This document shows positions 1-64,000 of a stretch of 64,000 nucleotides of DNA, in pieces (within the stretch, counting starts at the first letter, position 1; each line of letters starts with the position of its first letter). Source of the stretch: Arcanobacterium bovis (lineage in GTDB: Bacteria > Actinomycetota > Actinomycetes > Actinomycetales > Actinomycetaceae); the NCBI RefSeq assembly GCF_004331995.1, contig NZ_SJDT01000001.1:310001-374000 (forward strand), written 5' to 3'. Under the pieces are notes generated by a model. The model saw nothing but the letters and a program-made list of their open reading frames with translations. It was not told the DNA's origin and made no database searches. The translations under genes were made by a program, and so were the position numbers.

Positions 1-251
1 TTCACGCCTTGCCCTTCAACCGACTTCACCATCGACGTGATCATCTTCTCCGCGGCAGCATACAAGTGCTGCCCCTCCTCAGCGATGCGTCCGGTGGCAA
101 TAGTGTGCGCAGCATAAGACGGAAGTTCATAGACGCACACAAGGCGAAGTTCTGCGTCACGCTTGCGCGCCTGTTCAAGCGCCCACTTGAGCGCGGAAAT
201 TGACGGCTCGGAACCATCAACGCCAACTACAACAACATTGTCATGAGCCAT
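1..251 (-). CDS. Universal stress protein (UspA family), partial
   Basis: The 5' part of a gene whose 3' end lies outside the window. Translation from the ATG at 249-251 gives an N terminus with VVVVGVDGSEPS, the beta1/loop signature of Usp domains that starts the nucleotide-binding alpha/beta fold, followed by a helix (ALKWALEQARKR) and a beta strand (LRLVCVYE). Usp proteins are cytoplasmic and help cells survive stress; the ATP-binding G-2x-G-9x-G motif lies later in the fold and cannot be seen. A good ribosome site (AAGGAGG) precedes the ATG. Only about 83 residues are visible, so one or two Usp domains cannot be told apart. Confidence 0.85.
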   Translation of the reverse strand, partial: MAHDNVVVVGVDGSEPSISALKWALEQARKRDAELRLVCVYELPSYAAHTIATGRIAEEGQHLYAAAEKMITSMVKSVEGQGV

Positions 252-436
252 AATAGCCTCCTTGGTAGGTAGCTCTATTATCGCACGTCACAACTAAGTT
301 TTACACACCAGCAATAAATACATTCTCCCCAGCCATCAGTGCAAGGCAGATAAGGTAAGAGCCACCGAAAGAAAACCACCCACGTTCGGCAACACCTGCC
401 CCCATCCCACCACCTAGCTCCCACGCCTATATAAAG

Positions 437-468
437 AAAAACGTGAGCAGCATAGCTACTCACGTTTT
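437..468 (-). terminator. Rho-independent terminator of the NlpC/P60 gene
   Basis: AAAACGTGAG and CTCACGTTTT form a perfect stem around a short loop. On the minus strand the stem is followed by a T-rich run (TTTTTCTTT), as expected for a terminator 19 bp beyond the stop of the gene at 487-1239. Confidence 0.85.
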
Positions 469-486
469 CCCAAAAGAATTACTAAA

Positions 487-1239
487 TCACGGAATGCGGA
501 TGAAGATTGGGCTTCCGTAGATCGGACGCTCTATCGTGTTTGTACGGTAGTCTTCAGCGCTTATATGCATGCCATTTCCAGTGTAGATACCTACATGACC
601 TGGCCAGTAAACGAGGTCACCTGGCTGAGCTTCAGCGCGAGCAACGCGAATACCATAACTTGTCTGCGCGCCGGACTGATGCGGTAACGACACACCAAAA
701 TGTGCGAACACGTAAGATGTAAATCCAGAGCAATCCCAACCAGCCGGCGTTGAACCGCCTGCACGATATGGAGCGCCTGCAAACTGGCGAGCAAAAGCCA
801 CCACCGATGCGCCGCGCGATCCAGCGTCTGGAACATTTTCGTTAAAAACAGGAGCTTCTTCAGTAGCCTTAGCCTTTACGGAACGCGTTACTGGAGCTTC
901 CTGCGTACGGACAACAGTTCTTGGTGCAACAACAGGAGCCTTTACATCAACCTGCACATCAGAAATAGACCAGTTACCAGCAGTTGTTCCACTTGTCGCG
1001 GTTTGAACTTCAACAGAAGGAATCTCAAAGCTTGGCTGCTCAGAATTGAGCGAAACAGTTGCAGCGACTGCAGTCTGTGCCGTATTTGTGGTAGTTTCAG
1101 CCTGCTGCGGTGCGGCAAATGCTGCAGGAGCTCCGATTCCAAGAAGCGTTCCTGCTGCGGAGGCGGTTACAAAACCCTTCACACCCTGCTTCCCTAAAAA
1201 GCCAGGAGTTGCCTCCACCATCAAGTGACGTCCAGCCAT
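487..1239 (-). CDS. Secreted NlpC/P60 peptidoglycan hydrolase
   Basis: A 250-residue exported protein. An N-terminal hydrophobic stretch (about residues 20-42, ending in AFAA) looks like a signal peptide. A low-complexity Ala/Thr/Val linker (45-135) leads into a C-terminal NlpC/P60 domain (about 140-250). The catalytic Cys170 is in WDCSGF and the His215 in PGHVGIYTG. Enzymes of this family cut D-gamma-glutamyl-meso-diaminopimelate (or lysine) bonds in wall peptides during division or remodelling. The ATG is preceded by GGAGAC. The linker has no recognisable LysM or SH3 repeats. The upstream region of about 450 bp is unusual (see the TGTAAC cluster). Confidence 0.9.
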   Translation of the reverse strand: MAGRHLMVEATPGFLGKQGVKGFVTASAAGTLLGIGAPAAFAAPQQAETTTNTAQTAVAATVSLNSEQPSFEIPSVEVQTATSGTTAGNWSISDVQVDVKAPVVAPRTVVRTQEAPVTRSVKAKATEEAPVFNENVPDAGSRGASVVAFARQFAGAPYRAGGSTPAGWDCSGFTSYVFAHFGVSLPHQSGAQTSYGIRVARAEAQPGDLVYWPGHVGIYTGNGMHISAEDYRTNTIERPIYGSPIFIRIP

Positions 1240-1329
1240 TAACTGTCTCCAATGTTTTTTGATTTGGGTTATGCCCTAACGAATACATAACTTCTTCAAC
1301 ATCATTTAGCATAACGACTTAGCAACGGA

Positions 1330-1525
1330 TTGTCACAATTATGTAACAGTGGATTAGGTCACGGTTTTATAACGATTTTGTAACATTCAACTTTCGGCCG
1401 AAAATTGGGAATTTTCCACACTCTGAACTGGCAATTCACAAATTAGACAAAACGCAATACCAAACCAGCCCCAAGCCCTAGATAACAAAATGTAACGCAG
1501 ATTACATCTTTTCTGTTACATTCTG
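1330..1525 (-). promoter_or_regulatory. Cluster of TGTAAC boxes upstream of the NlpC/P60 gene
   Basis: The non-coding stretch 1240-1695 separates dtxR from the NlpC/P60 gene. Within it TGTAAC or its complement GTTACA occurs at about 1341, 1380, 1491 and 1515. AATGTAAC (1489-1496) and GTTACATT (1515-1522) form an inverted repeat with an 18-bp spacer. This looks like a set of binding sites for an unidentified regulator; no known riboswitch consensus was recognised. Confidence 0.35.
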
Positions 1526-1542
1526 TTTACCAAAGATTCACG

Positions 1543-1571
1543 ACGACGTGCCGCACAGCGGCGAGCGTCGT
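1543..1571 (-). terminator. Probable hairpin terminator after the DtxR gene
   Basis: ACGACG pairs with CGTCGT and an inner GCCGC/GCGGC stem closes a 3-nt loop. The hairpin lies about 125 bp beyond the dtxR stop. The T run is weak (GAATCTTTGG), so termination efficiency is uncertain. Confidence 0.4.
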
Positions 1572-1695
1572 ACAAGAGCAATTCGATACGCACACTACGC
1601 TAAGCACCCGCAGGTGTCGCGAATAGCACGCGCCACATCGCACCCTTACCACGCGGTACGACATACTCAGCACCGCACCGCAGTAACAGGCTCAA

Positions 1696-2382
1696 CTACG
1701 CCACAAATATTGACTGCGCAGCAAAAGACGAGAGCTCAAGCTCAAACGCGCCACTACGCACCAAAACATGACCGCCAACCGAAGTCCGAACATCAACCTC
1801 GGCACCTGGAACGACCCCCGCATCAATAAGCGCAGCAAGTTCATCAAAATCTGCTTGCACGTTTTCCGCAATCCGCTCCACAGTCACAGTGAGATGCTCG
1901 CCGTCACCCACTACCAATTCCGACAATCGGCGCAAACCTTTATTCGTCACTGAATTTCGCACCGGATCGAAAGCAGAGCTCGTGGGAATCGGATTACCAA
2001 AAGGATCTGTTTGTGGGTTAGTGAGCATTTCTTCGATACGATTCGCGACGTCGTCCGATACCACATGCTCCCAACGGCATGCTTCGTCGTGAACCTGTGC
2101 CCACGGGTGCATGATTACGTCACGCAACAAGCGCTCAACAAGACGGTGACGACGCATCACCTTAGCCGCGCGTCGCAGCCCTTCCTCGGTGAACCGTACG
2201 CGACGATCCACACCAACTTCCACAAGACCATCGCGCTCCATGCGCGCAACCGTCTCTGAAACCGTAGGCCCGGACTGCCCCAAACGCTCAACGATACGCG
2301 CACGCAGCGCCGGAATGCCCTCTTCTTCCAGTTCATAGACCGTTTTGAGGTACATCTCCGTGGTGTCGATAAGTTCGCTCAC
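1696..2382 (-). CDS. DtxR/IdeR-type iron-dependent transcriptional repressor
   Basis: A 228-residue cytoplasmic regulator that binds DNA when loaded with Fe2+ (or Mn2+). An N-terminal winged helix (about 1-70) is followed by a dimerisation and metal domain (70-140) and a C-terminal SH3-like domain (about 150-225). The ligands of diphtheria DtxR fall at identical positions: Met10, His79, Glu83, His98, Cys102, Glu105, His106, with the segment VHDEACRWEH nearly unchanged. Cys102 favours an iron-type DtxR over a manganese MntR. Start is GTG with AAGGAG 6 bp upstream. No iron genes lie beside it, so its targets are elsewhere; no convincing DtxR box was found in this window. Confidence 0.92.
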   Translation of the reverse strand: MSELIDTTEMYLKTVYELEEEGIPALRARIVERLGQSGPTVSETVARMERDGLVEVGVDRRVRFTEEGLRRAAKVMRRHRLVERLLRDVIMHPWAQVHDEACRWEHVVSDDVANRIEEMLTNPQTDPFGNPIPTSSAFDPVRNSVTNKGLRRLSELVVGDGEHLTVTVERIAENVQADFDELAALIDAGVVPGAEVDVRTSVGGHVLVRSGAFELELSSFAAQSIFVA

Positions 2383-2624
2383 GTACCGCTCCTTGTTACC
2401 CCTGGGTGTGCTGGCGACTTCGTCGCTTAGCTACCTTGCACTAATACACTCCTACGGCCACGCAACGCCCAGAAATTCTAAAATTGAACGTCTCCATTCT
2501 AATCCAGATTCCGCCAATATTTCCTATTGAGATACCAGCAGAAATTCCCGTTTCATCGCCAAGGTTTCTTTCCACAGTTCGGGCGCCGCAGATTTACGCG
2601 CTGCTTTAGTGCCATGATGAAAAC

Positions 2625-3725
2625 ATGCTTGAGATTTCCCAACAGTTTCTTCCCAACGACGGTCGTTTCGGTTCCGGTCCTTCAAAGGTTCGCCTCTCCC
2701 AGGTAGAGGGGCTGTGTGCCGCTCCACTTGGCACTTCCCATCGGCAACAACCTGTCAAAACAATTGTTGGCGAGATTCGGCGTGCATTGTGCGAACTCTT
2801 CGAACTTCCGGACGGATACGAGGTAATCCTTGGCAACGGCGGCGCAAGCGCACTGTGGGATGCCATTCCTTTTAATCTCGTCCACTCCCATGCACAAGCT
2901 GCCGTGATCGGCGAATTTTCTGGCAAGGCTGCCCGCGCAGTTGAACGCGCCCCTTGGATCGCTGTTACTGAAAGGGTTGAAACGGAACCAGGAGACGTCG
3001 TCGTCAATCAAGAAAAAGCTGGGATCGATACCTACCTCTACGCACACAACGAAACGTCCACCGGCGCGACGAGTCCGCTGCGGCGTTATGGGGCAAGCGA
3101 TCAAGCGCTAACTATCGTTGATGGAACCTCAATCGCGGGAGGTATCGAGATTGACCCACGCGCAGCGGATTTCTACTATTTCTCGCCGCAAAAGTGTTTT
3201 GGGGCCGACGGCGGGCTGTGGTTTGCGTTCGCGTCTCCAGCCGCAATTGAGCGCATTGAGCGTCTATGCAGCGAGCGATGGGTGCCCGACTTCCTCAACC
3301 TGAGCATGGCACTAGCTAATTCACGAAAAGATCAAACGCTCAATACACCAGCGATTTCAACGCTTGCACTGATGCAAAATCAGCTGGCTTGGATGCTTGA
3401 GCAGGGCGGACTTGCCGCGATGGCGAAACGCTGCAAGGATTCCTCAGGCTATTTATATCAGTGGGCCGAGAAGCACCCGCTCACGACTCCTTATATAAAG
3501 GAAGAAAAATATCGATCGCCAGTGGTGGTAACAATCGATTTTGCTGAGTCTGTGGACACCAAGGCCATTTCCCGCACACTGCGCGATCACGGCATCGTCG
3601 ATATTGATCCATATCGCTCGTTGGGGCGTAACCAATTGCGAATCGCCACATTCCCCTCAATCGAAAAATCGGACATTGAGGGATTAGTAGGCTGTTTGGA
3701 GCTGGCTATCGAAGAAAGCGCCTAA
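2625..3725 (+). CDS. serC: Phosphoserine aminotransferase
   Basis: A 366-residue PLP enzyme of the actinobacterial SerC branch. It converts 3-phosphohydroxypyruvate and glutamate to phosphoserine and 2-oxoglutarate in serine synthesis, and can also serve pyridoxal phosphate synthesis. Key features are FGSGPSKVR near the N terminus (substrate phosphate contact), a cofactor-binding core with IVDGTSIAGG, and the Schiff-base Lys190 in FSPQKCFGADGG. Length fits the family. It stands alone on the plus strand, convergent with the purine permease gene. The ribosome site before the ATG at 2625 is weak. Confidence 0.93.
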   Translation: MLEISQQFLPNDGRFGSGPSKVRLSQVEGLCAAPLGTSHRQQPVKTIVGEIRRALCELFELPDGYEVILGNGGASALWDAIPFNLVHSHAQAAVIGEFSGKAARAVERAPWIAVTERVETEPGDVVVNQEKAGIDTYLYAHNETSTGATSPLRRYGASDQALTIVDGTSIAGGIEIDPRAADFYYFSPQKCFGADGGLWFAFASPAAIERIERLCSERWVPDFLNLSMALANSRKDQTLNTPAISTLALMQNQLAWMLEQGGLAAMAKRCKDSSGYLYQWAEKHPLTTPYIKEEKYRSPVVVTIDFAESVDTKAISRTLRDHGIVDIDPYRSLGRNQLRIATFPSIEKSDIEGLVGCLELAIEESA

Positions 3726-3847
3726 AAACTCTGCCCTAACTTAGCCAATTTTTGAGGTATCGCGCGTATATGGCTCGATGAGCAAACCAGCGCCTAAGTT
3801 AAGGCAAGCGCTCATCTAACTCGGGGCTTGTGTCCAGAGAAAATAAA

Positions 3848-3877
3848 GGGTGGCAGTTCGATTTCGAACTGCCACCC
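3848..3877 (-). terminator. Terminator between serC and the purine permease
   Basis: GGGTGGCAGTTCG/CGAACTGCCACCC is a perfect 13-bp stem with a 4-nt loop. On the minus strand it is followed by TTTATTTT, so it mainly serves the permease gene, but it could stop serC transcripts too. Confidence 0.85.
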
Positions 3878-3930
3878 CGTGCTGTAGGCCAAGGGGATGA
3901 AGCCCACAGCATTACCCAATTAAGCCTGAT

Positions 3931-5424
3931 TTATGCAATGCCTAGCCAATGCTGAATTGGCCCCATCACGAAGTAGAGCACAAACAGCACTCCAACTACG
4001 TACATGAGCGGATGTACCTTGCGTGCACGGCCAGTCACTGCCTCCATAATGATGTAGGCAATGAAGCCGACGCCGATTCCCACGGTGATCGAGTAGCCGA
4101 ACGGCATGAACACGATCGTCAAGAATGCAGGAATCGCAATTCCAAGATCCTTCCATTCAATGTCAGCTACTTGCTGCATCATCAAGACGCCTACTGCAAC
4201 CAAAGCAGGGGCGGCAGCTTCACTTGGCACCAGCGAAACTAGCGGTGCAAGCAGCGTGGAAAGAATAAACAGCACGCCAGTAACCACAGAAGCAAAACCT
4301 GTGCGAGCGCCGTCGGCAACGCCCGAGGTCGATTCTACGAATGAGGTGTTCGAAGAAACGCCACCCATACCACCAGCTACAGCAGCAATGGAGTCGATGA
4401 GCAGGATCGAGCGCGTGCGTGGTGGGTTACCATCAGCATCAAGCAGGTGTGCTTCCGAACCTACAGCAACCATCGTGCCCATGGTGTCGAAGAAGTCGGC
4501 AAGCATAACCGTGAACGCGAGCACTACTACAGCGATAACACCGAGCTTTTGGAAAGGTCCGGTAATCGAGAACTGTCCAAGCGTTGAGAACTCAGGGATC
4601 TGCACGAGTGAACCGCCAAATGTTGGCACCGATCCGCCCCAGCCACCTGGGTTAGCAACTTTGCCGTCTGCGCCCATCATTGGCCCGAGATGTGCAACAC
4701 CTTCAACCACGAACGCGAGAATTGTGGAAACCAAGATTCCCACCAAAATTGCACCAGGAATGCGGCGCACCATCAAAATAAACGTGATGAACAGACCAAG
4801 GATGAAGACGACGAGCGGCCAGGTATCGATCGAACCAAAGTTACCGAAGTTCAACAAAGTTGGTCCGGTTTTATTGCCCTTGACGAGACCAGCATTCGAG
4901 AAACCGATCAAAGCAATGAACATGCCGATGCCAACCGAGATCGCCACTCGCAAGAACTTTGGAATAGCGCGGAAAATTGCTTCACGCAAACCAGTGAGCA
5001 CGAGCAGGATAATCACGAGACCTTCGATCACGATAATTCCCATGCCGTCTGCCCAGGTCATACCAGGAAGTTGCACCAAGGAGAATGCCACAACCGAGTT
5101 CAAGCCGAGGCCAGCGGCCAGTGCCATCGGGAAATTGGCAACCGCGCCCATGAGCAACGTCATCAGACCCGCAACCAGCGCTGTAGCAGCTGCAATTGCA
5201 GGAACGTTCGCCTGCGTACCACCACCGAGGAATCCGCCTGTGGAATCCGGACCGGAAAGGATAATTGGATTCAAAACGAGGATATAAACCATCGAAAGGA
5301 AGGTGACGAATCCACCTCGAACCTCGCTCCGAACTGACGATTTACGTGCGGAAATGTTGAAGTATGAGTCTAGCCAAGAACCGTTATTCTGCTTTGCGGG
5401 AGCAGCCCCTTGAGTCTTATTCAC
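3931..5424 (-). CDS. NCS2 family purine permease (AzgA/PbuG type)
   Basis: A 497-residue inner-membrane transporter with about 12-14 hydrophobic segments. The N-terminal region with SEVRGGFVTFLSMVYILVLNP and the segment GLGLNSVVAFSLV are typical of the AzgA/PbuG branch that imports adenine, guanine or hypoxanthine with protons. TM10-like segments around ADFFDTMGTMVAVGSEAHLLD carry the conserved acidic substrate-site motif. Start is GTG at 5422-5424. A minimal ORF (ATG AGT GAA TAA) overlaps this start out of frame, so the start or some translational control is uncertain. The substrate among purines cannot be decided from sequence. Confidence 0.9.
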   Translation of the reverse strand: MNKTQGAAPAKQNNGSWLDSYFNISARKSSVRSEVRGGFVTFLSMVYILVLNPIILSGPDSTGGFLGGGTQANVPAIAAATALVAGLMTLLMGAVANFPMALAAGLGLNSVVAFSLVQLPGMTWADGMGIIVIEGLVIILLVLTGLREAIFRAIPKFLRVAISVGIGMFIALIGFSNAGLVKGNKTGPTLLNFGNFGSIDTWPLVVFILGLFITFILMVRRIPGAILVGILVSTILAFVVEGVAHLGPMMGADGKVANPGGWGGSVPTFGGSLVQIPEFSTLGQFSITGPFQKLGVIAVVVLAFTVMLADFFDTMGTMVAVGSEAHLLDADGNPPRTRSILLIDSIAAVAGGMGGVSSNTSFVESTSGVADGARTGFASVVTGVLFILSTLLAPLVSLVPSEAAAPALVAVGVLMMQQVADIEWKDLGIAIPAFLTIVFMPFGYSITVGIGVGFIAYIIMEAVTGRARKVHPLMYVVGVLFVLYFVMGPIQHWLGIA

Positions 5425-5491
5425 TCATTTATTCTCACGGCAAAACCCACAATCCCAAAAGCAATCCCAAAATGCGGGCTAATATAGTTCA

Positions 5492-5506
5492 GATAGCGAT
5501 ACTATC
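5492..5506 (-). promoter_or_regulatory. Small inverted repeat upstream of the purine permease
   Basis: GATAG-CGATA-CTATC is a 5-bp inverted repeat next to a possible -10 box (TATATT on the minus strand). It is a candidate operator only. The consensus of a purine riboswitch was not seen in 5425-5554. Confidence 0.2.
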
Positions 5507-5554
5507 AGCAAAGCTGCGTTGTGTGCCACACGCAACCATATTCGTTGTCTGAGC

Positions 5555-6829
5555 CTAGGGCACGTCCGCCATAATTAGCCTGCCGTCGCCACGCACAGAA
5601 ACACGACCGTCGTCGGCACCAATAAACACAGCTTGACCAGCACAAAGATCACAGCTTCCCGACGGCGTCCACAACGTAACCTCGCCGTCCAGACACAACA
5701 TGATCCGTGGACCCACGCCGTGAAGTTGGTTCATCCCCTGCTCAGTGCGGGTTTCAATCACCGAAAGTTCAAAATCATCCACCGGCGCATAGAACGTGGA
5801 CTGCACCGCATTCACGCGCTCCGGCGCAATGCGAATCGGCGGCGCTGCTACTGTATCCATCACATTAAGCAGCTCAGACGTATCGATATGTTTCGACGTC
5901 AAACCGGCACGTAGTACATTGTCCGAATTCGCCATCACTTCCACTCCGAAACCAGACAAATATGCATGTACGGTGCCAACTGGAATAAACAGGGCTTCAC
6001 CAGGATGCAGATTAACCGGATTGAGTAGGAGGGATGCCACCACACCGGGATCCTCGGGATAGCTACGCGCGAGTCGCGCCACGATCGCATCTGCACGAGC
6101 CGACGGCGATTCTTCTGGACGACGACGCGCGCAAGCTGCCACAACATCAGCCACATCAGCAGGGCTGGGGCGAGTTTCTTCCCCTAACAGATACGAAAAT
6201 GCCTGCCGCACACCCACAGAATTGGGATTATCCGAGATAAGTTTGAACAAATGCCGCGTAACCGGCGTACCCAGACCACTCAAAACACCCATGATGCGTC
6301 GCGGTGCACGAAAACCTACTAATGCCTCAAAATCCGTGAGCGCATAGACGAGTTCCGGTTTATGACGCCGATCGCGATAACTCCTATTGGGAGCAAAGCG
6401 CTCAATTCCAGCAGCATTTTCCCTGTCAAAGCCCGCAATTGCCTGCACCCGCGAAGGATGAACTTGCAAGGATAGCGGCTGCGCGGGCGCAATCAATTTC
6501 AGCAGAAACGGAAGGCGCTCTCCGAGCTGTCGCACGACGTCGTCGCCCAAATACTCCTGTGGATCACTAGCGATGTATTCGTTGAGGAACAGTTCCGACG
6601 TATGTTTCTGCGCAGCTTGTAGCGGCGCGGTGCCCTCACGAACGCGCATCTCGTCAACGACGACGCCGGGTGCGCCCGTATCGCGCGTAATCAGCGCGGG
6701 CGCGCCAACATGCGCACCCCACCACAGCTCAGCAATCGGTTTGCCAGCAGGTTCATATCCGAAAAACTCTGGAATGACCCGCGTTGATCCCCACGAGTAA
6801 TCACGGATTCGCCCTTGTAACCGCTCCAC
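5555..6829 (-). CDS. manA: Mannose-6-phosphate isomerase, class I
   Basis: A 424-residue zinc enzyme that interconverts mannose 6-phosphate and fructose 6-phosphate, feeding GDP-mannose for glycans and phosphatidylinositol mannosides. Zinc ligands are visible: Gln122 and His124 in LSLQVHPS, Glu159 in RHKPELVYAL, and the later His in PVGTVHAYLSG. The segment VEVMANSDNVLRAGLTSKHID, split here as VEVMANSDNV and LRAGLTSKHID, is the family signature. The gene is followed on the same strand by nothing close, and DUF3027 lies 51 bp upstream. Confidence 0.95.
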   Translation of the reverse strand: MERLQGRIRDYSWGSTRVIPEFFGYEPAGKPIAELWWGAHVGAPALITRDTGAPGVVVDEMRVREGTAPLQAAQKHTSELFLNEYIASDPQEYLGDDVVRQLGERLPFLLKLIAPAQPLSLQVHPSRVQAIAGFDRENAAGIERFAPNRSYRDRRHKPELVYALTDFEALVGFRAPRRIMGVLSGLGTPVTRHLFKLISDNPNSVGVRQAFSYLLGEETRPSPADVADVVAACARRRPEESPSARADAIVARLARSYPEDPGVVASLLLNPVNLHPGEALFIPVGTVHAYLSGFGVEVMANSDNVLRAGLTSKHIDTSELLNVMDTVAAPPIRIAPERVNAVQSTFYAPVDDFELSVIETRTEQGMNQLHGVGPRIMLCLDGEVTLWTPSGSCDLCAGQAVFIGADDGRVSVRGDGRLIMADVP

Positions 6830-6880
6830 TAATCCATCCGTTCAACTGCGCATATACCGGTTCAACCGACAAAGAAATCT

Positions 6881-7672
6881 CTATTGGTCAGTTTTTACTT
6901 CAATATCAAGCTCGTCAATAACGGGTTTTGGCTGATCCCACAACGACTGCGCCTTCTTCGTGTCAGTTTCGGAGTGTGCGCCGCATCCATGATCGAGCGA
7001 CACTACACGCCCATCAAAAGGCGACCACTCGTTGGCGCAAACGCCGAAAAGTTGGCGAGCTGATCCGTCCATCTTCATAAAGAAACCGCACGAGGCACAT
7101 TGCGCCTGTGCATCGCGAGTTCCCTGGTTGCGAGGTCCAGAATCAGAGCGATACCAGCGGCGGAATGCTGCGGCACGTCCGGCGTCAGACAAAACGCGAG
7201 CACGACCCAGTCCCACCTCCCACTGCACCGCCGCATCAGCATCGACGCCTGTTTCCTCGTAGCCCTGCATGAGATCGAAATCGTAGGCCTGCAAACGCGC
7301 GTCGTCCGGCTTGTACGGAAGCCGATCTGACGGCCCAATATCGGCAGGTGAGAGCCTATCTGCCCAAGGAATCCACTCCGGAGCTAAGAGTGCATCTTCG
7401 CCCGGACGAAGCGAAACTTCGCTGATCGTAATATCGTTTTTCCGAGGAGCACGCGAGAGCGTTACCGTCCAAAACCAGCCACGATACCCAGGCATGAGGC
7501 ACACGAATGCGTGGGTAACAACCCGCTCACCTTCTTGCACAAGACCAGCGTGATCGCCGATGTGTTTTTCTTGTGTAATGTCGAAAAGAGCTTCCCGAGC
7601 TGCATCAATTGCCTGGGCGAGAATCTTTTCTTTTGTGAGCTTCTGGCGTGGATAGATACGGTTCTCAGACAT
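6881..7672 (-). CDS. DUF3027 domain protein
   Basis: A 263-residue protein that matches the actinobacterial DUF3027 family: an N-terminal region with GDHAGLVQEGERVVTHAF and PGYRGWFWTVTLSRAP, then PEWIPWADRL, and a C-terminal part with CASCGFFMKMDGSARQLFGVC that may bind zinc (Cys pair, then Cys and a later HGC). Function is unknown. It overlaps the preceding cold-shock gene by 8 bp, and this pairing is common in actinobacteria, so the two are probably co-translated. The start has AAGCTC-like upstream bases only; coupling may supply the ribosome. Confidence 0.85.
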   Translation of the reverse strand: MSENRIYPRQKLTKEKILAQAIDAAREALFDITQEKHIGDHAGLVQEGERVVTHAFVCLMPGYRGWFWTVTLSRAPRKNDITISEVSLRPGEDALLAPEWIPWADRLSPADIGPSDRLPYKPDDARLQAYDFDLMQGYEETGVDADAAVQWEVGLGRARVLSDAGRAAAFRRWYRSDSGPRNQGTRDAQAQCASCGFFMKMDGSARQLFGVCANEWSPFDGRVVSLDHGCGAHSETDTKKAQSLWDQPKPVIDELDIEVKTDQ

Positions 7673-8039
7673 CGAAATCCTCTGCTAAAGCACGCAAGGC
7701 CTGTGCAATACGTGGGCCTCCATCGGGGTAGCGTCCACGGTGCAATTGAGTCGAAGCGTGATCGAGAATTTTGATGAGATCCTCAATGAGCGGCACGATC
7801 TCTTCAGGCGAACGGCGATTCTTTTCGGCCAAAGACTCTTCTTTACGAATCACTGATACCTGCAATGCTGCAGCTCCACGGCGCGTTTCGCCGATTCCAT
7901 ACTCAACACGCATCCCTGGACGCAAACGCGTTCCCAAAGGAACTGAGGTTCCCGGGAGGTAAACTTCGTTTCCGTCGTCGCCCGTAATGAAACCAAAGCC
8001 CTTATTCTCGTCAAAGAACTTCACTTTTCCAGTAGGCAC
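7665..8039 (-). CDS. Cold-shock domain protein with C-terminal extension
   Basis: A 124-residue protein if it begins at the GTG at 8037-8039, which follows GGAG by 8 bp and gives the usual N terminus (V/M)PTGKVKFFDENKGFGFI. An ATG at 8075 in frame would add 12 residues. The CSD covers about residues 1-65, with RNP1 (KGFGFI) and RNP2-like (VYLPGT, where most CSDs have a VFVH-type strand) motifs for single-stranded nucleic acid. The remaining 60 residues are helical and unlike CspA. It is likely an RNA chaperone. A structured 5' leader lies upstream at 8097-8154. Confidence 0.85.
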   Translation of the reverse strand: MPTGKVKFFDENKGFGFITGDDGNEVYLPGTSVPLGTRLRPGMRVEYGIGETRRGAAALQVSVIRKEESLAEKNRRSPEEIVPLIEDLIKILDHASTQLHRGRYPDGGPRIAQALRALAEDFDV

Positions 8040-8096
8040 AGCAATTCTCCATTTTCTTGCAGTTAGACTGCTCATTCAATACATATCATTCACGTT

Positions 8097-8154
8097 TGGT
8101 CTGAACTACTCCCATTATGACACCTTTCGGTGCTAGACCCTAGCTATCAGACCA
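8097..8154 (-). promoter_or_regulatory. Folded leader region upstream of the cold-shock gene
   Basis: TGGTCTGA (8097-8104) and TCAGACCA (8147-8154) are perfect complements enclosing a second small hairpin CACC-TTTC-GGTG (8121-8132). If transcribed with the cold-shock gene this would be a branched 5' leader; it could also be an operator between the divergent genes. Whether it lies in the transcript is not known. Confidence 0.35.
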
Positions 8155-8293
8155 GTCTCACTAATGTACAGCATCTATGCAAAAAAGATAAGCCGGAAAG
8201 GCGAGGCGCACGCCGCAACGCCAAAATCGCTCTTAGCGTGAAGATTCAAGCATCGGCACGCATTTTTGGCGGCGGCGCTTGGTAGGATGAGAA

Positions 8294-10264
8294 ATGAGTC
8301 AAACGCTCGATTTACTGCCCTATCAAGGATGTGACTTTTTGAAGCTATCACAGAAAATCACCGCCGTCGCTGGTCTGTGTTGTGCATTCCTCGCGATTCC
8401 CAACGCGGCTTATGCCGATGACCCATTGGCATTGGACTCGAATTTTCAAGACCTTGCTCAGGTGGCGAATAACGACGCCGATATTCTGAGCACGCTGAAT
8501 AAAGTTCCTGGTAAAGACTTGTGGATTGTGGTTGTCAAGGACTTTTCAGGGATGGATGCTCAAGAGTGGGCTCATCAGACCTTCATAAAGTCCAAGCTGC
8601 AAAAATATGACTCTCTCATTGCTATTTCCGTGGGATCGTCTGAACTGGGAGCTTATTCGGGTGGAGCTGGGCTCACCAAAGCGCAGTTGAAAGAAGCAAC
8701 TACTAAGTCTGTGCTTGCCAATTTCCACGAGGGCAAATGGGATGAAGGCCTGCAAGAGCTAGCAGATAATGGACTCACCTTGGCGAGTGGAAAATCGCTT
8801 GGAAATGGTGGCGTCTTAGGAACCGGAGCTTTGATAGGTGGCGCTCTCGTTGTGGGCGGAGGCATCTATGCCGTTTCACGGAGAAAGCGGAAGCAAACTG
8901 CCGCAGCTCAAGCTGAAGACCTCGCTAAACTCTCCCAGCGAGCGTCGGCTGAGCTGCTCAAAACGGACGACGACGTTCGGTCCGCAGCGGCCGAACTTGA
9001 GTTTGCTCGTGCCGAGTTTGGTACCGAAGCCACCAAAGACTTCGAGAGCGTATTGGTGCAGGCACAAGCTGCTATGCAGCGCGCATTTGCGATTCGTACC
9101 ACCCTTGACGACCCAGATCCCGAAACTCCTGCCGAACAGTATGCAATGAATACGGAAATCTTGCAGCTGGTTGAGCAGGCACGAGCAAACCTTGATAGCC
9201 AAAAGCAGAGTTTTTCACAATTGCGTAATTTAGCAGCGCGAGTGGAAGAGAAATTGGCAGAGATCAACACCCGCGCCCAAGAAATTTCGGAACAACTCCC
9301 GCTGGTCAGAACCAAGCTCGATAATCTCGCTTTGAATTACAGTGCTTCCTTATTAACGGCGATGCGCACTTATCCCGAACAGATTACTACGCTCCTCGAG
9401 AGCGTATCTGAAACTGCGCAGCAAGCTCAGAGTCAGATCGCTGCAGGTAAGAAGAACTCCGCAGTTCCATACGTGCAACTTGCCGAAGCCACGGTGAATC
9501 AAGCGGCTGCGATGATAAAGCGGATTGACGATGCGCCTGCACTTCTTGGGCAAGCTCAAGAGCGTTTCCAGGCAAATATTAAGTCCTTGAGCTCCGATGT
9601 TTCGGATGCGGATCGGCTTGGCGGCGGCGATGCGCGTATTACTGCTGCCAAAGCAAAAGCTCAAGCGGTTTTAGCGAAGGCTCAAAGCGGTGGAAATCTC
9701 GACCTCCTTGCACTTAACGAAGAACTCCAAAGTGCTGAAGCAGAAATTGACCTTGCGCTCATGGAAGTGCGCGAAGCAGAGGAAAACCACAATCGATTAG
9801 CTGCTCACGTGGCTACGGTACGTGCACAAGCACAGGCTTCAATTGATGCAGCTGAGGACTTCATCAATATGTATCGAGCCGGAGTCGATCACACCGCACG
9901 CACCCATCTCGCTCGTGCAAAAGAGATCATGATTCAAAGCCAGAACAACAGCGAGCCTTTCGAGCAACAGCTTGCCGAACTTGAACAAGCGCGTGATCTG
10001 GCAACTCGCGCTTTGCAAGTGGCGCAAAACAGCGTGGAGTCTTTCAATGGCGGCGGATTTGGACCAGACGGATTTGGCGGCGGACGCTCGATGGGCGGCG
10101 GAAATTTCCTTGCTGGCATGATTCTCGGTTCAATTCTCAACGGACACTCCAATAATGGCGGAGGGTTCGGTTCAGGCGGATTTGGTGGAGGAAACATCGA
10201 CTTCGGAGGAGGGGGAGATTTCGATTTCGGAGGAGACGGCGGCGGTTTCCGCGAGGGCTTCTAA
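8294..10264 (+). CDS. Membrane-anchored TPM-domain protein with coiled coil and Gly-rich tail
   Basis: A 656-residue protein. A signal-peptide-like N terminus (cleavage after about Ala41, AYA-DD) precedes a TPM/DUF477 domain (about 45-165; KDLWIVVVKDFSG, AISVGSSELGAYSGGAGL). A transmembrane helix (about 172-192) is followed by a basic stop (SRRKRKQ) and a long Ala/Glu/Gln coiled coil (about 200-570) in the cytoplasm. The tail (from about 580) is rich in Gly and Phe (FGGG repeats). Next comes a PspA gene 119 bp on, an arrangement found in other actinobacteria. By context it may act in envelope stress. The coiled coil resembles PspA in composition. Enzymatic activity is not evident. Confidence 0.85.
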   Translation: MSQTLDLLPYQGCDFLKLSQKITAVAGLCCAFLAIPNAAYADDPLALDSNFQDLAQVANNDADILSTLNKVPGKDLWIVVVKDFSGMDAQEWAHQTFIKSKLQKYDSLIAISVGSSELGAYSGGAGLTKAQLKEATTKSVLANFHEGKWDEGLQELADNGLTLASGKSLGNGGVLGTGALIGGALVVGGGIYAVSRRKRKQTAAAQAEDLAKLSQRASAELLKTDDDVRSAAAELEFARAEFGTEATKDFESVLVQAQAAMQRAFAIRTTLDDPDPETPAEQYAMNTEILQLVEQARANLDSQKQSFSQLRNLAARVEEKLAEINTRAQEISEQLPLVRTKLDNLALNYSASLLTAMRTYPEQITTLLESVSETAQQAQSQIAAGKKNSAVPYVQLAEATVNQAAAMIKRIDDAPALLGQAQERFQANIKSLSSDVSDADRLGGGDARITAAKAKAQAVLAKAQSGGNLDLLALNEELQSAEAEIDLALMEVREAEENHNRLAAHVATVRAQAQASIDAAEDFINMYRAGVDHTARTHLARAKEIMIQSQNNSEPFEQQLAELEQARDLATRALQVAQNSVESFNGGGFGPDGFGGGRSMGGGNFLAGMILGSILNGHSNNGGGFGSGGFGGGNIDFGGGGDFDFGGDGGGFREGF

Positions 10265-10383
10265 TATCTGAATTACCCAATGACGGCGAGTCAAGCTAGG
10301 AGCATATTTGACCTGCCCGTGCACATACAAGCAATTAATATAAACATTAGGTACTCAAACGTACGCAGAGAAAGGTACATTCC

Positions 10384-11139
10384 ATGGCGGAAAAACAATC
10401 GATCTTAGGGCGAATTAGCCAACTCGCAAAGGCAAATATCAATGCACTGCTTGATCGCGCCGAGGATCCACAAAAGATGCTAGACCAGATGGTTCGCGAT
10501 TACACCAACTCCATCTCCGAAGCTGAAGATGCCGTGGCGGTAACTGTCGGAAACCTCCGTCTTGCACAAGCGGATTACAACGAAGACATCGAGTCCGCAC
10601 GTGAGTGGGGGCAGAAGGCAGCTGCTGCAGTTGCTAAAGCAAAAGAAATGACCGCTGCCGGTAACACGGAAGGCGCAGTAAAATTCAATAATTTGGCGAA
10701 GGTTGCTCTTGAGCGTCAGATTCAGGCTGAGCAAGAAGCTCGTACCGCAGAGCCAATCATCGCTTCCCAAGAAGAGGTTGTTGCCAAGCTCAAAGACGGC
10801 TTGAACATGATGCGTTCGAAGCTTGACCAACTGAAGTCAAAGCGCGACCAGCTTGTTGCTCGCAAGAAGTCGGTTGACGCTCAGAATCAAGTGCACGATG
10901 CACTCGGATCAATCAACGTTCTCGATCCAACATCTGAACTTGGCCGCTTTGAGGATAAGATTCGCCGCGAAGAAGCCCTTGCTGCTGGCCGAGCTGAGGT
11001 ATCGGCGTCTTCCCTCGAGGATCAATTCGCTGAGCTTGAAGATTTCTCGAATAGTGCTGAGATTGAAGCGCGTCTTGCCGCACTGCAATCAGGCAATGAT
11101 GCTCCACAAATCGAAGGAAAAGAATTTACTAAGTACTAA
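10384..11139 (+). CDS. pspA: PspA/IM30 family protein
   Basis: A 251-residue, almost wholly helical protein of the ESCRT-III-like PspA/Vipp1 family. The N terminus (ILGRISQLAKANINALLDRAEDPQKMLDQM, read here as two parts ILGRISQLAKANINALLDRA and EDPQKMLDQM) is the family signature: an amphipathic helix for membrane binding, then helix alpha1. Residues 25-220 are coiled coil. The family protects or remodels the cytoplasmic membrane. AGAAAGG lies upstream of the ATG. It follows the TPM gene and ends at a strong terminator, so these two probably form the transcription unit. Confidence 0.92.
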   Translation: MAEKQSILGRISQLAKANINALLDRAEDPQKMLDQMVRDYTNSISEAEDAVAVTVGNLRLAQADYNEDIESAREWGQKAAAAVAKAKEMTAAGNTEGAVKFNNLAKVALERQIQAEQEARTAEPIIASQEEVVAKLKDGLNMMRSKLDQLKSKRDQLVARKKSVDAQNQVHDALGSINVLDPTSELGRFEDKIRREEALAAGRAEVSASSLEDQFAELEDFSNSAEIEARLAALQSGNDAPQIEGKEFTKY

Positions 11140-11159
11140 ACTTGAACAATTCTTGACCT

Positions 11160-11196
11160 CTTGGGGGCGTGCAGATGAGATCGGCACGCCCCCAAG
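11160..11196 (+). terminator. Terminator after pspA
   Basis: CTTGGGGGCGTGC and GCACGCCCCCAAG form a 13-bp perfect stem with an 11-nt loop, followed by CCAATTTAG. It starts 21 bp after the pspA stop and separates pspA from the NYN gene. Confidence 0.8.
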
Positions 11197-11221
11197 CCAA
11201 TTTAGCACTACACTAGTAGAT

Positions 11222-12031
11222 ATGAATCCAATTTATTTTCTTATTGATGGTGAAAATATTGATGCCACACTCGGCGTAAATATCCTTAAGCATTTTCCAC
11301 GAGCCGATGAGCGCCCTCGCTGGGATCGCGTGCTTAAATTTCATCCGTGGGCTGGCCGAAACTGTCCAGCATTAGCTCAATGCCCCGCATTTGACGGATC
11401 TGACAACGAATCACAAGAATCTGATTCCCAGCAAAGCACCACCGAACGCTCCTGCTCCGGGGAAGGAACCTCGGCACAGGCTTCGGCTACTCGCCCAGTT
11501 CCACACCCAGGTACTTTCACTGCAACAAATGCTGGCGAACAGGCACATCACACCACTTCAACCGACGTAAATTCTGCCGATGCAGTTAATAACAGTGAAG
11601 AACAAACTGCCAAGACAAACGGCCTTTTCTTCCTCAATGCTTCACAGCGCACGGCCATGACCTTCGTACAAGCACTGCTTGCCATCGGCTGGAATCCAGT
11701 CCTACTCACCTCGGAAAATCCAGAGTTGAAGATTGTTGATATGGGAATCCAGCGCACTCTTGACGCCATTGCGCAAGATCGCCCTGGTGCCGACGTCGTA
11801 CTTGCTTCGCACGACGTGGACTACCTGCCCCAAATCGAAAGACTCCTCGATCGTGGCCACCGCGTAGCAATTATCTGTTTCCGCGAATACTTGGCAACGT
11901 CACTTGCTGAACTCGAAGATCGCGGCCTAGAGATTATCGACCTTGAATATGACGTTCAAGCATTCAATGTTCCACTTTCGCGAGTTTCGCCAATCGAAAT
12001 TGACGAATTTGATCCCTATCAATTCATCTAA
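11222..12031 (+). CDS. NYN (PIN-like) domain protein split by a low-complexity insert
   Basis: A 269-residue protein starting at the ATG at 11222; an open frame continues upstream into pspA but overlaps it. The first beta strand YFLIDGENID (Asp9, Asn12) is the NYN/PIN active-site start, expected in Mg-dependent RNases. A Ser/Thr/Gln/Ala-rich stretch (about 57-132) of low complexity interrupts the fold. The rest resumes with TAMTFVQALLAIGW, VDMGIQRTLDAI (Asp), VVLASHDVDYLPQIERL (Asp pair) and RVAIICFREYLA. The acidic residues seem complete, so it may be an active nuclease acting on RNA. Partner and substrate are unknown. Confidence 0.75.
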   Translation: MNPIYFLIDGENIDATLGVNILKHFPRADERPRWDRVLKFHPWAGRNCPALAQCPAFDGSDNESQESDSQQSTTERSCSGEGTSAQASATRPVPHPGTFTATNAGEQAHHTTSTDVNSADAVNNSEEQTAKTNGLFFLNASQRTAMTFVQALLAIGWNPVLLTSENPELKIVDMGIQRTLDAIAQDRPGADVVLASHDVDYLPQIERLLDRGHRVAIICFREYLATSLAELEDRGLEIIDLEYDVQAFNVPLSRVSPIEIDEFDPYQFI

Positions 12032-12153
12032 ATCGACATCGGGGTTAGGTGTGCCCGCCAAAACTAGCGGGCGCGCCCAACTCCACACCACACTCCCACA
12101 CTTTTCCTTGAAACTCCCAGCGAACTTTCAGAAATGAAAGGGATACTACTACT

Positions 12154-12894
12154 ATGACGGGAAATAAAGAACCTGAGGCACGTATCCTCGTTGTTGACGA
12201 CGAACGCAATATCCGCGAGCTACTCTCGGTTTCCTTGCGCTTTGCAGGGTTTGCGGTGGAAGTTGCCCAAGACGGGCACGAAGCGCTAACGATTGAGTCC
12301 ACTTTCGGAGCTGACCTCGTTGTTCTCGACATCATGTTGCCTGACATGGATGGCTTTGAAGTACTGCGCCGCCTACGCGAGCGCGAGCCCGATTTGCCCG
12401 TCTTATTCCTCACCGCAAAAGACGACGTACAAGACAAAATTCAAGGCCTCACAGTTGGCGGAGACGACTACATCACGAAACCTTTCTCCCTTGAAGAAGT
12501 CGTGGCTCGCATTCGCGCCGTCTTGCGCCGCACTCACCCAACGGATACTGGCGAGTCAATAATCCGCTACCTCGATCTTGAGCTCAATGAAGATTCCTAC
12601 GAAGTTCGTAGAGCAGGGCATGATATCGAGCTATCGCCAACGGAATTCAAACTGCTGCGCTACTTGATGATTAACAAAGAGCGCGTCGTTTCAAAAATTC
12701 AGATCCTCGACCACGTGTGGGAATACGATTGGCAAGGCGAAGTTTCCATTGTGGAATCTTACATCTCCTACCTGCGCCGAAAGATTGATTCGGCAGAATC
12801 ACTGGGCATTACAGATCCCGCTGAAGCCGAAAAACTCGTGCCACTTATCCACACGAAACGCGGAATTGGCTACGTGCTACGCGGCGGCAAATAA
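12154..12894 (+). CDS. OmpR-family response regulator, PhoP-like
   Basis: A 246-residue two-component regulator. The receiver domain (about 8-125) has the acid pair Asp15/Asp16, phosphoacceptor Asp59 in VVLDIMLP, Thr in FLTAKD and Lys in YITKPFS. The winged-helix DNA-binding domain (about 145-244) contains LSPTEFKLLRYLMINKERVVSK and ends in RGIGYVLRGGK. The whole sequence resembles mycobacterial PhoP closely (QDKIQGLTVGGDDYITKPFSLEEVVARIR, in part), though a TrcR-type role is also possible. An insert LGITDPAEAEKLVPLIHTK extends the last wing. Ribosome site AAAGGGA precedes the ATG. The sensor kinase follows 48 bp on. Confidence 0.9.
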   Translation: MTGNKEPEARILVVDDERNIRELLSVSLRFAGFAVEVAQDGHEALTIESTFGADLVVLDIMLPDMDGFEVLRRLREREPDLPVLFLTAKDDVQDKIQGLTVGGDDYITKPFSLEEVVARIRAVLRRTHPTDTGESIIRYLDLELNEDSYEVRRAGHDIELSPTEFKLLRYLMINKERVVSKIQILDHVWEYDWQGEVSIVESYISYLRRKIDSAESLGITDPAEAEKLVPLIHTKRGIGYVLRGGK

Positions 12895-12942
12895 CCGCTT
12901 ATCCGCAACAAACCCGCAAAAACACAGAAGTAGTACCCGAAC

Positions 12943-14415
12943 GTGCGCACCGAACAGAAACTCAGATTCTACAAGACGCTCTCTTGGCGTCTCGTTATCA
13001 TATCTGTTGCGCTCATCAGCGCCGTCTTGGCAGCAGTGCTATTTCTCGTGGCAATGACGTTACGTGCTTACCTTATCGACGAAGTAGACAAATCCCTCGC
13101 GTCATCGGGCAAGCTTATTGCGAGTCAAACTGTTGAACAGCTCGTCAGCGGCTCACAAACACAAGTCCTTCCCTCGAACTTCTACATATACGTCAACCTC
13201 GATGGCTCAAGCCCTGTGGAAGTTATACACTCCCAAGTTCGCGATGATTCAGGCATTCCCGAACATCCAGAACAACTTGCAGCAAAAGCTAGCAATCAAC
13301 CACGTACCGTGCACGGAACTCGCCACGATATTGAATGGCGCACGATAACTGTTGAATTGCGCTCGCAACTCACTTCGCAATCGGCGGGCACCGTCGTCAT
13401 CGCGCATCCTCTTACCTCAGTGCACATGGCAGTGGACAACCTCATTCACATGATGACGTTGGTATCACTTGCCATTATTTTGCTCGGCGCACTACTTTCT
13501 TATCTGCTTGTGCAGCGCTCGCTGCGCCACCTACGCACAATTGAGCAGGCAACACACGCTGTTGCCGCTGGCGACCTCTCGACCCGTGTGCCGGATGCCT
13601 CCGAAGGAACCGAGATTGGCTTGCTGGGTGAATCGGTCAATGACATGCTCGGCAAAATCGAGCGCGCATTCAAGATCCAGCAAAAATCTGAACAAAATAT
13701 GCGCCGTTTCGTTTCCGATGCCTCACATGAGCTGCGCACGCCGCTTGCCACGGTGCGTGGATATGCCGAGCTCTACCGGCTTGGCGGCGTACCGGAAGAT
13801 GAAGTGGGCCGCGCTTTCGAACGAGTTGAATCTGAAGCAAGTCGCATGGGCGATCTGGTGGAAGACCTCCTCCAGCTAGCACGCCTTGACGAAGGCCGAC
13901 CACTCAACCTCACAAAAGTCGAGCTTGCAAGTATTGCCGAAAATGCCATTAGTGATTTCCACGCCAGAGCTCCCGAGCGAAACGCGAGCGTCATTGGACT
14001 AGACGGAACCGACGTCGAACCAGTGGTGGTGCTCGCCGATCAGAACCGCATTATCCAAGTGATCGCCAATCTGCTGAGCAATGCGCTCACTCATACCCCT
14101 GACGGTACAGCTGTTGAAGTGGCAGTGGGGATTTCCAAAGATACCTCACACGCCATTATCGAAGTCCGTGATCATGGCGACGGCATTGACGAGGAAAATC
14201 GTGAGCGCATCTTCGAGCGTTTCTTCCGAATCGACGATTCTCGCTGCCGCGATTCGGGTGGTTCAGGGCTTGGCCTCGCCATTGTTTCTGCGATCACCCA
14301 AGCTCACGGCGGTACTGCCAGCGTACACGAAACACCTGGTGGTGGGCTTACTGTGCAAATTTGCCTTCCAAATGTGGACGACGACGCAACGGCTCGCGCT
14401 CGTCTCGACGGCTAG
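12943..14415 (+). CDS. Sensor histidine kinase with HAMP domain, PhoR/TrcS-like
   Basis: A 490-residue membrane kinase partnered with the adjacent regulator. Start is GTG. TM1 (about 17-40), an extracytoplasmic sensor of about 125 residues, TM2 (about 168-190) and HAMP (191-245) are followed by the DHp helix with phospho-His262 in SHELRTPLATVRGY. The ATP-binding domain shows an N box (NLLSNALTHTPDG), G1 (VRDHGDGI), F box (FERFFRID) and G2 (GGSGLGLAI). It autophosphorylates and passes phosphate to Asp59 of the regulator. The signal sensed cannot be told; the sensor domain has no recognised fold. Confidence 0.9.
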   Translation: MRTEQKLRFYKTLSWRLVIISVALISAVLAAVLFLVAMTLRAYLIDEVDKSLASSGKLIASQTVEQLVSGSQTQVLPSNFYIYVNLDGSSPVEVIHSQVRDDSGIPEHPEQLAAKASNQPRTVHGTRHDIEWRTITVELRSQLTSQSAGTVVIAHPLTSVHMAVDNLIHMMTLVSLAIILLGALLSYLLVQRSLRHLRTIEQATHAVAAGDLSTRVPDASEGTEIGLLGESVNDMLGKIERAFKIQQKSEQNMRRFVSDASHELRTPLATVRGYAELYRLGGVPEDEVGRAFERVESEASRMGDLVEDLLQLARLDEGRPLNLTKVELASIAENAISDFHARAPERNASVIGLDGTDVEPVVVLADQNRIIQVIANLLSNALTHTPDGTAVEVAVGISKDTSHAIIEVRDHGDGIDEENRERIFERFFRIDDSRCRDSGGSGLGLAIVSAITQAHGGTASVHETPGGGLTVQICLPNVDDDATARARLDG

Positions 14416-14477
14416 TTAGCTACGTCCTACGCTCTGTTTCGACAGCTAGTCAATCACGCCTTGTTTCGACGGCTAAT
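14405..14477. repeat. Three degenerate repeats at the convergent kinase/plsC junction
   Basis: TCGACGGCTAGT (14405), TCGACAGCTAGT (14439) and TCGACGGCTAAT (14466) recur between the stop of the histidine kinase gene and the stop of the convergent acyltransferase gene. Units are 34 and 27 bp apart. Function is unknown. Confidence 0.5.
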
Positions 14478-15191
14478 CTAGCGAGTCATATCAGGATAAG
14501 CAGTACGTTGCTCGAGCATCGCTTCGATATAACAGCGCACCCGCCCAATGAAATCCTCAGCGCTTTCCTCTGGCTTCGCCTTCATCGGTTTGCCGATGTA
14601 GAGAGCGACATCCGGATGCCCCAAATGCGGAAGCACATTGCCCACTGGCATGGCTTCGTGACCGCCTTCGAGCGCAAGCGGCACAATTGGAACGTCCGTT
14701 TTTATTGCAAGCGCCGCAGCACCCGGCTTGAACTCGCCCAATTGCCCATCACGCGCGCGTGTTCCTTCGGGAAAAATCAGAATAGGGATGCCATCGCGCA
14801 ACAAACGACCAGTCATTCCAGCAGCAGCGCCGGTGTGCGGCCCTGAAACTTTTCCTTTACGTTCAATCGGGTAAGTATTGAAAAATACCGAGGTGAGCTT
14901 AGAGATCATCCGACGGCGATAGAAGTAGTCGGCCGCCGCACCCGTCGCCAAGTTCTCGGTCATGTGTTTTGGCAACAAAGAAAAGACCATCGGCGCATCG
15001 AGATGCGAAGAATGATTTCCGACCACAATGTAGGCACCCGTAAGGCCATCGACATTGTCAAAGCCCTCCACGTGCGGCTTCACAAAAGCTTTCACCACTG
15101 GGCGGGTCACGGTTTTGCGCACAAAATTGCGCATCTTCCGCTTGCTGTCGTCATGATAATCGTCGAGCGGATGAAGATTATTTTCAGTCAT
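14478..15191 (-). CDS. PlsC-type 1-acyl-sn-glycerol-3-phosphate acyltransferase
   Basis: A 237-residue membrane-associated acyltransferase. The catalytic motif H(X4)D is NHSSHLD (His60, Asp65); the substrate phosphate motif is FPEGTRARDGQ and a later proline motif is VPIVPLALEGG. It probably adds the second acyl chain in phosphatidic acid synthesis, or a lysolipid/glycolipid variant. A polar N-terminal stretch of about 40 residues precedes the domain. Its ATG overlaps the SDR gene stop by 4 bp, so the two form an operon. Confidence 0.88.
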   Translation of the reverse strand: MTENNLHPLDDYHDDSKRKMRNFVRKTVTRPVVKAFVKPHVEGFDNVDGLTGAYIVVGNHSSHLDAPMVFSLLPKHMTENLATGAAADYFYRRRMISKLTSVFFNTYPIERKGKVSGPHTGAAAGMTGRLLRDGIPILIFPEGTRARDGQLGEFKPGAAALAIKTDVPIVPLALEGGHEAMPVGNVLPHLGHPDVALYIGKPMKAKPEESAEDFIGRVRCYIEAMLEQRTAYPDMTR

Positions 15192-16003
15192 CGACGACCC
15201 TTGTTCAGCTTTTTCACCGCTTTACGAACTGCTGCCTGCGGAGCGTGTTTGGCGAGAAACGAGATAACTTTGAATCGTTTCGACGGCGTGGCAGTCGTTT
15301 TTCCCGCCACCGCAGCGTCGAGTGCTTCTGCCACGACGGCATCGGCCTCCATCCACACCCAATTCGGCAGAGACTTGTTCGACACTCCCGTACGCTGGTG
15401 AAACTCAGTGTGTACCCAACCAGGCATGAATGTGACAACCTGTACACCACTGCCTTGTAGTTCTACCGAAAGCGAATCAGACCAAGTCTTGACCAGTGCT
15501 TTTATTGCGGAATATGCACCCATCGGCACCAATGCAGATACCGACACCGTGGTGAGAATGAGTCCGCTGCCGCGCTCTCTCATTACTGCTGCGGCGGCAC
15601 CCCCGAGCTCCATTGGCGCCAGACCCATCACCTGCGCACCGCGCAAAATATCGGAATAATCAGTGCTTGCCAGCTTAGAATACAAACCTGATCCGGCATT
15701 GTTAATGAGGATATTAACTGGATCTGCATCTGCGATGAGTCGTTCTTTCACGTTTGCTACGCCCTGTGCGTTTGCGAGATCAGCAACTAAGGTTTGCACA
15801 CCAATACCGAATCTCTCGGTAAGTTCTTGGGCTGTGCGCTCAAGCCGCTCGACATCTCGTGCTACGAGCACGAGATCAACGCCCTTGCTCGCCAGCGCTT
15901 TTGCAAAGGCCAATCCCATCCCCGATGTTCCACCAGTGACGAGTGCGCGACCCGTCAAAAGCTGTTCGTTTGCACCGTTATTATGTGAAAGATTCGTATG
16001 CAC
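15188..16003 (-). CDS. Short-chain dehydrogenase/reductase
   Basis: A 271-residue classical-type SDR. The Rossmann glycine motif TGGTSGMG (23-30), NNAG (101-104) and the active-site Tyr164/Lys168 in YSAIK with an upstream Ser are present. An NAD(P)-dependent carbonyl reductase of this kind next to PlsC could act on acyl or lipid intermediates, but that is inference. The C-terminal tail (TPSKRFKVISFLAKHAP) is basic and hydrophobic and may touch membrane. It is first in the two-gene unit. Confidence 0.88.
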   Translation of the reverse strand: MHTNLSHNNGANEQLLTGRALVTGGTSGMGLAFAKALASKGVDLVLVARDVERLERTAQELTERFGIGVQTLVADLANAQGVANVKERLIADADPVNILINNAGSGLYSKLASTDYSDILRGAQVMGLAPMELGGAAAAVMRERGSGLILTTVSVSALVPMGAYSAIKALVKTWSDSLSVELQGSGVQVVTFMPGWVHTEFHQRTGVSNKSLPNWVWMEADAVVAEALDAAVAGKTTATPSKRFKVISFLAKHAPQAAVRKAVKKLNKGRR

Positions 16004-16086
16004 ATATCTAACTTAGAACATTTCTGCGCATAACACGAAGATTTCAGCTTGTGATTTTTCGACGGAACTCAGATATGCCTTGGTAC

Positions 16087-16121
16087 GACGAGGGCCGGCT
16101 GTTGTGCAGCCGGCCCTCGTC
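16087..16121 (-). terminator. Terminator of groEL
   Basis: GACGAGGGCCGGCTG pairs perfectly with CAGCCGGCCCTCGTC over a 5-nt loop, 19 bp beyond the groEL stop. On the minus strand a short run (GTACCAAGG) follows, so the T tract is poor but the stem is very strong. Confidence 0.75.
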
Positions 16122-16139
16122 TATGAAGAAATCTCGGAA

Positions 16140-17904
<1,765 letters not shown>

Positions 17905-17911
17905 TACGATT

Positions 17912-17938
17912 CTGGCACTCTCACTCATCGAGTGCAAG
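17912..17938 (-). promoter_or_regulatory. CIRCE operator 2 upstream of groEL
   Basis: GGCACTC-N9-GAGTGCAA with exact 9-bp spacing, starting 8 bp past the end of the first CIRCE. It has 6-bp core arms (GCACTC/GAGTGC). Two tandem copies suggest tight HrcA repression. Confidence 0.8.
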
Positions 17939-18028
17939 ACGGATGTACCGCGAAGTGGATATGTTCACCACAGGCAAATTCCGCACACAAACTTCGCCCG
18001 CAACCAAGAGTCAAAGATTTTGGCAGCT

Positions 18029-18700
18029 TTATCGCAGAACGACGACGATCTGGTTCGGTGCTTTCACAGCTTCGGGCGCCTTTAGCACCTGCGAAATTCC
18101 GAGCTTAGCAGCCACGTCCTTCGCAGTAACCTCAAGAGAATCATCCGCAAAATAAACTGTGGCTGTGCGTGGCGTCGACTTCGTGTAATTATCCGCAGCT
18201 ACCGAGGAATATCCGCCGTCGGTAAGAATTTTCGCTTGGGAAGCTGCGTACCCCTTAGTTCCCTTGCCGTTGAGCACCTGAATCTTGGCAGCCATATTAG
18301 GTTGCGGCGTTGCAGGAGCTGCAGGCGTCACTGGAGCAGCCTGCTGAGCTGGTGGGTTAGCCGAATTGCCGCTATTCGCTGCAGCGCCCGAATCAGACGA
18401 TGTCGCAGAGTCTTTTTGTGCATCCGTTCCAGATTTATCAGAATTCGATGCTCTGTCTTTACTCGCATCAGATGTAGAGCTATCACTCGTTGACGCACTA
18501 CTCGACGTACTCTCCGAGCTGCTAGAACGGGTAGAAGCGTAGAGCTGACCCGCGCCAATACCAACAAGCGGCGCGAATACCAATACGGCGATCAGCGCAA
18601 TCCACCAGCCACGATTCTTTCGCGGCACGCGGTGCGCACCGTGCGTCTCGCGTTCTTGAGCTAAACGGTCAAATTCATCTTCTGGATAATTTTCAGCCAC
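18029..18700 (-). CDS. Membrane protein with LytR C-terminal domain
   Basis: A 223-residue protein: a cytoplasmic N terminus (1-30), one TM helix (about 32-55, WWIALIAVLVFAPLVGIG), a long Ser/Thr/Ala/Asp linker (57-135), then a LytR_C domain (about 137-223; IQVLNGKGTKGYAASQAKILTDGG in part, ATVYFADDSLEVTAKDVAAKLG). LytR_C domains often accompany wall-polymer ligases and lie outside the membrane; their exact function is unsettled. The start overlaps DUF3263 by 8 bp, so the two are co-translated. Confidence 0.82.
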   Translation of the reverse strand: MAENYPEDEFDRLAQERETHGAHRVPRKNRGWWIALIAVLVFAPLVGIGAGQLYASTRSSSSESTSSSASTSDSSTSDASKDRASNSDKSGTDAQKDSATSSDSGAAANSGNSANPPAQQAAPVTPAAPATPQPNMAAKIQVLNGKGTKGYAASQAKILTDGGYSSVAADNYTKSTPRTATVYFADDSLEVTAKDVAAKLGISQVLKAPEAVKAPNQIVVVLR

Positions 18701-19052
18701 GCTGTAAGTCTACTCCCTCAGTCAAGAAATCATCAGTACCGGTCTGCGTTTCGGGCACATCGGACGCTATTTCACTCACTTTTCGATCTGGAAGTTCACC
18801 ACGCTCGGCCAGACGGCGATCACGCAAGCTGCGCAAACGGTCTACCAACACCGGATCAAGTTCCCAAAATTCTCGAGTGTCCAGCAGCTCAGAAAGCAAC
18901 AGGTAATACCGCATCGGACTAATGCCAAGCACCACGTTGATCGCGTCTTCGCGCGTGCGTGCAATGGTCCACCAGCCCTTTTCGATACGTAACACGTCTC
19001 GATAAAGCTGCAGACCGGCGTCATCATCCTTTTCTTCTGCGTTCCCTTGCAT
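18693..19052 (-). CDS. DUF3263 domain protein
   Basis: A 119-residue cytoplasmic protein of the DUF3263 family. The core is [21 protein letters not shown] followed by [23 protein letters not shown] and [11 protein letters not shown] (given in segments); it looks like a small helical, possibly HTH-like fold. Biochemical role is unknown. Pairing with a LytR_C protein is common in actinobacteria and suggests a link to envelope work. Divergent from ung, with start-to-start spacing of 59 bp. Confidence 0.8.
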
Positions 19053-19111
19053 ATCTCTACCTTAACCTTTGCCTCTACACATCCGCACCACTAGCGCGTT
19101 ACCCTTGTACC

Positions 19112-19786
19112 ATGACCACACTTCCGCTCAATGAGTTAATGGCGCCCGATTGGGCTCAAGCAATGGCTTCGGTGGAACACAATATTCGCGCTATGGGAGA
19201 TTTTCTGCGCACTGAGCTCCAAGCAGGACGCGGCTATCTTCCAGAGGGAGGGTCGGTATTTCGCGCTTTCACCTACCCTTTGCAGAATGTGAAAGTTCTC
19301 ATCGTAGGTCAAGATCCTTATCCGACGCCAGGGCATCCGATGGGGTTGTCGTTTTCAGTTCACCCGCACGTACGTCCGCTACCACGGTCACTTTCCAATA
19401 TCTACCGAGAGTTGCACGACGACGTCGGGGCGCCGATCCCGCAGCACGGCGACCTCAGTGCTTGGTGCGAAAACGGCGTCATGCTCCTCAACAGAGCACT
19501 GACGGTTGAACCGGGCAAACCGGCGTCGCACCGCGGAAAAGGTTGGGAAGCGATAACCGAACATGCGATAAAACAGCTTGTTGCGCGAAACGCTCCCCTC
19601 GTCGCAATTTTGTGGGGACGCCAAGCTCAGGAACTTAAACCGCTTCTGGGCAGTACGCCCACAATTGAATCTGTGCATCCATCGCCACTCTCAGCTTCGC
19701 GCGGATTTTTTGGATCTCGGCCGTTTTCGCGGGCGAATGACCTGCTCATTGCACAAGGCGCAGAACCGATCAACTGGGAACTATAG
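19112..19786 (+). CDS. ung: Uracil-DNA glycosylase, family 1
   Basis: A 224-residue base-excision repair enzyme that removes uracil from DNA. The ATG at 19112 is chosen because it gives the normal length. Catalytic water-activating Asp68 lies in [17 protein letters not shown], and the Leu-loop/His motif is [20 protein letters not shown]. The segment [17 protein letters not shown] is also diagnostic. It is a single gene, convergent with the symporter gene; the region between carries a three-unit repeat. Confidence 0.94.
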
Positions 19787-19801
19787 GGGCGTTTGAGAAC
19801 A

Positions 19802-19879
19802 CTTTAAGCGTGCGATTCTTCTGTGTGCTTTAAGCGTGCAGAAGGTTCATGTGCTCAAAGCGCGTAGAACGTCACGCCT
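19802..19879. repeat. Three 26-bp tandem repeats between ung and the AGCS symporter gene
   Basis: CTTTAAGCGTGC begins at 19802 and again at 19828, and a variant CTCAAAGCGCGT at 19854: an exact 26-bp period. A shorter GTAGAACGTC pair occurs at 19864 and 19879. The last unit runs into the final codons of the symporter gene. Function is unknown. Confidence 0.55.
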
Positions 19880-21311
19880 GTAGAACGTCTTTGCGGTTCC
19901 ACACACTCTCAGCTGGAAGCTGCGGAAGTCCATCACACTCCGAAGCCACGAACTGTGGCTCTGAGATCCCTGCCTTGCGCTGCTTCTCGTAGTCACGTAG
20001 CGCGGCAACGCCCCACTTCGAGAGCATAACGAGCGCAATAAGATTCGTGATGGTCATAACCGCCATTGCAATATCCACGGTTGCCCATACGATGTTGAGC
20101 GAAACAAGCGCGCCCAACACAATGGAAAATACCGATGCCACACGCACAATCCACGTGCCAATTTTCGAGCTAGTCACGAAGAACATATTCACTTCTGAAT
20201 ACACGTAGGCGCCAATAATTGAGGAAAATGCCAGCACAAAGATCATGATCGCCATCGGAATGATCGACCAATTTCCGAGTTCATGTGCCACGGCCAAGGT
20301 GGTGAGGTTGGCAGGGTTTACGCCCTCACCCATCCACACTTCTGGACCGGCGTCCAGAATAATAAAAGCGGTGGCAGTACACACCAGAATGGTGTCCACA
20401 AAAACGCCAAGCGATTGAATAAGACCTTGCGAAACCGGGTGAGCCACAGTTGCAGTAGCTGCAGCGTTAGGAGCAGTACCTTGACCCGCTTCGTTTGAGA
20501 AAAGCCCACGCTTCGTTCCATTAATGACGGCGGCGAGGATTCCTCCGCCAAGCCCGCCAACAAGAGGTTCAGGAGCAAAAGCAGAATTAATAATCGACCC
20601 GATAACATGCGGGAATTGCTTGATGTTGATCAGCACGATCGCAAAAGCCATGACGATGTACATCAACGCCATCACCGGTGCCATAATTTCAGTCACTCGG
20701 GCAACCGACCGAATACCACCGAAAATGATCGGCGCTCCCAACACGAACAAAATGACTGCCGTAACCGGTGCGCTTGTTTTAGCCGTGGCAGAAAGAGTTG
20801 AAGCAATGGCATTCGACTGCACAGACGTAATCACAACACCACAGGTAACCACAGTGATAATGGCAAAGACCGCGCCCATAATCTTGGAGTTCATGCCGTA
20901 ACGCATATAGTAGGCTGGGCCACCACGAAAGGTGCCGTCACCGGCGTCGACCTTAAAAACCTGGGCAAGAACAGCTTCAAAGAACGCTGTAGCCATTCCT
21001 ACCAGCGCAACCACCCACATCCAGAAGATCGCACCTGGGCCGCCCATGAGCAGAGCTGCCGCAACACCAAACACATTGCCGATGCCTACACGAGCTGCGA
21101 GCGAGATGGTAAATGCTTGGAATGAAGAAATTCCGTCCTTAGAGCCAGCACGAGAGCCGAGCACAACGTGCACCATGTGCCGAAAAAGTCGAAGTTGCAC
21201 CGCACGAGTACGCCAAGTGAGGAACAAGCCCGTTCCAATGAGAATCCACATCGTTCCATAAACGGTGATGGCATTGGCTACTTGTTCAATTCCCTTAGCG
21301 ATATCGTCCAC
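19872..21311 (-). CDS. AGCS family alanine/sodium symporter
   Basis: A 479-residue permease if it starts at the GTG 21309-21311, which is preceded by AAGGGAG at 5 bp; an in-frame ATG lies 21 bp upstream but has no good ribosome site. About 11 TM segments. Family motifs include GRVGIGNVFGVAAAL-like AARVGIGNVFGVAAALLMGG, GGPAYYMRYGM and FSNEAGQGTAPNAAATA, the Na+/alanine binding segment. It imports alanine or glycine with sodium. Monocistronic. Confidence 0.92.
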   Translation of the reverse strand: MDDIAKGIEQVANAITVYGTMWILIGTGLFLTWRTRAVQLRLFRHMVHVVLGSRAGSKDGISSFQAFTISLAARVGIGNVFGVAAALLMGGPGAIFWMWVVALVGMATAFFEAVLAQVFKVDAGDGTFRGGPAYYMRYGMNSKIMGAVFAIITVVTCGVVITSVQSNAIASTLSATAKTSAPVTAVILFVLGAPIIFGGIRSVARVTEIMAPVMALMYIVMAFAIVLINIKQFPHVIGSIINSAFAPEPLVGGLGGGILAAVINGTKRGLFSNEAGQGTAPNAAATATVAHPVSQGLIQSLGVFVDTILVCTATAFIILDAGPEVWMGEGVNPANLTTLAVAHELGNWSIIPMAIMIFVLAFSSIIGAYVYSEVNMFFVTSSKIGTWIVRVASVFSIVLGALVSLNIVWATVDIAMAVMTITNLIALVMLSKWGVAALRDYEKQRKAGISEPQFVASECDGLPQLPAESVWNRKDVLQA

Positions 21312-21477
21312 AATTTCTCCCTTGCATGACATCGTGTATTACAACTTTTATTACAACAATGTTTGAAGCCTACCTTGCGCAAACATAATAATCCCAAACC
21401 GGTTCTTATTATGGGACGGATCCAATGATTCTCATATATTTTAAATGCCATATCAATGAAGAATAAGCAGAATAAAA

Positions 21478-21512
21478 GGAAGGCGGTAGAGGAATGAGCT
21501 CTACCGCCTTCC
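21478..21512 (-). terminator. Terminator of the YhgE/Pip gene
   Basis: GGAAGGCGGTAGAG/CTCTACCGCCTTCC form a 14-bp stem with a 7-nt loop; the minus strand continues with TTTTATTC. Classical Rho-independent terminator. Confidence 0.9.
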
Positions 21513-21543
21513 GGTTATGCACTAAGCGCACGTACTATATTGT

Positions 21544-23988
21544 TTATGCAGTTGCCGGTGAAGCGAGTGCCTTCCCTTTCAGGGAAAGTGCAAACGATCC
21601 ACCCAAACCAATCAGCAAGAATACTGCTGCGCCGAGTGCCAATCCACCAATAGAGCCGCCGGAGAGAACAGCGCGGATCAGGTCGGATCCATTCTCTAAT
21701 GGGGAAATTTTCCCGAGAGCCCGTAGCCACGGCGATGTGCCCTCGGTAATACCAATAACCAGCGTGAGAGCGAGCAAACCAATAGCGATTGCACGCCCAA
21801 TATTGCCGAGCCAGCCTACCAGCGCATGCATGATGAACAGGAAGCTCGCTCCAAGCACTGCGCCAACGAGAATCAACGACACAACAGTTGCGCCACTGGC
21901 CTCCGCTGCGAATGCTCCAATACCGCCAAGCACTGCTCCCATCAGCACCGATACTGCACCGACCTTGGTGAGTCCAGCTGCCCAAGACTTGCTCGATGCA
22001 GCCCCCGCAACGGCGCGCCCTGCAAATGCCAAGAACGCGACTCCCCAGATAAGGCCAGCAATCAAAATGCCGATCATTGCAAAGGTTCCTGGTTGTACGA
22101 TGTCCATCTTCATAACCGGAACAGCAGCGGCTTTAGACAACACTTCACGATCGCTCTTCGTGAACTTGGGCAAATCTCCTTGGCCTTTAACAAGCTCAGA
22201 GGTGAAAGTCTTTGTGCCTTGGTTCAACTGAACAGTGCCGTCGTTGATTTGCTTCAATCCGTCATTCAGTTCACCTGCACCGGAACGAGCTTCATCAATT
22301 CCAGCACTCAATTCACCAGCACCGGAGTTCAACTGCTTAGCTCCGGTCGCGAGTTCTCCAGCCCCCATCCTGACTTCCAGTGCACCAGAGTTGAGCTGGG
22401 AAACTCCCGCTACAAGCTGGCTTGCGCCACCCGCTAGTTGCGACGTGCCTTGAGCGAGCTCAGCAGCTCCGGAACTCACCTGCGACGTACCACCAGCAAG
22501 TTCATTCGCTCCTCCAGCCAGCGATTGCGCGCCTGCATCCACCTGCTGCACACCTGCGTCAAGCTGACCAGCACCGGTAGCAAGTTCGTTGGCATATCCC
22601 TGAACTTGCATTACACCCTGCTCAAGCTGCGTTGCTCCGGTATTCAATCCATCGTTGTTTGCAACAAGCTGGTTCAACCCCGCCTGCAGTTCATTCATAC
22701 CGGTACTCATTGTTTGAATATCAGGTGCCGTGGCTCCAGCCAGCGCTTGCACGCCACCTATAAATGAGCCGGTGGCAATTTGCATTACCGCTTGGTCGCA
22801 ACCTGCTGGACTTCCAAGTTGAGTACAAACCGCAGCGACTTGCTGATCAATCCCAGATGCTTGGAAACCTGCCACAAAATCGCTCATTGGCGGCGTAGCC
22901 GGATCTGCATTCGGATCTGCCAATACTTTCATAGTGGCAGAAAGCTGCGATAATCCGGCTGCGAGCTGATCAGCGCCCGGCTTTGCTTGTGCCACGCCCG
23001 CTGTATATTGAGCTACGCCGTCTTTTAGACTAGTGGCTCCCGCCTGAAGTTCTGGAATACCCGCAGCAAACTGTACTGCACCTGCTGCTAGTTCCGCAGA
23101 TCCTGCCTTGAGTACAGTAGTTCCAGCTGCCAATTCACCAGCACCGCCTGCAACTTGCTGCGCCCCGGCGTCGAGACTAGATGCGCCCACAGCGAGATCA
23201 TTTGCACCACTATTGAGCTGTGCTGCTCCTGCGCCAAGTTCATTCGCACCAGCAGATAATTCGCCGGTACCAGCGGAAAGCTGCCCAGCACCGTCGGAAA
23301 GCTGCTTCGCACCAAACGACAACTCGTTCGTGCCGGAGTAAAGCTCGTGACCGCCGTCGGCAAGTTGCCGCATGCCATCAACTAGCTCACCAGCGCCGCT
23401 ACTGGCTTCAGACGTACCCGCTGCAAGCTCGGTGCTTCCCGACTCAATTTGGCGCGCGCCGTCTACGATCTGCACAAAGGAATTGCCAACTTGGTTGAAT
23501 CCGTCCATCACGCCGTCCACATAACCGGTGGTGAGCGCTTGATTGACCGAATCAGTAGCAACGCTATTGACTATTTGCGCGATCAGACCATCGGCCAGCG
23601 TCGTGTTTTCGCTGACGTCGATCAGAAGCTTTGCATTGTTGACCTGGCTCGCTTTGTTGTTGGTAAACGAGCTGGCATTGGCGGTGAAATCTTTGGGGAT
23701 TGTCACGGAAGCAGCATAAGTTCCGTCCTTTAGGCCTCGTTCAGCAGTAACAGCGTCTACCACTTCCCAAGCAATATTAGGATCGTCAATCATGCCCTTG
23801 GAAACTTCGTCGCCAAGTTTCATAGATTCGCCAGCTACCATTGCCGACTTATCGTTATTCACGATTGCGCCCTTCGGGGCTGACTTCGAGTTGGCGAGAC
23901 CAAGAAATACTCCAAACACCATAAGTGGGAGCAAAACCATCGCAATGATGGTCCGCCAAGAAGCCGTCTTGATGTTACTCTCCGACAT
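21544..23988 (-). CDS. YhgE/Pip-type membrane protein with two long heptad arrays
   Basis: An 814-residue protein from the ATG at 23986-23988 (AGAGGT upstream); the frame stays open 37 codons further. TM1 (about 14-33) is followed by an extracytoplasmic region (about 40-570), then about five C-terminal TM helices and a short tail. The outer region carries two arrays of the X-X-X-Leu-X-X-Gly heptad with consensus (E/Q)LxxGA: about 25 units from residue 173 and about 23 units later, split by a segment holding two Cys (VCTQLGSPAGCDQ). The family includes phage receptors and ABC-2-like or type VII secretion-linked proteins. No secretion genes are nearby, so its role here is open. Confidence 0.88.
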   Translation of the reverse strand: MSESNIKTASWRTIIAMVLLPLMVFGVFLGLANSKSAPKGAIVNNDKSAMVAGESMKLGDEVSKGMIDDPNIAWEVVDAVTAERGLKDGTYAASVTIPKDFTANASSFTNNKASQVNNAKLLIDVSENTTLADGLIAQIVNSVATDSVNQALTTGYVDGVMDGFNQVGNSFVQIVDGARQIESGSTELAAGTSEASSGAGELVDGMRQLADGGHELYSGTNELSFGAKQLSDGAGQLSAGTGELSAGANELGAGAAQLNSGANDLAVGASSLDAGAQQVAGGAGELAAGTTVLKAGSAELAAGAVQFAAGIPELQAGATSLKDGVAQYTAGVAQAKPGADQLAAGLSQLSATMKVLADPNADPATPPMSDFVAGFQASGIDQQVAAVCTQLGSPAGCDQAVMQIATGSFIGGVQALAGATAPDIQTMSTGMNELQAGLNQLVANNDGLNTGATQLEQGVMQVQGYANELATGAGQLDAGVQQVDAGAQSLAGGANELAGGTSQVSSGAAELAQGTSQLAGGASQLVAGVSQLNSGALEVRMGAGELATGAKQLNSGAGELSAGIDEARSGAGELNDGLKQINDGTVQLNQGTKTFTSELVKGQGDLPKFTKSDREVLSKAAAVPVMKMDIVQPGTFAMIGILIAGLIWGVAFLAFAGRAVAGAASSKSWAAGLTKVGAVSVLMGAVLGGIGAFAAEASGATVVSLILVGAVLGASFLFIMHALVGWLGNIGRAIAIGLLALTLVIGITEGTSPWLRALGKISPLENGSDLIRAVLSGGSIGGLALGAAVFLLIGLGGSFALSLKGKALASPATA

Positions 23989-24332
23989 CAAATTACCTCT
24001 CATAGATATAGATACGCCTTTGCATCTTTTTCGAATATTTTGAGATATCTTCCTCTTCGTCGAGGAAGCGTGTGCGAGTGTGTTTGTACACGCATACATG
24101 CATGTACGTGAGCGATTTTCCGCGAAATTCTGCGAAAACTACTCTTGATAAAGTAGCGTAGCATTAATTTCTCGCAAATATCAGCGTTTTATGAAACTCA
24201 TTTATATAGATACATTTTGTGAGTATTTTATTTTCGACGACGGTCGCGCCGCGGGCGTTATAAAACTGCGTTCTGGACGTCATCAAAACACGTTGTGATG
24301 TGTACAGGGAGACGACGATCACCTCTGTGCTC
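23989..24332. other. Non-coding region between yhgE and the cysteine-leader promoter
   Basis: An AT-rich 344-bp region between divergent genes. It must hold the yhgE promoter on the minus strand, but no convincing -35/-10 pair was identified. No further gene was recognised. Confidence 0.4.
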
Positions 24333-24361
24333 TTGAACTGTTAGGCACCGTTGTTTATGCT
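24333..24361 (+). promoter_or_regulatory. Sigma70-type promoter of the leader peptide and DAACS gene
   Basis: TTGAAC (24333-24338), a 17-bp spacer, and TATGCT (24356-24361). Both boxes are near consensus and the spacing is ideal. The start of transcription would be about 24368, leaving a 5' region of about 29 nt before the leader ATG. Confidence 0.7.
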
Positions 24362-24396
24362 TCTTAAATCGGATATTACCGACTCAAGGAGATTCC

Positions 24397-24498
24397 ATGT
24401 ACCGCATCATTGCACCATACGCACCTGCTCACCGCCTTTCGTGCGGCTGTAGCTGCTGCGCGGCTGCGTGCAACGATCGCTGTTGTTGCATGGCATAA
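24397..24498 (+). CDS. Cysteine-rich leader peptide, probable attenuator
   Basis: A 33-codon ORF too short for ordinary gene calling. The ATG has an excellent ribosome site (AAGGAG, 5-6 bp away). The peptide starts MYRIIAPYAPAHRL and then has eight cysteines in 16 residues (16, 18, 20, 21, 25, 29, 30, 31), ending CCCMA. Tyr, Pro and Ala precede them, with no signal peptide. The ORF sits between a strong promoter and a DAACS symporter gene, 236 bp before its start codon. Runs of Cys codons in such a place fit a leader whose ribosome stalls when Cys-tRNA is short, as described for polycysteine short ORFs of mycobacteria. A metal-binding micro-protein is a less likely alternative. Confidence 0.75.
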   Translation: MYRIIAPYAPAHRLSCGCSCCAAACNDRCCCMA

Positions 24499-24510
24499 CT
24501 TTTAGCGTTT

Positions 24511-24601
24511 GCAAGCACGTAGAGCCTTGCCCTAATTAATACGACGCAGTTGCACCATCGTTTTTCTGCTTGTGCAGCTCTATTATTTTCCGTTGCACAA
24601 G
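24511..24601 (+). promoter_or_regulatory. Hairpins between the Cys leader and the DAACS gene
   Basis: GCAAG/CTTGC (24511-24530) makes a small stem just after the leader. CTTGTGCA (24569-24576) pairs perfectly with TGCACAAG (24594-24601). The GTGCA within the latter can also pair with an upstream TGCAC (24551-24555), so alternative folds are possible. No stem is followed by a clear T run, so whether control is at termination or translation cannot be decided. Confidence 0.35.
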
Positions 24602-24734
24602 ATCAGTCCACTATGCACCGGCTCGCCTTATTGTATCGTGCACGCCACAAGGTCTAGAAAAATTCTCGCCTTTCGACGAGACTGAAGGTAACGGCGTCGT
24701 CCCAAAAGATAACCCCATCAGAAAGGACAACCCT

Positions 24735-26189
24735 ATGCAATCCGCAACCTCACCGCAAAACTCTAAAAAGAGGAAAATTCTTCCATCTTTCGGCACACAA
24801 ATCCTGCTCAGCCTTATTATTGGCGGCCTACTTGGTTGGGTCGCTCTCCGAATGGGCGCTCCCGCACCCGACAAGCCCAATTGGCTCACGTTCACCCTCA
24901 CTACCATCGGATCTTCTTTTATCACCCTACTGAAGGCAGTAGTTCCGGTACTCGTATTCACCGCAATCGTTGCGTCGATCGCTAATCTTCGCGGCGTTGC
25001 AAATGGCACACGGCTCGCCGTGAAAACTTTGCTCTGGTTTGCCATCACTGCGTTTATCGCCGTTTCGATCGGTATCGCGATTGGCTTGACCACCAATCCT
25101 GGCAAAAACGCCGCAATCTCTACCGCCACTAGCTCGAAACCTAGCCACACCGGCGATTGGCTCGATTTCCTCGTGGGGCTCATACCGTCGAATTTCCTTG
25201 GCATTCAAGCCAGTAGCACAGCAGACGCTGCGAACAATACGATCACAACATCGCTCAATTTCAACGTATTACAAATCATCGTCATTGCGCTGGTGGTGGG
25301 TGCAGCGGCACTTCGACAAGGTCAGAAAGCGGAAACTTTCCTCAGTTTCAACGCTTCGCTACTGTCAGTGGTTCAGCGAATTTTGTGGTGGATTATCCGA
25401 CTTGCACCAATCGGCACAATCGGTTTGGTGGGTCGCGCAGTGGCCACCTACGGTTGGGCTTCAATCGCACAGCTCAGCGTGTTTGCGATATCGATCTATC
25501 TCGGGCTAGTGCTCGTACTATTCGTGGTTTACCCCATCATTCTTCGTACAAATGGACTGAGCATTCGGCAGTTCTTCCGCGGAGCCTGGCCCGCAATTCA
25601 ACTGGCATTCGTCTCGCGTTCGTCAATCGGCACATTACCTGTTACTCAAGCCGTCACTGAAAAGAACCTTGGCGTGCCGTCGAGTTACGCCTCGTTTGCC
25701 GTACCCCTCGCCTCGACCACAAAAATGGACGGGTGCGCGTCGATTTATCCTGCTATTTCAGCAATTTTCGTGTCGCAGTTCTTCAATATGCCACTGCGCC
25801 CCGTCGATTATCTGCTGATTATTTTCGTTTCGGTGGTGGGTTCCGCCGCCACTGCAGGATTGACCGGCGCCACCGTAATGCTCACACTCATGCTCTCCAC
25901 CTTGGGTTTACCCCTCGAAGGGGTAGGCCTGTTGCTAGCAATTGACCCTATTCTCGACATGGGTCGTACGGCTGTTAACGTTGCAGGTCAGATAGTTGTT
26001 GCATCGGTTGTAGCGAAACGCGAAGGCATTATCGACATGGATCAATACAATTCGGCAGTTGCGTCCGATTTATTTGATGATGACGACGTTGCCACAGCTT
26101 CTACAGCGGACGTTAGCGCTGCTCCTGTTCGTAAGGAACCGACGTCGGAACCATCGCTCTCGCCAGAAAGCGCATCGGCAACACGCTAA
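24735..26189 (+). CDS. Dicarboxylate/amino acid:cation symporter (DAACS), candidate cystine carrier
   Basis: A 484-residue membrane transporter when started at the ATG 24735 (AAAGGA 7 bp before); the frame is open 55 codons upstream through the leader region. About eight TM helices and two re-entrant loops of the glutamate-transporter fold: the serine-rich loop VSRSSIGTLPVTQA (HP1) and the segment DPILDMGRTAVNVAG (TM8) are clear, with STTKMDGCASIYPAISA as TM7. Family members carry glutamate, aspartate, C4-dicarboxylates, serine/threonine or cystine (TcyP). The Cys-rich leader ahead suggests cystine or a sulfur amino acid; that is inference. The last 45 residues are Ser/Ala/Glu/Pro-rich and disordered. 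Confidence 0.9.
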   Translation: MQSATSPQNSKKRKILPSFGTQILLSLIIGGLLGWVALRMGAPAPDKPNWLTFTLTTIGSSFITLLKAVVPVLVFTAIVASIANLRGVANGTRLAVKTLLWFAITAFIAVSIGIAIGLTTNPGKNAAISTATSSKPSHTGDWLDFLVGLIPSNFLGIQASSTADAANNTITTSLNFNVLQIIVIALVVGAAALRQGQKAETFLSFNASLLSVVQRILWWIIRLAPIGTIGLVGRAVATYGWASIAQLSVFAISIYLGLVLVLFVVYPIILRTNGLSIRQFFRGAWPAIQLAFVSRSSIGTLPVTQAVTEKNLGVPSSYASFAVPLASTTKMDGCASIYPAISAIFVSQFFNMPLRPVDYLLIIFVSVVGSAATAGLTGATVMLTLMLSTLGLPLEGVGLLLAIDPILDMGRTAVNVAGQIVVASVVAKREGIIDMDQYNSAVASDLFDDDDVATASTADVSAAPVRKEPTSEPSLSPESASATR

Positions 26190-26200
26190 AGTACCGAGAA

Positions 26201-27202
26201 CTATTCAGTGGCTGAATGAGGCTGCTCTTCGGCTTGCTGAACTGCTACGGAGTCGCCCACACTTTGCACAAAGCGCGCAGCTTGAGCGATGCTGTGGGCG
26301 GCTTCAGGCAACAATCTGATGTATTGCAAAAATGCGTGCAACACCCCTGGCGCCTCGTAATATTCAACCCGCGGCTGGTTCTCTTGAAGCCGGTCGAATA
26401 AAACCCGTGAATCATCACGAAGTGGATCAAATTCCGCACCGAGGATAAAACTGGGCGGAATTCCGAAACTAAGATCTAAATCAAGTACGTCATGATAGGG
26501 CGCCGCTTCCCCAGGGACGCGGTACGCAGCCTCATAAGCTGCGCAATCGGCGTCGTCCATACCATCCCAATAACCGCCCAAAGTCTGACGCGAGCGCGAA
26601 TCGCGCAGACCGTAACCGCCGTAAAACAGCAGCAAACCGTGCAGAGAACGCAGTCTAAGCTGCCCAATTTCGCCTTGCGAATCGCGGATCCACAAAGCTG
26701 CACCCAAACTCAAGGTGGCACCCGCTGAGTCGCCCGCACACCACACTTGAGAAAAATGTTCCTGCGCCCAGCCCACACAGGCCAAAAATTCCACCAAGGC
26801 CTGCGGATATTTCGCCTCGGGCGAGAGCGTGTAATCAACGGCGAGAACGGCGGCGCGCGTGGCTACCGCAAGTTCCCTGCACAGGCGGTCGTGAGTGTTC
26901 AGATCACCAACGATCCAACCACCGCCGTGCGCATACACCACCACACGCTGCGAAATTATTGCTTCCGGTTCATAGAGTCGCACGTTCACCGAGCCATATG
27001 GAGTAGCTACACAAAATTCTCGGCAGATGGCGACCTCGGGGCCGCCGTAGTTCCAGTACTCGCGTTTTTTCGCATATCCGTACCGGATTTCAGCCAAGGT
27101 CGCGCGCGCGAGATTAAGGCTAGTGCGAATTTCCTCTTGTTTTTCCCATACAGCCTGCTGGTTTGCGCTCCAGAATTCGGGTACGTGAATCTTTTTCGTC
27201 AT
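26201..27202 (-). CDS. HSL-family alpha/beta hydrolase (carboxylesterase)
   Basis: A 333-residue serine esterase of the GDXG/hormone-sensitive-lipase type. The oxyanion motif HGGGWIVGD (92-100), nucleophile Ser159 in GDSAG, an Asp in EFDPLRDD and His in GVLHAFLQY make the full triad. It is predicted cytoplasmic, with no signal peptide. Substrates are short-chain esters; the true one is unknown. It is convergent with the DAACS gene, 11 bp apart, and lies 57 bp after fetB on the same strand, so the two may be co-transcribed. Confidence 0.9.
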   Translation of the reverse strand: MTKKIHVPEFWSANQQAVWEKQEEIRTSLNLARATLAEIRYGYAKKREYWNYGGPEVAICREFCVATPYGSVNVRLYEPEAIISQRVVVYAHGGGWIVGDLNTHDRLCRELAVATRAAVLAVDYTLSPEAKYPQALVEFLACVGWAQEHFSQVWCAGDSAGATLSLGAALWIRDSQGEIGQLRLRSLHGLLLFYGGYGLRDSRSRQTLGGYWDGMDDADCAAYEAAYRVPGEAAPYHDVLDLDLSFGIPPSFILGAEFDPLRDDSRVLFDRLQENQPRVEYYEAPGVLHAFLQYIRLLPEAAHSIAQAARFVQSVGDSVAVQQAEEQPHSATE

Positions 27203-27259
27203 GAACGTTGCCTTGTGGAATTGGTGTCTGTTGCCATGTGCTGTTGTGGATTACCGCTG

Positions 27260-28009
27260 TTATTTCGCCGTTTCGGCATCAGCAACTATGACGGTTGCAC
27301 GAGAAAGAATTTGGGTGGCCACAACCCCAACGATAGTTTGTGCGAGCATGATGCCCACAAGCACGACTACTTGAAAACGTGCTGCTTGGATCGGCGAAGC
27401 ACCTCCAACTAACGCACCAACGAAGGCACCCGGCAGAGTAACAAGGCCAGTGTTCTTCGTTTGGTCGAGGTTTGGGATGAGCATTTCACGAATCGACGTG
27501 CGTGCTACCTCTGCAAAGGCTTGTTTCGGCTGAGCGCCCAAAGCGAACCAGCCCTCAATCTCGCCGCGTTGAGCACGCGAAGTACGCAGAAAATTGCGGC
27601 CAGCTAGGGTTGCCGCGCTCATTGAGTTCCCGATAATAATGCCGCCAACGGCGATGAGATTCGACACCGTAAATTCCATCATTCGGCAGGCAAAAACAAT
27701 GGTCACGCACACGCTCGCAGCACAGAGAATAGAAACACATGCCGCTTTCGTCCCAAAAGGGAGTCCTGCCAGACGTTTCGATGCCGTGTAGATCGCGACT
27801 GTTGCCATAAGAAGAAGGAACACCGAAGCGGTTACGGGTTTTTTGAAAATTCCCTGCATCACTACAGCAATCGCAGCCAACTGCACGATTGCCCGCACTG
27901 CGGCCCAAACGGGTGCAAATCCTGCTTTCACACCAGAATTGAGCTGCAATAATAGAATCAGCCCAAGCATGAGTGCCAGACCAATTCCCGTAGTAATAAA
28001 TTCGTTCAT
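27260..28009 (-). CDS. fetB: FetB-like ABC permease (UPF0014 family), ATPase partner absent
   Basis: A 249-residue membrane protein from the ATG at 28007-28009 (GTAGGGA upstream); the frame is open further. About seven TM helices. Diagnostic motifs are GIIIGNSMSAATLAGRNF and the cytosolic loop EGWFALGAQPKQAF with RTSIREMLIPNLDQTKNTGLVTLPGAFVGALVGGASP (segments). In E. coli FetB with the ATPase FetA exports iron and gives peroxide resistance. No fetA is adjacent or elsewhere in the window, so it may use a distant ATPase. Upstream lie two large inverted repeats. Confidence 0.85.
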   Translation of the reverse strand: MNEFITTGIGLALMLGLILLLQLNSGVKAGFAPVWAAVRAIVQLAAIAVVMQGIFKKPVTASVFLLLMATVAIYTASKRLAGLPFGTKAACVSILCAASVCVTIVFACRMMEFTVSNLIAVGGIIIGNSMSAATLAGRNFLRTSRAQRGEIEGWFALGAQPKQAFAEVARTSIREMLIPNLDQTKNTGLVTLPGAFVGALVGGASPIQAARFQVVVLVGIMLAQTIVGVVATQILSRATVIVADAETAK

Positions 28010-28186
28010 ATCCCTACATTCAGTAGATGGCGGTGAGTGTTCACCTGCGTGATGTGGCGCGCGAACTTCCAAGCTACGGAGCACCGGATTTACACAATTT
28101 CCGAGCTGCGACGCACTGTATCCACTTTATTGCGTGGACACGAGCAACTCTAGTCTAGGTTATCTACCGAATGCGGGTGTAACTAA

Positions 28187-28242
28187 GGCGATTTTGGGGT
28201 TATCGCGCCGCCGGTAACGGCGTCGATAACCCCAAAATCGCC
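28187..28242. terminator. Large inverted repeat (about 24-bp stem) upstream of fetB
   Basis: A 19-bp arm beginning GGCGATTTTGGGG pairs perfectly with an arm at 28224-28242; inside it CGCCG/CGGCG extends the stem with a 7-nt loop and one bulge. It sits between the fetB start and the end of the anchored-repeat operon and follows a second hairpin. It probably isolates the operon from fetB, though a T run is lacking. Confidence 0.6.
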
Positions 28243-28269
28243 CCAGCTAAGGAGTACTTATTCAGTTAT

Positions 28270-28310
28270 TGTTATGCACTTGATATGTGCGACACATCAA
28301 GTGCATAACA
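28270..28310 (-). terminator. Terminator of the anchored-repeat ABC operon
   Basis: TGTTATGCACTTGAT and ATCAAGTGCATAACA are 15-bp perfect arms, extended by TGT/ACA past one mismatch, around a 3-nt loop. The hairpin starts 9 bp after the stop of the last gene of the operon. Confidence 0.75.
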
Positions 28311-28318
28311 AGTAATGT

Positions 28319-31300
28319 TCACTTACGAATCGCAAAAACGTACGATCCTGCACCAATCATTGCCAACACACCAGTTCCGAGAAGTCCCCACTGCCAGAAT
28401 GGCGTACCGCCACTACCCAAGGCTTTCGAGCCATTTGCTGGGTTCGTCAGTGAAGAAACGTGCTCGTCCGGAGCGTCAAGTGCCTGCACAGCATTCTCAG
28501 TGCCAGCAATGGCATTCGGATCAGCCTGAGCAGCATTCGGATCTGCCGGAGTTGGAGTTTGCATCAAAGCATTGGCCACTTGTCCGGCGTCACCGGATGA
28601 AGCTGCACCCACAGACGCCGCCGCTCCGCGACGCGCAGCCCGACCAGCACTACCAGTCTCTGCTCGCGAACTTGGCGTTACCGCAGAAGTCGTATCAGCA
28701 GGTGCACTACTTACCGGCACAGCCGCAGTAGCTGGTTGTGGTGCTGGCACACCTGATCCAGGCGCAGTATCGCGCCATACTGGGATGGCTTCGCCCTTGT
28801 TGAGGTGGGATACTACCTCGTTAACAGGTAGCGGCTGGCGGCCCGCTGGCCCTGGCTGAGCTGTGCTAGCTGGATCAGTCGGAGCTCCGGCATTTTCAAG
28901 ATGTTCCTTGCCCGCAGTAACGGAAGTATCTCCCACCAAGAAACGCGCGGTGAGCACCTTCTCGACCTTCGATCCGTCAACTAGCTGCATGGTGTACACA
29001 AAATCCATGGTGTACGTGCCAGGTGCGGTGAAATAGAACGCCTGGTGATCGTGATTCGGCTTCGCATAGGTTACCGTGGCATCAGGAGTCTCGGTGTCGA
29101 GCAGCTTCGTAAAGGTACCAATGCCAGAATGACCCGTGATCATTCGACCTGGTCCGCGCACATTACGCAACGAAACCTTCACGCCTTCTTTGCCAACGCC
29201 GTCGTACTTGACGCTCAGCGTAGAAAATCCTACCCAAGGCAATCCATCTTCCTGAGCTTCAGGAAGCATCCATACACCCTGCGGAGCTGCCTTTTTCAAT
29301 TCCGCATATTCTGGATTGTTCGGAATCACCTTCCACGCAGAATCAGGCACGGCGTAGGCAAAATTCCCTGATTGGTGCATCAATGGCTTGGAAGGTACGG
29401 CGGTGTCGTGCACAAATACTCGTGCGTCTTTACCGTCGTAGCTCAGCATTTGATCCATGTGTCCCTTGGTGATGAGCGCGCCAAGCACACCTGGCAACGA
29501 GGCATTCAACTGCGTGCGAGCCTCGGCCAGCGAAATTTTCGCTGGTGCAACCGGTGTAGTTGGTGTAGTGGTGGTGCCACCATTGTCACCTGTACCAGAC
29601 GGCGGTGTAGGCGTCGTATTAATAACGCTTCCAGGTAGAAGCTGCGGCTGCGGCACACTGTTAGGATCGTCCGCGAGAGCCACAGCTTTCTCGTAGGCCA
29701 TCTTCCGCATCACATTGATCGTGTCATTTCCAACAACGAAGTACACAGTGCGCGAATCGTAGGAGGAATTACCCTTTGCGTCTTTGGCTGTCACATCGTA
29801 TTCGATCATGTACAGACCTGGCCGAGTAAACAGGTGCGATTCATCCAGCACTGCTCCCTCGTCGAGAATATCTCGAGGGGTTTCACTAGCGGTATCAAGC
29901 CGGATCTTGAGAATGTTATTGCTCATATTGCCACTGAGGTAGCGCGCTTCTTTTGGCATCTGCTTGTAGAAAACGCTGTACACAATTGGTTGGGAAACTT
30001 GGTCTTTGGTGATCGCCGAAAAATCGAAACCAAGTGAAGCATTTTTGTCGGTGTTTTTCTCCGGAAGATGCCACACGTTTCCGTTCAACGACGACTTATA
30101 CAAGTCTCCTGCCTCTTGCGTTACCTTTTGACGCAAAGTATCTGGAACCTCAATTGCGAACGCTTTATCTTTATTCACATCTTGTTCTTTTCCGGGCACC
30201 GTAGCATCAACAAGTTTCATGTTGAGATAGTTGTTCTCGCTTGTTCCTGGCGCTGGATATGACCCTCTCAGCACATACTTGCCAGCAGAAACAACAGTAT
30301 TCGGAATAAATTTTGGACTATACGTAACGCCTACGATCTGATCACGGATCGCCTTCTCGTAATCAGCTTGGTTTCCGTTGGACGACGGCGGTGGAGTCGT
30401 TCCACCGGTCGTTCCGCCGTTTGTACCACCCGTGGTATCACCTGGAGTCGTCGTGTCACCACCTGGCGCAGGTACCTTGCCAGCCAAAATATCTTCCGCC
30501 GAGAACTTGATCGGGTTCGAGCCCGTCGTGGTTCCCTTCGGAAGTTCCACGTCGTCATCGGTACCTACCAGCCACGTAATAGCGGAAGGCTGCGACACAA
30601 TAGTTTGCTTCGCCAGATTCTGGTAGCTCGCTTCAAAGCCTAGCTGATACACACCCGCTTGGGAGAAGGTCCAGCTCCAGTGACCGTGACTTCCCACATT
30701 CAACTTCACTGGTGGCAGTGCAGGATCAGAGGAAAGTCCGCGGCGTGGAGGCTCAAATCCAACTGTACGCCAGACTTCAACCTTTCCTGGACCCGTAACC
30801 TTTGAAAGGCGGAGTTTTACTTCGTCGAGAAGAACGTCGGCTGGAAGCTTCACCTCGTGATGAGAATCAAAAGCTCCAAGTCCCGCCCAAACTGGACGCC
30901 AACCATCAATTTCTTGCTGTGGAGCATGCCAAAGAATTGTTTTCGGCGCCCCTAAAAACGAGTATCCAGCTGTATCAGGCACGATCATACGGGAAATCTC
31001 TTGCCCGTCTGAGCTGCGCGCATCTGGCGCAAGACGCACACAGACAGTGGAAGGATCTTTCACCACTTGCTGCCCGTCAACAACGGTTACGGTGAAGACG
31101 CCGTTTACGCGCGTCACATAACCAGCGTCAACATGCGCGTGGTGGAGAAGCTTCTTTCCAGCACAAATGTGCGGAACTTTGTTTTCGGCATCCGGTTTTG
31201 CACCCGGTAGCGCTGCTTTGCTACCAAACGGAACCTTGAGATCGGCCGGAACCATATCGCCATAACCAGGATCACCAGGCTTATGCTCAGTATCTGCTGT

Positions 31301-31417
31301 GCCCGCAGATCCAGAATCGGCTGCAAAAGCAGTCGAAGAACCAGAAACTCCTGGTAGAGCGCTGAGCAACAATCCGCAAGCGAGGATTGGCGCAGCAATC
31401 ACTTTTTTAATTTTCAC
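28319..31417 (-). CDS. Large cell-surface protein with three choice-of-anchor M domains
   Basis: A 1032-residue exported protein, last in the operon. Signal peptide about 1-32 (AFA-AD). Domain 1 (about 92-290) begins HAHVDAGY and carries SHGHWSWTFSQAGVYQLGF; domain 2 (about 385-580) has ESHLFTRPGLYMIEYDVTAK; domain 3 (about 660-850) begins KGHMDQML and has KPNHDHQAFYFTAPGTYTMDF. A Thr/Gly/Pro linker separates 1 and 2. The last 170 residues are Ala/Pro/Ser-rich with one TM helix (about 1008-1028) and a tiny RK tail. No LPXTG motif is present. It corresponds to the transporter-associated surface protein type (TIGR03773-like). A 4-bp overlap joins it to the permease gene. It probably captures substrate at the surface. 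Confidence 0.85.
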   Translation of the reverse strand: MKIKKVIAAPILACGLLLSALPGVSGSSTAFAADSGSAGTADTEHKPGDPGYGDMVPADLKVPFGSKAALPGAKPDAENKVPHICAGKKLLHHAHVDAGYVTRVNGVFTVTVVDGQQVVKDPSTVCVRLAPDARSSDGQEISRMIVPDTAGYSFLGAPKTILWHAPQQEIDGWRPVWAGLGAFDSHHEVKLPADVLLDEVKLRLSKVTGPGKVEVWRTVGFEPPRRGLSSDPALPPVKLNVGSHGHWSWTFSQAGVYQLGFEASYQNLAKQTIVSQPSAITWLVGTDDDVELPKGTTTGSNPIKFSAEDILAGKVPAPGGDTTTPGDTTGGTNGGTTGGTTPPPSSNGNQADYEKAIRDQIVGVTYSPKFIPNTVVSAGKYVLRGSYPAPGTSENNYLNMKLVDATVPGKEQDVNKDKAFAIEVPDTLRQKVTQEAGDLYKSSLNGNVWHLPEKNTDKNASLGFDFSAITKDQVSQPIVYSVFYKQMPKEARYLSGNMSNNILKIRLDTASETPRDILDEGAVLDESHLFTRPGLYMIEYDVTAKDAKGNSSYDSRTVYFVVGNDTINVMRKMAYEKAVALADDPNSVPQPQLLPGSVINTTPTPPSGTGDNGGTTTTPTTPVAPAKISLAEARTQLNASLPGVLGALITKGHMDQMLSYDGKDARVFVHDTAVPSKPLMHQSGNFAYAVPDSAWKVIPNNPEYAELKKAAPQGVWMLPEAQEDGLPWVGFSTLSVKYDGVGKEGVKVSLRNVRGPGRMITGHSGIGTFTKLLDTETPDATVTYAKPNHDHQAFYFTAPGTYTMDFVYTMQLVDGSKVEKVLTARFLVGDTSVTAGKEHLENAGAPTDPASTAQPGPAGRQPLPVNEVVSHLNKGEAIPVWRDTAPGSGVPAPQPATAAVPVSSAPADTTSAVTPSSRAETGSAGRAARRGAAASVGAASSGDAGQVANALMQTPTPADPNAAQADPNAIAGTENAVQALDAPDEHVSSLTNPANGSKALGSGGTPFWQWGLLGTGVLAMIGAGSYVFAIRK

Positions 31418-32292
31418 GGGGCGACCTTTCTAAGTCGTACCAATTTTGATAAAAATCCAGCAGCAATACCTCTGCGTGGAGCGAAGATCCATATGAGCAC
31501 AAACAACGCTGATGAGCAGAGCACAATGGCGGCACCTGTTGGCAAATTCCACTGCCACGAGGCCCAAACGCCAATAAATGCAGCGATAGAACCGAGCACC
31601 GGGCCAATCACCATCATGGTCACAACGCGATCTGTGAGCATACGCGCGCTCGCCGCCGGAGCGATGAGCAGCGCAAGAATTAAAATATTGCCGATTGACT
31701 GCACAGATATAACTACTGTGGCAGCAATAGCAAGGTAAAGAACGAGATCCACGAGCATCGATTTGATACCGAGTGCACGGGCGTGATCGCGGTCAATGCT
31801 TACCAGTACGATGTACGGGTGAAGCAACGCTAAAATGGCCAGAATAAAGAATCCTGAAGCTGCTACCACGATTAAGTCTGTATTGGTTACGCCTGAGAGC
31901 GAACCAAAGAGGAACGACTCCAACGATCCCGTATAGCCTGGTATCCGCGACATAATCACCAAACCGAGCGCAAATGCTGCTGCAAAGAATATTCCGATGA
32001 TGGAATCCTCACGCAACCTGCGGTTTTGGGAGAATGTGGTGATGAGAATGGCTACAACAAGACCCGCCACCGCGCCACCAAGCAAGATTGATCCTTGCAA
32101 AGCGAAGGCGATAGCGACGCCGGGAAACACGGCATGCGAGAGCGCGTCGCCAACGAACGAAAGCCCACGTAATACCACGTGTACACCCACAACTCCGCAC
32201 ACCACCGAGCTCATAATTGCAATCAAGAGCGCCCGCGGCAGGAAAGCCAACACTGGGTTCGTCAAATCATTTAAGAAATCAATCAGGCTCAT
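31414..32292 (-). CDS. Anchored-repeat ABC transporter permease, ZnuB-like
   Basis: A 292-residue permease from ATG 32290-32292, which overlaps the ATPase stop (ATGA) and follows GGGAG. About eight or nine TM helices of the ABC-3 (Zn/Mn) family, with VVLRGLSFVGDALSHAVFPGVAIAF and SLLISPAAAA-like ALLIAPAASARMLTDRV. Members of this subfamily (TIGR03770) occur only with anchored-repeat substrate-binding proteins. It should form the channel for a metal or other small ligand, with the ATPase gene just upstream. Confidence 0.9.
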   Translation of the reverse strand: MSLIDFLNDLTNPVLAFLPRALLIAIMSSVVCGVVGVHVVLRGLSFVGDALSHAVFPGVAIAFALQGSILLGGAVAGLVVAILITTFSQNRRLREDSIIGIFFAAAFALGLVIMSRIPGYTGSLESFLFGSLSGVTNTDLIVVAASGFFILAILALLHPYIVLVSIDRDHARALGIKSMLVDLVLYLAIAATVVISVQSIGNILILALLIAPAASARMLTDRVVTMMVIGPVLGSIAAFIGVWASWQWNLPTGAAIVLCSSALFVLIWIFAPRRGIAAGFLSKLVRLRKVAP

Positions 32293-33026
32293 CGCACTCC
32301 CATTCCTAGTGAACGCAATAATGCAGAATCGGCGCGCACCTGATACGTCTCCATCCATAAATCAGGAATGAGCAGATCTTGCGGTTTGCCAATTGCCCGA
32401 ACTGTCCGATTAATCATGGCAAGGCGATCACAAATATCCACCGCTTGACTCAAATCATGAGTAGACATCACAATCGACACTCCGCTACGAGCCAGCTCAA
32501 CGAAAAGATCGGAGAGCGCATCTTGATTGGGATGATCCAAACCAGAAAACGGCTCATCGAGAAGTAGCATGATCGGATTGGTAGCCAGAGCTCGTGCAAT
32601 GAGCACGCGTTGTTTTTGCCCGCCTGAGAGCTCAGCAATTGTGCGCGCACGCAGCTCATACAATCCAACTTTGCGCAGTGCAGCGTAAACGCCAGCCCAG
32701 TGCTCTTTGCGTGGTCGCCTAAACATCCCAAGTTCAGCAAGATACGACGTCATAACCATGCCTTCGATGGAAATTGGGTACGTCCAGTCAATATCTTGAC
32801 GTTGCGGTACGTATCCAATTTTCGCCGCGGATTCCTCGCTGTGGATTTTTCCCGAATCAAGCGGAATCAATCCCATAATTGAACGCATTAATGTGGTTTT
32901 ACCAGCACCATTAGGGCCAATCAGCCCCAAAAGTTCTCCCGGATATACATCGAGATTAATGTCGCGGAGCACATGGCGTCCGCCTAGGCTCACATTGAGC
33001 CCGTCGATGTGTACTACTGGTTTCAC
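32289..33026 (-). CDS. Anchored-repeat ABC transporter ATPase, ZnuC-like
   Basis: A 245-residue ATP-binding subunit. Walker A GPNGAGKTT (37-45), Q loop YVPQRQDIDW, signature LSGGQKQRV, Walker B MLLLDEPFSGLD and the H-loop His in MSTHDLSQ are all intact. It resembles metal importer ATPases (TIGR03771 type). Overlaps by 4 bp with the genes on both sides, showing tight translational coupling. Confidence 0.92.
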   Translation of the reverse strand: MKPVVHIDGLNVSLGGRHVLRDINLDVYPGELLGLIGPNGAGKTTLMRSIMGLIPLDSGKIHSEESAAKIGYVPQRQDIDWTYPISIEGMVMTSYLAELGMFRRPRKEHWAGVYAALRKVGLYELRARTIAELSGGQKQRVLIARALATNPIMLLLDEPFSGLDHPNQDALSDLFVELARSGVSIVMSTHDLSQAVDICDRLAMINRTVRAIGKPQDLLIPDLWMETYQVRADSALLRSLGMGVR

Positions 33027-34096
33027 TGAGTATCACCAGGAGTTTCTACCTCAGGCGCGCGATGCTTCGCCGGTTCCGAGTCCGACGCCGATGCTGCCTG
33101 TTCTGAGGTCACCCCCGACACCGGTTTCGAGTCCGGCGCTGACGCTGAGGCCGTCGTCGATACCGCCGCAGCAGCCTCGGCCTGGCGTTTCTTGGTAGCG
33201 CGGCGTCCCAAGAAGATTCCAAGAACCACCGCTACGGCAACCGCAAGCAATCCTAAACCGATAAGGAGCGGCAACGACGTGGACTTATCCACCGTGCTTG
33301 GTTCATCTACCTTCGCAGGTGCAGCAGGTTCGGTTTCCTTGTCCCACTTGGCACCTAGCGCTTGCTGCGCATTTGCTGCATCTCCCACGGCAAAGCGTAG
33401 AGTTTGTGTGTTTTCTACCGTGGTACCGTCTTTGAGCTGGGCTTGCGCTGTGATTCGCACGAGGTGAGTTCCTGGCTCAGTAAACACCCAGTTAGCGTGG
33501 GTGTGCGTATTGAGTTCAACGTGAATCGGCTGCGATTCTTCCGAGTCACCTTTCCACAGTTGTTGAGGGCCAGCAAAGTTTCCTGCCTGCAAAAACACAT
33601 TGAAATGCCCTGGTCCTTGATGCCCACCAAAAATCAGCGAAACTCCGCCATTAACTTTCGATACCACATTAGGGTCTTGGGTATTCCATCCGAGCCAAAC
33701 AACATTTGCGATTTCCTGCTGTGGAACTACCCAGACTTCCTTGTCCGCCCGGATAAACGAGTATTCTTTTCCGGCGGGAACAGCGATCTTGCCCTTGTCA
33801 CGAACACGGAAGACGACGTCGTCGATATGCCTCCAGGTAGCAGGCTTGGACACGTCGTCGCGCGCCATCAAAGTCCAGGTACCATCAATGAACTTTGGCC
33901 CCATATCAACGTGACCAGCGGAAATCTCTACGGGTGTTCCACGTGGTGCCACTTTCTCATTGGCGTCCACAACTTGGGTGAGTGCTGGATCAGCAGGTAC
34001 CGGCTTGGGAGAATCCTCCGCCACGGCAGCTGTAGGAACAGTAAATAGTGCTGCGCACACGAGCGCCACCGGCGCCAATACTCGCGATAATCTCAT
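33023..34096 (-). CDS. Membrane-anchored protein with one choice-of-anchor M domain
   Basis: A 357-residue protein. Signal peptide 1-26 (AVA-ED), one M domain (about 60-240) running GHVDMGP, then VWVVPQQ, WLGWNT, GPGHFNVFLQAGNF, and ending THTHANWVFTEPGTHLV and FAVGDA. A TM helix (about 275-297) is followed by a basic stretch GRRATKKRQ and a 60-residue Ala/Ser/Glu cytoplasmic tail, so it should stay in the membrane and is not sortase-linked. Its position near the membrane would suit a middle step in a substrate relay between surface protein and binding protein. Confidence 0.85.
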   Translation of the reverse strand: MRLSRVLAPVALVCAALFTVPTAAVAEDSPKPVPADPALTQVVDANEKVAPRGTPVEISAGHVDMGPKFIDGTWTLMARDDVSKPATWRHIDDVVFRVRDKGKIAVPAGKEYSFIRADKEVWVVPQQEIANVVWLGWNTQDPNVVSKVNGGVSLIFGGHQGPGHFNVFLQAGNFAGPQQLWKGDSEESQPIHVELNTHTHANWVFTEPGTHLVRITAQAQLKDGTTVENTQTLRFAVGDAANAQQALGAKWDKETEPAAPAKVDEPSTVDKSTSLPLLIGLGLLAVAVAVVLGIFLGRRATKKRQAEAAAAVSTTASASAPDSKPVSGVTSEQAASASDSEPAKHRAPEVETPGDTQ

Positions 34097-35652
34097 TTTT
34101 GTTCATCTTTCTTTGAGTGCCATGCACGATCCCAGGCCGGAAGCGACTCCGGATCCAGACAGGATTTAAGGGATTTTGCATTAAATTCCATAAGACCAAT
34201 GTACGAATCGACACCTTCGACGAAGGTATCCGATTGCACTTCGCACAGCTGAACTTTCGCCTGATGAGCAAGATTGATGAGTTCAGCTGCATGTGTTCGA
34301 TTTGCCGGCTCAATAAATACCGCGCGAGCTTTGGTATCGCGCAGAGTACGAGTGAGGTTGGCAAGAGTTTGCACCGACGGCTCCAAGCTGGGGTTCGGCG
34401 CAATAAATCCTGCAACGTCGAGACCATAAGCCTTGGCGAGGTAGCCGAAGCTGTCATGCGCAGTCACGAGTTTGCGCTGTGGTTTAGGGATTGATCCCAG
34501 CACCGACCGCATCCACTCATCGAGGTTACGCAGGTTGTCTATGTATTGCGCAGCTGCTTTCTGGTATTCACCAGCGTGCTGCGGATCAACTGAGGAGAGT
34601 TGATCGCGAATGACTTCCACATAGGCGATCGCGTTCTTAACGTCGTGCCATAAGTGCGGATCGATTTCGCCGTGCACGTGTCTGCCGAGCACTGCCTGGG
34701 CGAGTACCCAGGCTTCGTTTCCAGGAGCACCCAAGAATTTCCATTCGTTGGAGGGCACAGTCGTGGCGACGGCGTGTGGTACAGCTACCACCACATTCTT
34801 TGAGTCGTAGGTGGCTGCCGATCCGGTTTCGCCCGTGCCGTCAAGAGTTATTCCGCCAGCTAGATGAGCCGTAATATCCACATGTCCAGAATCGAGGATC
34901 GTCGGTGCCACGCCGTGCGGGTCTTGACCAACCATGAAGGTAATGGTGGTGGTGCCCAGTGCTTTGCTTGTACCGTCGTGGATTAGCTCGGCTTTTATAG
35001 TTAATTCATATTTGCCGGGCTTTGAGAAACCCCACGACATGTGTGTATGCGCATTCGTTGGGAGGGAAACGACATCTTTCTCGTCAATGCCGTCATAGCT
35101 CGCCATCCACGGGGTAGGGTTGCCAAAGGTACCTGTCGTAAATGCCGAAAGTTCCCCTGGGCCCGAGACTTTCACAGCGCTCATACGCACTTGATCCGTG
35201 CTCGAGCCTTGTCCGTCTACTCGAAATCCGAGCCAGATTGTTGCGAGCGAAGCATCTTCAACGAGCCGAATGTGCCGCGCCCCGTATGGTACAGCTGCCT
35301 GCCCCAACGCAACGTGGGGAGCGCCGTCGGGCAGATTCGCATCGATCGTTTTGATCAGCGAGGCTTCTTCGAACATGAGCTGATTCGAAAATGCGATCCG
35401 TGCATGGGTCACGTCGCGCAAGGTAGCGAGCGAAGGCTCATATGTATGCGGATCTGCACCCATTGGAACGAGACTCACTACATTCGCTTTTGGCGCAACA
35501 TTGCGCACCAAATCGGCGATGATGGGAGTGCTCGCTACAACAGTGAGTGTATTTTCCGTACGTTGGGTAGGCGTGGCAGCAGCGGAGGAACACGCACCTA
35601 CCGCTGCTACCAGACCGAGCGCCGCGAGGCGCTTCCAGTTCTTCTGCGTCAC
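34093..35652 (-). CDS. ZnuA/TroA-type lipoprotein with an inserted M module
   Basis: A 519-residue solute-binding protein of the anchored-repeat ABC system (TIGR03772-like). Lipobox ends at Cys21 (AAVGAC). The ZnuA-like fold is in two parts: residues about 33-125 with ADPHTYEPS (His69) and about 325-519 with EIDPHLWHDV (His333), VTAHDSFGYLAKAYG and EVQSDTFVEG. Between them sits an M module of about 185 residues. Within it the usual C-terminal half (IWLGFRV to HTHMSWGF and FMVGQD, 139-244) precedes the usual N-terminal half (SGHVDITAHL to WVLAQ, 255-319), a circular permutation. The metal ligands of ZnuA seem present, so zinc or manganese is a reasonable guess. Confidence 0.88.
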   Translation of the reverse strand: MTQKNWKRLAALGLVAAVGACSSAAATPTQRTENTLTVVASTPIIADLVRNVAPKANVVSLVPMGADPHTYEPSLATLRDVTHARIAFSNQLMFEEASLIKTIDANLPDGAPHVALGQAAVPYGARHIRLVEDASLATIWLGFRVDGQGSSTDQVRMSAVKVSGPGELSAFTTGTFGNPTPWMASYDGIDEKDVVSLPTNAHTHMSWGFSKPGKYELTIKAELIHDGTSKALGTTTITFMVGQDPHGVAPTILDSGHVDITAHLAGGITLDGTGETGSAATYDSKNVVVAVPHAVATTVPSNEWKFLGAPGNEAWVLAQAVLGRHVHGEIDPHLWHDVKNAIAYVEVIRDQLSSVDPQHAGEYQKAAAQYIDNLRNLDEWMRSVLGSIPKPQRKLVTAHDSFGYLAKAYGLDVAGFIAPNPSLEPSVQTLANLTRTLRDTKARAVFIEPANRTHAAELINLAHQAKVQLCEVQSDTFVEGVDSYIGLMEFNAKSLKSCLDPESLPAWDRAWHSKKDEQK

Positions 35653-37481
35653 TTCGCGTCCGTTCGCGATGAAGACGATGAAGGCGGCGTCGCTGGTGCC
35701 GACGACGTGTGTGCCAACGTTGCACCCACAGCATTTCTACGACGGCGGTAAATCACCAGCGCGACACCGGCGAAGAGCACAATAGCGCAGGTTATTGCCG
35801 TTGTTACTAATGTTGAACCTGTTTTCGAGAGATTGCCTGGCATTGCCGAAGCAGCAACGTTTTTGCCCTCAGCGAGAAGAGCTGCAATTTGCTCTGGCGA
35901 GAGCTGGCAGTCTGCACCGGAGGCAGTTTTTCCAACATATTCAATGCGGTAGTACTGGCCACCCTCTTGTACAACGCCGCTAGGCATCTCGCTTGAGCTG
36001 GACGAACCACCGAACCAGTAGCGCCCTACAATCTTGCCGAAATTGCCCGATTCGAATACAGCAAGCGAACCCGGACCTGAAACGGAGTTGAGCGTCCAGG
36101 TGACGTTCCCGGAGGTGTTTTGGAGTAAAGATGGGTGCATCGTATTGGCTCCCACCCATGGTACACCGTTTACCTGTGAAGATGATATGAGCCAAATTGG
36201 GCTACCCGCAGCGGCAACGAATTCGATTCCGGCAGGTGCATTAGTTTTGGCCGCATTCGATACGCCAAATACCAGGGAACTCGGCGAAACCCAGTTTGCG
36301 GGTTGAGTGCGGTCATCCTTCACACTCATGGCGATAGAGCCACCATTGGCGGTGGTGCCCACATCAAAGTGTCCGGAGTTCGCATTTCCAGAGCCCCCCA
36401 CGTTGAATGTGAGAGTGCCCGAGGTAGTGAGTGATTGGCCTGATTTTGAGGTGGTGGACTGGGTAATTGACACTTTGTAGGTACCAGGAGCAGTGAATAC
36501 CCAGTTAGGGTGAACGTGAGTATTCGCTGGAATGGTGTAGCTTCCGCCCGTGCGGGTACCCCCTGCACCTGGGGCATCAATTGGAGTCTTGACCTCGGTT
36601 GGGATGCACTGTTCGGCTTGTGGCGCGGCAGCTGCGGGCGCGTTGCTGGGCGCGGCACTAGCTGGTGCAGCTGAAAGGCTGCTCGGAGTAGCAGTGCTCG
36701 TTGGTTGAGTAGGTGGCACAAAATTGCCGGCTTTCGCATCAGCAATGGCTTTGTCGCCAACCACCCAGTGATAGGTAGCAGGAGCTGCGATAACAACTGC
36801 ACCGTCTTGGTAGGTGACGTGCGCGCGCACGGTGAGATCGTAGGCTCCCGGCTGTGTGAATAGCCAGTTCACATGCTGGTGAGTGGGGGTTTGATGGGTG
36901 AGCTTCACGCCGTCGGAAATTTGGAAAGCCCCTCCCGAAAGCACCGACTCAATCGCACCAAATGATCCCTGTTGCCACATATAGACGCTACCTGGCCCTT
37001 TAGCCGAGACGAACTCGAATTCAATTTTCGCCGGATCAATCTGTGCCACTTTGAGACTGTCGAAGCCCGGCCAAAGCATGCGTTGGTCTTCAACTTGAGG
37101 GAGTGTATATCCAGCTACTGCGATTTGTGGGATCTGCTTCGTCTGCTCGCTGTATGACGCATCAACTACCCCGAAAATCACTTCGGCTGGATTGTGGTAG
37201 GTGGGCGTTCCTGGAGTCGTGATGTCTTCTTTCGACACCATCGACAACGTTCCCCCGTTGGGAACTACAGTGATGGCATCTGTGTGTCCGGTTGTGAAAA
37301 CTGTGTATTGCGTGGCTGCATGGGCAGGGAGCGTTGAAAGCGATGAGAAAATAAGTGCAAGTGCGGCACATACGACGGCGACGACGTTACTGTTGCGTCC
37401 AAAACTGACATGGCTGTTACTGCCGAAATCGACACACGTTGCTGTGGCGCGTGACGCGCGATGAGGAGCGAGATTTGACAT
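35649..37481 (-). CDS. Surface protein with two M domains and an LPXTG-like signal
   Basis: A 610-residue protein, first in the operon. A long n-region precedes the signal helix; cleavage is likely after Ala55. M domain 1 (64-245) begins TGHTDAITV and carries THQHVNWLFTQPGAYDL. An Ala/Pro/Thr linker (250-290) leads to a second module in which NTHVHPNWVFTAPGTYKV (320-337) precedes SGHFDVG (369-375) and GVPWVGANT, that is, permuted order. The C terminus has LSKTG (551-555), a hydrophobic helix and RRRR, like a sortase signal, but with a 27-residue Ser/Pro tail. AGGG lies before the ATG. Confidence 0.85.
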   Translation of the reverse strand: MSNLAPHRASRATATCVDFGSNSHVSFGRNSNVVAVVCAALALIFSSLSTLPAHAATQYTVFTTGHTDAITVVPNGGTLSMVSKEDITTPGTPTYHNPAEVIFGVVDASYSEQTKQIPQIAVAGYTLPQVEDQRMLWPGFDSLKVAQIDPAKIEFEFVSAKGPGSVYMWQQGSFGAIESVLSGGAFQISDGVKLTHQTPTHQHVNWLFTQPGAYDLTVRAHVTYQDGAVVIAAPATYHWVVGDKAIADAKAGNFVPPTQPTSTATPSSLSAAPASAAPSNAPAAAAPQAEQCIPTEVKTPIDAPGAGGTRTGGSYTIPANTHVHPNWVFTAPGTYKVSITQSTTSKSGQSLTTSGTLTFNVGGSGNANSGHFDVGTTANGGSIAMSVKDDRTQPANWVSPSSLVFGVSNAAKTNAPAGIEFVAAAGSPIWLISSSQVNGVPWVGANTMHPSLLQNTSGNVTWTLNSVSGPGSLAVFESGNFGKIVGRYWFGGSSSSSEMPSGVVQEGGQYYRIEYVGKTASGADCQLSPEQIAALLAEGKNVAASAMPGNLSKTGSTLVTTAITCAIVLFAGVALVIYRRRRNAVGATLAHTSSAPATPPSSSSSRTDAK

Positions 37482-37506
37482 GAGTTACCCTATTCTAGAT
37501 TGAGAG

Positions 37507-37545
37507 CTATTCCTAATAGTATTTAGAAGTAGTTAGAAAGTGAAA
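37507..37545 (-). promoter_or_regulatory. Candidate promoter and operator of the anchored-repeat operon
   Basis: On the minus strand TTTCAC (37540-37545), an 18-bp spacer and TACTAT (37516-37521) could be -35 and -10. The palindrome CTATT-CCT-AATAG (37507-37519) overlaps the -10. No match to a Zur or DtxR consensus was recognised. Confidence 0.4.
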
Positions 37546-37605
37546 CTCTTTATCGCCGTTGAGGTAAATTACACAATTCAACTATCGCAATAGTGATGAA
37601 CAACA

Positions 37606-37657
37606 GGGAGGGCGTGTGCTCGTGCGACAATTGTTGCGCACGAGCACACGCCCTCCC
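37606..37657 (-). terminator. Terminator of the MFS gene
   Basis: A 21-bp perfect stem starting GGGAGGGCGTGTGC and ending CACACGCCCTCCC, with a 10-nt loop, lies 24 bp beyond the MFS stop, between it and the anchored-repeat operon promoter. The minus strand continues with TGTTGTTCATC. Strong and well placed. Confidence 0.8.
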
Positions 37658-37680
37658 CACCAAACAGGCAGAACCTAGCT

Positions 37681-39153
37681 TCACTGCCGCGAATCAGGCA
37701 TCGTACCGGAGTCGGCCGAAACAGAACCAGCAGCGTGAGGTGCCATATCGGCGTCGGCAAAGCCTTCCGACTCATCCACTTCAGCAGCGGTGACCGTGAG
37801 CAGATCGTTGGCACCGGCGTCCTCCAACTTGCCCTTCTTTTCGAGACGCTTGTTGATGATCGCGAGCGCAATTGCACAGGCTGCACCAATCAAAGCCACC
37901 GTGATGGTGATGAGAAGAACCTTCTGGTAACCCACGTAAGGGTTGTCCTTGTTGGCCTCCACGATACCGGCGGTCATTGGGTGTGCCCAGAACACCGAGG
38001 CATAAGCGAGGAAGGAGCCAACTGACATCGCCGAACCGCTAATATGCTCTGGCAGGTGCAACTCGGCGATAGGAGCCAAGATAACGGCCTTGCCCATGAA
38101 TACGCCCACTGCCATCACCATGAGCAGTACCATTGCGAGCCACATGAGGTTCGAACCAGCCGGGAGCAAGTACACGCAGAACGCACCAGCTGTGGTGATC
38201 GAGAGCGCGAAGCCGAGCATCACCGTGGAGGACTTAAACACATAGTCAGCGATGAAACCAGACACAAGACCAGCAAAAACGCCCACAAGACCAGTATTGA
38301 AAATACCGAACATGCCAGCTACCGAATCCGAAGCATGGAAAACCAACTTGATATACGGCGCCGACAAGTAAATGAGGTTCACGTAGGTCCAGTAAATGCA
38401 CATAGCAGCCAAACCTGCGAGCCATACGCGCGGCTTGAGCAGCACATTCACCAATCCGGCAAGCGCTGCTGCGTTCTTGCCAGCCTTCTTGTCGCCAATT
38501 TGCACACTCTCGGCAACCGCGTTCTTCGGCACAAAACGGAGCAGCGCAAAGATGATTGGAATGAGAAGAAGCGCGTAACCAACGGCGAAAATCTTGAGCA
38601 CGCCGGCTGCCTGATCTGGGAAAAGACCAATAGCACCGATCACGATCAGGTTCATCACAACTTCGAGTCCACGGCGAACCGTTTCGAGCAGACCCATTGC
38701 AAGACCGCGGCCCTTAGTATCCTCATCTTTGGCCACAAAAACAACACCGTTAACCACCGCGGGCCAGCCAATTGCATCCCAAATACCCCAGCTTGCAGCT
38801 ATAACCACCATCACATTGAACGGCAAATTCGGAATCAAGAACAAGATCAAAAAGGTAGCGAGTCGCCAGCCTGCGAATGCGATCAGGATGGAACGGATCG
38901 TGAAACGGTTATTTACCCAGCCTGCAGGCACGTAGAAGAACATTGCAATGCCAATCCAGCCCATGAGGATACCGAATTGGTCCATTCCGATTCCCAGCGA
39001 CTGCGTGAGCGGGAGCATCAACGCGCCTTTGAATGCCTCAAAGGACACATAAACTAATTGACCGGTGAGAACCACCGTGAGAAATGCTCCGATTTTTCCG
39101 CGCTTGAGGAAGTGCGGAATACGCGACGTCGAAGCAGCGATTGTTTCATTCAT
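37681..39153 (-). CDS. MFS transporter, possible glycerophosphodiester or glycerol-phosphate carrier
   Basis: A 490-residue transporter with about 12 TM helices and a 65-residue acidic/Ser-rich C-terminal tail. The A-loop region GWVNNRFTIRSILI and the segment DTKGRGLAMGLLETVRRGLEV (segments) fit the sugar-phosphate/organophosphate branch of MFS, but the exact substrate is not diagnosable. The next gene upstream on the same strand is a glycerophosphodiester phosphodiesterase, which favours uptake of glycerophosphodiesters or glycerol 3-phosphate. This link is inference from context. Confidence 0.75.
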   Translation of the reverse strand: MNETIAASTSRIPHFLKRGKIGAFLTVVLTGQLVYVSFEAFKGALMLPLTQSLGIGMDQFGILMGWIGIAMFFYVPAGWVNNRFTIRSILIAFAGWRLATFLILFLIPNLPFNVMVVIAASWGIWDAIGWPAVVNGVVFVAKDEDTKGRGLAMGLLETVRRGLEVVMNLIVIGAIGLFPDQAAGVLKIFAVGYALLLIPIIFALLRFVPKNAVAESVQIGDKKAGKNAAALAGLVNVLLKPRVWLAGLAAMCIYWTYVNLIYLSAPYIKLVFHASDSVAGMFGIFNTGLVGVFAGLVSGFIADYVFKSSTVMLGFALSITTAGAFCVYLLPAGSNLMWLAMVLLMVMAVGVFMGKAVILAPIAELHLPEHISGSAMSVGSFLAYASVFWAHPMTAGIVEANKDNPYVGYQKVLLITITVALIGAACAIALAIINKRLEKKGKLEDAGANDLLTVTAAEVDESEGFADADMAPHAAGSVSADSGTMPDSRQ

Positions 39154-39442
39154 GTTGCGTTACTTTCAGTTATAGGCGCAACGCGGCCAGGAGCCGCATT
39201 GCCATGACAGCTCCCGTGCAGGCAGGCAAATCGTCACCCACAGATGCACAAGGTGGCCCCGCAAGCATCGCGACATCCCCGCCGGTAAATCGGTTGCCCG
39301 CTGTACCGACGGCGTCTCGCGCTACCTGCGGTTTCCCGCGTCACCTGCGTTACCCGCACAGGAATAATCGACACAGCGCGTTTTGGGCGCACTGTGCCAC
39401 GCCGGCATCGGCGCCGGCGAATCCTCGCTATGGCGGGATGGG
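39154..39442 (-). other. GC-rich spacer with possible 32-codon ORF or gene remnant
   Basis: A 289-bp spacer between the phosphodiesterase stop and the MFS start. It is richer in G+C than its surroundings and contains degenerate GCNGGNAAC-like repeats (AGNAGDAGN in one frame). An ORF at 39170-39268 (starts MLAGPPCASVGDDLPACTG) has GGGGAT before its ATG and ends 16 bp before the MFS start. It may be a small coupled peptide, a decayed gene, or chance. Confidence 0.2.
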
Positions 39443-40186
39443 TTATGCCATAAATTCGTGGGCAATATCCGTAAATACGCCCGTAACACCCCAGTTGAAG
39501 AGCTCATTTGCACGAGCCTTACTATTGACAGTCCACACGTTAACGCCGAAGCCGGCATCACGGAAGGCTGCCACACGCTCTGGCGTAAGGCTGGCATCTT
39601 CAGGGTGAATATAGGTGGCGCCGACGAGTTCGAGGAGTGAACGCCAGTCGGGCCAGAGGTTTTCTTTCACGAAGAGTGCTCCGATTGCAAGATCGGGGCG
39701 TGCTTCGTGGACATGGTGGAGAAGGAGATGGTTGAAGCTGGAGATGATAATTTCACGCTCTGGATCAAGACGATCGAGCTCAGCGAGGGTATTTTCAATG
39801 AGCTTGAGGGAGGCATCTTTACCGCGCTCATTGGACTTCAGTTCAATATTGGCGTTCAGGCCAGTTTCGTTCATCAGATCGACAAGCTGACGCAAGGTGG
39901 GAAGAGGCTCGCCTGCGTATTGCTTGGAAAACCAGGCCCCGGCGTCGATCGAAGGAAGATCAGCCTCGGTGAGGTCATAGAAATAGCCGGAACGGTTCGT
40001 GGTGCGGTCGAGGAGAGTGTCATGGATTACCACGGGTGTGCCGTCACCGAGGATATCCACATCAGTTTCAATCCACGAAAGTCCATGCTCGGCAGCGAGC
40101 TTGAAAGCAGAAAGCGTGTTTTCAGGAGCGAGGGTGTTGAGCCCACGATGTGCGATCACTTCGCGTTCTAGCATTGTATGCGCCAT
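39443..40186 (-). CDS. Glycerophosphodiester phosphodiesterase
   Basis: A 247-residue GDPD TIM-barrel enzyme starting at the ATG 40184-40186 (TAGGA upstream; a GTG-type start 12 bp up is possible). It splits glycerophosphodiesters into glycerol 3-phosphate and an alcohol. Catalytic signatures: AHRGLNTLAPENT (His13, Arg14), WIETDVDILGDGTPVVIHDT (Glu, Asp and His) and IELKSN. No signal peptide, so cytoplasmic (GlpQ/UgpQ-like). The MFS gene downstream probably brings in the substrate. Confidence 0.92.
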   Translation of the reverse strand: MAHTMLEREVIAHRGLNTLAPENTLSAFKLAAEHGLSWIETDVDILGDGTPVVIHDTLLDRTTNRSGYFYDLTEADLPSIDAGAWFSKQYAGEPLPTLRQLVDLMNETGLNANIELKSNERGKDASLKLIENTLAELDRLDPEREIIISSFNHLLLHHVHEARPDLAIGALFVKENLWPDWRSLLELVGATYIHPEDASLTPERVAAFRDAGFGVNVWTVNSKARANELFNWGVTGVFTDIAHEFMA

Positions 40187-40544
40187 AGTTCCTACCATCG
40201 TCTTCGACCTATTGCTAATAATAATTGTGTCGCCGCACGAAACTTTCGACAGTCCCTTACAGCCATTTTGCTAAGTAGCCTGCTGAATTAAGATACACCC
40301 TGTAGGTAAACGGGAATTGTATTTTTGCTACAGTGGGAAAGTTTCCAATGCTAACAATAGGTAAATGAACGTTGTTTCACGAAGCATGGGTAGGCCACTT
40401 CGGATTCTTGGGGCGCTTTTCGCAACATCTCGATATATGTACAGAAGTTGCGCGTATCGCACACGATTTCCGCAGTATAAGCCACATATGAGCCGCATAG
40501 CTCCCACGTGTTCCACACGCAACAGCACATCTAGGCAGCAAAAG
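40187..40544. other. Spacer between the phosphodiesterase gene and tRNA-Thr
   Basis: A 358-bp stretch with no recognised gene. It should contain the phosphodiesterase promoter on the minus strand. No strong hairpins or repeats were seen. Confidence 0.4.
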
Positions 40545-40617
40545 AGCCCCCTGTCGGACTCGAACCGACGACATCCGCTTTACAAGAGCGGTGCTCTACC
40601 AACTGAGCTAAGGAGGC
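40545..40617 (-). tRNA. tRNA-Thr (anticodon TGT)
   Basis: A full cloverleaf on the minus strand: acceptor GCCTCCT/AGGGGGC, D arm GCTCAGTTGGTAGAGC, anticodon stem CCGCT/AGCGG with loop CTTGTAA (anticodon TGT), and T arm GTCGGTTCGAGTCCGAC. Discriminator T; CCA is not encoded. Confidence 0.97.
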
Positions 40618-40680
40618 TTTGCTGGTGGTTTGGCGAACCATTGACTCACAAAAATACCAGCGTTTCAATATTGCCAGAAA

Positions 40681-40719
40681 GATGGGCGGGACGCCAATTT
40701 GATTGGCGTCCCGCCCATC
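40681..40719 (-). terminator. Terminator of the DsbA-like gene
   Basis: GATGGGCGGGACGCCAA/TTGGCGTCCCGCCCATC is a 17-bp perfect stem with a 5-nt loop, followed on the minus strand by TTTCT. It lies between the gene at 40787 and the tRNA. Confidence 0.85.
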
Positions 40720-40786
40720 CCGAGCAGAATTATTTAGGTCACATAGACTGTACTATTTAGTACGCTCAGCCATTTGACCAGCTCAG

Positions 40787-41617
40787 CTACTTAGTCGGCT
40801 TGGCCACGGAATCAAGGAATGCTGGCATTCCACCCTTGGCCCACTCCTCGGTTTCCTTTCCGTCGAGAGTCACCGTTGGCGTGCCCTTAAATCCCTTCTC
40901 GCGGAACTTATCAGTGGCTTTCTGCACCACATCCTGCCATTCCTTAGACTCAATCGAGGCCGGCATATCCGCCAAAACATCGTCTGGAACACCAGCCGCT
41001 TTAGCAATATCTGCAATCTCACCAGCTGTAGGCTGCGCCTTGGTACGCTTGAGAATTTCGTCGGTACGAGCGAAGAGTTTCTCTTGGAACTGTACGTAGT
41101 TATCCGGCGAATACGTTGCCACATAGAAAGCGGCGGCAGCGCCTAGCTGCGACATCGAACCACCCAAAATCGACACCGGGAAGTACTGCACTTGCACGTC
41201 TCCCGCAGCACTATGCTTCGCATAGGCAGCACCAGCAGCTTTTTCGAGGTCATTACAGTGTGTACAAATGAAATCCGAGTACACGCCAACCGTCGGTGCA
41301 CCATTCGCCTTGGCTACTGCCTCACCTTTTGTGCCCACATAAATGCCGTAATCATCGGTCACGTTCGCCAATTTCACCGTGCGCTTCTCGCCGTCGTAAC
41401 TGCCATGATCCGAAGCCTTGCTGGTCACGATCTTAACTACTGCGAAGACGACAAGCGCCAAGACCACCAGAATGCTCACGATTGTGAGGATCCGATTTCG
41501 CTTCGCACGCTTTTCTTCCTGCTCACGCAGCATGCGCGCTTTGTTCCGAGCCTCCGCCCGACGTTCTTCTTTGGTCTTTTTTTCGGTGCTCATGCCCGGA
41601 GTTTGCTTCGGTGCCAT
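40787..41617 (-). CDS. Membrane-anchored DsbA-like thioredoxin-fold protein
   Basis: A 276-residue protein: a basic, charged cytoplasmic N terminus (1-43), a TM helix (44-65), and an external thioredoxin/DsbA domain (about 80-276). The redox motif is Cys118-Thr-His-Cys121 in SDFICTHCNDLE, and the cis-Pro loop is FKGTPTVTLDG. It probably forms or rearranges disulfide bonds in exported proteins; a VKOR or CcdA partner is not in view. An in-frame ATG nine codons in is also possible. The AGGAAC before the ATG supports the longer form. Confidence 0.88.
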   Translation of the reverse strand: MAPKQTPGMSTEKKTKEERRAEARNKARMLREQEEKRAKRNRILTIVSILVVLALVVFAVVKIVTSKASDHGSYDGEKRTVKLANVTDDYGIYVGTKGEAVAKANGAPTVGVYSDFICTHCNDLEKAAGAAYAKHSAAGDVQVQYFPVSILGGSMSQLGAAAAFYVATYSPDNYVQFQEKLFARTDEILKRTKAQPTAGEIADIAKAAGVPDDVLADMPASIESKEWQDVVQKATDKFREKGFKGTPTVTLDGKETEEWAKGGMPAFLDSVAKPTK

Positions 41618-41824
41618 CTTGTTCCTTAATAATGAAGTTGATATGTATATCTAAATCGTCGATTCTACCAATCCCACAAACGCGTATTCGCTGGCAAGCA
41701 CAACGTTTAAGAACCCTCGAACAACAACGCTCGATAACACATTCGATTATAAGCTATAAAAAATCTCGCATTCCATTTATCAGAGCGCTTATCAGCACTT
41801 TTTGCGGCAGCACCCAGAAGAAAT

Positions 41825-43828
41825 TCAGAAATACAAATGTGGTACGGGCCACCACGATACGCTTTGCACTGTGTTGAAGATAAACGCTCCACAAACAGCG
41901 AAAATAAGCGCGAACACTATCCAAAACACACGGTATCCCACACTAGGCGTCACACCGTTGAGCACCACTCGCGCCCCTTCACGCACTTGGCTGCCAAAGG
42001 GTCGCAGCCACGACACCAAGAAAATTCCTGCAAGAACGCCCAATAAGATTGAACGCGGAACATCTTGCATGTATATATGCTGCGCAAATCGGAAGTATGC
42101 GAATGCTGCTCCCGCCGGTAACGCGACCGTCACCACAGTGCGCAATACGCTTCCCACCACAGTAAATGGCAAGCTCAGCATGGCTATGGAAACGTCGCTC
42201 CCTGACGGCCCGCCGCGGCGCAACCTGCGCCACAGTATCTTTTGCCGCACAGCACCTACCACGTCGAGCACCGAAAATACCGCCACCGCTGCGGCCAGCC
42301 CCACGAGAGGAGCTTTCACCGCAAGTAACGACGCCGCCACCCACATAATCCCCAGAAATATCCGGAACGTTGGGAGCGGCTTTGTACCAAGGATTGCCGC
42401 CTGCATTTGTTGGACATTCGGCGAAGCATCAGCTTGCATACCTGGCACACCTGCGACTGCCCCAGCTTGCACTCCATAAGGATTCGGCACCATCCCAGCC
42501 TGAACACCTGGCATCATTCTTTCCTGCGCACCATAAGTATTAAAGGTCGCCGCAGGCATCACCGCCGTTGGTGCTACAGGCGGGATCGACGGCGGCATCT
42601 CAGTTGGCGGCACATATTCCGGCTCTACCTGTGCCAATACTTCTGTCGGCATCGGCGAATCCACACCGGGCGTGACGTTGGCGATCAAGGTTGCCGGAGC
42701 GGTACCAGGCAAGTCATTCTCACTCGCAATCTCGGTCAAAATTGCGGTCTTGCCTGCTCGATCATCCTCTCGACACGGAAACTCATCGTCTTCCCCGTTA
42801 CCACGAAAGACGCCGTCGTCATCAGCCACGTAGGGAGAGACGACGGTAGCCGCGTCGTCGTCGAAAACGACAGTGCCGTCGTCGTCAGCTTCTTCACCCG
42901 ACCCGTACGCTACCATCTCAGTTTCGCCACCAGCAACAACGGTCGACGCATCGTCGTCACCGAGCCCACCGTCGTCGTCACCTAGCGCACTGGCAGCGCC
43001 CGCCACAGCGAAACCACCGCGGAGCCCAAGCAAAGAGGCGTTCGCCGGATCGCGCACCACCGAAAGCAGCTCATCAAAACTGATACGCCGCTGTGGATCA
43101 GGATCCAACGCCGCAGCAAATGCAAAGCTCAACGGCGCTTCAATGCCTTCAAGATCAGGCGGCATCGTCAACACACGATGCATCACCACCGCAGCTTGCC
43201 CCTTGCCATAGGGCGGCCGACCAGTCGCGGCATAAGCCAAAACAGCAGCTAGAGCCCACCAATCGGCGTCCGCATCAGGGGCACCACCGCGCAATACACG
43301 TGGATCACAGTATCCAGGGGTGTGTGCGAGTGAACCAGTCTGCGTGAGGCGCGTATCGTCGCCAGCTTGAGCGATACCAAAATCAATCAGCACAGGGCCT
43401 TCCGGCCCGATCATCACATTAGACGGTTTAAGATCGCGGTGTAGCACCCCAGCACTGTGGATCGAGTCGAGTGCATCGGCCAGTTCTTCACCGAGCGTGA
43501 GCAAATCATCATTTTCGTATCGCCCCTGCTCACGCACGTCAGCTTCTAACGTAGGGCCGTCGATCAACTCGGTCACGATGAAAACTTCGTCGTCGTCAAT
43601 CTCAGCGTCCACTACCTGTGCCACGTACGGCCCCCGCACCCGCCGCAACATGGCCACTTCCCGGCGCAAACGATCGCGCGAAGCAGGATCGGCCGCGATA
43701 GCCGGATGCATCAACTTGAGAGCAACACGCGCACCACCAGCATCGATAGCTTCGTATACAGACGACATTCCGCCAAAACCAATTCGTTTTACGATGCGGT
43801 AACCACCGATTTCCGTGCGCTGGCGCAT
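41825..43828 (-). CDS. Ser/Thr protein kinase with C-terminal membrane domain
   Basis: A 667-residue kinase from the ATG at 43826-43828, picked for its strong GAGGAGG; the frame is open 20 codons upstream. Kinase domain (about 10-265): glycine loop GFGGMSSVYEA, Lys38, HRDLKPSN (130-137, Asp132), DFG (149-151) and a TGSLAHTPGYCDP activation segment. Next comes an acidic Asp/Gly/Val-rich linker (about 285-400), then a Pro/Met/Ala-rich stretch, then about five TM helices to the C terminus. The Hanks-type core appears active. There are no PASTA repeats, so it is not a PknB orthologue. Targets are unknown. A 207-bp spacer separates it from the DsbA-like gene. Confidence 0.88.
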   Translation of the reverse strand: MRQRTEIGGYRIVKRIGFGGMSSVYEAIDAGGARVALKLMHPAIAADPASRDRLRREVAMLRRVRGPYVAQVVDAEIDDDEVFIVTELIDGPTLEADVREQGRYENDDLLTLGEELADALDSIHSAGVLHRDLKPSNVMIGPEGPVLIDFGIAQAGDDTRLTQTGSLAHTPGYCDPRVLRGGAPDADADWWALAAVLAYAATGRPPYGKGQAAVVMHRVLTMPPDLEGIEAPLSFAFAAALDPDPQRRISFDELLSVVRDPANASLLGLRGGFAVAGAASALGDDDGGLGDDDASTVVAGGETEMVAYGSGEEADDDGTVVFDDDAATVVSPYVADDDGVFRGNGEDDEFPCREDDRAGKTAILTEIASENDLPGTAPATLIANVTPGVDSPMPTEVLAQVEPEYVPPTEMPPSIPPVAPTAVMPAATFNTYGAQERMMPGVQAGMVPNPYGVQAGAVAGVPGMQADASPNVQQMQAAILGTKPLPTFRIFLGIMWVAASLLAVKAPLVGLAAAVAVFSVLDVVGAVRQKILWRRLRRGGPSGSDVSIAMLSLPFTVVGSVLRTVVTVALPAGAAFAYFRFAQHIYMQDVPRSILLGVLAGIFLVSWLRPFGSQVREGARVVLNGVTPSVGYRVFWIVFALIFAVCGAFIFNTVQSVSWWPVPHLYF

Positions 43829-44057
43829 TACCCTCCTCAGTGCCATTAAAATTGGACGCCGTTGGATCGGACATCTTGCGACGATCATACCGCAAACGTC
43901 TCGGGAGCAGATAACGTGTTCTCATTCACCCTTAAACAGTTTTCCAGACAATTTGTGCAGCGTATGAAACAATGATGCTAGTGAGTTTTGCCAGCTGTAG
44001 GCTCGCGAAATAATTCACTGTGTTAGGCAACCGCCTCGCACCTTTCACTCGGATCGT

Positions 44058-44075
44058 CCGGCACGTACCTGCCGG
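44058..44075 (+). promoter_or_regulatory. Hairpin next to the ribosome site of the sugar ABC ATPase gene
   Basis: CCGGCA-CGTACC-TGCCGG lies 14 bp before the ATG. CCTTTCAC (44041-44048) can also pair with GTGAAGG around 44074-44081, which overlaps the ribosome site, so the leader may hide it. No T run follows, so it is not a terminator. Confidence 0.3.
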
Positions 44076-44089
44076 TGAAGGGACATGTA

Positions 44090-45217
44090 ATGGCTACAGT
44101 TACATTCGAAAATGCCACCCGCATTTATCCAGGTTCAGATAAACCTGCAGTTGATTCATTCAATCTTGAAATTAAAGACGGCGAATTCCTCGTTCTCGTT
44201 GGACCCTCCGGTTGCGGAAAATCCACGACGCTGCGCATGCTTGCTGGCCTCGAAGACGTCAATTCCGGCCGCATCTACATTGGTGACCGCGACGTTACCG
44301 ACGTAACTCCAAAAGATCGCGATATTGCGATGGTTTTCCAGAACTACGCGCTCTACCCGCACATGACCGTTGCAGACAATATGGGATTTGCGCTCAAAAT
44401 CGCTGGTGTAGATAAAGAAACGATTCGTTCCCGAGTTGAGGAAGCAGCGAAGATTCTCGACTTGACCGAATATCTTGACCGCAAGCCGAAGGCTCTTTCC
44501 GGTGGTCAGCGTCAGCGTGTGGCTATGGGTCGCGCTATCGTGCGTAAGCCGCAAGTGTTCCTGATGGACGAACCACTCTCGAACCTGGACGCTAAACTCC
44601 GCGTTCAAACCCGCACACAAATCGCATCTTTGCAGCGTGAACTGGGCGTAACCACCGTTTACGTCACCCACGACCAAACCGAAGCGCTCACCATGGGTGA
44701 TCGCATCGCCGTGCTCAAGGACGGAATCTTGCAGCAAGTTGCCAGCCCAGACGAGATGTTTGCCCGCCCGGCAAACGCTTTCGTTGCCGGCTTCATCGGC
44801 TCGCCTGCCATGAACCTTGGCGACTGGCGCGTTGAGGGCACGAACGCCGTCTTCGGTGAAGCGAAGCTCCCGCTTCCAGCACCGGTACGTGCGGCTCTCA
44901 CAAGCGAAGATGCCACACACGTAACGATCGGTCTGCGTCCAGAAGCTTTCGACGTGGTACCAGCCGCCACCGAAGATTCGATTCCGCTCAAGGTAACCTT
45001 CGTTGAGCATCTCGGATCCGATGCCTACATCTATGGAAGCGTTGTGGGAGCCGACGCCGAATCCACGCGTTTCGGTTCAGGTGATGACTCCGAATCGATG
45101 ACGGTACGCGTGTCTCCCGAAACTGTTCCTGCAGCTGGCGATGTAATTTACCTCGCTCCACGCGAGAACTACGTGCACTACTTCTCGGCTGTGAGCGGCA
45201 ACCGCATCGGCAACTGA
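44090..45217 (+). CDS. Sugar ABC importer ATPase, MsmX/UgpC type
   Basis: A 375-residue ATPase from the ATG at 44090 (AAGGGA upstream; a start 15 bp earlier is possible). Walker A GPSGCGKST (38-46), signature LSGGQRQRVAMGRA, Walker B FLMDEPLSNLDAKLR, H-loop YVTHDQTEALTM and a C-terminal TOBE/OB regulatory domain (about 240-375) are all clear. It energises CUT1-type sugar or glycerol-phosphate importers. No permease or binding protein lies nearby, so it is probably a shared ATPase serving several distant importers. Monocistronic, ending in a terminator. Confidence 0.93.
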   Translation: MATVTFENATRIYPGSDKPAVDSFNLEIKDGEFLVLVGPSGCGKSTTLRMLAGLEDVNSGRIYIGDRDVTDVTPKDRDIAMVFQNYALYPHMTVADNMGFALKIAGVDKETIRSRVEEAAKILDLTEYLDRKPKALSGGQRQRVAMGRAIVRKPQVFLMDEPLSNLDAKLRVQTRTQIASLQRELGVTTVYVTHDQTEALTMGDRIAVLKDGILQQVASPDEMFARPANAFVAGFIGSPAMNLGDWRVEGTNAVFGEAKLPLPAPVRAALTSEDATHVTIGLRPEAFDVVPAATEDSIPLKVTFVEHLGSDAYIYGSVVGADAESTRFGSGDDSESMTVRVSPETVPAAGDVIYLAPRENYVHYFSAVSGNRIGN

Positions 45218-45254
45218 GAGAATTAGACGATTAGTTTACTAATCTGAAGCTCAA

Positions 45255-45292
45255 GGGGCGCGGAAGCACGGCACTGTGCACTTCCGCGCCCC
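45255..45292 (+). terminator. Terminator after the sugar ABC ATPase gene
   Basis: GGGGCGCGGAAG and CTTCCGCGCCCC form a 12-bp stem with a 14-nt interior that may pair further (CAC/GTG). It begins 38 bp after the stop. There is no T run. Confidence 0.65.
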
Positions 45293-45365
45293 ACACGCTA
45301 GCGACTCACCACCCAAATACACCGCAAGCACGCTACGCAAACAAGCAGCACAGCAAGGAAATGCG

Positions 45366-46652
45366 ATGACGAACGAACCTGTACCACAGCGCAAAGCGCT
45401 TGAAATCACCTCCGCAGAGGTGCAGTCGGCTCTGCTCGATTTGCCGTGGAATCTGCCACTGCGCGAATGGCCAGATGATATTATCGCAGCTCTCCCCCGC
45501 GGAATTTCGCGCCACGTGGTGCGGTTCGTGAAACTTGACGGCCAAATTCTTGCCGTCAAAGAGATCGGCGAAAGCGTCGCCCATCACGAATACGAGACTC
45601 TGCGGGATCTCAATCGGCTTGAAACGCCCTGCGTCGAGCCGGTGGCGGTAGTCACCCACCGCTACGACGATGCTGGTGAAGCGCTCAACGCCGCACTTGT
45701 GACTCGGCATCTTGCCTTTTCGCTCCCGTATCGCGCAGTGTTTGGGCAGTCGGTGATGCGCCCCGAAACTGTGAAACGCCTGATTGATGCGCTTGCCGTG
45801 CTCATGGTGCGCTTGCACCTCATTGGTTTTTACTGGGGTGACGTTTCACTTTCCAATACGCTTTTCAGGCGCGACGCCGGTGAGTTCGCTGCGTATTTGG
45901 TCGACGCCGAGACGGGCGAGTTGCGTGAACATCTATCCACCAAGAAGCGCGAATACGACGTGGACGTGGCACGCACAAATATCATCGGCGAGCTACTCGA
46001 TCTTCAAGCAGGTGGTGTGCTCGATGAGGATTTTGATTCCATTGCCGTGGGCACTCGTTTCGCTGACCGCTACAGTTCGCTGTGGAATGAACTCACTTCG
46101 GAGGAGTCGTTCAATATCGACGAACGCTGGCGTGTAGACAACCGCATCCGCCGGCTCAATGAGCTGGGATTTGACGTGGCTGAGTTGGCAATGACTGCCG
46201 ACATTTATGGCACGTCGCTGTCGATCAAACCAAAAGTGGTAGATGCCGGGCATTATTCACGCAAGATTATGCGGCTCACCGGGCTTGACGTTGAAGAAAT
46301 GCAGGCTCGACGCATGATGAACGATATTGAATCCTATCGCGCACTCACTGGAAATTCGCAGATGGCGCTATCTATCGTGGCTCACGAATGGATGACCACC
46401 GTGTTTGAACCTACTGTGCGCGCAATCCCGCGCGAACTGCGCGGAAAACTCGAGCCAGCCCAGATCTTTCACGAAATCCTAGATCACCGCTGGTACATCG
46501 CCGAAAATGCCGGACACGACGTGCCCATGCAGGAAGCCGTGCAATCGTATATCGACCAAGTGCTCAAAGATCGTCCCGACGAAGTTGCCTTGCTCGACCT
46601 CAAAGGTTTCGATGAGGATTTCGACGACGACTGGTCCGGTTACATGGCCTAG
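45366..46652 (+). CDS. DUF4032 protein with kinase-like fold
   Basis: A 428-residue cytoplasmic protein from the ATG at 45366 (AAGGAA upstream). The first half looks like a small-molecule kinase: a Lys in GQILAVKEIGES, an Asp/Asn catalytic loop in FYWGDVSLSNTLFRRD and an Asp in AYLVDAETGE. The second half, from about residue 230, is the DUF4032 region (SIKPKVVDAGHYSRKIMRLTG, AQIFHEILDHRWYIAEN). The acidic tail is Asp-rich. The family is widespread in actinobacteria, of unknown substrate. It is probably an enzyme, but activity is unproven. Confidence 0.82.
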   Translation: MTNEPVPQRKALEITSAEVQSALLDLPWNLPLREWPDDIIAALPRGISRHVVRFVKLDGQILAVKEIGESVAHHEYETLRDLNRLETPCVEPVAVVTHRYDDAGEALNAALVTRHLAFSLPYRAVFGQSVMRPETVKRLIDALAVLMVRLHLIGFYWGDVSLSNTLFRRDAGEFAAYLVDAETGELREHLSTKKREYDVDVARTNIIGELLDLQAGGVLDEDFDSIAVGTRFADRYSSLWNELTSEESFNIDERWRVDNRIRRLNELGFDVAELAMTADIYGTSLSIKPKVVDAGHYSRKIMRLTGLDVEEMQARRMMNDIESYRALTGNSQMALSIVAHEWMTTVFEPTVRAIPRELRGKLEPAQIFHEILDHRWYIAENAGHDVPMQEAVQSYIDQVLKDRPDEVALLDLKGFDEDFDDDWSGYMA

Positions 46653-46673
46653 GTGTAGACGTACGCGTTAACA

Positions 46674-46691
46674 AGAATCGTGATCGATTCT
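46674..46691. promoter_or_regulatory. Short perfect hairpin between the DUF4032 gene and the small membrane gene
   Basis: AGAATCG-TGAT-CGATTCT is a 7-bp perfect inverted repeat, 22 bp after the DUF4032 stop and 40 bp before the next start. It could be a weak terminator or an operator. Confidence 0.3.
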
Positions 46692-46730
46692 CATTACATT
46701 TGACGAACCTTGGCTTAGGGAGAGCATAAA

Positions 46731-47006
46731 ATGCCTAAACAAGAAATACTTCGGAAATTACTACTCGGAATTGCCATTGCCGCATACTTTAATGCGGTCA
46801 TTATTGCCTGCTCGTTTGCAAAAGGTTTGGATTTTTCCGAGGCCACTCAAACCTATTTTCCTGCCATGATCTCTTTTGGCATTCTTGGTCTAGTAATTCC
46901 TTTTCTTCCACACAAAAGCACATCTCAGAAAAAGTATCTGCCAGTAATGTTTGGCGTTGCTTCAGGGCTTGTGTTGTTGCTCATCGCCTGGGCTGTGCTG
47001 CTATAA
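46731..47006 (+). CDS. Small membrane protein, unrecognised
   Basis: A 91-residue hydrophobic protein with three likely TM helices (about 9-28, 41-60, 70-90) and basic loops (HKSTSQKKY). GGGAG stands before the ATG, so translation is well supported. I do not recognise the family. Its codon choice and base composition are more AT-rich than the neighbour genes. It lies between the DUF4032 gene and a strong terminator. Confidence 0.7.
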   Translation: MPKQEILRKLLLGIAIAAYFNAVIIACSFAKGLDFSEATQTYFPAMISFGILGLVIPFLPHKSTSQKKYLPVMFGVASGLVLLLIAWAVLL

Positions 47007-47008
47007 AG

Positions 47009-47063
47009 ATTGGTGGCGTGTTGGGGGATGAGACTACGTCTCATCCCCCAACACGCCACCAAT
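47009..47063. terminator. Bidirectional terminator between the small membrane gene and asd
   Basis: ATTGGTGGCGTGTTGGGGG... pairs perfectly over 25 bp with its complement around a 5-nt loop (CTACG). Flanking T/A bases are modest, but the stem is one of the strongest in the window and lies between convergent genes. Confidence 0.85.
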
Positions 47064-47101
47064 GTCTAGTTCAGCTAAATATATTCTAAGAAACGAGCGA
47101 A

Positions 47102-49422
<2,321 letters not shown>

Positions 49423-49545
49423 GAGCATCCCTCCTCGGTGTTGGAGACAATACTAAATCTGCGCAGTGAACATCGGCTGTACTATCCAATTTGTGGACAC
49501 CTCTGGTGGACACATCGGCAAGCATCTAGCCGCAGTTACGTGCTT

Positions 49546-50175
49546 TCAGGAATCGAGTTCGCTCATCGGGGTGTGAAGCCGCTGCCGGCCTTCCAAAGCG
49601 CGCGAAATAGTGATCTCATCGGCGTATTCAAGATCGCCCCCAACAGGCAAACCGGATGCAAGCCGCGAAACCACTACGCCCATATGCGAAAGATTCAGAG
49701 AAAGATACGTGGCCGTGGCTTCGCCTTCAACGTTTGGATCCATTGCCAAAATAACCTCTTTGACCTCGCCAGAAGCGAGTCGCGCATAAAGTTCACGGAT
49801 TCGAAGATTCTCCGGGCCCACGCCGCCGATGGGGTCAATCGCGCCGCCAAGCACGTGGTATCGACCACGGTATTCGCGGGCACGCTCGATTGCAACGATA
49901 TCGCGCGATTCTTCTACCACGCAGATCACTGAGTCTAGTCGGCGCGGATCAGAGCAGATTCGGCATACGTCAGTTTCCGTCACGTTGCCGCATATCGTGC
50001 AGAACTTGACCTTGAGTTTCACCGCCTGCAGAGCCTCGACCAGCGCCTGCACCTCGGAATCGTCCACTTCCAGGAGGTGGAATGCGATGCGCTGTGCTCC
50101 TTTTGGCCCTACACCAGGAAGTCTGCCGAGTTCATCGATGAGTTCTTGGACTGCTCCATCGTAAACTCCAGCCAT
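49546..50175 (-). CDS. recR: Recombination mediator RecR
   Basis: A 209-residue protein acting with RecF/RecO to load RecA at gaps. Helix-hairpin-helix ([20 protein letters not shown]), a C4 zinc finger (Cys59, 62, 71, 74), a Toprim domain ([30 protein letters not shown]) and the C-terminal Walker-B-like segment are intact. It overlaps dnaX by one base (TAATG), the usual dnaX-recR coupling. Confidence 0.96.
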
Positions 50176-53081
50176 TAAGCACCTGCCTCGTGTGAAATCT
50201 CTTCGATAACCTTCGCATCAAACTTGTCTAAGACTACATTGATTCCAACCAAATTAGATTGCGAAATCTCCGGATCGTCTAAAGAAACCTCGTCCCAATC
50301 CGATTCCGGCTTCGCTGGCATCGGATTTTCAATGCTCTGTGCAGTATTTTCACGCTCAACAGACGCCTCGCTCGCAAAATGTGAACTCTGGAACGCAAGC
50401 CTTTCTGGTTCAGTTTCGCGCGCAAAACTCGGCTTGAGTGGCGGTGGGGCAGGCATGTTTTGCGCATAGAACGGCACGTTCGGGCTCGCTTGCGGCGTTT
50501 CTTGAGGCTTTGCTACTGGTGTTACCGCTTGCTCATTTACCTGCGGCATCTCTTGTGGCGACGACGACGTTCGCTCCGGTACTGATGCCCGCCTGCTTTC
50601 GTTTGAGACGGGCGCCGAAACACCTTCTACCTCAAGTGCCAGCGCAGGCTCCTCATGATCTGCCACTTCGCCTAACTCGGAGTCAGCTCCCACTCGCACC
50701 TCGGGGATTGCAATTCCGTCGACGAGTGGAGCGAGCACCCCTGCTGGATCGGCAGTAGCGTCGTCGTTCCCTTCTGCCTGTGCGACGTCACACGACGGAT
50801 CATAAGCCGGATCGTTCGCTGGATATTCGTACGTGTCGTCTTCGAATTCATCTGGCTCTCGAAGATATTCCGAGGTTATAGGCTCACGAGGGCTGGAAGT
50901 AGCCGTGCTCCCGCCGGCAGTTGGCTCGGCGGTTGGCATCTGTGCAGCTGGCATTGCACCTGATCGGACAGCCGGCGTAGCAATTGTGCGCGCATCGGAC
51001 GATGTAGAAGCGTGTTCAGCTGGCGTGTTCTTTGCTCCGCTGGTCTCGTTCCCACTCGTGCCCTGCGGAGCTTCAACTTTTGGGGGGCGTTCACCCGAAT
51101 CTGCGCTGGCAGGTGTGCCATTAGTTTTCCTAAAATCGGCATCCCACGCCACGGAATCTGCCGCAGTATTGTGTACCCCGTCGTCTCCCGCTGGAGGATT
51201 AGCGAGCTTATCTGGCGGAACGAACCGACCTTCGCAGCGCGTTTTCAACCCAGTTTCATCAAAGACGGCGTGCGCCAGCGCGAAAATCGTGGGATGGCTG
51301 AAATTAAACACCCGCGCGGATTCATCGTCCACGAAGCCCACCACAATAACATTGTTTTCAAAGCTCACTGCACCAGTTGAGGTAGCAAGCACCTGTGCGG
51401 CCTCTGGATTCTCCGAAGTTTTCGCAATGATTGCGGTCCACTTCGCCTGGATGCGTTCCAGATCGGACAGCTCACGTGGCGCGGCGGCAGGTGAATTCTC
51501 AGGTACTGGCGCTGCGGTAGTAGGTTTTGGAGTTTGAGCAGTTTCCGACGCCGATTTAGCTTGCGGAGCCGCGATAGCGCCCGTAGCCGACTCGGTGTTC
51601 GCAGTCGACTCGGCATTAGTAGCCGGCTGAGCTGCCGGTTTTTCAACGGCAGCAAACGACGGCATTGGTTGGCGGCGCGGATCCACCACAGGTTTATGCG
51701 CAGGTTCGGCTGCTGTTTGCGAGACAGAAGGAGCTGGAGAAGGAACTTGGGCCGATGCGCCAATATTAGGCGCGCCTGGCATACTTGGCACGTTCGGAAC
51801 GCTTGGCATGTTCGGCATATTTGGCATCGGCCGAGCAACGCCGCTGGCAGAAGTACCAGCACCGCTCGCGGGTGCAGGCGCACTACCCATTGCACCACTC
51901 GGTGCAGTACCAGATACACTCCCGCCCGCTACGTTCCCACTCGATACTGGCTGCGTAGGAACAACTGGCGCCACGGCGTCGGCCTGCGCCACAATCAAAC
52001 GCGCACAGAGCAACTCGAGCTGCAAACGCGGCGCAGTTGCTCCCGCCATCGTCGATAGCGCCTCGTTGACGAGGTCAGCCGAGCGAGAAGCGCGACGTGC
52101 TCCCAGCTCCTGAGCTTGCTGCACCATCAATGCATACTGATCATCAGGCACCGAAACGAAAACATCGTGCACGGATTCTCCCGCGAGCGCAATAATCACC
52201 AAGTCGCGCAGGCGTTGTAAGAGGTCTTCGACGAAGCGGCGCGGATCGTGACCCGAACGCACCACAGCGTCCACCACAGCGAACAAAGCTGCACCATCTT
52301 GAGCCGAGATAGCTCGCACAGTCTCGTCAAGCAAGGACGCAGACGTGTAACCCAGCAACGCAACGGCAGATTCGTAATCGAGCGTGACGCCGTCGGAACC
52401 ACCAATGATTTGGTCAAGCACCGACAGCGTATCGCGCACCGAACCAGTACCCGCACGAACTACCAAAGAAAGGAGATCGTGACCAGCGGTAATATTCTCG
52501 TGCGCACACAGCTGAGCCAAGTAATTCTCCAAGACCGGCGGCGGAACAAGCCGGAACGGATAATGATGGGTGCGCGAACGAATCGTGCCAATCACCTTTT
52601 CCGGCTCTGTAGTAGCAAAAATGAATTTCACATGTGGAGGCGGCTCTTCCACCAGCTTCAAAAGCGCGTTAAATCCCTGGTTAGACACCATGTGGGCTTC
52701 GTCGATGATGAAAATCTTGAACCGATCACGAACCGGAGCAAACCCAGCCTGTTCGCGCAGCTCACGCGCGTCGTCCACACCACCGTGCGAGGCGGCGTCG
52801 AGCTCAACCACGTCAAGCGAACCAGAACCGTCACGGGAAAGCTCCCGGCATGATTCACATACGCCACAAGGGGTATCGGTTGGGTATTCTGCACAGTTCA
52901 AAGCACGAGCAAGAATGCGAGCCGAGGTAGTTTTACCACAACCGCGCGGGCCAGAAAATAGGTAGGCATGAGTTGTTCGCCCTGCTTCCAGGGCTGCCAT
53001 CAGCGGTTCAGTTACGTGTTCCTGACCTATAACTTCTTGAAAAGTCTGCGGACGATAACGGCGATACAGGGCAATACTCAC
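50175..53081 (-). CDS. dnaX: DNA polymerase III subunit gamma/tau
   Basis: A 968-residue clamp-loader subunit. AAA+ module (about 1-235): Walker [10 protein letters not shown] (44-52), zinc Cys 63, 72, 75, 78, Walker [10 protein letters not shown] and the sensor segment [16 protein letters not shown]. Domain III follows (about 235-365). From about residue 375 on, Pro/Ala/Ser/Thr-rich low complexity (e.g. [18 protein letters not shown]) alternates with a conserved block about 540-640 ([22 protein letters not shown], in part). The last 300 residues are acidic and probably disordered. Long for the family. No slippery A-run that would give a short gamma form was seen. Confidence 0.96.
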
Positions 53082-53180
53082 GCCCTCTAGTCTACTTCAA
53101 TTAGGCGACGCCCGTTAGCCGCTACGAAGTTCTGTGGAGAATTTCGAGGTGATCGTTGGCGGGCTGAGATTTGTGGAAAA

Positions 53181-54236
53181 TCAGCGCAGAATCGTTACTT
53201 CACGCTCAAGACCAGTATCAACTGTGATATTCAACGGTGAAGGATCGACGCCGTTACGCACCATCTCCCAGCCCAGAGCAGCGATCATCGCGCCATTATC
53301 AGTGCAGTAGCGAATCGGCGGGATACGCACGGTGATACCACGCTTAGCAGCGCGTTCTTCAGCAAGTGCACGCAGCCGGGAATTTGCCGAGAAGCCGCCA
53401 CCGATCACCAAAGTATCGCAATCGTTGAGCTCACACGCCTTAATAGCCTTGCCGACCAGCGAATCAGCCACCGCCTCAGAAAAACCAGCAGCAATATCAG
53501 CTTTCGGAATTTCCTCGCCGCGCTGCTGAAGCCCTTCGATGTGCCGCGCCACCGCCGTCTTCAATCCTGAGAAGGAGTAATCGTACTGGTGGAGAGCTTG
53601 GTTCTTGCCGGAGGTTAAACCACGCGGGAAACGGATCGCAGTTGGATCGCCTTCCTTCGCGAGTCGATCAACGTGCGGACCGCCTGGGTACGGAAGCCCA
53701 AGGAGACGACCAACCTTGTCGAAAGCCTCACCAGCGGCGTCGTCCAAAGTTCCGCCAAGTTCGACGACGTCGGACACAATATTCTTGATGAGCAGCAGGT
53801 GCGAGTGCCCACCGGAAACCACCAGACCCACGAATTTCTCAGGGAAATCACCATGAACGAGTTCGTCCACCGCGATGTGTCCGATAATATGATTGACGCC
53901 GTAAAAAGGCTTCCCGAGAGCCAGCGCGAGGGCTTTAGCTGCCGAAACACCTACCGTAAGCGGACCAACAAGACCAGGACCTGCGGTTGCGGCAACCGCA
54001 TCGACGTCGGCCAAAGTGACGCCCGCCTTTTCCAAAGCAGCGTCGAGAGTCGGAACGAAAGATTCTAGGTGAGCACGGGAGGCAATCTCAGGAATAATGC
54101 CACCATAACGTGCATATTCGTCCATTGACGTTGCAGTGACATCGGCGAGAAGTTCACCATTGCGCACCAGCGCCACACCAGTTTCATCGCAGGACGTTTC
54201 GATACCTAAAACAAGTTCATTCACGGTGTCCATCAT
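53181..54236 (-). CDS. tsaD: tRNA threonylcarbamoyladenosine transferase TsaD
   Basis: A 351-residue protein that transfers threonylcarbamoyl to A37 of ANN-reading tRNAs with TsaB/TsaE. ASKHA fold with [12 protein letters not shown], the iron ligands His116 and His120 in NHIIGH, and [11 protein letters not shown]. The C-terminal [10 protein letters not shown] motif is present. Start is uncertain by a few codons: ATG-ATG here or an in-frame GTG four codons in. No other tsa gene is adjacent. Confidence 0.95.
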
Positions 54237-54391
54237 AATGCGGCGCGGGATTTGTAGCCACCGACGTGGGGGTGATGTTCACGTAATGCTCAGCGGCGAG
54301 AGCGTGAGAAGTTTGGAGTTGGTGGCGAGGCTTGGTAAGCACCGAAAGCAACCACCCTCAGCAAGAGGAGAAGAGTACAGATGTTAGATAC

Positions 54392-54480
54392 AGGACGCCC
54401 CACGCACCCGCCAGAGCTCCCGTGCCCTTGCTGCATTCCTGCCCTGGGGGATTCCGAAAGATGACGCCACGTGGGGAGTC
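54392..54480 (-). ncRNA. ffs: Small bacterial signal recognition particle RNA
   Basis: On the minus strand, the conserved apical loop region reads CCAGGGCAGGAATGCAGCAAG, split as CCAGGGCAGGAA and TGCAGCAAGGGCA, matching the symmetric and asymmetric loops of 4.5S RNA. The ends CCCCACGT and GCGTGGGG close a long hairpin. Length near 90 nt. It binds Ffh for co-translational targeting. Exact ends are estimates. Confidence 0.85.
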
Positions 54481-54660
54481 GTGACTATCCTATATGAGCG
54501 ACGAAGATTTAGCCAAACCTGCAAAATTGGCGAAATGCTGGGCACAAACCTAACGCAAGCGGCGATATGAGACACAAAACACCGCCGTCATCCAGAAATT
54601 AATTTTCAAAAACAGGCATCGAACAAGTACACTATTCGGGTATGCTCTTGTGAGCTACAC

Positions 54661-54745
54661 GGAGGTATCGCCTAGTGGCCTATGGCGCACGCTTGGAAAG
54701 CGTGTTGGGTGCAAGCCCTCGGGGGTTCGAATCCCCCTACCTCCG
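54661..54745 (+). tRNA. tRNA-Ser (anticodon GGA)
   Basis: Acceptor GGAGGTA/TACCTCC, anticodon loop TTGGAAA (GGA), a long variable arm (TTGGGTGCAAGCCCTC) and T arm GGGGGTTCGAATCCCCC. 85 nt, discriminator G, CCA not encoded. A terminator follows at once. Confidence 0.97.
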
Positions 54746-54751
54746 CAGTTG

Positions 54752-54783
54752 CCTGCTGACGCGGATCATTTCGCATCAGCAGG
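54752..54783 (+). terminator. Terminator of tRNA-Ser
   Basis: CCTGCTGA..GCG/CGC..TCAGCAGG stem followed by TTTTTTGTTTTTC. A textbook Rho-independent terminator 7 bp after the tRNA. Confidence 0.92.
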
Positions 54784-55128
54784 TTTTTTGTTTTTCTAAG
54801 CGCAGCCGCCTTCGCATTTTCATATCACACCAATGCCGGTAGTATAATGCACCACATTTTTAACACATGCCCAGACGTTCAAATCCAAGCACCCCGAGAG
54901 CAAGATATTTCACCCACACCTAAAACGGCTTTCTTACCGGCAAACTCACACTACAAAGCTATGAATAAATCCGCCATTCGCACCTCAAAAGAAGCAGATT
55001 TATAAGACACTCTACCCAGATTTTTATAAAAGCCGAGCAAAATAACCAAATTATCCGTGACACTTTACCTTGAGCTATGCTACATTTTATTACAACCAGT
55101 ACTAAACGAGCACGTATGGAATATTGTT
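54784..55128. other. AT-rich spacer before the HTH regulator gene
   Basis: A 345-bp region more AT-rich than neighbours, with no recognised gene. It should hold the promoter of the regulator gene; TTACCTTGAG and TATGCT/TACATT near 55068-55085 are possible boxes but not convincing. Confidence 0.35.
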
Positions 55129-55707
55129 ATGAAATTGTCTGAAATCCAAAAATCAATCTTGAGCTACCTCCAACAAAAAGAGGATTGGGCAACGATTGTA
55201 GAAATTGCGGACACCCTTGAAGTTCACCCCAACTCAGCTCGTAGTGCTGTTACAAAGCTAACCAACGGTGGAATGCTTGAACGTAGCCAACAGCGCGACG
55301 GCAAAAAAGGTCGCCCCACGTTTGTGTTCCGCGCTCGCACCGGCCGTTTCCCGGTGTTGCGCGAGGCAATCGCAACGATTGAGCATTCGTCTGAACAGGA
55401 AAAAGCGATCGTCGAAGCCTTAATTAGCGGCAAATACGAAGGCATTCTCGAAAATGAAGAAGATTTGATGTCCGCGATCATGGACTTCCTCGCCAAAATC
55501 GATATCGAATGCTACGAGGAAGACGGCAAGGTCTATGTATCATCGTGTCCATTACGCAATGGCGATGATATTCCTGGATTCACCTGCAGAATGCACCGCA
55601 TGATTATCCAACAAGCTGTTGGCAAGCGTGGAACCGTGATGCTAAGTCCAGTTCGTGTAGACGGCGAATGCCGCCTTTCTGTGCGCGAAACAAAAATGTC
55701 GGCGTGA
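55129..55707 (+). CDS. Winged-helix regulator with C-terminal cysteines (COG2345-like)
   Basis: A 192-residue regulator from the ATG 55129 (MKLSEIQKSILSYLQQKE); the frame is open 24 codons upstream and no clear ribosome site is seen. N-terminal winged helix (about 1-75; VVEIADTLEVHPNSARSAVTKL-like IVEIADTLEVHPNSARSAV, GRPTFVFRA). The C-terminal half has Cys in SSCPLRNGDDI, FTCRMHRMIIQQAVG and GECRLSV, a layout like the cofactor-binding region of predicted ArsR-like/SufR-type regulators, where the Cys hold an iron-sulfur cluster. Target genes are unknown; the LytR_C gene follows 42 bp on and may be co-transcribed. Confidence 0.75.
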   Translation: MKLSEIQKSILSYLQQKEDWATIVEIADTLEVHPNSARSAVTKLTNGGMLERSQQRDGKKGRPTFVFRARTGRFPVLREAIATIEHSSEQEKAIVEALISGKYEGILENEEDLMSAIMDFLAKIDIECYEEDGKVYVSSCPLRNGDDIPGFTCRMHRMIIQQAVGKRGTVMLSPVRVDGECRLSVRETKMSA

Positions 55708-55749
55708 TTCCTCTCCCCACGAGCGCCTTCACTAGGCTAGATTTATTCC

Positions 55750-56334
55750 GTGAACGAAAGACTTTCTGAAAGCAAAGCGCGATCTGAGTATCGGAAAAAA
55801 ATCCACGAGCGCCAAGTGCTACTTTTCGGCATTATCGGTGCAGTGATGCTTTTTCTGCTCTTGATCAATACCCTATTTTCGACGGGCCTCGTGCCGTTCC
55901 CTTTCAAGCATGACTTTTCACGTAAAGAGGGCGTGACGCTCGTTTACCCCTGCGCGAACGACGACGCAAAGCCAGCTGACTTGAAAACGATTCCGGCGCG
56001 AGTGTTCAACGCAAGCGGAAAATCAGGTGTTGCCAAGCAAGTAAGCGACGCACTCAAAGCCCGTGGCGTACAGGTTTCTGCTACGGCAAACTGGGATGGC
56101 GAAGCGAAGGTTTCCGAATCGACTCGTATCCTCACCGGCGTTGATGGCATTAACAATGCCTATACACTACGCGCATTTTTCCCGCAGTCGAAGATCGTTT
56201 TTGATAGCACGCTCAAGTCTGAGATCGTTGATGTTGTGATTGGCGAGGGTTGGCAGGAAATGCACGCTCAACCCACCGAGCAAGACTTCCTTGAAGCGAT
56301 GAAGTCTCAAGAAAAGTGCACGAAGGATCTGTAG
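55750..56334 (+). CDS. Membrane protein with LytR C-terminal domain (second copy)
   Basis: A 194-residue protein starting at GTG 55750. One TM helix (about 24-47, LFGIIGAVMLFLLLINTLF), then an outer domain with the LytR_C signature ARVFNASGKSGVAKQVSDAL (about 82-101) and VDVVIGEGW. Two Cys (in YPCANDD and QEKCTKDL) flank the domain and could pair. Probably linked to wall polymer attachment, like the protein at 18029-18700, but without the Ser-rich linker. Confidence 0.78.
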   Translation: MNERLSESKARSEYRKKIHERQVLLFGIIGAVMLFLLLINTLFSTGLVPFPFKHDFSRKEGVTLVYPCANDDAKPADLKTIPARVFNASGKSGVAKQVSDALKARGVQVSATANWDGEAKVSESTRILTGVDGINNAYTLRAFFPQSKIVFDSTLKSEIVDVVIGEGWQEMHAQPTEQDFLEAMKSQEKCTKDL

Positions 56335-56410
56335 TAGTCTGTAAAGCCTCGCTCTTGAGCTAAACACAGCTATTAACATTTCACCTGCATGTTTTATTTG
56401 CTTACTAGCA

Positions 56411-56446
56411 CTGGGGGTGTACATCATTCATGATGTACACCCCCAG
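56411..56446. terminator. Terminator between the LytR_C gene and the uracil permease gene
   Basis: CTGGGGGTGTACATCA-TTCA-TGATGTACACCCCCAG is a 16-bp perfect stem with a 4-nt loop between convergent genes. T runs are absent on both sides. Confidence 0.7.
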
Positions 56447-56467
56447 CCACACTAGCCAGTGCCTAAT

Positions 56468-57826
56468 TTAGCGAATCAGCATGCCCGGCTCTAGTTCAGC
56501 TCCTGCAGGTGCCGACGCCGGAGACGCAGCTTCTTGCGAAGTGCCACGCCACCGAGAAATCGAGCGCATAAGGTGATAGATGAGGATTGCGCAGAAGGAA
56601 CCAATCGCAATACCTTCAAATACCATGCCGCCCAAGTGAAAACTGTAATTAGCGATCGCCACTACCATCGCAACTGCCGCAGTATTGAGATTTACCGGAT
56701 CGGAGAAATCCACCCGATTTTGTACCCAAATTCGTACGCCGAGCATGCCAATCATTCCATACAGAACAGTTGCCGCTCCCCCAAGTACACCCGGCGGAAT
56801 TGTTGCGATCAGCTGGCCAAACTTCGGGAACATCGACAGTGCCAGCGCAATACTCGCTGCAATAATGTAGGCGGCAGTCGAATATATCCTCGTTGCAGCC
56901 ATCACGCCAATATTTTCAGCATATGTGGTGGTACCCGAACCGCCACCAGCACCAGCGAACATGGTTGAGATACCGTCAGCGAAAAGCGCACGTCCAGTAA
57001 CGTCGTCGAGATCTTTTCCAGTCATTGCCGATACCGACTTCACGTGCCCCACATTCTCAGCGATGAGCACTAAAACCACTGGCACGAAAAGGCCCAGTAG
57101 CGAGGCATCGAATGCCGGCGCACGAAAATGGGGCACACCCAGCCAAGATGCATCTGAAATCGCTGTAAAATCGACCTCACCGCGCACCACGGCCACAACG
57201 TATCCCACGAGCACACCAACGAGAATCGACAAACGTCCGAGAATCCCACGGAACAACACTGTAACAAGGAGAATAGTAACGATAGTGACGATAGCCGTCA
57301 CCGGCGCCGTCTTGACGTTGTTCCACGCTGCCGGAGCCAAATTGAAACCGATAAGCGAGACAATCGCACCGGTCACTACCGGAGGCATGAGCTTGTCGAT
57401 CCACCGCGCGCCTGCGAAGTGCACAATCACACCCACCAATGCGAGAGTTACACCCACGGCAATGATTCCACCCTGCGCCAATGCTGCTTTTGCTTCATCG
57501 AGTGGCGCGCCGCCGCCGGCCACATATCCCGTTACCGCCCCAATCGGCGCCAATAAAGCGAAGGACGACCCCAAATAAGATGGAAGCCGCCCCGCCGTCA
57601 CCAAGATAAAAAGAATGGTTCCGAATCCGGTGAAAAATAACGTCGTTGCCGGATCGAAACCAGTTAATAGCGGAACCAAGAACGTGGCTCCAAACATTGC
57701 CACCACGTGTTGAGCTCCAATGCCAAACATAATTGGCCAGTTCATTCGTTCATTAGGAAGAACCACATCGCCCGGGGGCATATGTTTGCCATTTCCGTGT
57801 AATTTCCAACCCAGCTTCTGCGCCAT
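56468..57826 (-). CDS. uraA: NCS2 uracil permease (UraA type)
   Basis: A 452-residue permease with about 14 TM segments. The N-terminal GIGAQHVVAMFGATFLVPLLTGFDP is the UraA signature, and the TM8/TM10 substrate site has LVLIAENVGHVKSVSAMTG (Glu in IAENVGH) and GGGSGTTTYAENIGVMAAT (Glu in YAENIG). It should import uracil with protons. A xanthine or thymine specificity is less likely. A Pro/Ala-rich tail ends the protein. Monocistronic. Confidence 0.92.
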   Translation of the reverse strand: MAQKLGWKLHGNGKHMPPGDVVLPNERMNWPIMFGIGAQHVVAMFGATFLVPLLTGFDPATTLFFTGFGTILFILVTAGRLPSYLGSSFALLAPIGAVTGYVAGGGAPLDEAKAALAQGGIIAVGVTLALVGVIVHFAGARWIDKLMPPVVTGAIVSLIGFNLAPAAWNNVKTAPVTAIVTIVTILLVTVLFRGILGRLSILVGVLVGYVVAVVRGEVDFTAISDASWLGVPHFRAPAFDASLLGLFVPVVLVLIAENVGHVKSVSAMTGKDLDDVTGRALFADGISTMFAGAGGGSGTTTYAENIGVMAATRIYSTAAYIIAASIALALSMFPKFGQLIATIPPGVLGGAATVLYGMIGMLGVRIWVQNRVDFSDPVNLNTAAVAMVVAIANYSFHLGGMVFEGIAIGSFCAILIYHLMRSISRWRGTSQEAASPASAPAGAELEPGMLIR

Positions 57827-58048
57827 AACTTCTCCTCTTAGTTAGTGGATTCTCAGTTATGGTAGTGGCTCGAAGCCGCTTTCCGCGCACTGTCCAGATG
57901 TTGTAGTATTCACGGTTCAAAATACGGAATTTTTGAGCAATTCATGGCAGACTTATAGCAGTGTTTTTTCTACGGCCGCTTATGCGCAACAGACGCGCAC
58001 GTCTAAGCCGAGTCCGTAACCACTAAAGCCCGAATTACCAGCGTTAAT

Positions 58049-58588
58049 TCAGCGTTCAAACACGTATAGCGTTTCGAAAAATTCCGTAATCACCTCAGCG
58101 CGCTCATCAAATTCGCCGCCAAGGTCGGAAATCTCACGTTCAAAGAAATCGCGATGCGCACGAACCCAATCTGCGTAGCTACCTTCGCCCTCCGCTTGGG
58201 CAACATGCTCATCAACATCGGCAAATGGCACGATCTCAATCGCAGTATTGCACAACAAAGCGCGTGGAACGCCGTCGCCATCACATAAAATGCTCAAATC
58301 GCCCACGGTGGGAATCGGTACACCCGCCTTTGCATACGAAGGTAGGTACGACGACGTAGCACGCTTCTTGCCTTGCGTCACCAGCTCACACAAACGGTTC
58401 GCCTGCTCACGATCCATACCGAATGCGAACGACGACGGTCGCAACGATGTCAAATCGTCCTGCGAGCTAAAACTCTCCGCCAAATTTAACTTCGCCGCAT
58501 TGATGGCATGAATCCAAAAAGCTTCCAAATCAGCAGATCGCGGCTCGATAATCTTCTGTGATCCAAGCGTATCGTGTGGCTCAACCAT
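58049..58588 (-). CDS. ASCH domain protein
   Basis: A 179-residue protein from ATG 58586-58588, inside the last codons of the upstream gene (8-bp overlap, GGTGAG as ribosome site). The ASCH fold has FAFGMDREQANRLCELVTQGKKRATSSYLPSYAKAG (segments), VGDLSILCDGDGVPRALL and the family's EIVPFADVDEHVAQAEGEG with DWVRAHRDFFERE. ASCH domains bind RNA and some cleave acylated cytidine (YqfB-type amidohydrolase). The Gly-Lys-Lys motif GKKRAT supports a YhfF-like branch. Biological role is unknown; coupled to the 449-aa gene. Confidence 0.85.
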   Translation of the reverse strand: MVEPHDTLGSQKIIEPRSADLEAFWIHAINAAKLNLAESFSSQDDLTSLRPSSFAFGMDREQANRLCELVTQGKKRATSSYLPSYAKAGVPIPTVGDLSILCDGDGVPRALLCNTAIEIVPFADVDEHVAQAEGEGSYADWVRAHRDFFEREISDLGGEFDERAEVITEFFETLYVFER

Positions 58589-59930
58589 GCTGCTCACCGT
58601 CTGTATCTGCCGAATGTTTATCTTCAACGCCCGTACCGTGCCAAGAGTGCAACTCTGTATCGGTTTGCTGGAAAATTGTTTGCACCCAGTGAGTGGCGAG
58701 CACTCGAGACATCGCATTAACCATCAGAGCAGCACCAATGCCGATCTTGAGCTTCGAATGCTTCGTTTTCTCGCCACCGCGCAAGCCTTGAGACAGCACA
58801 ATTCCGCCGATACCCGCTTGGATCGCCCCCACAAGTGACACAATCCACGGCCGGTTCAAATACACCGCACGATACGCCCTCGCAACATCGGGATCTGCCA
58901 AACCTTCTCCGGCGATCTCCCACGCCAAAGCCTCCGAAAAAACCTCAGACTTACTCTGCTGAGCTTTGAAGATACGTGCACGAGGAATGTCCGTCAATGC
59001 ACCGTGACCGCGCAATACATCCATAACTTCAGAGGGCAGACCCAATGCGCGCACAAGATTCTGTGCACCCTCCGCAGCCGGAACCAGCAAAGCTTGGCGC
59101 ACATCAGCAAAAGTCACGTCCACAATATCAGCCACAGCTCGACGTGCCACCGCACCGGCACCAAGCTCATCATCAACGAAAGCCGTGGCGACGGCGTCGC
59201 TCGTTATCCACGGGAATATCGGCTGTTCACCGGACCAATCCCACGTAAGACTCGTATTATTCCGACGCACCACCAGCAAAGGACGCTGCCCGTGTGCGCT
59301 ACCAGCCGACAACGCAACCACAAAGTCCGGGCGCGGGAAGATTTTTCGCGTGAGATCAAGCGACTGCTCAGACACTACCAAGCGCACATCACCCAATTTC
59401 ACAACAGCCAAATCGGTGTTTTCAGCATTCGCCATCGCCGGCATTTCCGACATTGCCAAATCTGCCAGCAACAACATCGGTGCTGCCTCAAAGTCAGGCA
59501 AATCATCGCCAATAATGCCATCAGCGGAATCATCTACACTCGCAGCATCAGGGAATGTGCGCGGCAAAACTGGATCTTCACCTGCAGCCGCAGCCAAATC
59601 GGCGTCGTCAATATCTACCGCACCCAAGTCAATCGGTCCATAGACCACGTTATCGTCGATTTCCACCGCGATTTTGCGCAAACGTTGCGCCATTTCTTGG
59701 ATCAAGTCATTCACCGAGTAGCCGAGAAACACCTGGCCTTCGTCGTCCAGAGTCGCCACACGACGACGCCGCCCACCTACCGCGAGCTCGAAATCGAAAC
59801 CGCCGTCGCCGTCGTCTGCACCTCGCCCGAGGATACGATACTCAGCAAAAAAATCGAGAATATCGTTTGTGCTAGTCAAACGCGAATCGAGCCGTTCAAT
59901 ACGGCCACGGACTGGTCGCCAAGATACCAT
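58581..59930 (-). CDS. Unrecognised 449-aa protein with hydrophobic C-terminal region
   Basis: I do not recognise the family. The N-terminal third has an Arg-rich start (RPVRGRIERLDSRL) and an acidic stretch (GADDGDGGFDFELAVGG), then alpha/beta segments. Residues about 180-235 (AVVKLGDVRLVVSEQSLDL, DFVVALSAG, RPLLVVRRN) look like beta strands. The segment VDVTFADVRQALLVPAAEG is followed by helices and two hydrophobic stretches (about 370-385 and 398-413; WIVSLVGAIQAGIGGIVL, KIGIGAALMVNAMSRVL). The end is polar. It is followed by the overlapping ASCH gene. Homologues probably exist in related genera. Membrane-associated by prediction. Confidence 0.7.
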   Translation of the reverse strand: MVSWRPVRGRIERLDSRLTSTNDILDFFAEYRILGRGADDGDGGFDFELAVGGRRRRVATLDDEGQVFLGYSVNDLIQEMAQRLRKIAVEIDDNVVYGPIDLGAVDIDDADLAAAAGEDPVLPRTFPDAASVDDSADGIIGDDLPDFEAAPMLLLADLAMSEMPAMANAENTDLAVVKLGDVRLVVSEQSLDLTRKIFPRPDFVVALSAGSAHGQRPLLVVRRNNTSLTWDWSGEQPIFPWITSDAVATAFVDDELGAGAVARRAVADIVDVTFADVRQALLVPAAEGAQNLVRALGLPSEVMDVLRGHGALTDIPRARIFKAQQSKSEVFSEALAWEIAGEGLADPDVARAYRAVYLNRPWIVSLVGAIQAGIGGIVLSQGLRGGEKTKHSKLKIGIGAALMVNAMSRVLATHWVQTIFQQTDTELHSWHGTGVEDKHSADTDGEQHG

Positions 59931-60045
59931 GAGGAACGCCTTTCTGTTTCCTCTAGCTTAACTCAGAACGCCGCGCGGAGGGAGAAGAATTTTCGCTCAG
60001 CGTGAGCGATAAATTTCTCGCCACAAAGTAGCAGCAAGCCTTAGC

Positions 60046-61011
60046 TCACTGCTCGCGCAGTTGATCAACCTGATACAGTGCAATTCCGGTAGCTACTGCA
60101 GCGTTGAGCGATTCCATATCGGAAGCGATTGGAATGGAAGCCACAGCGTCGCAGGTCTCGCGCACGAGACGCGAAAGTCCCTTGCCTTCCGATCCCGTTA
60201 CCAGCACCAAGGGAACATCTGCAAGGCTCAACGAGGAAACCGACTGATCGCCGTCGCCAGCCAAGCCCACCACAAAGTAGCCATTGGCCTTGAGCTGCTC
60301 GAGCGCACGCACCAAATTCTTTTCCCGCGCAATAGGAACCCGTGCCACTGCACCTGCGGAAACTTTCCACACCGTCACATTTACCGAAGCAGAACGGCGC
60401 TCAGGAATAAGCACACCATCGGCGCGGAAAGCTGATGCAGAACGCAAAACCGCACCTAAATTGTGTGGGTCAGTTACCGAATCGAGAGCAACAATGAGTC
60501 CGGGGCGGGCCGAATCGTAGGATGCCTCTACCAGCTCATCTAGCTCTGCATATTCATACGGCGGAACTTCCAAAGCCACACCTTGATGAACAGCACCATC
60601 GGTCATGCGATCCAGCTCAGAGCGCGTCACTTCGAGCAACGGTGCACCGGCACGCGTAGCTGCCCGCATAATTTCGGCAACTCGATCGTCATTGGCCAAA
60701 GCACCAACCACAAAAACGCGCGTGAATGGAATACCTGAGGAAACAGCTTCCACCACGGGATTGCGTCCCGCGATCAGTTCATGCCCAGCTGGCAAGCGCA
60801 AAATACCGCGCAGTTTCGGGCCAGCGGCTTTGGCCGCAGCAGCTTCAGCGGCCTTCTTGCGTTTATAGGCCGGATGATAGGTGCGATCCTCTGCTTTTGG
60901 CGTAGGGCCTTTACCCTCAAGAGCAGCACGACGTTGCCCACCTGAACCAACTTTCGTACCTTTTTTTGCACCTTTACGAATCGCACCAGGGCGTCCAAAA
61001 TGATTAGCCAT
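60046..61011 (-). CDS. rlmB: SpoU-family 23S rRNA 2'-O-methyltransferase RlmB
   Basis: A 321-residue TrmH/SpoU methyltransferase that methylates G2251 of 23S rRNA. A basic N-terminal tail of about 75 residues is followed by an RNA-binding domain (AGRNPVVEAVSSGIPFTRVF, about 80-150) and a SPOUT domain: motif 1 ALDSVTDPHNLGAVLRSA, motif 2 LVTGSEGKGLSRLVRE, motif 3 IPIASDMESLNAAVATGIAL. The gene begins 3 bp after the cysS stop, a common pairing. Confidence 0.94.
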   Translation of the reverse strand: MANHFGRPGAIRKGAKKGTKVGSGGQRRAALEGKGPTPKAEDRTYHPAYKRKKAAEAAAAKAAGPKLRGILRLPAGHELIAGRNPVVEAVSSGIPFTRVFVVGALANDDRVAEIMRAATRAGAPLLEVTRSELDRMTDGAVHQGVALEVPPYEYAELDELVEASYDSARPGLIVALDSVTDPHNLGAVLRSASAFRADGVLIPERRSASVNVTVWKVSAGAVARVPIAREKNLVRALEQLKANGYFVVGLAGDGDQSVSSLSLADVPLVLVTGSEGKGLSRLVRETCDAVASIPIASDMESLNAAVATGIALYQVDQLREQ

Positions 61012-61014
61012 ATA

Positions 61015-62442
61015 TTACTCGCTCATCTTCCATCGAGCGCCATCGCTGGAATCTTCCACCACAATGCCTGCATTGGTCAAAGCATCACGGAGGGCATCAG
61101 CGGTAGCCCAGTCTTTATTCTCACGAGCCGTGGCTCGATCTTTCAAAATTCCTTGCACCAAAGAATCCAAAGCCGAATGCAGCTTTCCTTCTTGTGAATC
61201 GCCACCACGCCACGGAGCAGCAAAAGGATCTAATCCCAGCACATCCAACATTGAGCGCACCAATAGTTGTGCTCGACGCACTGCCTCATGATCCTTCGCA
61301 GCAAGTGCAGCATTTCCCTGTTTCACATGCTCATGAATCACCGCGAGCGCCGCTGAAACGTTGAGATCGTCGTCCATCGCCCACACAAAATCTTGTGGCA
61401 AATCCGCGATTCCTACCTGCGCGATCTCCTCAGCAGCAATCTCGCCAATGGCATCAACAGCGCGCGAGACGAATCCCGAGAGCCGCTCCCACACAGCATT
61501 AGCTTCCTCGAGCGTGCGATCCGAATAGGCCACTGTAGAGCGATAATGCACTGTACCGAGCGCAAGACGCACGAGCACAGCCGGATGATCTTTGAGGATG
61601 TTTTCGACGGTGAGTGAGTTCCCAAGCGATTTGCTCATCTTTTCGCCGTCGATCGTCACCCAAGCATTGTGCATCCAGTAACGGGCAAAGCCGTAACCAG
61701 CGGCATGAGATTGCGCCTGTTCATTCTCGTGGTGCGGGAAACGCAGATCAATTCCGCCGCCGTGAATATCAAAGCTCTCACCCAAGTACTTTCCAGACAT
61801 CGCCGAGCACTCCAAGTGCCAACCTGGCCGTCCACGCCCCCACGGCGTCACCCACGAAGCGGTGAGCGGCTCATGAGGTTTCGCTGCTTTCCACAGCGCG
61901 AAGTCGTGCGGAGAGCGTTTATCTGGTTCAGAGTCGTTTTCGTCGGCATGCAAGTCCGCGAACGATTGGCGCGTCAGCGAGCCGTAGTCTGGCAAGGAGG
62001 CGACGTCGAAATACACGTTTCCTTCATCACCCACGTAAGCATGACCACAGTCGATAATGCGCTGGATCAGCTCGATCATTTCTGGCACATGTGCTGTAGC
62101 GCGCGGCTCGTAGCTGGGACGCAACACGCCAAGCGCGTCATAAGCTGCCGTAAATTCGTTTTCGAATCGGTAAGCCCAAGCCCACCACGGCCAGCCAGCT
62201 TCGGCAGATTTGTTGAGGATTTTGTCGTCAATATCAGTGACATTGCGAATCAGCGTGACCTCATACCCACTGCGGCGCAACCAGCGAACAAGCACGTCAA
62301 AGGCAAGTGCTGAGCGAATATGACCAATGTGCGGAGAGCCTTGCACAGTGGCGCCACACAAATAAATTCCAACCTTGCCGGGCTGGATTGGTTCAAAATC
62401 GCGTGTGGAGCGCGTCGCAGAGTCATGGATTCTTAGAGTCAC
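61015..62442 (-). CDS. cysS: Cysteinyl-tRNA synthetase
   Basis: A 475-residue class I synthetase. Cys in [19 protein letters not shown] (zinc ligand and HIGH motif), WHLECSAM (second zinc Cys) and [11 protein letters not shown] (zinc His), and KMSKSLGNS complete the active site. C-terminal DALR domain (about 360-475). Start is GTG at 62440-62442, preceded by AAGGTAGG; a minimal ATG-TGA ORF overlaps the start. No MshC-type motif set is seen to suggest the mycothiol ligase. First gene of a cysS-rlmB unit. Confidence 0.95.
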
Positions 62443-62470
62443 ATAACTAGCCTACCTTGCCACGCTAAAT

Positions 62471-62531
62471 TCGTGCCAAAATACTGCACACTTTGGCTAT
62501 TTTGCGGTTATCGTCATGCTATTTGGCACGA
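62471..62531. promoter_or_regulatory. Inverted repeat between cysS and the UMF1 MFS gene
   Basis: TCGTGCCAAA (62471-62480) and TTTGGCACGA (62522-62531) are perfect 10-bp complements 41 bp apart, in the divergent spacer. A nearer CTTTGG (62491) can also pair with CCAAA of the left arm. It may be a leader structure of cysS or a two-site operator. The TGGNACCGCG T-box motif is absent. Confidence 0.4.
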
Positions 62532-62662
62532 TCTTGCACGCAGCGACAACGCGAGCTTGCACCCGTAAAAATGCGAATTTTCACGCCCGCAAGCAAAACA
62601 ATTTACTGGTTGTTTATGCGTGGTTTTACAATTTGTTGAAATTTCGAAGTATTTTGGTAAGT

Positions 62663-64000
62663 ATGACTGAACAAAATTCAGCACAAGCTGTGCTGCCTCC
62701 AGACGCTGCCATCGCAAGCCTTGTTTCTGATTCCATTAACGACGACGGCGTTACCAGCAAGTCTCCCAGCCTCAACGGCGATCTTTCCACCAGTAGCGAC
62801 AAGGTTTTCACCAAAGCCGTGCTGGCATGGGGCTCGTGGGACTGGGCATCGGCAGCATTCAACGCAGTGGTAACTACCTTTGTGTTTTCCGTGTACCTCA
62901 CGAACGCCAAGCTTTTCGGATCTTCTGCAAATACCCTGCTTGGTTACGCTCTCTCCATTGCTGGAATTATCATCGCCATCGTGGCACCCGCTCTCGGTCA
63001 GAGTGTTGATCGAAGCGGAAAATCCGCAACGGTACTGCGTATCGCAACGCTGAGCGTCGTCGTCATCATCGCAGGACTCTTCTTTGTATCGCCGAACGAA
63101 AACCGCCTCTGGCTCGGTCTGTTCTTGCTCGCTGCCGGAAATATCGCTTTTGAAACTGGCTCGGTTATTTATAACGCCATGATCTCGGACATCTCCACAC
63201 CAAAGACTGTTGGGCGCATTTCGGGATTCGGCTGGGGTCTGGGCTATGTGGGCGGAATTGTTCTGCTCTTGACGCTGTTCGTCGGATTCATCAGCCCCGA
63301 GGTCGGCTGGTTCGGAGTCACCAAAGACAACGGCCTCAACATCCGTGTTGCCATGCTGATCGCCGCGGCATGGGCGCTGATTTTCTCGGCTCCCCTGCTC
63401 ATCACTGCCAAAGACAAACCACGCCGCGAAGGAACGTCGAGCGCTGGAATTATCGACGCATACAAGCAGCTCTTCGCCTCAATTCGCCATCTGTGGGACG
63501 TGGATCGTTCCGTGGTGTGGTTCCTCATTTCCTCCGCAATTTATCGCGACGGCCTTGCCGGAGTATTCACCTTCGGCGCGATTTTGGCCTCTACCGCTTT
63601 CGGTTTCAGCGGTGGCGAAGTCATTATCTTCGGCGTGATTTCGAACGTTGTGGCAGGTATCGCCACCATTGGCTTCGGCTTCCTCGACGACAAGCTCGGC
63701 TCGCGCGCCGTCGTCATTATGTCAGTTGCCTCCATGACGGTATTTTCGCTCATCGTTTTCCTGTTCCACGACGGCGTAGGATCGCTTGACGCAAAAGGCG
63801 TATTTTGGGTGTTTGGCGTGGGATTGTGCGTTTTTGTGGGCCCAACACAGTCTGCCTCACGCACATATTTGGCACGAATCGCTCCTAAGGGCGAGGAAGG
63901 CGAGCTGTTTGGTCTCTATGCGACGACGGGGCGCGCTGTTTCGTTCCTCGCGCCGTTCATGTATTCGACGGCGATCAGTATCGGCGCAGCTCTTACTGGC
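62663..64000 (+). CDS. UMF1-type MFS transporter, 3' end outside window
   Basis: Starts at ATG 62663 and runs open to the window edge (446 codons seen). A 45-residue Ser/Asp-rich N-terminal tail precedes at least 11 TM helices. WGSWDWASAAFNAVVTTFVF opens TM1, APALGQSVDRSGK is the loop 2-3 motif, and GRISGFGWGLGYVGGIVLLL and PTQSASRTYLARIAPKGEEGE are hallmarks of the UMF1/Atg22-like family. Atg22 in yeast exports amino acids from the vacuole; in bacteria the substrate is unknown. Ribosome site is weak (GGTAAG). Confidence 0.88.
   Translation, partial: MTEQNSAQAVLPPDAAIASLVSDSINDDGVTSKSPSLNGDLSTSSDKVFTKAVLAWGSWDWASAAFNAVVTTFVFSVYLTNAKLFGSSANTLLGYALSIAGIIIAIVAPALGQSVDRSGKSATVLRIATLSVVVIIAGLFFVSPNENRLWLGLFLLAAGNIAFETGSVIYNAMISDISTPKTVGRISGFGWGLGYVGGIVLLLTLFVGFISPEVGWFGVTKDNGLNIRVAMLIAAAWALIFSAPLLITAKDKPRREGTSSAGIIDAYKQLFASIRHLWDVDRSVVWFLISSAIYRDGLAGVFTFGAILASTAFGFSGGEVIIFGVISNVVAGIATIGFGFLDDKLGSRAVVIMSVASMTVFSLIVFLFHDGVGSLDAKGVFWVFGVGLCVFVGPTQSASRTYLARIAPKGEEGELFGLYATTGRAVSFLAPFMYSTAISIGAALTG

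Follow-up and report, generated by a model that had tools for sequence, protein, structure and literature searches.

The stretch of Arcanobacterium bovis DNA that we analyzed (64,000 nucleotides, referred to here as the window) contains on its + strand a gene for a 484-amino-acid symporter of the DAACS/SDF family at 24735–26189 (Pfam SDF, PF00375, E 1.9e-91; signature GCASIYPA), which is preceded by a short, cysteine-rich ORF. Direct reading of the + strand places a putative promoter, TTGAAC-17-TATGCT, at 24333–24361 (TTGAAC at 24333–24338, TATGCT at 24356–24361). The promoter agrees with 8 of 12 consensus bases, a score low enough for the promoter-scanner listing to have missed it, and is conserved in the closest relative, genome G009, and partly in G008. 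Transcription from it would place roughly 29 nt of 5' leader ahead of the ORF. The ORF itself (24397–24498; ATG at 24397, stop codon TAA at 24496–24498) has 33 codons, encodes the peptide MYRIIAPYAPAHRLSCGCSCCAAACNDRCCCMA, and carries the Shine-Dalgarno sequence AAGGAG (24386–24391) 5 nt before its ATG. The spacer between leader and carrier (24499–24734) contains, close to its end, the Shine-Dalgarno sequence of the carrier, GAAAGGA (24721–24727), and a GAAAGG-type site is conserved before the carrier in most leader-bearing orthologs. The initial annotation had described this promoter, a well-started 33-codon ORF with eight Cys in 16 codons, and a gap of about 236 nt followed by the DAACS gene; the description is confirmed to the base, with a spacer of 236 nt and a DAACS gene at 24735. 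A longer in-frame ORF, in which the carrier would start at TTG 24570, was ruled out by the Shine-Dalgarno sequence and the alignment of orthologs, which place the start at 24735. We note a small hairpin, TCGG-ATATTA-CCGA (24369–24382), at the putative 5' end of the transcript, which is kept in G009 and altered in G008. Among the neighbors, the product of the divergent gene at 21544–23988 (- strand) is a YhgE/Pip (EsaA-like) membrane protein rich in L-x-x-G heptad repeats, and at 28319–32358 (- strand) a repeat protein anchored at the surface (choice-of-anchor M, with TIGR03769 repeats) lies next to an ABC permease of the anchored-repeat type (TIGR03770).

In the translated leader, Cys occupies residues 16, 18, 20, 21, 25, 29, 30, and 31, the eight codons spanning 24442–24489. 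Among the 1168 ORFs of 15–60 codons in the window, the leader alone exceeds 5 Cys in 16 codons; its density of 8 in 16 was reached by none of 16,010 ORFs simulated with a first-order Markov model. The Cys density of the leader is far beyond chance. A genome search for TGY-TGY-TGY was uninformative (293 matches, compared with 483 for the reversed-pattern control), an Rfam search gave one chance snoRNA match and nothing else, and a phage-protein origin of the peptide was considered and dropped when no match was found.

We searched ten genomes of the genus for the carrier and the leader. An ortholog of the carrier occurs in three of them, namely the genome of the window itself, G009 (89% identity), and G008 (about 79–81%), and strong matches to the leader (E below 1e-14) occur in exactly the same three; the other seven gave weak, chance-level leader matches, the best with an E of 0.015. 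As the initial annotation would have been refuted by Cys codons that are not conserved among close relatives, we compared the three peptides (MYRIIAPYAPAHRLSCGCSCCAAACNDRCCCMA in the window, MQRITALNVPAHRLMRGCSCVSSCSEPCCCMA in G009, and MRGIIAQNALSNRSVRGLCCVDLSRACCCCC in G008) and found that the ORF is kept in both other carrier-bearing members and that its terminal CCC run is invariant. The sequences can be aligned over the promoter, the Shine-Dalgarno sequence (in G009 and G008, AGGAGA followed by TCCATG or CTCCATG), the ORF, and about 20 nt past the stop codon, where a conserved element, GCGYTYGCAAGCRCG, lies at 24505–24519 (+ strand); the rest of the spacer, which measures 200–340 nt, fails to align. 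Further, the identity of the leader peptide falls to 59% in G009 and 35% in G008, compared with 89% and 79% for the carrier. The leader thus keeps only its place, its start region, and its Cys run, as would a regulatory leader and unlike a working peptide.

Outside the genus, elsewhere in the family and the order, peptides such as NTWNLTARRAVDLCRQASAMCATRRCCPAR precede orthologs of the carrier. These leaders score 28–36 bits against the NCBIfam model NF042934 (“putative leader peptide,” cis_reg_atten), for which the HMM cut-off is over 27 bits, and also match the Cys-rich leader model Ms5788A, more weakly and below cut-off. When 59 genomes were searched with NF042934 in an unbiased way, 19 sites were identified, six of which lie directly upstream of the carrier (in genomes G031, G051, G011, G053, G042, and G037). 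With a profile built from 19 leaders, matches were detected before 36 of 57 actinobacterial orthologs of the carrier and before none of 23 from alphaproteobacteria (80 named loci in total); 16 of the 36 positives had supplied the profile, and the other 20 were held out. The matches scored 12–53 bits, compared with a maximum of 5.1 bits in the reverse-strand control. Members of the NF042934 class mostly have one to three Cys, whereas the leader in the window has eight and lacks the VDL motif; such poly-Cys leaders without VDL are found in its own genus and in near relatives (L050, L056, L082, and others). Neither the window leader nor that of G008 matched NF042934 at E up to 10, and no family model matched the leader of the genus. 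However, the G008 leader has a mixed form, CCVDLSRACCCCC, with VDLSR plus a Cys run, which links the poly-Cys and VDL forms. Because the window leader matches no model, we class it by its position and by this intermediate form rather than by a family score. Two further features of the relatives are recorded here. First, the Cys codons of their leaders (L046–L124) are TGT in 67 cases and TGC in 17, compared with 119 and 473, respectively, in long ORFs of the same loci, where the genes of GC-rich relatives prefer TGC; the P value of 6e-27 for this bias overstates the independence of the leaders, which share ancestry, and the bias is absent in the genus of the window. Second, Cellulosimicrobium-type loci (L046–L049) have a strong hairpin, GCGGGCGC-TCGT-GCGCCCGC, just upstream of the Shine-Dalgarno sequence and about 30–60 nt before the carrier.

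A second leader of the same sort is present in the genome of the window. The cysK-cysE locus (L159, G000:C28:61914-60458, - strand) is preceded, 200 nt upstream, by a Cys-rich ORF that begins with ATG, encodes MQNTSYTRSLPCFFCLCTCR, and carries the Shine-Dalgarno-like sequence GAAAGGGG, and a short ORF ending in Cys lies before cysK in all eight members of the genus for which upstream sequence is available. This agrees with Seliverstov et al. (2005), who described leaders of cys and cbs operons with Cys runs near the stop codon and without terminators, and who suggested a role for Rho (PMC1262725). The targets there are biosynthetic and the target here is a transporter, and in the present case the relatives consistently have a C-rich spacer. 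The cysK leader and its accord with the cys operon leaders imply that cysteine is likely to be the signal at the carrier as well.

The initial annotation had proposed leader-peptide control of the carrier, and the conservation in the genus, the related actinobacterial leaders, and the cysK leader all support this proposal. Because an ORF of Cys codons is kept before the transporter across many actinobacteria, cysteine supply is very probably read through the leader, and we hold cysteine-responsive leader control of the carrier to be highly probable. When Cys-tRNA is ample, the ribosome would pass the Cys codons and depart at the stop codon, leaving the C-rich untranslated spacer bare, and transcription would end early, most likely via Rho. 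When Cys-tRNA is scarce, the ribosome would stall on the Cys codons, access to the conserved element just past the stop codon would be altered, and the carrier gene would be expressed. The response to cysteine is a prediction, and the direction of the switch (on when cysteine is short) is inferred from the leader class. Concerning the step that ends transcription, the stretch before the carrier in leader-bearing relatives has a C/G ratio of 1.51 (1.01 in other upstream regions; P 1e-9), and C exceeds G in each of the 27 leader-to-gene spacers examined. Orthologs initially scored as leaderless are also C-rich before the carrier, and the later profile found leaders in several of them. The genome of the window has a Rho gene (589 bits). 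Its own spacer is just mildly C-rich (1.36; the + strand of the window as a whole has 1.15), and for that reason the Rho step draws on the relatives; we give it about an even chance.

We rank a switch at the ribosome site second to a Rho-type switch because of the C-rich spacers in the relatives and the Rho gene. In such a switch, the leader RNA would pair with the ribosome site of the carrier, which a ribosome stalled at the Cys codons would free. Cysteine genes of Mycobacterium smegmatis are described as under translation attenuation (PMC13236596), and, in the window, CCTTTC (24435–24440), beside the first Cys codon, complements GAAAGG of the carrier Shine-Dalgarno sequence. However, CCTTTC is not preserved in G009, and in all three genus sequences the accessibility of the carrier Shine-Dalgarno sequence hardly changed when a ribosome was modeled on the start, Cys, or stop codons. 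We regard this translational switch as a possibility of somewhat lower standing. Pairing of the leader with the carrier Shine-Dalgarno sequence as a general rule was rejected, the pairing not being preserved.

A different question is what the carrier transports. Compared with the paralogs of E. coli, it scores highest with TcyP, the cystine/sulfocysteine symporter (b1729; 153 bits), followed by GltP (136 bits), DctA (134 bits), and SstT (72 bits). Like TcyP, which belongs to the same DAACS family, members of the carrier clade carry, at the substrate site, an insertion of one residue together with the motif GCAx[IL]YPA, a combination absent from DctA, GltP, SstT, and the solved Asp/Glu carriers that were aligned. 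The identity to TcyP is, however, 29%, and in the tree a 97/97 split places the carrier on the same side as TcyP and the long-branched SstT, in a clade (99/99) separate from that of TcyP (100/100). Close plasmid homologs bear generic names only. The suggestion in the initial annotation that the carrier takes up cystine, made as a guess, gains support from the TcyP-type signature. The leader might instead sense cysteine while the carrier moves another substrate, such as aspartate or a dicarboxylate, that is needed when cysteine is short. The generic family does include Asp, Glu, and dicarboxylate carriers, and the overall identity to TcyP is low, but the TcyP signature at the substrate site argues against this explanation, as does a separate DctA-like paralog in the genome (28% identical to the carrier and 47% to DctA), which has no such leader. 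We therefore consider another substrate rather unlikely and cystine/cysteine the substrate to be favored; the carrier probably imports cystine (alternatively, cysteine or a similar sulfur amino acid). Overall, the conservation, the leader class, the cysK leader, and the TcyP signature give good support to cysteine-responsive control, by the leader, of what is probably a cystine importer.

Returning to how the leader might act, we note that classical attenuation, in which an intrinsic terminator competes with an antiterminator, is largely refuted already and is very improbable here. The initial annotation had described stems that can pair in alternative ways, and short inverted repeats with several partners do exist, but folding gave the leader a stability no greater than that of shuffled sequences (z = -0.50). 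It had also conceded that it saw no obvious terminator or hidden ribosome site; correspondingly, we found neither an intrinsic terminator on the + strand before the carrier nor ribosome-dependent masking, and actinobacterial cys leaders likewise lacked terminators in 2005 (PMC1262725). A consensus fold of six Cellulosimicrobium-type leaders consisted mostly of invariant pairs, with a covariation term that was not supportive. Least credible of all is a functional Cys-rich peptide, metal-binding or secreted, that does not act in cis: the strong Shine-Dalgarno sequence and conserved promoter would suit one, but the non-Cys sequence is poorly kept, as the identities given above indicate, and the ORF keeps its place ahead of the carrier.

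Polycysteine short-ORF attenuators of mycobacteria (NCBIfam models Ms5788A and Ms4527A) were reportedly described by Canestrari et al. in 2020. According to two related papers (PMC13236596 and PMC9094748), these resemble the leader in the window in that a short ORF with consecutive Cys codons toward its end precedes a gene for sulfur amino acid supply (here a probable one), but they are leaderless, whereas the ORF here has a Shine-Dalgarno sequence of its own. They differ further in that the target here is a DAACS symporter and the leader of the genus falls outside the models. Cys-leader control is thus a known type of switch; for a DAACS target, no earlier report was found in the literature searched. 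If the assignment is right, Cys-leader control would extend from sulfur assimilation to a secondary transporter, phylum-wide, and regulation alone would give an uncharacterized clade of carriers a testable substrate. Because leaders are rarely annotated, a survey of leaders would be a cheap route to the substrates of carriers. Further, the off-switch at actinobacterial Cys leaders (Rho or a ribosome site) was left open in 2005, and a short, well-delimited leader such as this one is suited to settling it.

Tentatively, and with more doubt than attaches to the control itself, the leaders may be read at the level of the clade. The TcyP-like cystine symporters of actinobacteria would form a large, as yet unnamed clade governed by an ancestral Cys leader; GC-rich members would combine UGU Cys codons with a Rho-loading spacer, so that slow decoding of UGU is coupled to Rho, and Actinomycetaceae, the genus of the window among them, would have swapped the conserved VDL peptide for a longer Cys run. 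Carriers with 60–66% identity to the one in the window also occur in alphaproteobacteria (Devosia, Agrobacterium, and Rhizobium; L084–L088, L093–L100, and others) without any Cys leader, which suggests that the gene was transferred between phyla and that the control was lost or gained.
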